From positions 1-22,308 of IMG/VR virus record IMGVR_UViG_3300025853_000738: a stretch of DNA of 22,308 nt, one strand, 5' to 3'. A program made the position numbers and the translations under genes. Under the pieces are notes generated by a model. That model searched no databases and was not told where the DNA came from. It saw only the letters and a list, made by a program, of their open reading frames with translations. Below, one piece after another: positions 1 through 22,308 of this stretch (the first letter of the stretch is position 1; every line of letters begins with the position of its first letter). The stretch comes from a virus.

Positions 1-38
1 TTCCAGCCCCTTAACGCGGTAGCCCACGACCTCCCCCT

Positions 39-378
39 GCTAAGTGCTTGATTTTATTGACTTTTTTTTTGATTTTTTTATAAATTTTTCTTGACATTCT
101 TTTTTCTACGTAAAATCAATGACTTACGATGGAACGTTTACCTTGTAGTATGTAATTTCAAGCACTTACGAGCAGAATTTTATATTTTTAACGTAATTTC
201 AGGTACTTAGCTTACCATAATGACATAATTGTACGTAATTTCAGGTACTTAGCTTACCATAATGACATAATTGTACGTAATTTCAGGTACTTAGCTTACC
301 ATAATGACATAATTGTACGTAATATCGGGTATTTAAAACATTTTCTTTTTATTTTTTTACGTAATTTCAGGTACTTAT
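39..378. repeat. 20-bp motif repeated on a 42-bp period
   Basis: A motif of form ACGTAATTTCAGGTACTTAG recurs with starts at about 108, 150, 191, 233, 275, 317 and 359. The steps are 42, 41, 42, 42, 42 and 42. The copies at 191, 233 and 275 sit in near-identical 42-bp units. Those at 108, 150, 317 and 359 share the 20-bp core but have diverged spacers. One further copy lies inverted at 39-56. Because cores stay in phase while spacers differ, the core is probably a protein-binding site; 42 bp is four turns of B-DNA. Related copies lie at 3835-4103. I see no good open reading frame here. Function is not known; iterons, a segregation site or phased operators all fit. Confidence 0.85.
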
Positions 379-472
379 AACGTTATTTCTCGCATTAATT
401 GGAATTTTTAACATTATTCTACAATTTTATTATCATTTTCAATTATTTAATGAAGCATTAAAGGCCATACAT

Positions 473-626
473 AGAGGCACTATATAGAGGCACTATATAG
501 AGGCCACAATAGAGGCACTATATAGAGGCACTATATAGAGGCACTATATAGAGGCACTATATAGAGGCACTATATAGAGGCCACAATAGAGGCACTATAT
601 AGAGGCACTATATAGAGGCCCAAAAG
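473..626. repeat. 13-bp tandem array (AGAGGCACTATAT)n
   Basis: There are nine perfect 13-bp units of AGAGGCACTATAT, starting at 473, 486, 511, 524, 537, 550, 563, 588 and 601. Two 12-bp variants, AGAGGCCACAAT, lie at 499 and 576, and a degenerate last unit starts at 614. The two variants are 77 bp apart, so the order is 2 units, variant, 5 units, variant, 2 units, end. Every junction of two 13-bp units makes TATATAGAGG. Such arrays can be iterons, centromere-like sites or products of slippage; the sequence does not decide. The array stops about 55 bp before the gene at 681. Confidence 0.9.
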
Positions 627-680
627 ATAAGCGCCCCTAAAAATTTTACGACTATTTCACTTTTCACTAGGGCACCGTAT

Positions 681-908
681 ATGAAACGTAAATTAATCAA
701 AGTCAGTATTGAGCATCTAGACAATAAGAAATTGATAATAATTCATCATAGAAAAAACGTATATGAAATTGAATATAAAGAAGGCGACACAATAGCCAAG
801 GAATTAGGGAAAATAGGATTCAATAAAAGGAATATAGAATCAATTAGCGAAAAGATAAGTAAAGCAATTATTGAAAATATAGAATTTTTGAATATTACTT
901 TAAAATAA
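681..908 (+). CDS. hypothetical protein, 75 aa
   Basis: I do not recognise this small lysine- and isoleucine-rich protein. It begins MKRKLIKVSIEHLDNKK and has no transmembrane segment, cysteine cluster or clear nucleic-acid-binding motif. The start is an ATG with a weak AGGG eight bases upstream. It is the only rightward gene in the AT-rich left block and stands alone just after the two repeat arrays. A short inverted repeat, GCCCCTA near 631 and TAGGGC near 668, brackets its leader and may be regulatory. It converges on the leftward operon and shares the hairpin at 912-930 as terminator. If the repeats are an origin or segregation site, this is a candidate protein acting on them, but that rests on position alone. 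Confidence 0.6.
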   Translation: MKRKLIKVSIEHLDNKKLIIIHHRKNVYEIEYKEGDTIAKELGKIGFNKRNIESISEKISKAIIENIEFLNITLK

Positions 909-911
909 AAA

Positions 912-930
912 AGGCCCAATATGAGGGCCT
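912..930. terminator. bidirectional hairpin terminator
   Basis: AGGCCC (912-917) and GGGCCT (925-930) form a perfect 6-bp GC stem with a 7-nt loop, in otherwise AT-only sequence. Read leftward the stem is followed by a TTTTTTATTTTA tail, a textbook intrinsic terminator for the operon ending at 960. Read rightward the tail is AAATTATT, so termination of the gene at 681-908 would be weaker. Confidence 0.85.
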
Positions 931-959
931 AAATTATTCGAGAATTTTAAAAAGCTTTT

Positions 960-1148
960 TTAACTTTCCTCTTTCAATTCTTTTAATGTTTTAATAAATT
1001 TATTTTTAAAAGTTTTATCATTTTCAAATAGTGAAATTACCGCTTCCAAAATATCTCTAAAAGTATAAGTTTTAAAATATCGCCTTATTTTCCTTTTGTT
1101 TACGGGTAAAATTCGCGCTGCGATTCTTTCTGTTTTTTCATTATTCAT
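960..1148 (-). CDS. hypothetical basic protein, 62 aa
   Basis: The last gene of the leftward AT-rich operon. It encodes a short lysine/arginine-rich protein (MNNEKTERIAARILPVNKRK) predicted to be mostly helical. No known domain is recognised. Unlike its acidic operon neighbours it is strongly basic, which would suit binding nucleic acid or an acidic partner; this is inference from charge only. The upstream spacer to the gene at 1160 is 11 bp and carries AGGAAAATGAAAA, so an AGGA ribosome site precedes the ATG. The terminator at 912-930 follows closely. Confidence 0.65.
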   Translation of the reverse strand: MNNEKTERIAARILPVNKRKIRRYFKTYTFRDILEAVISLFENDKTFKNKFIKTLKELKEES

Positions 1149-1159
1149 TTTTCATTTTC

Positions 1160-1417
1160 CTATTTAATAAGTTTTAAATTTTCCTTTTTTGGTATAAATA
1201 TTTTTACCTCTATACAGTCGGCCATTAAACCTGTAATATCATCACGGCAAAAATCACTTTCCTCACTATACTCAAAACAAGCGTTAGGCCATTGATCTAA
1301 AAATTCATTGATATTTTTAATTTCACTACCGGTTAAACCTGAAATATCATAGTATTCAATCGCAGTAATATAATGCTTACATATTGTCGCGCTATATTCA
1401 TCAAATTTAACAGGCAT
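1160..1417 (-). CDS. hypothetical acidic protein, 85 aa
   Basis: An acidic protein rich in Glu, Asp and Ile with the segment ISGLTGSEIKNINEFLDQWP and two cysteines in the middle (ACFEY, DFCRDD). I recognise the general look of small accessory proteins from phages and conjugative plasmids but cannot give a family. The ATG at 1417 lies inside the 3' end of the gene at 1407-1697 (11-nt overlap), which implies translational coupling. No membrane segment or signal peptide is seen. Confidence 0.65.
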   Translation of the reverse strand: MPVKFDEYSATICKHYITAIEYYDISGLTGSEIKNINEFLDQWPNACFEYSEESDFCRDDITGLMADCIEVKIFIPKKENLKLIK

Positions 1418-1697
1418 AAAAACCTACCTTTACACCATCACCACAATTACTTAGTTCAATTAAAATACCTGAAAAAAAACTATCGTTTGAATAACCATGC
1501 CAAGAATCGGGAAAGAGAGAATTTTTTTCTAGCCTCATAAAGTCGTTTAAATCATAAACTTGATTTTTATATCTAAAAAAACTACTTTCCTCTATTGTGT
1601 CGTAATTATCTTTTAATTCATCTTTTTCTTTTTCTGTTAAATCATACCAGTAAATAATTTCTCTAAATTGATTATTTGTTTTTATTTCTAAAGTCAT
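1407..1697 (-). CDS. small accessory protein, FFSGILIELSxxGDxVKVG type, 96 aa
   Basis: The protein begins MTLEIKTNNQFREI and contains WYDLTEKEKDELKDNYDT, SSFFRYKNQVYDLNDFMRL, then SWHGYSNDSFFSGILIEL and a C-terminal GDGVKVGFY. This order resembles uncharacterised proteins I associate with phages and large mobile elements; the family has no function I know of. It is acidic, has no membrane segment, and shares an SFFSG/YFSGFWSQGDG flavour with the next gene upstream (1704-2312). The two may be diverged relatives acting on a common target. There is a 6-bp gap to the upstream gene. Confidence 0.7.
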   Translation of the reverse strand: MTLEIKTNNQFREIIYWYDLTEKEKDELKDNYDTIEESSFFRYKNQVYDLNDFMRLEKNSLFPDSWHGYSNDSFFSGILIELSNCGDGVKVGFYAC

Positions 1698-1703
1698 TTT
1701 TAT

Positions 1704-2312
1704 TCATCCTATTTTTAAAGTATCTATATCAAATTCATAGTCATTAATTATTAATGTTTCTGTTATCGCCTCATCACTTACTAAATAATAATATTCATCG
1801 TCTAAAGTTTTATAATATTCATCGGCAAGCCATCGACAATTTTCTAAAAAACAATCATTGTCATTATTTAATAATTGCATTGTATTAGAATGGCAGTAAT
1901 TGGAACGTGAATAAATTTCTAATTCGCAAGGATAATAATCGTCATCTATATCTTTCTTTTTTTCTATCATGGCATTGCGTAGAATATTTTTAGCATAGTC
2001 TAACTTATCGTCTTTATAATTATAATTATCTATTAAGTTTTTTAAAATTGTTTCTATTTCTTTTTCATTTTCTGGATAGCTAAATTTTCCGGTGAAAGAT
2101 GCGCCATCGCCTTGTGACCAGAAACCACTGAAATAACTTTCAACATCGTAAAAGCCAAGAATATCTAATTGCGCGTGAAAGTCTTCTTTAGTAAATTGCC
2201 ACCATTCATAATCGGTATTTATATCTCTATTATTTTCGATCACTTTTTCTTTTTGTTCGTCATTCAATTCATTAAATTTTAAATATGTTTTTATTATTGT
2301 TTCTTGTCTCAT
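1704..2312 (-). CDS. small accessory protein, SGFWSQGDGASFTG family, 202 aa
   Basis: The largest product of the AT-rich operon. Residues 10-35 read YLKFNELNDEQKEKVIENNR, followed by EWWQFTKEDF and near residue 60 the distinctive FSGFWSQGDGASFTG. The rest is very acidic, with many Asp and Tyr (CHSNTMQLL, ADEYYKTLDDEYYYLVSDEA). I know the SGFWSQGDGASF signature from uncharacterised phage and plasmid proteins, but no activity has been assigned that I can cite. The strong negative charge would fit a DNA-mimic or anti-defence role, which is speculation. Start ATG at 2312; the upstream gene ends 3 bp before it. Confidence 0.7.
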   Translation of the reverse strand: MRQETIIKTYLKFNELNDEQKEKVIENNRDINTDYEWWQFTKEDFHAQLDILGFYDVESYFSGFWSQGDGASFTGKFSYPENEKEIETILKNLIDNYNYKDDKLDYAKNILRNAMIEKKKDIDDDYYPCELEIYSRSNYCHSNTMQLLNNDNDCFLENCRWLADEYYKTLDDEYYYLVSDEAITETLIINDYEFDIDTLKIG

Positions 2313-2315
2313 AAT

Positions 2316-2471
2316 TTATTTATCCTTTTCTAATAATTTTAAAATTGTTTTTTCTCTATTGCTTTTTTTTGCTCCGATACTTTGAAAAGTACAAAAAAAT
2401 AAATAAGCGTTTTGATTATGATCGAAAATATAAATTTTTTGAAAAGCATAATCGATTCTATATTTTTTCAT
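2316..2471 (-). CDS. hypothetical protein, 51 aa
   Basis: A small gene filling the gap between two larger ones. Translation from ATG at 2471 gives MKKYRIDYAFQKIYIFDHNQ and then a hydrophobic AYLFFCTF stretch before a lysine-rich tail. The ribosome site is AGGATAGGTG just before the ATG. It stops at 2316, three bases before the next start at 2312, matching the tight packing of the operon. Family unknown. Its 51 codons are open only on the operon strand and fit the spacing exactly, so I take it as real. Confidence 0.65.
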   Translation of the reverse strand: MKKYRIDYAFQKIYIFDHNQNAYLFFCTFQSIGAKKSNREKTILKLLEKDK

Positions 2472-2488
2472 AATTCACCTATCCTTTT

Positions 2489-2818
2489 TTAAAATGGTAT
2501 ATCGTCGGCCGTAAAAGTATTTTTAACCGCCTCATTATAAATATTTTTTGCTAAATAATTTTCTTCTAAATATTCATCTATTGCGCGTAGTTCTTCACTT
2601 GACATATAATCCAAGTGATAGCCCATTGATATAGTAGCGACAACATTATTAATTTTTAAAACATCATTGAAACTATAACCTTTAGACGTTCGATTCATTT
2701 TAACAAATTTAAATTTTGGATATTCGGTGGTAATTGCTAAAAACCACGTTTTATTCTTGTTATTCGTAAAAAATACTTGAATATCAGGGACCATTTTTTT
2801 ATGTGTCATACTATTCAT
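2489..2818 (-). CDS. hypothetical protein, 109 aa
   Basis: I choose ATG 2818 (MNSMTHKKMVPDIQVFFTNN) because AAAGGAT precedes it and it follows the upstream stop by four bases. A frame open further upstream would overlap the previous gene. The protein has a mixed alpha/beta look (TWFLAITTEYPKFKFVKMNR) and an acidic C-terminus ending TADDIPF. The tail DDIPF resembles the acidic tip that bacterial SSB proteins use to recruit partners (consensus DDDIPF). This may be chance, but it is suggestive in a phage accessory protein. The body does not look like an OB fold that I can recognise. Confidence 0.65.
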   Translation of the reverse strand: MNSMTHKKMVPDIQVFFTNNKNKTWFLAITTEYPKFKFVKMNRTSKGYSFNDVLKINNVVATISMGYHLDYMSSEELRAIDEYLEENYLAKNIYNEAVKNTFTADDIPF

Positions 2819-2822
2819 TTTT

Positions 2823-3209
2823 TTATCCTTTAAATTCAACGTAACATTTTGCGAATAAGTCACCATCTTGATGCAAAAAATATTTATTTTTATCTTTATC
2901 GATTAATTCAGCATTGTTTAAAACATCATTCCAAGAATCCCAATATGATTCGTTTTCGGGATTATTTAAAATTTCTTTTTCTTCTTTATCAAGTTTTAAA
3001 TTCCATTTTTCTAAATCAAAACTTTCTACAAAAACTTTAGGAATATAAATACCATGGAAGTCTGATAATAATAATTCACTAAAAACGGCTATCATTGTTT
3101 CATCACAATTTTCACATATTACTTTTTCTTTTTCACTTATGATATCGTCTGCGTAATTGTCGCAATTATTACAATGATAATAATCAGCCATATAATATTC
3201 ATTTTTCAT
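2823..3209 (-). CDS. zinc-ribbon accessory protein, 128 aa
   Basis: The N-terminus carries two CxxC pairs, CNNC near residues 13-16 and CENC near 32-35, typical of a zinc ribbon. The rest is acidic, with LLSDFHGIYIPKVFVESF, then YWDSWNDVLNNAEL and FLHQDGDLFAKC. A similar C-terminal layout occurs in uncharacterised phage and plasmid proteins. The start at 3209 could instead be the internal methionine of MADYYHCNNC, seven codons on. The spacing to the upstream stop at 3212 is two bases, so both are compatible. Role unknown; zinc binding is inferred from the cysteines only. Confidence 0.7.
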   Translation of the reverse strand: MKNEYYMADYYHCNNCDNYADDIISEKEKVICENCDETMIAVFSELLLSDFHGIYIPKVFVESFDLEKWNLKLDKEEKEILNNPENESYWDSWNDVLNNAELIDKDKNKYFLHQDGDLFAKCYVEFKG

Positions 3210-3211
3210 TT

Positions 3212-3502
3212 TTAAATATCCCTTAAATTGAATTCATCTAAAAAAAACTCGTAACATTCTTTTTGTTCTATATCGTTTTCGTCATACGTTTCATAAGGTG
3301 AATCAAAACGCCATTCAATACTTAAAGCACTTCCAAGAATATATAATTCTGAAAACATGCCGTCATGATACAAATTGCATATTTCACGTAAAGCGAAGGC
3401 AAACGAAAATTTGAAACCGCTATCATCATTTTCTAAATCAAAGTCATTCTTAAAATGTTCAAAAGTTTTTTTATATAGTTTTTCTTTTGTTTCTTCTTTC
3501 AT
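3212..3502 (-). CDS. hypothetical acidic protein, 96 aa
   Basis: The first gene of the leftward AT-rich operon. The product is acidic and probably helical (MKEETKEKLYKKTFEHFKND, then FKFSFAFALREICNLYHDG). No domain is recognised. The start ATG at 3502 is preceded by AAGGAAAAACAAA, a good AGGA ribosome site. Its promoter must lie in the palindrome-rich region 3510-3760. Confidence 0.7.
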   Translation of the reverse strand: MKEETKEKLYKKTFEHFKNDFDLENDDSGFKFSFAFALREICNLYHDGMFSELYILGSALSIEWRFDSPYETYDENDIEQKECYEFFLDEFNLRDI

Positions 3503-3542
3503 TTTGTTTTTCCTTATTAATGTTTAATTTCTACCTTTATAT

Positions 3543-3760
3543 TACTATCGTTCGACGTTCGACACAAGACTTTTCGGAAAAAAATTTAAAAAATGTAATA
3601 TTTTCACGCTTTTATCCTCATTGATTATGCTCAAAGCGCACCGATAAACTATTGACATAATTTCAAACAGTTATCGTCGAACGTGCGCACCGATAGAATA
3701 GAAACGTTTTAAGCGTTTTATGTGAGTTAACACATAGGTATTTTTTTAAAAACGCTTAGA
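3543..3760. promoter_or_regulatory. palindrome-rich control region of the AT-rich operon
   Basis: This non-coding stretch is richer in CG steps than its surroundings. ATCGTTCGACGTTCGAC (3547-3563) shares ACGTTCGAC, inverted, with 3675-3683. The 11-mer GCGCACCGATA occurs at 3636-3646 and 3685-3695, 49 bp apart. A nested structure follows. AAGCGTTTT (3711-3719) can pair with AAAACGCTT (3749-3757), and between them TATGTG (3719-3724) and CACATA (3731-3736) form a second stem. TTGACA at 3652-3657 lacks a good -10. The placement suggests operators for the leftward operon, or a structured RNA or cruciform beside an origin. Confidence 0.55.
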
Positions 3761-3834
3761 AAGGCCGAAAACGATTCATAAAGGTTTATGACTTGAAATA
3801 TTTTAGAGAATTCAAAAATGATTTAGTTATTTGT

Positions 3835-4103
3835 ACCTATTTTCAGGTACTTAACTATTCATTTAGTCTTTTCCATCGTTTCAAAGCTTTGAATTATCAA
3901 GTTTTCTTTACAAATAGTTTTCAAAATTTAGTAATTTTCATCTATTTTCAGGCACTTACATTTTTCAGTTTTTTGAATTTTTGGAAATTTTGGAAAAACC
4001 TAGTGATTTCGCGCACTTACAACTTTTGATTTTCTACGTGATTTCGCGCACTTACAACCCTAGTAAAATCAACCACTTAAATATTGTAAAATCTTTGGTT
4101 TGT
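3835..4103. repeat. second cluster of the 20-bp motif
   Basis: Copies related to the left-end motif start at about 3835, 3940, 4001, 4036, 4061 and 4084. The best are CTATTTTCAGGTACTTAAC and two of GTGATTTCGCGCACTTACAAC. The spacing here is irregular (105, 61, 35, 25, 23), getting closer toward the AT-rich tract. All point rightward like most left-end copies. A rightward reading frame at 3793-4029 spans the repeats, but it is low-complexity Phe/Leu and I do not accept it as a gene. Confidence 0.7.
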
Positions 4104-4122
4104 AAAAAGCTCACTTTCGATA

Positions 4123-4300
4123 GGTTTTTCAAAAACCATAATAATTAAATTATCATTTAAAAAAATTTAAAAATTTAGAAACATTTTTTAAAAATATTAA
4201 ATTAAAAAAAAATAATTTTATAAAATTTTAAAAAAACTACAAAAATATTTTAAAAATTTTTTGGTATTTTATAAATTATATTTATTAAACATTCACCAAG
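4123..4300. other. A+T tract, candidate unwinding element of an origin
   Basis: A perfect palindrome, GGTTTTT-C-AAAAACC (4123-4137), is followed by about 150 bases with only a handful of G or C. They are built from runs of A and T such as TTTAAAAAAATTTAAAAA. No gene is present. Directly repeated protein-binding motifs on one side and an easily melted A+T tract on the other is the usual layout of plasmid and phage replication origins. No known initiator gene lies adjacent, so the origin assignment is inference. Confidence 0.5.
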
Positions 4301-4308
4301 GGATTGGT

Positions 4309-4530
4309 TTAATATTCACAAATAAATTCGTAATCTTTCATTACTTTATTTATGTATGACTTCATGAAAAATTCTTGAGTTGATGGGAACCATTCATTTG
4401 CATATTTACAAAACCAGTATTTACCACGGTGAATAACCCATCTATTTTTACCGTAATTAAACCACACTATTGCGGTTCCCTTTTCTGGATGAAACCAGAT
4501 ACCTTCTTTAATCTTTACATCTTCTTCCAT
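4309..4530 (-). CDS. hypothetical protein, 73 aa
   Basis: I place the start at ATG 4530 (MEEDVKIKEGIWFHPEKG), preceded by AAGGAGAGACTTA. The frame is open further up but without a ribosome site. The product is rich in aromatic residues (IVWFNYGKNRWVIHRGKYWF), which suggests a small beta-sheet fold. There is no family match that I can name. It is the last gene of the leftward group 5833-4309 and ends at the edge of the A+T tract. Confidence 0.6.
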   Translation of the reverse strand: MEEDVKIKEGIWFHPEKGTAIVWFNYGKNRWVIHRGKYWFCKYANEWFPSTQEFFMKSYINKVMKDYEFICEY

Positions 4531-4566
4531 TAAGTCTCTCCTTGGTGGACGATCCAAATAGTGACC

Positions 4567-4608
4567 GCCCCCTTAAATTTTTTTTCAGTCTCTAGAAAAG
4601 AAGGGGCC
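4567..4608. promoter_or_regulatory. GC-stem inverted repeat in a short intergenic gap
   Basis: CCCCTT (4569-4574) and AAGGGG (4601-4606) can form a 6-bp stem around a 26-nt loop containing an eight-T run. It lies between the stop of the DUF6283-like gene and the next start. There is no T tail on the leftward side, so it is not a normal terminator. An mRNA processing or attenuation element is possible. Confidence 0.3.
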
Positions 4609-4615
4609 TACCCTT

Positions 4616-4948
4616 TTACTCATGAGCATCTACGAAATGATCGAAGTCATGGTAAACAGGAGAGTTCATATCTAATTTTCTCCTGTCGTAATGACCTATA
4701 CGTTCACATATTCTCATCCATTGATTAGGTCTGTTCATCTTCTCCATCATTATCATAGCTCCAGCACAATGTTTCACACCTTTGTCCATGTTACTCTTTC
4801 CCTGACATGTTGAAGTCTTGTGACAACTGAAAGATTCATCACAGTCTAAAGCTAACGCAATCTCATTAGCTCTTTCGTAACTCAAATAAGGTGTTACGTC
4901 TGTTCTAAATGGACAATTATCACAAGGACGAGTGAGTGTTAAATCCAC
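4616..4948 (-). CDS. DUF6283-like cysteine-rich phage protein, about 110 aa
   Basis: The N-terminus has PCDNCPFRTD, then YLSYERANEIA, then FSCHKTSTCQ and KHCAGAMIMME. This order of cysteines and histidine (CxxCPFR ... SCH ... CAG) matches the phage family I know as DUF6283, whose function is not established. The cysteines likely bind metal. I favour the GTG at 4948, which overlaps the upstream TAG by one base (TAGTG) and sits eight bases after AGGA. A GTG six codons upstream (4966) is also open. Confidence in the gene is high, in the exact start moderate. Confidence 0.75.
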   Translation of the reverse strand: MDLTLTRPCDNCPFRTDVTPYLSYERANEIALALDCDESFSCHKTSTCQGKSNMDKGVKHCAGAMIMMEKMNRPNQWMRICERIGHYDRRKLDMNSPVYHDFDHFVDAHE

Positions 4949-5169
4949 TACAACATTCCTACCCACTCTTTATGTACTCTCTTCCAAACCTTAGCGTTTG
5001 GAGTAACCTTCTCCCAATTGAACGCTCTCATCACCCATCCATTGTTAGGTTCACTTTTACAAAACTCTTCAGGTGCTTTGTTGTGATACTGTTTAACATT
5101 ATCTGCGTATTGCTTGGTTAGGTTGTACTTCTTTAATAACTCTTCAAACTTTTTAAATAGATCACTCAT
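4948..5169 (-). CDS. hypothetical protein, 73 aa
   Basis: The start at ATG 5169 (MSDLFKKFEELLKKYNL) follows AAGGAAG and comes just after the upstream HNH gene stops at 5171. The first 30 residues look like an amphipathic helix. The second half is Trp-rich (NNGWVMRAFNWEKVTP, VWKRVHKEWVGML). I recognise no family. It lies between an HNH endonuclease and the DUF6283-like gene, and ends in a one-base overlap with the latter. Confidence 0.6.
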   Translation of the reverse strand: MSDLFKKFEELLKKYNLTKQYADNVKQYHNKAPEEFCKSEPNNGWVMRAFNWEKVTPNAKVWKRVHKEWVGML

Positions 5170-5170
5170 A

Positions 5171-5572
5171 TTACTTAACTTCCTTTGGTAACTTAACAAT
5201 TTTTACCTTGATGTTAATATTAAACTTTTCTCTTTGTTCTTTTATCCACTCACTCTTCTCTGCACATAACGGTACTTTATGTTTATCAAACTTTCCAGTC
5301 ACGTAGTTGTGACAATACTGACACATAGGACAAAAGTTTTGCTCATTCCAAAAATACTTTTCCTTATCTACTTTCCACGCTACGTAATGATCCACCACCG
5401 TTGATTTAGCACCACACACATAACACTTTGGATTGTGATGTAGGAACCTGAAGCGATACTTATCCCAATTTGAATCGTAACCTTTCTCTCTAGCCGAGAG
5501 TTGTCCTGGTCTTCTATACTTCTTATTCGATACGTGTCGATTGGGTTTAAATTGCTTTGGTTTTTTAGGCAT
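5171..5572 (-). CDS. HNH endonuclease
   Basis: A 133-residue protein with a basic N-terminus (MPKKPKQFKPNRHVSNKKYR), then an HNH fold. CYVC is at residues 50-53, the catalytic DH of the beta-beta-alpha metal motif at 61-62, Asn at 79, and CPMCQYCHN at 81-89. The two CxxC pairs are the structural zinc site and DH...N...H the nuclease site. Small free-standing HNH proteins in phages often sit near terminase and assist packaging, or act as homing enzymes. Here no terminase is visible, so the role stays open. The start overlaps nothing, but its ribosome site is weak (ATAAG). Confidence 0.85.
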   Translation of the reverse strand: MPKKPKQFKPNRHVSNKKYRRPGQLSAREKGYDSNWDKYRFRFLHHNPKCYVCGAKSTVVDHYVAWKVDKEKYFWNEQNFCPMCQYCHNYVTGKFDKHKVPLCAEKSEWIKEQREKFNINIKVKIVKLPKEVK

Positions 5573-5575
5573 ATC

Positions 5576-5833
5576 TTATGGTACAGGTAATCCCGCTGGA
5601 ATGGGTAACTTTTTACTACCTCTTGCGGTGGTTTTAACTACAGCGGGTTTATCAAAGTCCCACATCAAATCTAACTCATCTTTTATATGGCCAAGGTTAT
5701 CAGAATGGAAGTGGTGAACTTTTCCGGTTGGATCAGCAACGGCCAGATTGTAGAACTTATAACCCGCCCTGCTTTGAAAACAAAAGAATATCTCACGTTC
5801 TGTTAAACTCTTTAATGCATCAAATATCGTCAT
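5576..5833 (-). CDS. hypothetical protein, 85 aa
   Basis: The start at ATG 5833 (MTIFDALKSLTEREIFFCFQ) is set by an excellent GGAGAGTGATA site. The open frame continues about 40 codons upstream, but that extension runs through the operators. Residues 20-45 read RAGYKFYNLAVADPTGKV followed by HHFHSDNLGH, with a histidine cluster. No family is recognised. It is the first gene of the leftward group and the one most directly downstream of the GAAC-N3-GTTC operators, so it should be the most tightly controlled. Confidence 0.65.
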   Translation of the reverse strand: MTIFDALKSLTEREIFFCFQSRAGYKFYNLAVADPTGKVHHFHSDNLGHIKDELDLMWDFDKPAVVKTTARGSKKLPIPAGLPVP

Positions 5834-5873
5834 TATCACTCTCCGTTTACTTAACATTACTATCCACTCCCAC

Positions 5874-6326
5874 GTTATATGACAATAGATTAATTTTGGA
5901 ACACTGTTCTTTAATACTATCAACTCTCCACCCCCTAACATTTGGAACACTGTTCTTCGTTTACTTTTACGTTTATATTACCCTTCTACACCTTGAAGAA
6001 CTCTGTTCTAATTTTTACATTAGTTATTTATAACGCTCCGTTTACTATTTATTAGCGTTGCATTATTTAACGTAACCAAGGATAACTGTAAGTGTATGAT
6101 TTTAAAGAGTTTTACATAGTGTAATTTATATGATATTTTTGGAGAGTCCCACCCAAGGGTGTAAATTAGGAAGCAAATATAGTGCAACATTTGTTTTCTA
6201 TATTTACTCCCTAACAAAAGGGTGATTAGGCACTTTCCAAAAACCACGCCCGCCCCTTTACATACATAAACCATTTTTATTTATTCATTAGTTTAGAACA
6301 TAGTTCTATATCTTATCGCATATTAT
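5874..6326. promoter_or_regulatory. divergent control region with four GAAC-N3-GTTC operators
   Basis: Four 13-bp palindromes occur: GGAACACTGTTCT at 5898-5910 and 5944-5956, AGAACTCTGTTCT at 5997-6009, and AGAACATAGTTCT at 6295-6307. Leftward, TATAAC (5879-5874) and TATAAA (5977-5972) each start 18-19 bases past a palindrome, so the palindrome covers the -35 position. Rightward, TATTAT (6321-6326) follows the fourth site by 13 bases. CGTTTACT also recurs at 5844, 5958 and 6039. I found no gene in 5834-6405. The stretch 6010-6294 holds only small inverted repeats such as CCTAA/TTAGG near 6212-6231. Confidence 0.7.
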
Positions 6327-6405
6327 CACACTCTGTTTTCGTCATTTGACTTTCAATTTACTAACGGTGTACGGTTGGGGAAATTTTAAAAAGGAGATAA
6401 AACCC

Positions 6406-6882
6406 ATGCCATTTAGAAAGCTAACGACTTACGTTTCTGAACACCACTATAAAGAACTCTATAAGTATGCTGAAAACAAGAAAATACCTAAGAGTCGTTT
6501 ATTGGCCATAGCTTTAGATAATGAAATGTCGAATAAGAACCCTTTCGACTACAACCTTGGTGTTGTATCAGCTAAATCAAATGAGTCAGATCAAGCAAAG
6601 ATCATCAATTATGTTAAAACTGCTAAAGGTCACTTAGGTAAAGATTTATTATGTTTGTCTCGCCAAGATATAGGTATCGATGATAAGGCCGATCTTTTAA
6701 AAGCTTTAGAAGACCTCATTAAATCTGGTGTTATCGCCACTTATAAAAAACCTAAATTGGCCAATAGGCCTGAAGAAGCTCCTGGTTATCTTTGCTACAA
6801 ACTTAAAAGTGACATGTTACCTGACGATAAAGAGAAACGTCGTAAACAGTACGAAAAATTAAAAAAAGAATTTGAAAATTAA
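6406..6882 (+). CDS. ribbon-helix-helix-like transcription regulator, 158 aa
   Basis: ATG 6406 is preceded by AAAAAGGAGATAAAACCC, a strong ribosome site, so I prefer it to an earlier start at 6346. Residues 4-40 (KLTTYVSEHHYKELYKYAE, then PKSRLLAIALDNE) match the beta-helix-helix pattern of Arc/MetJ/CopG-type regulators. Residues 80-125 (LLCLSRQDIGI...LEDLIKSGVIATYKK) could be a winged-helix segment. It is the first gene right of the operator region, so it is a leading candidate for the protein that binds the four palindromes. The RHH call rests on pattern only. Confidence 0.65.
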   Translation: MPFRKLTTYVSEHHYKELYKYAENKKIPKSRLLAIALDNEMSNKNPFDYNLGVVSAKSNESDQAKIINYVKTAKGHLGKDLLCLSRQDIGIDDKADLLKALEDLIKSGVIATYKKPKLANRPEEAPGYLCYKLKSDMLPDDKEKRRKQYEKLKKEFEN

Positions 6883-6956
6883 TTATTGACGTACCCTGAT
6901 TTGGGGTTATATGCTTTCTAAACATTGAGACTTATTCTTTTGGAGACTTAAAACAA

Positions 6957-7208
6957 ATGAACGATTTAGTAACGAGTGCTAATTACCACTATAAAGGTAG
7001 CGCACATGTGTCGCACGACATGGAAGTTTATAATATCCTTGGTTTCGTTAAACTTAAAGAACCTGTAACAGGTGAATGGGTTGAAGCGGTATCTTACGTT
7101 AAATACTACGACCCGCATGTGATATTCGTAAGAGAATTAGACGACTTTAAAAATAAATTTACGATCTCTCACGAATTGGTCCCTAGTAGGGAAGGAGTTG
7201 AATTATGA
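6957..7208 (+). CDS. DUF1653-like small protein, 83 aa
   Basis: The core VYNILGFVKLKEPVTGEWVEAVSY...VIFVRELDDFKNKF follows the layout of DUF1653 proteins (YxVLGxxxxxETGExxVxYxxLxxxxxxWVRPxxxF), but it is divergent and lacks the RP. That family is uncharacterised. The leader GGAGACTTAAAACAA resembles those of three other genes here (7495, 15338 and 13435 leftward). It ends in a 4-nt overlap (ATGA) with the next gene, so the two are probably co-translated. Confidence 0.6.
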   Translation: MNDLVTSANYHYKGSAHVSHDMEVYNILGFVKLKEPVTGEWVEAVSYVKYYDPHVIFVRELDDFKNKFTISHELVPSREGVEL

Positions 7209-7474
7209 CTAACACACTACCAAGGATTGATAACACCCCTTTAAGAGGTGATAACACCCCTTTAACAAAGAACACCCACACCCCTTTAACAGGTGATGAA
7301 GTACATTCGTTTATGAAACGCTTCTCCCTCGACATTAACCAATTTGCAAAATTATTAGGTGTATCGCCCCAAGCGGTTAGACTCTGGATCACAGGTTCCC
7401 GCCCCTTTAATGAAACAAACTCGCGACTATTGAGAATGTTTGAACGTAGGCCTTCGCTTATGGGAGAGTTTTAA
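7205..7474 (+). CDS. XRE-like helix-turn-helix protein, 89 aa
   Basis: Residues 38-83 (FMKRFSLDINQFAKLLGVS, PQAVRLWITGSRPF) form a clear helix-turn-helix of XRE/Cro type, with QFAKLLGVSPQAVRLW as helices 2 and 3. The first 33 residues are unusual: the peptide NTPL(R/T) repeats three times, coded by three near-identical DNA blocks (see repeat 7229-7290). Such a short regulator normally acts as a homodimer on palindromic operators. The ribosome site is GGAG six bases before the ATG. Confidence 0.8.
   Translation: MTNTLPRIDNTPLRGDNTPLTKNTHTPLTGDEVHSFMKRFSLDINQFAKLLGVSPQAVRLWITGSRPFNETNSRLLRMFERRPSLMGEF
7229..7290. repeat. three short direct repeats inside the HTH gene
   Basis: GATAACACCCCTTTAA occurs at 7229-7244 and 7250-7265, and ACACCCCTTTAAC at 7278-7290. 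The spacing is 21 and 24 bp. Each CACC is mirrored by a nearby GGTG (for example 7247-7250 and 7292-7295), so small hairpins can also form. The repeats code for the NTPL units of the protein and could double as an operator or iteron set. Confidence 0.8.
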
Positions 7475-7494
7475 TAATAACTAAGGAGACTAAA

Positions 7495-8310
7495 ATGTTA
7501 TTGAAAAAAGTAAAGTTAAGTGATGTAGCTCTTATTGAAAACTCAAGAGCTAATGAAGAAGATTGTTCCGAGCTTATGGAGTCAATTAAAGAATCCGGTT
7601 TGATTCAGCCAGTTGTTGTGACTAAAGCTTTTAATGGTAGAGGTAAAAAACCTTATGTATTGGTGGCGGGCAATCGTCGTTTTAGGGCCGTTAAAAATTT
7701 AGGTGAAGCATCGGTTGACGCTGTTATTAACGACAATATTAAGGATATGGCCGACCTCTTGGTTTTTAATATGTCTGAAAACTTGCAACGTAAAGATGTT
7801 TCAGCTTTTGAACAAGGTAGACTTCTCAAACTTCTTATTACTAAACATTTCCTAACGAAAAAAGAGTGTTCCGTTCGTTTAGGTATTACTGAAGCAAGAG
7901 TAGAATCGTTACTCAATGCTTTTGGTGCTTTCCCTCAAAAATACACTGAGAAGATTACCACCGATACCAATGCCGTTAGAAAAAAAGGTTTAGTTGGTTT
8001 AAGTACCGCTACAACCGTTGCGAATCTTCAAAAATCTAACCTTATTAGTAGGTCAGAAGGACAAGAAATTTTAGACGGCGTTCTAAATGGAAAGTATAAC
8101 TCTACAACTGTTAGAGCAATGGCCGGAACCATAAGAAAAGGTGCATCTTTTAGACAGTTTAAAAATGGTTCTAAAAGTATTGGTTACACCACTGTTAGGG
8201 TTCCTCTTTACGTATCGGAAAAAGAAGACATTGAAGGTGGTATAACAGAATATCTAATGCAGTTGATTTATGGTGAGAGTAAAGATCATTTTACTCGACC
8301 GAGGTTTTAA
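7495..8310 (+). CDS. ParB/Spo0J-like nuclease-domain protein, 271 aa
   Basis: The N-terminal third is a ParB/sulfiredoxin-like domain: MESIKESGLIQPVVVT (residues 29-44), then VLVAGNRRFRAVKNLG near 59-74, the place of the GERRxxA CTP-binding motif, then MSENLQRKDVSAFEQGRLL near 93-111. A KorB/ParB-type helix-turn-helix follows at about 118-140 (TKKECSVRLGITEARVESLL). The C-terminal 80 residues do not resemble a ParB dimer domain that I know. No ParA ATPase is encoded nearby, so classical DNA segregation is not proven; phage ParB-like proteins can also be regulators. The ribosome site AAGGAGACTAAA is excellent. Confidence 0.8.
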   Translation: MLLKKVKLSDVALIENSRANEEDCSELMESIKESGLIQPVVVTKAFNGRGKKPYVLVAGNRRFRAVKNLGEASVDAVINDNIKDMADLLVFNMSENLQRKDVSAFEQGRLLKLLITKHFLTKKECSVRLGITEARVESLLNAFGAFPQKYTEKITTDTNAVRKKGLVGLSTATTVANLQKSNLISRSEGQEILDGVLNGKYNSTTVRAMAGTIRKGASFRQFKNGSKSIGYTTVRVPLYVSEKEDIEGGITEYLMQLIYGESKDHFTRPRF

Positions 8311-8565
8311 ATGATAACAGTAACAGCAGGTAAGGTGAGCGTTACAGGTAGAAACTTTACAAGTATCTCTCCCGACTTCCTAAGTGAATTAAGAAAGAGT
8401 GCAGGTCTTAGTCATAGGGCGGTGGCTAGTTTAGTAGGTTACAAAAGTTCAACAGGATATAGCGGTTATGAGTATGGTGAAGCGACTCCTTCAATTGATA
8501 CGTTCACCAAGATAGTTAAGGCAATTGTGCCTGGTAAAGAGTTAAAGATAAAGGTGGGGTTGTAG
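8311..8565 (+). CDS. XRE-family HTH protein, 84 aa
   Basis: Residues 24-70 (FLSELRKSAGLSHRAVASLVGY, then GYSGYEYGEATPSIDTFTKIVKAI) are a standard XRE/Cro fold with an EYGEATPSIDTF segment after the recognition helix. The first 22 residues form a short beta-like extension. The start follows the ParB-like gene's stop directly (TAAATG) with GAGG upstream, so they are cotranscribed. This is the second XRE-type protein in the run and another candidate for binding the palindromic operators or the in-gene repeats. Confidence 0.8.
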   Translation: MITVTAGKVSVTGRNFTSISPDFLSELRKSAGLSHRAVASLVGYKSSTGYSGYEYGEATPSIDTFTKIVKAIVPGKELKIKVGL

Positions 8566-8613
8566 ATGCCTAGATATAGAGGAATTAGTAGTAAGGTTAT
8601 CGTAAGAGGTTAA
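8566..8613 (+). CDS. possible 15-aa basic peptide
   Basis: An ATG directly after the stop of the XRE gene opens a 15-codon frame, MPRYRGISSKVIVRG. It has AGGTGG upstream and ends four bases before the next start. The peptide is arginine- and lysine-rich. It may be a real micro-protein or just a coupling device that carries ribosomes from one gene to the next. The exact fit between neighbours is the main support. Confidence 0.35.
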   Translation: MPRYRGISSKVIVRG

Positions 8614-8617
8614 AATA

Positions 8618-8866
8618 ATGAGTTTAGAATTTATAGTAGGGTCATCAATTGTTGGAGGAATATCTGCACTCTTGGCGATACTAGGTTTTATTTATTATAA
8701 GTATAAAGATAACGAAGACGTTAAGAATATAGTTGATTTCGCCATAACTTTTATAGTCGGCACAGTGTTTTTAGTATTTTTCATACTGTTTCTCTACAGT
8801 GTAGTTATCCCTTTCGTAGGCGCAACGGCCATAGAATGGTGGAACGTAATTGTGAGTTGGTTTTAA
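8618..8866 (+). CDS. small two-TM membrane protein, 82 aa
   Basis: Two strongly hydrophobic segments are visible. Residues 5-26 (FIVGSSIVGGISALLAILGF) are followed by a charged loop YYKYKDNEDVK, and residues 40-70 (DFAITFIVGTVFLVFFILFL, continuing) end in an aromatic tail WWNVIVSWF. There is no signal peptidase site. The size and two-helix layout fit a class II holin, but the gene lies among regulators with no lysozyme beside it. An immunity or superinfection-exclusion protein is as likely. Membrane location is clear, function is not. Confidence 0.65.
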   Translation: MSLEFIVGSSIVGGISALLAILGFIYYKYKDNEDVKNIVDFAITFIVGTVFLVFFILFLYSVVIPFVGATAIEWWNVIVSWF

Positions 8867-8884
8867 ACTTAAAGGGTATTGGTT

Positions 8885-9115
8885 ATGACACCGTTAAACA
8901 TGTTATTAGTTAGTAATTTTATTTTCACTCTTCACAAACTGGATCGTTTTGAAAGAAAGTCTTTAAATGTTTGTACTTTATATAGTCGCACAGTTGAAGA
9001 CTATACTCCATTGTTATGCGGTTGTTCTAAGCAACTTGGTGTACGTAAAAAGTCCAAGAGACTATTTAAGATTTGTCAGTTATTGAAAAAAGAAAGAGGT
9101 GAGTATGACTTGTGA
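8885..9115 (+). CDS. hypothetical basic protein, 76 aa
   Basis: I choose ATG 8885 (MTPLNMLLVSNFIFTLHKLD), eight bases after AAAGGG; a TTG two codons earlier is also open. The protein is basic with four cysteines spread as NVCTLY, LLCGCSKQ and FKICQLL, and a lysine-rich tail. No family is recognised. It overlaps the next small gene by 11 bases. Confidence 0.55.
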   Translation: MTPLNMLLVSNFIFTLHKLDRFERKSLNVCTLYSRTVEDYTPLLCGCSKQLGVRKKSKRLFKICQLLKKERGEYDL

Positions 9116-9236
9116 AATGAAAAAAGAACGCGACGAGCTTGCAAAAGCATTGCTGCAATCGCACGAACAATACTATGGTGGTGATGATTACGAGAGAGCA
9201 ATCCAACTCGCCAAGAGGATAAAGGGGGGAGAGTGA
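9105..9236 (+). CDS. hypothetical protein, 43 aa
   Basis: Translation from ATG 9105 gives MTCEMKKERDELAKALLQSH followed by EQYYGGDDYERAIQLAKRIK, a short helical protein of alternating charge. AGAGGTGAG precedes the start. Its stop overlaps the next start (TGATG). An internal ATG at codon 5 is a second possible start. The protein may form a small coiled coil. Family unknown. Confidence 0.55.
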   Translation: MTCEMKKERDELAKALLQSHEQYYGGDDYERAIQLAKRIKGGE

Positions 9237-9439
9237 TGAGTGACATAACATACTTAGATAAAATACATAAAGATTTAGAACGTATTTCCCATCAACGTAA
9301 GAATGTTACTAGCGATGGTTTAACCGTTTACGAAAGAGAAAATCTTGAACTCTTGGCGTTCATGGCAAAACGGTTAATTAATATAGAAATAAGAATTGAC
9401 GAGTTAAACGAAACAGTTTGGAAAAATACGGAACATTAA
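9236..9439 (+). CDS. hypothetical protein, 67 aa
   Basis: The ATG at 9236 overlaps the stop of the previous gene (TGATG) and follows GGGGGGAGAG, one of the strongest ribosome sites in the window. The product is helical (MSDITYLDKIHKDLERISHQ ... AFMAKRLINIEIRIDELNET). The heptad spacing of Leu and Ile in the second half suggests a coiled coil. No family is recognised. The stop overlaps the next start by one base (TAATG). Confidence 0.6.
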   Translation: MSDITYLDKIHKDLERISHQRKNVTSDGLTVYERENLELLAFMAKRLINIEIRIDELNETVWKNTEH

Positions 9440-9696
9440 TGAACGATAAAATATTTAAACCCGGTGTTTATTTAAAACCTAATGGTGACTTAGTTGCAAT
9501 CTTTACTGAATTGAGTGACGACGGTGTTTACTGGAAAGTGATGGACGGTAGAAAGTGTACCAACAAAGTGTTAAATTCTTTTTACAAAATGCAAGGTTTA
9601 CCTAGACCTTATATGGAATGGACTTCCAATTCACCTCGATTAGGGTGGGGTGGAACTGAGTTCTTATTAAAGTGCGAATACTTAGGTGAGCTTTAA
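9439..9696 (+). CDS. hypothetical protein, 85 aa
   Basis: Begins MNDKIFKPGVYLKPNGDLVA and looks all-beta, with a Trp-rich C-terminal part (YMEWTSNSPRLGWGGTEFLL). It is the last gene of the rightward regulator run. I choose the ATG that overlaps the upstream stop by one base over an earlier TTG. Its own stop (9694-9696) overlaps the stop of the convergent gene 9693-9857, so no terminator can lie between the two operons. Function unknown. Confidence 0.6.
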   Translation: MNDKIFKPGVYLKPNGDLVAIFTELSDDGVYWKVMDGRKCTNKVLNSFYKMQGLPRPYMEWTSNSPRLGWGGTEFLLKCEYLGEL

Positions 9697-9857
9697 TTGT
9701 TCGCCTTCGCTTTTTTCAATCTGTCCCGCAACTCTTTGGGCATGGGCCATTTTCCCCACATTTTATAGGACTCATCGATCCAATCGTTGATGAAACGAAG
9801 AGTGTATTCTAAGTAATCCAAACGTTTTTTCATGTCGCGTATTTCTTTTTCAGTCAC
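9693..9857 (-). CDS. hypothetical protein, 54 aa, GTG start
   Basis: Reading leftward from GTG at 9857 gives MTEKEIRDMKKRLDYLEYTL, then RFINDWIDESYKMWGKWPMP and a basic tail. The GTG overlaps the upstream gene's TGA by four bases (GTGA), and GGAGAGTGAAGG lies just before it, so the start is well supported. The product is helical, charged and perhaps a coiled coil. It is the last gene of the leftward replication operon and meets the rightward operon stop-to-stop. Confidence 0.65.
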   Translation of the reverse strand: MTEKEIRDMKKRLDYLEYTLRFINDWIDESYKMWGKWPMPKELRDRLKKAKANN

Positions 9858-10042
9858 CCTTCACTCTCCAATAATCTTTTCTTTTTCAAGTAAACCGATC
9901 CGTTGAATTTTGTTTCAACTTTAAACTTTGGTTTAGTCGGTCGCCTGTTAAGTCTATTTTTATCTCTAACAGTATTACAAAACTCTTTTTCACCGTCAGA
10001 TAATTTAATGTTTTTCAACGCTTCTTTAGTGGTGTTTTTCAT
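9854..10042 (-). CDS. hypothetical basic protein, 62 aa
   Basis: A lysine- and arginine-rich protein, MKNTTKEALKNIKLSDGEKE followed by RDKNRLNRRPTKPKFKVETK, with one cysteine. The start overlaps the upstream stop by four bases (ATGA), and GAGGATAGA precedes it. The charge suggests nucleic-acid or nucleoprotein binding, which is inference. No family is recognised. Confidence 0.6.
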   Translation of the reverse strand: MKNTTKEALKNIKLSDGEKEFCNTVRDKNRLNRRPTKPKFKVETKFNGSVYLKKKRLLESEG

Positions 10043-10296
10043 TCTATCCTCGCTCGTTCAACAGTTAACTTAGCTTCTACCAATACTCTCGCTCTATTCA
10101 AGCAATCTTGGTAATCCATTATCTTTTTATTTCTTCGCCACATGACAGATGCTAAACAACCAACGCAAGTTATCTTCTCTTGATCCAGAGTTGATTCAAA
10201 CCCCCACAAAGCTTTCGAGTTGCAAAAGTTCTGTTCATGGTGAACTATTGTTTCATCGTATTTACGTTTAACGGTCTTGTGGTATTTACTGTTCAT
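10039..10296 (-). CDS. cysteine-containing protein, 85 aa
   Basis: Begins MNSKYHKTVKRKYDETIVHH and has one cysteine-pair motif, ITCVGCLASVMWRR near residues 43-56, plus NFCNSKALWGF earlier. With HH and Cys upstream, a single zinc site is possible. The 3' half is helical and ends RARIE. It overlaps the upstream zinc protein by 11 bases and the downstream gene by four. The pair of Cys-rich genes after the primase is likely a functional group, but the role is unknown. Confidence 0.6.
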   Translation of the reverse strand: MNSKYHKTVKRKYDETIVHHEQNFCNSKALWGFESTLDQEKITCVGCLASVMWRRNKKIMDYQDCLNRARVLVEAKLTVERARIE

Positions 10297-10579
10297 TATG
10301 TTCCAGCTTGCATTTAGGACAGATCATTCCTCTACTTCTCGCCCATATATAACAGCAATCATCGTTATCGCATTGAGCGTAAAGCGTGGGGAATTGCTCT
10401 ATTTTATTTTCCATTTTTCGCGCCCACTGTATTTTATTTCTACAAACGTTACAGTAACTTCTAGGTGTTCCTTTCCAACTAGACATTGAAAAACGACTAA
10501 AAGGTAAAACCTCTTTACAACCGTTACACTCTTTTATCTTTCGTTCGTGACAAGTGAACGAAGCTACACCTTTAGGCAT
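10286..10579 (-). CDS. double zinc-site protein, 97 aa
   Basis: The first half, CNGCKEVLPFSRFSMSSWKG, then CNVCRN, is the zinc ribbon often found in front of phage HNH/endonuclease VII-like domains (CxxCxxxxPxxxFxxx...YCxxCR). The second half has CDNDDCC and ICPKC, a second cysteine cluster. No nuclease DH/N motif follows, so this looks like a stand-alone zinc adaptor rather than an enzyme. The ATG at 10579 overlaps the primase-helicase stop by eight bases with GAGGTG upstream. Confidence 0.7.
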   Translation of the reverse strand: MPKGVASFTCHERKIKECNGCKEVLPFSRFSMSSWKGTPRSYCNVCRNKIQWARKMENKIEQFPTLYAQCDNDDCCYIWARSRGMICPKCKLEHNEQ

Positions 10580-12512
10580 TTTTCACCTCTTTACCGTCCA
10601 TATCCGTTATCATATAAACTTTTCCACCTGCCTCAATGTCAGGGTTAAGTATCGTTTTAACCATCTCGCCCATGTGTCCTTCATAACAAAGAAGTGCTAG
10701 AGCTTGATTCGTTCTCTCTTTGCTTATCTTATCTGCTTGAGCGTTGAAGTGTGCTGTGATTATTTCTTTATTTGGGTATCGTCCAGCGTTTCGTTGAGTT
10801 TTAATATAACCAAAAACTCTTTCAGTATCGCTCGCTTTGTCTAACTCTTCTTTAATCTTCTCAGCAACGACAGTTACTTTAGAAAATAAGAAACCTTCTC
10901 TAACAATTAAAAACGGTTCATTAAAAAGCGGACTACCATCTGAAAACTTATTCACGTTGCACATCATTGCTGATTGGTTCTCAGTCAAGTCGTTTCCGGT
11001 TAACTGTTTGTACTCTTCATGATCGACAAGACGAAGGACGCGACTCACTCTTGAATGAGAAGGTAACGCTGTTCCACCACGACCTGCAAATTGAGTCATG
11101 TCCTTGGTAGATGAAGAAGCTTTACCCATGTGATTAATCATCTCAACACACGCATTACTTTTAACAACTAAACGTCCCATAAATTTCGCGACGATTTTAG
11201 ACATGTCGTTAAGTGCGCTTTCACTTCCCCAAAACGAAGCAATTGGATCAAATACAATCATATCGGGTTTTAAATCTTCGATTGCTTCACATACTTTACT
11301 ATACGCCTCGGTGTTTAACGTTATAAAACCATTACGAGCTTTATCGATTAAACAAAGGTCTTCATCTTTTTTAATTAGAATATTGTTTTTTATTTTTGCT
11401 ACTTTCTCACGATCTTTATGAATGTCCATTTGTTTTAAAATAGAACCTATCATCGCCGCTAATTTTTCAGCGGTGTCTTCACCTGTGACAAATAGAGTAC
11501 GACCACCACCTTCTAACAAACACTCATGGCCAAGGAAAGGTTCACCTAGAGCAAGACATACTGCCTCGTAAAGTTTCAATGTTGTTTTACCTGTACCACC
11601 ATCGGCGGTTGTTAAGTGAATATCTTGAGTTGACCAATCTTTAAAAATCTGTGGTCTTTTTAATTTGGAGAAATTCATTAAATCGTATGTTGTAAAAAAC
11701 GATGGTGTCCAACGTTCTGGTGGCGTTGCTTCAAAAGTCGGAACAAGTAGTTCAGGTTGTCGATTACCGAAGGGACTTATAACAGGGTTTGAGGCACCAC
11801 CTTTAAGTCCTGATTCAATTGTTGCCCTTGCTTCTTGATCTGGTTTACCGCGCTCTTTAGCAGCGTTAAATAACTCGTTATAAGCATGTTCACGATCAAC
11901 GCTTCCGCTCGTTACTAATTGGCCTATTTTATATGCTTCAGTGTTGAGAACGTTGTTAGATTCTCCTTCGGGAGCGTTGCGTATATTTTCACACGATTCA
12001 TCTAATTTTTGCTTGACAATTTCCGGGTCGATTTTAACCACATCTTCTAGATTGACAGCTTCTTTTTCAACCGCTAGGGCGTGGGATTTAAACCAATCAG
12101 GAGCTTCACAAATTGGAGTGTTATCAACGCCATAAAAAATTACATACCCATCTGCCCCACGAATATCTAAACCTTGATCGAAACCAGCGCGGTTCCCATA
12201 TCGTTTTCCATCTTTAGGATATTTGAAAAAATAATGAACACCACCTGAACGAGTTCGTTGACTCATTGTAATTGGGATATTGTATTTTTTAATTGTTTCA
12301 AGACCGCCACTTTTAACATCAACGTCGAGAACGAGCAGGTCGTTATCAGGGCCAGTCGGGAGTCCGTAGAATTTTAGTTGAGGGTATTGAGTTGACCAAG
12401 AATTAATAACGCCTTGGTCGCTTGAACAATCTTCGCGCCATTTAAAACCCTTGACTGGTACTTTACGTCCATCGGGCGTGAGAGTAGCTGGAAAGAACTT
12501 CCAAATGCTCAA
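10572..12512 (-). CDS. primase-polymerase / RepA-like helicase fusion, 646 aa
   Basis: A two-domain replication protein. Residues 1-140 are an archaeo-eukaryotic-type primase-polymerase (prim-pol): LDVDV with catalytic D63 and D65, SGGVHYFF with H93, and LDIRGADGYVI with D116. Residues 290-500 are a hexameric RecA-like ATPase: Walker A GGTGKTT (305-311), Walker B DMIVFDP (417-423), INHMGK (459-464) and GRGGTALPSHSRVSRVLRL. The order matches phage and plasmid D5/RepA-type primase-helicases that unwind and prime at the fork. The start is TTG: an in-frame TAA lies three codons upstream and the conserved FFPATLTPDGRKVPVKGFKW follows at once. AGGAT sits eight bases before it, and the stop of a 15-codon leader overlaps it. 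Confidence 0.9.
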   Translation of the reverse strand: MSIWKFFPATLTPDGRKVPVKGFKWREDCSSDQGVINSWSTQYPQLKFYGLPTGPDNDLLVLDVDVKSGGLETIKKYNIPITMSQRTRSGGVHYFFKYPKDGKRYGNRAGFDQGLDIRGADGYVIFYGVDNTPICEAPDWFKSHALAVEKEAVNLEDVVKIDPEIVKQKLDESCENIRNAPEGESNNVLNTEAYKIGQLVTSGSVDREHAYNELFNAAKERGKPDQEARATIESGLKGGASNPVISPFGNRQPELLVPTFEATPPERWTPSFFTTYDLMNFSKLKRPQIFKDWSTQDIHLTTADGGTGKTTLKLYEAVCLALGEPFLGHECLLEGGGRTLFVTGEDTAEKLAAMIGSILKQMDIHKDREKVAKIKNNILIKKDEDLCLIDKARNGFITLNTEAYSKVCEAIEDLKPDMIVFDPIASFWGSESALNDMSKIVAKFMGRLVVKSNACVEMINHMGKASSSTKDMTQFAGRGGTALPSHSRVSRVLRLVDHEEYKQLTGNDLTENQSAMMCNVNKFSDGSPLFNEPFLIVREGFLFSKVTVVAEKIKEELDKASDTERVFGYIKTQRNAGRYPNKEIITAHFNAQADKISKERTNQALALLCYEGHMGEMVKTILNPDIEAGGKVYMITDMDGKEVKNA

Positions 12513-12556
12513 AGTGTTTTATCCTGGTTTAATTTCATATTGTTTTTAAGCCTCAT
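12509..12556 (-). CDS. 15-aa leader peptide coupled to the primase-helicase
   Basis: Leftward from ATG 12556 the frame MRLKNNMKLNQDKTL ends with TGA at 12511-12509, overlapping the TTG start (12512-12510) of the primase-helicase. The AAGAGACTTTTA before its ATG resembles the GGAGACTTAAA leaders of four other genes here. Terminating ribosomes would be placed at the poor TTG codon, which suggests translational coupling. The GAGACTT of its ribosome region pairs with an upstream AAGTCTC, so translation may be regulated by RNA folding. Confidence 0.45.
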   Translation of the reverse strand: MRLKNNMKLNQDKTL

Positions 12557-12559
12557 TAA

Positions 12560-12641
12560 AAGTCTCTTAGAAACCTAGTGGAAAAGTGGAGACTTAATTC
12601 ACTCTTTCAATTGACGGATCAGGAAAATCTATCCACTAGGT
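12560..12641 (-). promoter_or_regulatory. predicted RNA pseudoknot before the leader peptide
   Basis: In the leftward RNA four blocks appear in order: ACCTAGTGGA (12641-12632), AAGTCTC (12595-12589), TCCACTAGGT (12582-12573) and GAGACTT (12566-12560). Block 1 pairs with block 3 (10 bp) and block 2 with block 4 (7 bp), both perfectly. The interleaved order is that of an H-type pseudoknot with loops of 36, 6 and 6 nt, or of two competing hairpins. The last block is the ribosome site region of the leader ORF. This is the only sizeable gap (135 nt) in the genes around it. Confidence 0.6.
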
Positions 12642-12647
12642 AGAAGT

Positions 12648-13040
12648 TTATTTTGGTAGAATATTACCGAAACTGTCAACAGAATTAATAAATCCTGCGT
12701 AGCCTCCATTCATAACCACCCAATTAATGAAGTTAAGTTGCGCTCTTTCTCGTTTGTCAAATTTTTTATCAGGGTTCCAAGCTTCTTTTTTACATTCAGC
12801 AGCGGTGAAAACCGCTAAGGTTTTACCAACCATGTCAGGGGTAATAAGTATACGAGTGAAACCGATAAGGTCGCTAGAAGCTGAGTTTTCTTGGTGTTGT
12901 TTAGAAATGTTTCCAAGACCGTAACGGACCATACGACCTGTTTCGTCTTTGAAGGCCCCGCAATTATTTCTCATTAAAAAACAATCTTTGGAACGAGCGT
13001 AAAGTTGCGCTTCCTGCTGTACTGTTGATTCATCTTTCAT
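12648..13040 (-). CDS. VRR-NUC domain nuclease, 130 aa
   Basis: QQEAQLYARSKDCFLMRNNCGAF at the N-terminus is the conserved helix-Arg-Asn-Asn of VRR-NUC proteins. SSDLIGF (D57) and AAECKKEAW (E82, K84) give the PD-(D/E)xK metal site, with Q101 of RAQLNF after it. Members of this family, including the nuclease domain of FAN1 and many phage proteins, cleave branched DNA, so a Holliday-junction or flap-cutting role in phage recombination is likely. The ATG overlaps the upstream DUF3310 stop by four bases. After its stop comes the 135-nt RNA element. Confidence 0.85.
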   Translation of the reverse strand: MKDESTVQQEAQLYARSKDCFLMRNNCGAFKDETGRMVRYGLGNISKQHQENSASSDLIGFTRILITPDMVGKTLAVFTAAECKKEAWNPDKKFDKRERAQLNFINWVVMNGGYAGFINSVDSFGNILPK

Positions 13041-13435
13041 ACATGTAGACTCGGATTAAGTTCTTTAGCAAATTCTTTTTCTAAAGCTTGCGAATGTTGT
13101 TTTTGAAGGTCTTCTCTAATCTTTTTTAATTTTTCGTTAATCTGTTTTTCTGGTACTGACGGTGAAGGTATCTTCGGTAGCTTTGGTAGACAGTCACCAT
13201 CATAGAGTGATCTACCAGGGACTTTGACACCTTCTTCTTCCTCAATCAACATCTCAATGTAATGTTTCGCTTTCTTTAAATCTTCAACACCGTTTTTAAG
13301 TTTGTAACGACAGATGTATTTGATCGCATTACCTTCACAAAAGCCAAGGTTGTTGGCGATGATAAACTCCGCTGGTTGAAATTTAAAATTCTTGTAGTGG
13401 TTTCCACCTACTTGTTTGTCTAACGCTTTGGTCAT
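13037..13435 (-). CDS. DUF3310 (SaV-like) protein, 132 aa
   Basis: GGNHYKNFKFQPAEFIIANN, then GFCEGNAIKYICRYKLKNG and VEDLKKAKHYIEMLIE are the classic DUF3310 signatures: the GG.HY...QP..., the IKYI.RY and the D..KA.HY. This phage family is sometimes annotated as nucleotide kinase, but I know no proof of activity. Residues 75-132 form a charged tail absent from short family members. The leader AAGGAGACTTAAA is one of the shared GGAGACT type. The 22-codon frame ends 11 bases before the start. Confidence 0.85.
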   Translation of the reverse strand: MTKALDKQVGGNHYKNFKFQPAEFIIANNLGFCEGNAIKYICRYKLKNGVEDLKKAKHYIEMLIEEEEGVKVPGRSLYDGDCLPKLPKIPSPSVPEKQINEKLKKIREDLQKQHSQALEKEFAKELNPSLHV

Positions 13436-13446
13436 TTTAAGTCTCC

Positions 13447-13515
13447 TTATTTGATTATGAATAAAAATATTATTACTGCTACAATAATTGCTTCAAGTGT
13501 TATTTGATCTACCAT
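13447..13515 (-). CDS. possible 22-aa hydrophobic micro-protein
   Basis: ATG 13515 opens MVDQITLEAIIVAVIIFLFI and ends IK. After five polar residues it is a nearly perfect single transmembrane helix. It overlaps the end of the 27-codon frame upstream in another frame (ATGGTAG). The ribosome site is poor (CGGATACACACC), so coupling to the upstream frame would be needed. The unbroken hydrophobic run in AT-rich DNA may be partly compositional, but the placement between genes supports it. Confidence 0.35.
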   Translation of the reverse strand: MVDQITLEAIIVAVIIFLFIIK

Positions 13516-13592
13516 GGTGTGTATCCGTGCAACGTTAAAAAAGCATTGTAGTAAGCTTCGCAACCTTTAATGTTTTTCCATTTTTCTTTCAT
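13509..13592 (-). CDS. possible 27-aa micro-protein
   Basis: The ATG overlaps the stop of the SF2 helicase by four bases (ATGA). The frame reads MKEKWKNIKGCEAYYNAFLT followed by LHGYTPW, basic and aromatic-rich. The overlap geometry is the same as at other junctions in this operon, and the sequence is not low-complexity, so it is a plausible gene. It could also be a remnant of a longer gene. No homolog can be named. Confidence 0.45.
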   Translation of the reverse strand: MKEKWKNIKGCEAYYNAFLTLHGYTPW

Positions 13593-15259
13593 AACATCTC
13601 GTTGTTTTCTAACTTCACTATTAACTTTTCCATGTCAACTTTCTTTTCACCCAACGCTTCGGTTATCGTCATACCAAAACAAATATAAAACTTTTTATGT
13701 ATTGATCTATCGCTATAACCGTAATGAGTTTTAAGGACACCAGCAGCTTTAGCGATTGCTTCACCTAACTTGCCTTGAGTTTCTATTCTGTCGTTTTGAT
13801 TTTTCATGGCCCGTAACGCTGCCCCCGCACCCGCCGCATGTCCTACCCTTTCTGCCATGTGAGCGGGACTTTCAAGTACAGCACCTTCCTCAATTTCCCT
13901 CAATGTTTCAGGGTCGATTAAAAACAAATCACCATCTACTTGTTCTGGTAACACTCTCTCACTTGGACCATTGGTGCGTGAAGATTTTAGTGCTTCTGTT
14001 CCACACCAGGGACACTCGGTTAACGCTCTATCATAAGGTGAGTTGCACATAACGTCTGAACAGATACGAAGGAAGTTTATTTTCTGCCCGGTCTTTTTAA
14101 TTCTATCAAGGGTCCATTCTCTTTTTTTGCAAGGTAGACCGTGACCGTTCGGACCTGCTATATTACCTACGTGATCAATGATTATAAGGTGATCTTTACC
14201 TTCAGCTACTCTTAACCCGCGTCCCTGCATTTGGAGAACCTTACCCAAACTCTTAGTAGGTCTACACATTGAAACGCACTCAATACCGGGAACGTCCAGG
14301 CCTTCGTCAAAGAGGTCAACATTGATTAAAACTTTTATTTTTTTCTCTTCAAACTTTAATATCCCTTCTAATCTTTCCCTGTCGTTAGTAGTACCGTTTA
14401 ACTCTTTAGCGGGTATGCCAGCTTCTATAAATTTAGCTTGCATGTCTTTAGCTGTCTCAATGTCGGTAGTAAAAACTATTGTCTGCTTACCCTTGGCAAA
14501 TTTTAAATAATTTTCAACAACGTCACCGACAATTTGCGATTTCTTTGAAGCTTGTTTCATTGCTTGTTTTGAGAAGTCTGATTTGTCTGAAGCTTCTTTT
14601 AAAAAGTTTTTATAATCGGATCGAGGTATGACGATTTTATATTTACTAAGATAACCATTGTCGATAAACCATCTTATAGGCGGTCCTTCAACCATTGTAT
14701 CGAATACACCATCTGCATGTGAACCTAAACCTTTACGATCAAGTCTTTCAGGTGTTGCAGTTACACCAAGTCCTCTAGCGTTTTCAAAATACGCAGCGGC
14801 TTTACCCCATTTGTTTTCTTTTAAAACGTGAGCGGCTTCATCAATGAACCATTGGTTAACACCTTTCGCCCAATTCTTATATAAATCGTAACGAGCTATT
14901 AAGGTGTCAACAGATATTACAGTCACCAAGGAATCAGGATCGTAAAATTGCCTACCGTAAAGTCTACGTTGAGCGGCGATAATACCTCTAACATCTTTTC
15001 TTGAAGCTATAATATTATGTTTTATATCGAACTTAGCTAGAGTTAATGAGATTTGTTGAACGAGTTCTTTACGATGAACAATCATAGCTGTTGAAATGTT
15101 TTGCTCTAAACACTCTTTAACGATTGCGCACATGAGGATAGTTTTACCAGACCCCGTTGCGCTACGTGCCATAACATTTTTATAACCAGCGTCCCAGGCA
15201 TTATAAATATCTGTTTTCAGATTCTCTTGGTAAGGTCTAAGGTTGATCATATTGATCAC
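13589..15259 (-). CDS. SF2 DEAD/DEAH-type helicase, about 556 aa
   Basis: The motifs of a superfamily 2 helicase are complete: Q-like LRPYQ (7-11), Walker A ATGSGKT (34-40), IVHRKELVQQ (Ia), DEAAH (140-144, motif II), VTATPERLDRKG (III), and later LINVDLFDEGLDVPG (V) and QMQGRGLR (VI). A C-terminal four-cysteine zinc site follows (CSDVMCNSPYDRALTECPWC). It resembles the phage RAD3/UvsW/type III-restriction helicase group, which drives branch migration and recombination-dependent replication. Start GTG 15259 or ATG 15250; neither has a clear ribosome site. It is the first gene of the leftward replication operon, facing the gene at 15338 across a 78-bp divergent promoter gap. Confidence 0.9.
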   Translation of the reverse strand: MINMINLRPYQENLKTDIYNAWDAGYKNVMARSATGSGKTILMCAIVKECLEQNISTAMIVHRKELVQQISLTLAKFDIKHNIIASRKDVRGIIAAQRRLYGRQFYDPDSLVTVISVDTLIARYDLYKNWAKGVNQWFIDEAAHVLKENKWGKAAAYFENARGLGVTATPERLDRKGLGSHADGVFDTMVEGPPIRWFIDNGYLSKYKIVIPRSDYKNFLKEASDKSDFSKQAMKQASKKSQIVGDVVENYLKFAKGKQTIVFTTDIETAKDMQAKFIEAGIPAKELNGTTNDRERLEGILKFEEKKIKVLINVDLFDEGLDVPGIECVSMCRPTKSLGKVLQMQGRGLRVAEGKDHLIIIDHVGNIAGPNGHGLPCKKREWTLDRIKKTGQKINFLRICSDVMCNSPYDRALTECPWCGTEALKSSRTNGPSERVLPEQVDGDLFLIDPETLREIEEGAVLESPAHMAERVGHAAGAGAALRAMKNQNDRIETQGKLGEAIAKAAGVLKTHYGYSDRSIHKKFYICFGMTITEALGEKKVDMEKLIVKLENNEML

Positions 15260-15337
15260 TATGAAATATTTTCTTGACGATTGGCAAGCGTTTATTTATT
15301 TATTTAATACTGAGATTTTTTCTAAAGGAGACTGAAA
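15260..15337. promoter_or_regulatory. divergent promoter gap
   Basis: This 78-bp gap separates two operons pointing away from each other, so promoters for both must lie in or near it. TTGACG (15274-15279) is a plausible rightward -35. TATTTA at 17 bp spacing and TTTAAT at 23 bp are imperfect -10 choices. TGATCA repeats at 15244 and 15253 overlap the helicase start codons and could be an operator. GGAGACT at 15327-15333 is the ribosome site of the rightward gene. Confidence 0.4.
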
Positions 15338-15994
15338 ATGAGTGTACATACTATTACACTAAAGGCCGACACATTACCCGCGTTAGCACGTAAAGTATCG
15401 AGTCTTAAAAACGAACTCGATGGGTTTCTAGGTGAGGCACCTGCTCCCGCTTTAACAACGCCTCAAGGTGAAGATGTTTTTGAAAACCCTAAAGCAGATG
15501 AAATTAAATTAGAATTGGATACAACACCAGCGGGACAATTCAAAGCTCCTGAAACTGTAGAAAGTTCAACAACAGAAGAAGTAGATGCTGAAGGTTTACC
15601 GTGGGATAAAAGGATTCACGCAAGTTCTAAAACTCAAACTACTAAAGGTGTTTGGAAGAAAAGAAAAGGTGTTGATAAAGATTTATTTAATCAAGTCAAA
15701 GCTGAGTTGTTGAATGGTAATGTAGTAAATGGAACAACTGAACCTGTACCAACAACCGCCGCACCACCATCACCTTCAATGCCTGTGGCGAACGCTCATA
15801 CACTTGATACATTCACGAATCAATTTCCCATGGTCGTTGCACAGTTAATCAGCGCGAACAAACTTCAACAATCTTATATCAACGAACTTAAAACGTATTT
15901 TAAAGTTGAAGAGATTTGGTCAATCACTAATGAGAGTAAACAAGTTCTTTTTGATGATTGGACGACTAGAGGGATTATCACTAAGGTTCAATAA
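15338..15994 (+). CDS. LPWDxRIHxxSKT-motif phage protein, 218 aa
   Basis: The protein has a helical N-terminus (residues 1-35), a low-complexity Pro/Thr/Glu linker, then the phage signature LPWDKRIHASSKTQTTKGVW followed by KKRKGVDKDLFNQVKAELL, a second Pro/Thr linker, and a C-terminal helical domain. This LPWD motif is widespread in phage genomes next to SSB and nuclease genes; its function is not known to me. The leader AAAGGAGACTGAAA is excellent. It heads the rightward replication operon, and its stop overlaps the next start (TAATG). Confidence 0.8.
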   Translation: MSVHTITLKADTLPALARKVSSLKNELDGFLGEAPAPALTTPQGEDVFENPKADEIKLELDTTPAGQFKAPETVESSTTEEVDAEGLPWDKRIHASSKTQTTKGVWKKRKGVDKDLFNQVKAELLNGNVVNGTTEPVPTTAAPPSPSMPVANAHTLDTFTNQFPMVVAQLISANKLQQSYINELKTYFKVEEIWSITNESKQVLFDDWTTRGIITKVQ

Positions 15995-17106
15995 TGAAAA
16001 TATCATGTTCAAAACTAGCACGACCAATGGTGTGCGCTGGTTTCATGCACTTGCAATTTCCTGAAGTCGATACGGATACTGTATTCAACAAAGAAGGAAC
16101 AGCAGCGGGTGAATATTTTGAAAAGAAGTTACTTGGTGAAGAGATACCTGTTATCGCCAACAATGGAGTTCACATCGATGACGACATGAAGTTTTACATC
16201 GATCCAATTGTACAAGATGTTATGTCGAGAAACGCTGTAGATTCAGCAATTCTCTGTGAAGTGAAGATCAATTGGCAAACTCAAGTTGGTGTTTGGATTA
16301 AGGGAAGACCAGATGTTTCTTTCGTTGATCATGAAGGTACTCTTTGTGTTGAAGATTTGAAATATGGTTTTGGTATTGTTGAAGTTGAAGAGAATTGGCA
16401 GCTTATCGGTTATGCTATTGGGGAAGTCATAAGACGAGGGCGAGCGTTCGATAAAATTTCATTGACGATACATCAACCAAGGGCGCATCATGAAGACGGT
16501 TCAAGTCGTACATGGGTGATTACTTATCAACAATTGTGTGATTACAAAAAACAAATTGAAGATAGAATGAATGAGATTGTTAACGGTAATAAAGAGTTAA
16601 CAACCTCTAAACATTGTAAGTATTGCCCCGGTGCTGCTGAAGCTTGCCCCGCTTTTAATCGTTTGTTTCATCGTGCTTTAGAAGTTTCAACTGACTTCCA
16701 TCAAGACTCGATTAACAACGATGAATTGTCGAAACAACTTGATCACATTAAACGTGCTGAAGAAGTTTTAAAAATTAAACAAGACTCCTTGGTTGAATTA
16801 GCAACAATGAGAATCAAGCAAGGCGGTATCATTCCTGGTTATGTTCAAACGCAAAGGTTTAGTAATCGGAAATGGAAAAGTGGTGTTACTCCTGAAGCTA
16901 TTAAGTTAATGACAGGAAAGGACATTACAGAAAGAACTATTATGACACCAGGGAAGGCGCAAAAGGCTGGCGTACATAAAGATTTAATTAATCAACTAGC
17001 AGAGAAACATTTCATCGGTGTTAAGCTAGAGAAGAAAAGCGCAAAAGAATTAGCAGATAATGTTTTCGGAAAAGAAGAACCAAAAATGGAGGTAGTAAAT
17101 GTCTGA
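15994..17106 (+). CDS. DUF2800-like Cas4/RecB-type nuclease, 370 aa
   Basis: Residues 1-30 (SCSKLARPMVCAGFMHLQFP) supply an N-terminal cysteine. GRPDVSFVDH carries the PD aspartate, CVEDLKYGFG the E-D-x-K metal motif, and WQLIGYAIGE the QxxxY helix. HCKYCPGAAEACPAF near residue 210 gives three more cysteines. PD-(D/E)xK plus four cysteines is the iron-sulfur exonuclease layout of Cas4 and AddB, and matches phage DUF2800. It probably resects DNA ends for recombination, together with the SSB-like protein encoded next. The last third is helical with a GYVQTQRFSNRKWKSGVTPE segment. It overlaps the next gene by eight bases. Confidence 0.85.
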   Translation: MKISCSKLARPMVCAGFMHLQFPEVDTDTVFNKEGTAAGEYFEKKLLGEEIPVIANNGVHIDDDMKFYIDPIVQDVMSRNAVDSAILCEVKINWQTQVGVWIKGRPDVSFVDHEGTLCVEDLKYGFGIVEVEENWQLIGYAIGEVIRRGRAFDKISLTIHQPRAHHEDGSSRTWVITYQQLCDYKKQIEDRMNEIVNGNKELTTSKHCKYCPGAAEACPAFNRLFHRALEVSTDFHQDSINNDELSKQLDHIKRAEEVLKIKQDSLVELATMRIKQGGIIPGYVQTQRFSNRKWKSGVTPEAIKLMTGKDITERTIMTPGKAQKAGVHKDLINQLAEKHFIGVKLEKKSAKELADNVFGKEEPKMEVVNV

Positions 17107-18085
17107 AGGAAACGGAACAAATCTATTAACTCAAGGTAGAATCGTTTGGGTTGGTGGATCACTATTTGAAGGCAAACAAAAAAAGAATTTTCAAACGAAT
17201 CAACCAGAGTTTAACGCTGACGGTACACCAGTTGTTGAATACGGTTTTGGGTTGGCAATCCCTAAACTTGATCCGGCAACGAATCAAAACACTCAACAGT
17301 ACACAACCGCTTATCAAACTCTTTATAACGAGGCAATGACACTTTTTAACGGTGCTACTCAACTTCCTAACGGTTTCCCTCTTAAAATTAAAGATGGTGA
17401 CGTTGATGTAGATAGGAACGGTAATCCCTTGGCCAACAAAGAAGGTTACAAGAACCATATTGTTATTGCTTGTACAACTCGTATCCCGCCAAAGTTTTAC
17501 GTTTGGCAAAACGGCGAGAACGTTTTAACGAACCAAGGAATTAAGTGTGGTGACTACGTTAATGTTCAACTTAACGTGAAAGCTCATCCTGCTAAAGGGC
17601 AAGGTAAAGCAGGTCTTTACGTTAACCCTGTATTCGTTCAACTTGTTGCCGCTGGTAAAGCGATTATTAATGCTCCTTCAGGTGATGAAGTTTTCGGTAA
17701 TACAGCACCGTCTTACGCTGGGCAGATGGAAGTTGATACAGGTGTACAAGCTCCTGGTGCAGCAGCATTACCACCACAAGGTCTTCCACAACAGGGACTA
17801 CCGCAACAAGGTCAAGCACCTGCACAAGGTTTCCCCGCTGCTGACCCGAACTATAACGTATTGCCAGGTCACATCATGAACCCACAACAAGGTCAAGCAC
17901 CTGCACAAGGTCTTCCACAAACTAATAATCAATTACCACAACAGGGATTACCAGGGACACACACACCCACTCCTGGTGCGCAAATGCCAGCAGTTGATCC
18001 AAACCTCCAACAAGCGAATGTGATTGGCGGTCCTCAACTGGGCGCACCGGGAGCCTTACCTCAACACGGTATGCCTACACCTTAG
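17099..18085 (+). CDS. SSB-like protein (DUF2815 type) with long Q/P/G tail, 328 aa
   Basis: Residues 10-185 look like the OB-fold single-stranded-DNA-binding proteins of phages (DUF2815, Enc34-like): RIVWVGGSLFEGKQKKN at the start, VEYGFGLAIPKLD, the central GDYVNVQLNVKAHPAKGQGK, then AGLYVNPVFVQLVAAGKAI. From residue 217 to the end the protein is almost only Gln, Pro, Gly, Ala and Leu, with repeats of LPQQG and GQAPAQG. It ends in MPTP instead of the acidic tip usual for bacterial SSBs. The gene follows a DUF2800-like nuclease, the arrangement expected for this family. GGAGG precedes the ATG. Confidence 0.8.
   Translation: MSEGNGTNLLTQGRIVWVGGSLFEGKQKKNFQTNQPEFNADGTPVVEYGFGLAIPKLDPATNQNTQQYTTAYQTLYNEAMTLFNGATQLPNGFPLKIKDGDVDVDRNGNPLANKEGYKNHIVIACTTRIPPKFYVWQNGENVLTNQGIKCGDYVNVQLNVKAHPAKGQGKAGLYVNPVFVQLVAAGKAIINAPSGDEVFGNTAPSYAGQMEVDTGVQAPGAAALPPQGLPQQGLPQQGQAPAQGFPAADPNYNVLPGHIMNPQQGQAPAQGLPQTNNQLPQQGLPGTHTPTPGAQMPAVDPNLQQANVIGGPQLGAPGALPQHGMPTP
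17766..17954 (+). repeat. in-gene repeat coding the LPQQG/GQAPAQG tail
   Basis: Blocks such as CAACAAGGTCAAGCACCTGC (17804-17823 and 17884-17903) are exact DNA repeats 80 bp apart. They are surrounded by shorter CCACAA and GGTCTTCCACAA units. The repeat lies within the SSB-like gene and can change length by slippage or recombination. Confidence 0.75.
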
Positions 18086-18090
18086 TTAAT

Positions 18091-18175
18091 ACTCTAGGCG
18101 CAGAGTTTTAATATCGCCTCTCCCTCACTCCTTGAAAGAGTAATGTAGCAGTTATTGAGGGAGGGGCATTTTTAA
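18091..18175 (+). terminator. double hairpin with T-rich tail
   Basis: A first hairpin, ACTCT-AGGCGC-AGAGT (18091-18106), is followed by TTTAAT. A second, much stronger one pairs GCCTCTCCCTCA (18116-18127) with TGAGGGAGGGGC (18156-18167): 12 bp with a single G-T wobble, a 28-nt loop, and an ATTTTTAAA tail. The loop can itself fold (CTC/GAG at 18128-18140). It lies between the SSB-like gene and the polymerase and probably lowers read-through into it. A regulatory RNA fold is also possible. Confidence 0.75.
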
Positions 18176-18185
18176 AGAAGTGGTG

Positions 18186-20141
18186 ATGGAACGACAATAT
18201 TATACTTATGACTTAGAAACCTTTCCTAACATTTTTACGTTTTGTGGGAAGTTTACAAATTCAACAGACGTACAATTGTATGAGATTTCAGATAGAGTTA
18301 ATCAAAAGACAGAGCTTTTTAATTTCCTTGGTTACTTAAAAAATCTCAACATTGAAATGGTTGGTTATAATAATGTTGGTTTCGATTACAATATTCTTCA
18401 CGATTTTTTAGTTAATTCGCACCCTTTCACATTTCAAAGAGCTAGTGAAATCGCTAATAGAATTATTAAGTCTCAGAGTTATGGAGCGAGAGTTAAGAAC
18501 ATAGGTGTCTACAATCGTATTATACCGCAAATTGATATTATGAAAGTTTGTCACTTTGATAACAAGATGAAAGCAACATCGTTAAAAGCGTTACAGTTTG
18601 CCATGCGATCCGATTCGTTACAAGACTTACCGTATGATATAAGATCACTCAATGACCAAGAGAAAGATCATCTTCGTGAATACAACGTTCACGATGTTAT
18701 AGAGACTGAAAAGTTTTTCTTGTATAACAAACATCACATCGATCTTAGAAGAGAGTACGTGGACGATGGTATTTTAAAAGGTGATGTTTTAAATTATTCA
18801 GACGTAAAAATTGGTACGTCTTATCTTATTAATAGAATCGGTAAAGACAAGTGTTACGCTGGTGGAAAACCTAGACAGTCGATCAGAACTGTCGTTGAGT
18901 TGAAAGATATTATTTTACCGAAGATTTATTTTAGAACTGAAATATTTGAAAAAGTTTTGACATGGTTTAAAAGACAAGTTGTATATTTTGGTTCAAGCGA
19001 GAAACCTGCTATAGAACATAGCTTGTCTGGTTTACGTTTTCATTTTGGTATAGGTGGTGTACATGCTTCAGCAGAAAATAAAATATTTTATACAGATGAA
19101 ACCCATCAAATCATTGATATTGACGTTGCTGCAATGTATCCGAGTGTCGCTATTGCTAATGGTTTCGGTCCTGAACATCTTGGTGAGTCTTTTACAATGG
19201 CCTATGCGCAAGTTAAGAAGGATAGAGGTCAATATGCAAAGGGAACAAGTCGTAACAAAGCTTTAAAGCTCGCAGGTAACGGTGCGTATGGTAACTTCAA
19301 TAACACCTATTCACCGCTCTATGATCCAAAGACTATGTTGCAGATTACTTGTAATGGTCAACTTCAGATTCTTCAATTGGTAGAAATGATGGACTTGTTA
19401 CCTGACTGTGAGTTGATCCAAGGGAATACTGACGGTATCACAATACGTATCAATAAAGAGTATATTTGGTTATTTGAGATATGGTGTAAAGAGTGGGAGA
19501 ACATGACAGGTCTTGAATTAGAACGTGTCGATTACTCTCGTATGTGGATTCGTGACGTTAACAATTACATGGCCGAGACAATGGACGGTAAGCTAAAACG
19601 TAAAGGAGCTTATCAGTACCCAACATGTATTGAAGACTACGATGGTTTTTGGAACAAAGATTATTCAAATTTAGCAAGTAAGAAAGCTGTTGAGAAAGTT
19701 CATACCGAGTCTTGGCCGGTAGAAGTTGCAATAAGGCTTATCACCGATCCGTTTGATTTCATGTTACGTTACAAAACGCCTGGTGGCAGTAAATTATTTA
19801 TAGGCGATGAACAACAACAAAAGACCTGTAGATATTATGTATCGATAGCGGGACAACCTATGAAAAAGATTTCACCCCCTAAAGGTGAAGAAGGTCAATA
19901 CAAAAGAAAGAATAAATTAAAAGATGAATATTTCAATGAGGTAATGAAGGAAATTGGTAAAGATGTTTGGGATGCTCGCGTTCATACAGGGAACAAGAGT
20001 AAGTACACTACAAGAGAAACATCTATTCAATCTGGTCGTAAAGTAAAACAGTGTAATGTAGCTTCTGATTTTGATTGGAATGATGTTGACTGGGATTACT
20101 ACACTGAAGAAACCAAGAAACTTATTATCGGGAGCAATTAA
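18186..20141 (+). CDS. family B DNA polymerase with 3'-5' exonuclease, 651 aa
   Basis: The N-terminal exonuclease has DLE (D9, E11, motif I), MVGYNNVGFDYNIL (motif II) and EYNVHDVIET (motif III). The polymerase half has motif A DIDVAAMYPSVA, motif B KALKLAGNGAYGNFNNTYSP and motif C QGNTDGITI. Motif C has NTDG where most family B enzymes have DTDS; the second Asp, the metal ligand, is kept. The length of about 650 is short for the family but usual for phage versions. There is no sign of a terminal-protein-primed enzyme, and the prim-pol encoded nearby could supply primers. GTG or ATG at 18180-18186 are all open; I take the ATG. The ribosome site is weak (AAAGAAG). Confidence 0.9.
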   Translation: MERQYYTYDLETFPNIFTFCGKFTNSTDVQLYEISDRVNQKTELFNFLGYLKNLNIEMVGYNNVGFDYNILHDFLVNSHPFTFQRASEIANRIIKSQSYGARVKNIGVYNRIIPQIDIMKVCHFDNKMKATSLKALQFAMRSDSLQDLPYDIRSLNDQEKDHLREYNVHDVIETEKFFLYNKHHIDLRREYVDDGILKGDVLNYSDVKIGTSYLINRIGKDKCYAGGKPRQSIRTVVELKDIILPKIYFRTEIFEKVLTWFKRQVVYFGSSEKPAIEHSLSGLRFHFGIGGVHASAENKIFYTDETHQIIDIDVAAMYPSVAIANGFGPEHLGESFTMAYAQVKKDRGQYAKGTSRNKALKLAGNGAYGNFNNTYSPLYDPKTMLQITCNGQLQILQLVEMMDLLPDCELIQGNTDGITIRINKEYIWLFEIWCKEWENMTGLELERVDYSRMWIRDVNNYMAETMDGKLKRKGAYQYPTCIEDYDGFWNKDYSNLASKKAVEKVHTESWPVEVAIRLITDPFDFMLRYKTPGGSKLFIGDEQQQKTCRYYVSIAGQPMKKISPPKGEEGQYKRKNKLKDEYFNEVMKEIGKDVWDARVHTGNKSKYTTRETSIQSGRKVKQCNVASDFDWNDVDWDYYTEETKKLIIGSN

Positions 20142-20383
20142 TGAACAATTTTAGTGAGAGAGAATGGAAGATTATTAAAGCTATCGGTAAGAAACGAATG
20201 AGCTTGCGACAGATAAGTAAAGTAGTATTTACCAAAGAAGATGACAAACCTTTCGATGATACTATCAGTATTGGAAATAGTGTTAGGCGTATTATAGATA
20301 AGTGCAAGCATTACAACTTAGCGTGGACTTTAAAGAAAGAGACAGTTAACGGTAAGGTTATTGTTAACAAGGTTAAACTGTAA
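20141..20383 (+). CDS. winged-helix-like small protein, 80 aa
   Basis: Begins MNNFSEREWKIIKAIGKKRM, then SLRQISKVVFTKEDD, a helix-turn-helix pattern, then SVRRIIDKCKHYNLAWTLKK, a likely recognition helix and wing. The layout suits a small DNA-binding regulator or an adapter of the polymerase, whose stop overlaps its start (TAATG) with GGAG upstream. No named family is recognised. It closes the rightward replication operon. Confidence 0.65.
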   Translation: MNNFSEREWKIIKAIGKKRMSLRQISKVVFTKEDDKPFDDTISIGNSVRRIIDKCKHYNLAWTLKKETVNGKVIVNKVKL

Positions 20384-20454
20384 CGTACTCACTGTATTGA
20401 ATAAGGAAAGTCATTTCGTATAAGTACCAACAATACCAACAATCAATCATAAAC

Positions 20455-20475
20455 GCCTCATTGTAATAGTGAGGC
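20455..20475. terminator. hairpin between convergent genes
   Basis: GCCTCA (20455-20460) and TGAGGC (20470-20475) form a perfect 6-bp stem with a 9-nt loop. It overlaps the last codons of the leftward gene at 20458 and lies 70 bases after the rightward gene at 20383. No clear T run follows rightward; leftward, the tail is GTTTATGATTG. It probably terminates either direction weakly. Confidence 0.5.
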
Positions 20476-20841
20476 CCAATCTTCCCTATACTTGTTCCAC
20501 TTTGAATCACCGAAAGGTAATAGTGTAATTTTCTTAATGGTGAGAAGTTCCTCAACAGGTATAAAAAACCAGATTAAATGTTTAGCAATAAATATAATTA
20601 TTATGTCACAATCGTCTTTAGTGTACGATTTCTTAACTGATTTACCTTTACATACATTTGTTCCAAATCGTGGACCGTTTAGGAAACATGACTTGATTTG
20701 AAGCTTCAACATCTTCTTACCGTTGTCAACAATGTAATCGTAAACGCTATAGGATGATTGAGGTTTAGATATTAGTAGTCCTTTCTTAGTAGCTTCAAGC
20801 AAGAATTGAATCTCAGCTATATTTCCGTTTATATAGGACAT
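20458..20841 (-). CDS. PD-(D/E)xK nuclease of the QxK homing-enzyme type, 127 aa
   Basis: The order GNIAEIQFLLEATKKGLLIS, KPQSSYSVYDYIVDNG and KMLKLQIKSC gives an acidic helix (E10), a catalytic Asp near 34 and a QxK (QIK) at the usual ExK position. This pattern is known from group I intron-encoded nucleases such as I-Ssp6803I. The gene stands alone, opposite in direction to both neighbours, just after the polymerase operon. It fits a selfish free-standing homing nuclease or a small resolvase. No intron is visible in the polymerase. The start ATG 20841 has AGATATGTCC before it and no strong GGAG. Confidence 0.7.
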   Translation of the reverse strand: MSYINGNIAEIQFLLEATKKGLLISKPQSSYSVYDYIVDNGKKMLKLQIKSCFLNGPRFGTNVCKGKSVKKSYTKDDCDIIIIFIAKHLIWFFIPVEELLTIKKITLLPFGDSKWNKYREDWASLLQ

Positions 20842-20869
20842 ATCTAATTATACGCACTTGAAAGATTAC

Positions 20870-20900
20870 TTAACAAACAAGTAAACCACTCTACTATATA
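20870..20900 (+). promoter_or_regulatory. possible promoter for the metalloprotease gene
   Basis: TTAACA (20870-20875) and TATATA (20895-20900) are separated by 19 bp, a little long for a vegetative sigma promoter. ACTTG (near 20857) and CAAGT (near 20878) form an inverted repeat across the -35. The gap 20842-20968 must also hold the promoter of the leftward nuclease. No more is visible in this stretch. Confidence 0.35.
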
Positions 20901-20968
20901 CCTGACTTAAACTCCCTATAGAACCGACACATCTCACCTTGGTATCATTAAGGTACGGAGGAATTACG

Positions 20969-21277
20969 ATGTCCTACAATATCCCCAGACAGGTCAAACT
21001 CGGTGGCCAAACTATCAAAGTAAAAATAGTCCAGAATATCCCTAAAGAAGGTTGTACAGGCCTTTACAGGTGTTACTCCAATGAAATATTTGTACAAACG
21101 CAAGTCAATGGTAATGAGATAGCTGTTGAACAGGTCGAGCAAACGTTTTGGCATGAATATGCCCACGCTTTGTTAGATCACGCTCGGCAAGAAGAACTAT
21201 GTGATAATGAACCTTTTATCGATTTAATCGGTGAACTTCTCTATATGTCGATAGGGAAGTCTGTGAAATGGAGATAG
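20969..21277 (+). CDS. HEXXH metalloprotease-like protein, 102 aa
   Basis: ATG 20969 follows GGAGGAATTACG, far better than an upstream start at 20939. The protein is MSYNIPRQVKLGGQTIKVKI..., a short beta part, then QTFWHEYAHALLDHARQEEL with the zinc site HEYAH, and a helix with EPFIDLIGELLYMSI that may supply the third ligand. The order matches small phage ImmA/IrrE- or SprT-like proteins. Such proteases can cleave repressors to start induction, but many phage versions have no known target. It is followed at once by a gene of unknown role. Confidence 0.75.
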   Translation: MSYNIPRQVKLGGQTIKVKIVQNIPKEGCTGLYRCYSNEIFVQTQVNGNEIAVEQVEQTFWHEYAHALLDHARQEELCDNEPFIDLIGELLYMSIGKSVKWR

Positions 21278-21495
21278 GATACACCATTAATCGTTGCGGT
21301 AGAAAAAGGCTTTTACAGTTTTTTAAAAAAGTCAAAAATAGATGGGTTAAAATTGGTGAGTACAAAACTTATCCTTACGATGTTAAGGGTTATCTCTCGA
21401 CACTGAGGGAGGGTTCTTCACTTGTTTTGCTAGGTGAGGTTTGTGAAAAAACTTCAGATAGACTGGGATTAAAAACGTCAACAACGCCAAAATAG
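21268..21495 (+). CDS. hypothetical basic protein, 75 aa
   Basis: The start overlaps the end of the metalloprotease by 10 bases, with GGGAAG upstream. The product is basic and mixed alpha/beta: MEIGYTINRCGRKRLLQFFK then KNRWVKIGEYKTYPYDVKGY. No family is recognised. Its last 113 bases are antisense to the leftward gene 21383-21637, and both frames look protein-like, so at least one C-terminus may be shorter than drawn. Confidence 0.55.
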   Translation: MEIGYTINRCGRKRLLQFFKKVKNRWVKIGEYKTYPYDVKGYLSTLREGSSLVLLGEVCEKTSDRLGLKTSTTPK

Positions 21496-21637
21496 AATTT
21501 ACTTTAAAGCGGTGCTTAGTATTCTTTTTAACATCGCTTTTAATTTCAGGTAAGTTATTACTAATCCCTTCAACCTTTGTTTTAATCGTCGCTATATCAG
21601 CTACAATTTGTCGTGTCTCTTCAGGTGTGAAGCTCAT
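21383..21637 (-). CDS. coiled coil plus one-TM protein, XhlA-like layout, 84 aa
   Basis: Residues 1-40 (EETRQIVADIATIKTKVEGI, then NNLPEIKSDVKKN) have the heptad look of a coiled coil. Residues 47-64 (VNSILALLTFLIPVYLKF) are one membrane helix, and a short basic tail follows. This resembles the layout of phage XhlA-type hemolysin/holin partners, but with a longer tail. It starts in a one-base overlap (TAATG) with the stop of the spanin-like gene. Three membrane proteins in a row suggest a lysis cassette, though no endolysin is present inside this window. Confidence 0.55.
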   Translation of the reverse strand: MSFTPEETRQIVADIATIKTKVEGISNNLPEIKSDVKKNTKHRFKVNSILALLTFLIPVYLKFFHKPHLAKQVKNPPSVSRDNP

Positions 21638-22134
21638 TAGAAACTAATCCCTATTCCTACAAATGGTTCGAACTTATTAATCTTAGCACCAATTACGCCA
21701 TGAATATTCAAAAAAAACTCATGTTGATACATAATTCCAAAGTTTCTATTTACTTCCCTGAAATCACGTAACGACTCTGGTGCGAATTTTAACAGAGTGA
21801 TTCGATTACGAGCGCGGTTCTCAACTAATTTACTCTCTCGTTTCTCGCTACTTAAATCTTTTGATTTCGTTTTGTACTTTTTAGTTTGATCTTTATTGAC
21901 GATTCGAGTTTTAGTTCTGGTAATCTTTGTCCCATCTTTCTTCTCGATCACTTCAGTTGTTATCTCTTTCGTTTCGTCTTTTTTAATTGCTTCTTTTAGG
22001 TCTTCACGTTCTACAAGTTTAACAACTTCAACTTTCTCGATCTTTACTTTTTCAGGTGTAGAAAATCGGCCAGCTAGAAAAGCAACTGTTAAACCTATAC
22101 CAATGTAAATACCTAAAGTAGCTTTATTTGTCAT
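21637..22134 (-). CDS. N-terminally anchored, charged coiled protein, spanin-like, 165 aa
   Basis: ATG 22134 is preceded by GAAGGGTGCTA; a longer frame has no such site. Residues 5-22 (ATLGIYIGIGLTVAFLAG) are a single membrane helix or uncleaved signal. Next comes about 90 residues of Lys/Glu/Asp/Arg with a predicted long helix (VEREDLKEAIKKDETKEITT onward). The tail (NIHGVIGAKINKFEPFVGIG, ending ISF) looks like beta strands ending in Phe. An inner-membrane anchor, long charged middle and beta C-terminus occurs in phage spanins of Gram-negative hosts. The family is inferred from layout only. Confidence 0.55.
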   Translation of the reverse strand: MTNKATLGIYIGIGLTVAFLAGRFSTPEKVKIEKVEVVKLVEREDLKEAIKKDETKEITTEVIEKKDGTKITRTKTRIVNKDQTKKYKTKSKDLSSEKRESKLVENRARNRITLLKFAPESLRDFREVNRNFGIMYQHEFFLNIHGVIGAKINKFEPFVGIGISF

Positions 22135-22294
22135 TAGCACCCTTCTTTTGATAAGCGTTCGCAGCACCTAACCCGATACAGATGGTAGATAACGGAACGC
22201 CTACGTCAGTACCCTTGGTATAACCAAGGAACACTAAACCTATTATACCTAGAATACACGCCGAGTACCTTCTGTCTTGCCATAAATGTTTCAT
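22124..22294 (-). CDS. small two-segment membrane protein, holin-like, 56 aa
   Basis: From ATG 22294 the frame gives MKHLWQDRRYSACILGIIGL then VFLGYTKGTDVGVPLSTICI and ends in a charged tail GLGAANAYQKKGANDK. One strong hydrophobic segment (12-24) and a second weaker one (31-46) flank TKGTD, which fits a short two-helix holin or lysis-associated protein. TTGGTGGAAGT precedes the ATG. It overlaps the spanin-like gene by 11 bases. Only 14 bases of sequence lie upstream in this window, so its promoter and neighbours are not seen. An internal palindrome CCTTGGT-ATA-ACCAAGG lies at 22213-22229. Confidence 0.6.
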   Translation of the reverse strand: MKHLWQDRRYSACILGIIGLVFLGYTKGTDVGVPLSTICIGLGAANAYQKKGANDK

Positions 22295-22308
22295 ACTTCC
22301 ACCAATTC

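Follow-up and report, generated by a model that had tools for sequence, protein, structure and literature searches.

The window, i.e. the whole stretch of viral DNA that was analysed (22,308 nt; IMG/VR record IMGVR_UViG_3300025853_000738), carries on its minus strand a small nuclease gene followed by a primase-helicase gene, and the 135-nt gap between the two holds the RNA element described here. The nuclease gene matches an endonuclease PHROG and no Pfam family; its product is presumably a VRR-NUC-like protein. The two genes and the parts of the element are as follows:

12648..13040, minus strand: upstream nuclease gene (PHROG endonuclease), its TAA 6 nt before P1
12641-12632, minus strand: a, the 5' strand of P1, ACCTAGTGGA, pairing with 12573-12582
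12629..12633, minus strand: conserved GATAG, the end of P1 and the junction to P2
12610..12628, minus strand: P2 hairpin (c), with TGATC in the loop; short in the window's own clade
12600..12608, minus strand: junction GAA and the 5' strand of P3, AGAGTG (12605-12600), found by RNAalifold, pair counts and an own-versus-other test
12597-12589, minus strand: b, the loop of P3 and putative anti-start strand, TTAAGTCTC, with the core AAGTCTC at 12595-12589
12588-12583, minus strand: 3' strand of P3, CACTTT
12582-12573, minus strand: a', the 3' strand of P1, TCCACTAGGT
12566-12560, minus strand: b'1, GAGACTT, first pseudoknot partner (permutation test and covariation)
12554-12546, minus strand: b'2, GAGGCTTAA, located at the start-codon position, the second partner for this b
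12509..12556, minus strand: 15-codon ORF, its ATG (12556-12554) overlapping the beginning of b'2
12509..12538, minus strand: shorter in-frame mini-ORF, MKLNQDKTL, the likelier leader (counterpart in L093, MNIRNNF)
10572..12512, minus strand: primase-helicase (Prim-Pol and AAA_25), with a TTG start at 12512

The preliminary description had proposed that four blocks of this gap, in the order a-b-a'-b', form an RNA pseudoknot hiding the ribosome site of a leader peptide coupled to the primase-helicase. The blocks lie exactly where they had been placed and, on the minus strand, form perfect stems of 10 and 7 bp; with b'2, b forms 9 bp, including one G-U. Of 5000 dinucleotide shuffles of the gap, 11 produced crossing perfect stems of at least 10 and at least 7 bp, and the same criterion singled out 9 of the 986 overlapping 135-nt tiles of the window, at three places, while folding of the gap without pseudoknots gave no signal relative to shuffles (z -0.23). 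Taken alone, the window sequence is moderate, suggestive evidence for the pseudoknot, and the decision falls to covariation in relatives. Elsewhere in the window, a very A+T-rich intergenic region (4129-4320) contains many crossing inverted repeats, possibly a matter of composition only, and at 9320-9377 a perfect 10-bp inverted repeat, TTAACCGTTT/AAACGGTTAA, lies within a small ORF and crosses 7-bp repeats.

Relatives were gathered by searching with the primase-helicase and the nuclease, which yielded 21 distinct primase loci, with proteins ~38-66% identical to that of the window over the best segments (exact window copies aside). Copies were counted once (window = L001 = L002 = L003, L093 = L094, L100 = L101, L126 = L135 and L166 = L214). 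The element is present in 16 of these 21 loci, all of one phage primase-helicase family. In fourteen loci, the space that follows the nuclease, up to the primase or to an inserted gene, holds an element laid out in the same way; L107 and L112, which form one clade, have a simpler, H-type version that lacks P2 and P3 and retains P1, b and both b' copies. In the remaining five (L095, L100, L103, L105 and L106), this place is without an element, also according to model R2. On the primase tree, element presence requires three changes, as expected for an old element lost three times, and 20 of 500 label shuffles gave a cost of three or lower; five changes are required for the inserted gene, whose labels were assigned by eye. 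Twelve of the 14 full primase-linked members have, as judged by eye, the stop codon of the nuclease no more than about 10 nt ahead of P1, the exceptions being L009, which is rearranged, and L116, where the stop lies inside the junction.

HNH-type endonuclease genes are inserted between the nuclease and the primase in L015/L099, L016/L104, L102 and L009. In the first three cases, the inserted gene begins directly after b'2, the usual start place of the primase, and in L009 it lies before the element. The nuclease frame of L009 contains an internal stop, and its C-terminal LKDILQ recurs after the inserted HNH gene (L009:2840-2890), as if the gene end had been duplicated or rebuilt. An ORF inserted in L106 resembles the HNH-type insertions, by eye only.

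Comparison of these loci indicates that the element is a conserved sense-strand RNA, composed of a three-way junction (P1/P2/P3) and a pseudoknot between the P3 loop and the downstream b'. Covariation in homologues, the check proposed for the pseudoknot, gives very strong support to P1 and P2 and clear support to P3 and to both pairings of b (b:b'1 and b:b'2); the pseudoknot is thus real, and the stems first described were incomplete, P2, P3 and the second b' having escaped notice. In 13 primase-linked sequences, 95.6% of the P1 and P2 cells are paired and 17 of 18 pairs show double changes, with a covariation score of 0.81 versus 0.22 in shuffles, none of 500 of which reached it. P1 alone shows double changes in 11 of the 11 pairs counted, and P2 in 6 of 7 pairs, with 95.7% of its cells paired. 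The values are similar in the set from other gene contexts, comprising seven distinct rows, one of which (L142) is a non-member, in an alignment fitted to the model: 93.5% of P1 and P2 cells paired with 14 of 16 pairs doubly changed, and for P2 alone 97.1% with double changes in 5 of 5 pairs. L110, in which the register was lost, was excluded from the P1/P2 count, and L107 and L112, devoid of P2 and P3, stand outside the counts for P1/P2, P3 and both b:b' pairings.

In P3, the conserved GAMAAG contributes its AG, which together with the bases that follow pairs with the bases just before the 3' strand of P1. Across 21 sequences, with the register held fixed and every bulged member scored as a failure, 81.9% of its cells are paired; the covariation score is 0.59 versus 0.22 in shuffles, none of 500 being as high, and the summed own pairing of the variable part was matched by none of 100,000 permutations. 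Neither the number of pairs nor that of pair types is exceptional; these were reached by 498 and 76 of 500 shuffles, respectively. Between the window (AGAGTG/CACTTT) and L093 (AGAACG/CGTTTT), two compensating changes have occurred in this helix. RNAalifold found P1, P2 and P3 in the model-fitted alignment, which leans to the model, and recovered P2 alone from the raw MAFFT alignment, in which P1 is out of register in several rows. Among 20 distinct members, GATAG is present in 15, GAMAAG in 14 and both in 11. Within the stems, G-U outnumbers A-C by 20 to 2, a ratio to which the preference of the covariance model itself for G-U may contribute; this excess, together with the position on the coding strand before a start codon, suggests that the RNA acts in the mRNA.

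By the same comparison, b' is duplicated, with two tandem downstream copies complementary to the same b. When the second, non-overlapping site for b was scored and summed over the 16 primase-linked members, the total was 244.5 against 113 +/- 19 in shuffled sequences and exceeded the maximum of 2000 shuffles (171.5). The b of the window is complementary to the two copies over 7 bp (b'1) and 9 bp (b'2), and its second-site score was reached in none of 2000 shuffles; the second copy is not significant by itself in L116 (p 0.20) and L102 (p 0.09). Own pairing averaged 16.9 versus 11.1 for b'1 and 16.6 versus 11.0 for b'2, each sum being reached by none of 100,000 permutations, and a member's own partner ranked first in just 7 of 16 members for either copy. 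The covariation scores of b:b'1 and b:b'2 were each reached by none of 500 shuffles, and the counts of doubly changed pairs by 10 (b'1) and 52 (b'2) of 500; these are not independent tests, since the two copies resemble each other. The two pairings mostly differ little in energy, and in 13 of 21 members that with b'1 equals or exceeds the other in stability; the largest exception is L111, in which the b'2 pairing is much weaker than that of b'1. L116, whose b'2 was set to N, was left out of the energy comparison and of the start-codon distances. Two phage records (L140; L166/L212) each hold two elements that differ in b, a point in favour of pairing in cis.

As measured in 15 members, the distance from P1 to the beginning of a b' copy is 6-20 nt for b'1 and 18-35 nt for b'2. 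From the end of b'2 to the start codon that follows, it is -1 to 8 nt; in the window and L093, this start codon is that of the mini-ORF. GAGACTT had been taken for the ribosome site region of the leader; pairing of a start region with b holds, and the copy at the start position is b'2 rather than b'1, which makes b'1 the likelier competing partner. When b departs from the ribosome-site consensus, b'2 does so as well: in L126, it reads GTTCAGT, and the duplex with the anti-SD amounts to -0.7 kcal/mol. An extended ribosome site, AAGGAGACT, which resembles b', is common to three genes of the window, where it lies upstream of 7495, 13435 and 15338.

As had been described, the TGA of the 15-codon ORF (12511-12509) overlaps the TTG start of the primase-helicase (12512). 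The leader peptide itself fared less well, its ATG at 12556 being ACG in the closest relative, L093; the two share a shorter in-frame ORF from a later ATG (12538 in the window). Most other primase-linked members have no leader, and the primase or an inserted endonuclease gene begins right after b'2. A leader peptide is possible but not general. The ATG at 12556 could use b'1 as a ribosome site. Coupling of the leader to the TTG start of the primase-helicase is uncertain, given the weak ribosome site of the primase-helicase itself, AGGA at 12525-12522. A similar overlap occurs in L138, where b'2 is followed, at about 1400 on the minus strand, by a two-codon ORF, ATG AAT TGA, with the TGA overlapping a TTG; the start there is uncertain because it is with this TTG that the listed endonuclease frame begins.

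The element extends beyond the primase-helicase loci. Model R1, built from six sequences with the window held out, recovered from 575 kb the window (E 5.8e-5) as well as L093, L016, L017, L098 and L111 (E 0.015) and, unfiltered on 60 kb, L009 (E 0.0013) and L110 (E 0.05); the window shows both traits of the family, P1 and P2 with the junction bases and a b that matches two downstream copies. A DNA pattern of the junction bases occurs in 71 viral stretches, and a stricter version in 25. With L004 set aside, R2 recognised 6 of 70 pattern loci at E<=0.012, in seven places (L140 twice, L132, L138, L166, L126 and the copy of the latter, L135), and the record of L166 holds a further copy, L212. All seven distinct non-primase elements precede genes with endonuclease matches:

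L126 and the second copy of L140: next gene GIY-YIG
L132: PHROG homing endonuclease (1.3e-9), ranking behind an unknown PHROG
First copy of L140, L166 and L212: endonuclease or HNH PHROGs
L138: Bro-N plus HNH protein, its best PHROGs being anti-repressors

As a control, we considered the pattern loci outside the family, 64 in number; at the corresponding place, 39 of them contain an ORF of 60 aa or more. Among these 39 ORFs, Pfam returned HNH_3 in one and the homing-endonuclease zinc loop in one, and several HNH families are listed among the PHROGs, with one member each. A second b' was found in all six endonuclease-linked members tested, with p<0.05 in five and a borderline value in L132 (p 0.05); L212, which was not included in this test, pairs with the second copy only with a bulge, as judged by eye. 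L142 (E 0.58) was dropped from the family as it fails the b' test.

Searches of wider collections returned no further copies. R1 and R2 identified no additional member among the nuclease-fetched loci L018-L089, and a nucleotide search of 12400-12800 against 50,697 phage records gave no match. The primase relatives in these records are distant (27 records; the top one with 72% coverage at 22% identity), and a model search of two of the 27 yielded no element. When 11 public phage records, among them those of T4, SPO1 and Bacillus phage G, were searched with the model, a single weak match emerged, to Geobacillus virus E3 (E 0.31), located within an annotated coding sequence; the negatives of this search carry little weight since it missed two true copies (L138 and one of those in L140). 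The sole match in 192 genomes of one phylum (E 4e-4) was, by eye, a chance inverted repeat in a coding sequence.

We think it reasonably likely that this three-way-junction RNA, the P3 loop of which would pair with one of the two b' copies, sets the translation of the next gene. Strand b can pair with one copy at a time, so that the two pseudoknots are mutually exclusive: pairing with b'2 would cover the start region of the next gene and pairing with b'1 would leave it free. In the simplest reading, b:b'2 would be the closed-start state and b:b'1 a competing, permissive one. Given exclusive pairings of mostly close energies, we infer a bistable translational switch, which a small input could set, be it the arrival of ribosomes at the end of the upstream gene, the order of folding, or a ligand or protein acting at the conserved junction. 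With the nuclease stop close before P1, ribosomes finishing that gene could, hypothetically, open P1. The switch would act on the mini-ORF in the window, which may be coupled to the primase-helicase, directly on the primase-helicase in many relatives, and on endonucleases elsewhere. The proposal that the folded RNA shuts off expression accordingly survives as putative control of the start region and needs amendment in that there are two exclusive pairings, only one of which would cover the start. Autoregulation by a replication protein, suggested at the outset, is not favoured because the same RNA precedes endonuclease genes of several families.

The element might instead be a timing brake as in T4 homing endonucleases, with the start hidden in long read-through transcripts and exposed in shorter late ones that begin inside the element, the second b' being a reinforcing copy. 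Such hairpins with a late promoter are described for I-TevI, segB and Aeh1 mobE (PMC2988022), and the association of all seven non-primase members with endonuclease matches fits this model. A scan with a sigma-70-like consensus, which does not cover phage-type promoters, revealed no promoter-like site inside the element of the window, the nearest being located just upstream, at 12679-12650; moreover, conserved junction bases and three covarying helices exceed the needs of a simple hairpin, and we consider the timing brake unlikely. Decidedly less probable is a protein-bound operator, in which a phage protein on the junction or the b' repeats would repress translation in the manner of T4 gp32. 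The gene 32 pseudoknot provides a precedent (PMC3014915), and some unpaired bases are conserved, but b and b' vary together, and autoregulation by the downstream product would require many different binders, given the variety of downstream families.

The compact junction with a pseudoknot beside endonuclease genes also brings to mind a self-cleaving or otherwise catalytic RNA by which the message of the next gene would be trimmed; the lariat-capping ribozyme, too, precedes a homing endonuclease. Considering that no Rfam family matches over the element and that two members keep the pseudoknot while having lost P2 and P3, a catalytic role appears very improbable. A transcription terminator or attenuator, consisting of P1 followed by U-rich sequence, is hardly credible: a U-rich stretch follows P1 in many members but several have no U run (the window, with TTCTAA, L009 and L140), and a scan for loops of 3-8 nt, to which P1 itself is invisible, detected nothing resembling a terminator between 12300 and 12700. 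With ~50 nt enclosed by P1, the element is unlike the short-loop, GC-rich intrinsic terminator. Translational bypassing, suggested by GGATAG, was discarded, as every full primase-linked member apart from L116 has the end of its nuclease frame ahead of P1.

The element had been considered new, and this stands: none of the 4227 families of Rfam release 15 matches over it, either in the window (E<=1) or in L004, L093, L109, L110, L009, L118, L119 and L210-L214 (E<=5), and the titles and abstracts returned by searches of the open-access literature contain no description of it. Cis-acting RNAs controlling translation in phages are a known kind, the T4 endonuclease hairpins and the gene 32 pseudoknot being the nearest in function. 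Like the hairpins of T4-type homing endonucleases (I-TevI, mobE and segB), the element is a cis RNA directly before phage endonuclease genes, with the start region predicted to lie in a helix. The T4-type structures are described as hairpins accompanied by a late promoter, whereas here there is a three-way junction with a pseudoknot and two alternative partners, conserved across phages and found also before a primase-helicase. A cis-paired endonuclease start region fits the seven non-primase members by comparison, and the next large gene in the window is the primase-helicase. With the T4 gene 32 pseudoknot, the element shares the nature of a phage mRNA pseudoknot before a replication gene that probably acts on translation start. 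In gene 32, the pseudoknot is situated 67 nt ahead of the start and is where binding of gp32 nucleates (PMC3014915), whereas b'2 of the element is itself at the start codon and the downstream gene varies.

Among riboswitches, SAM-II, preQ1-II and glutamine-II combine a folded domain with a pseudoknot that involves the ribosome-site region; the element differs from these in its two tandem partners, its endonuclease and primase contexts and the lack of an Rfam match. The T4 gene 60 bypass element with mobA is another small RNA element associated with a homing endonuclease. Unlike in gene 60, no bypassing is expected here, since the frame of the upstream nuclease is closed before P1 is reached in all full primase-linked members but L116.

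We conclude that the element represents a recurring RNA family and probably a new kind of phage gene switch. More tentatively, and with considerable doubt on our part, it might constitute a new riboswitch-like class, with a junction sensor, one anti-start strand and two tandem, exclusive partners, which would travel with varied endonucleases and would have been kept for long by a primase-helicase operon. With one strand and two alternative partners, the covarying family offers a clear, testable logic; it also connects endonucleases, mostly of the homing type, to a replication gene. If the proposed switch is real, selfish endonucleases and core phage genes would use a common RNA control device, the conserved junction of which may be a sensor.
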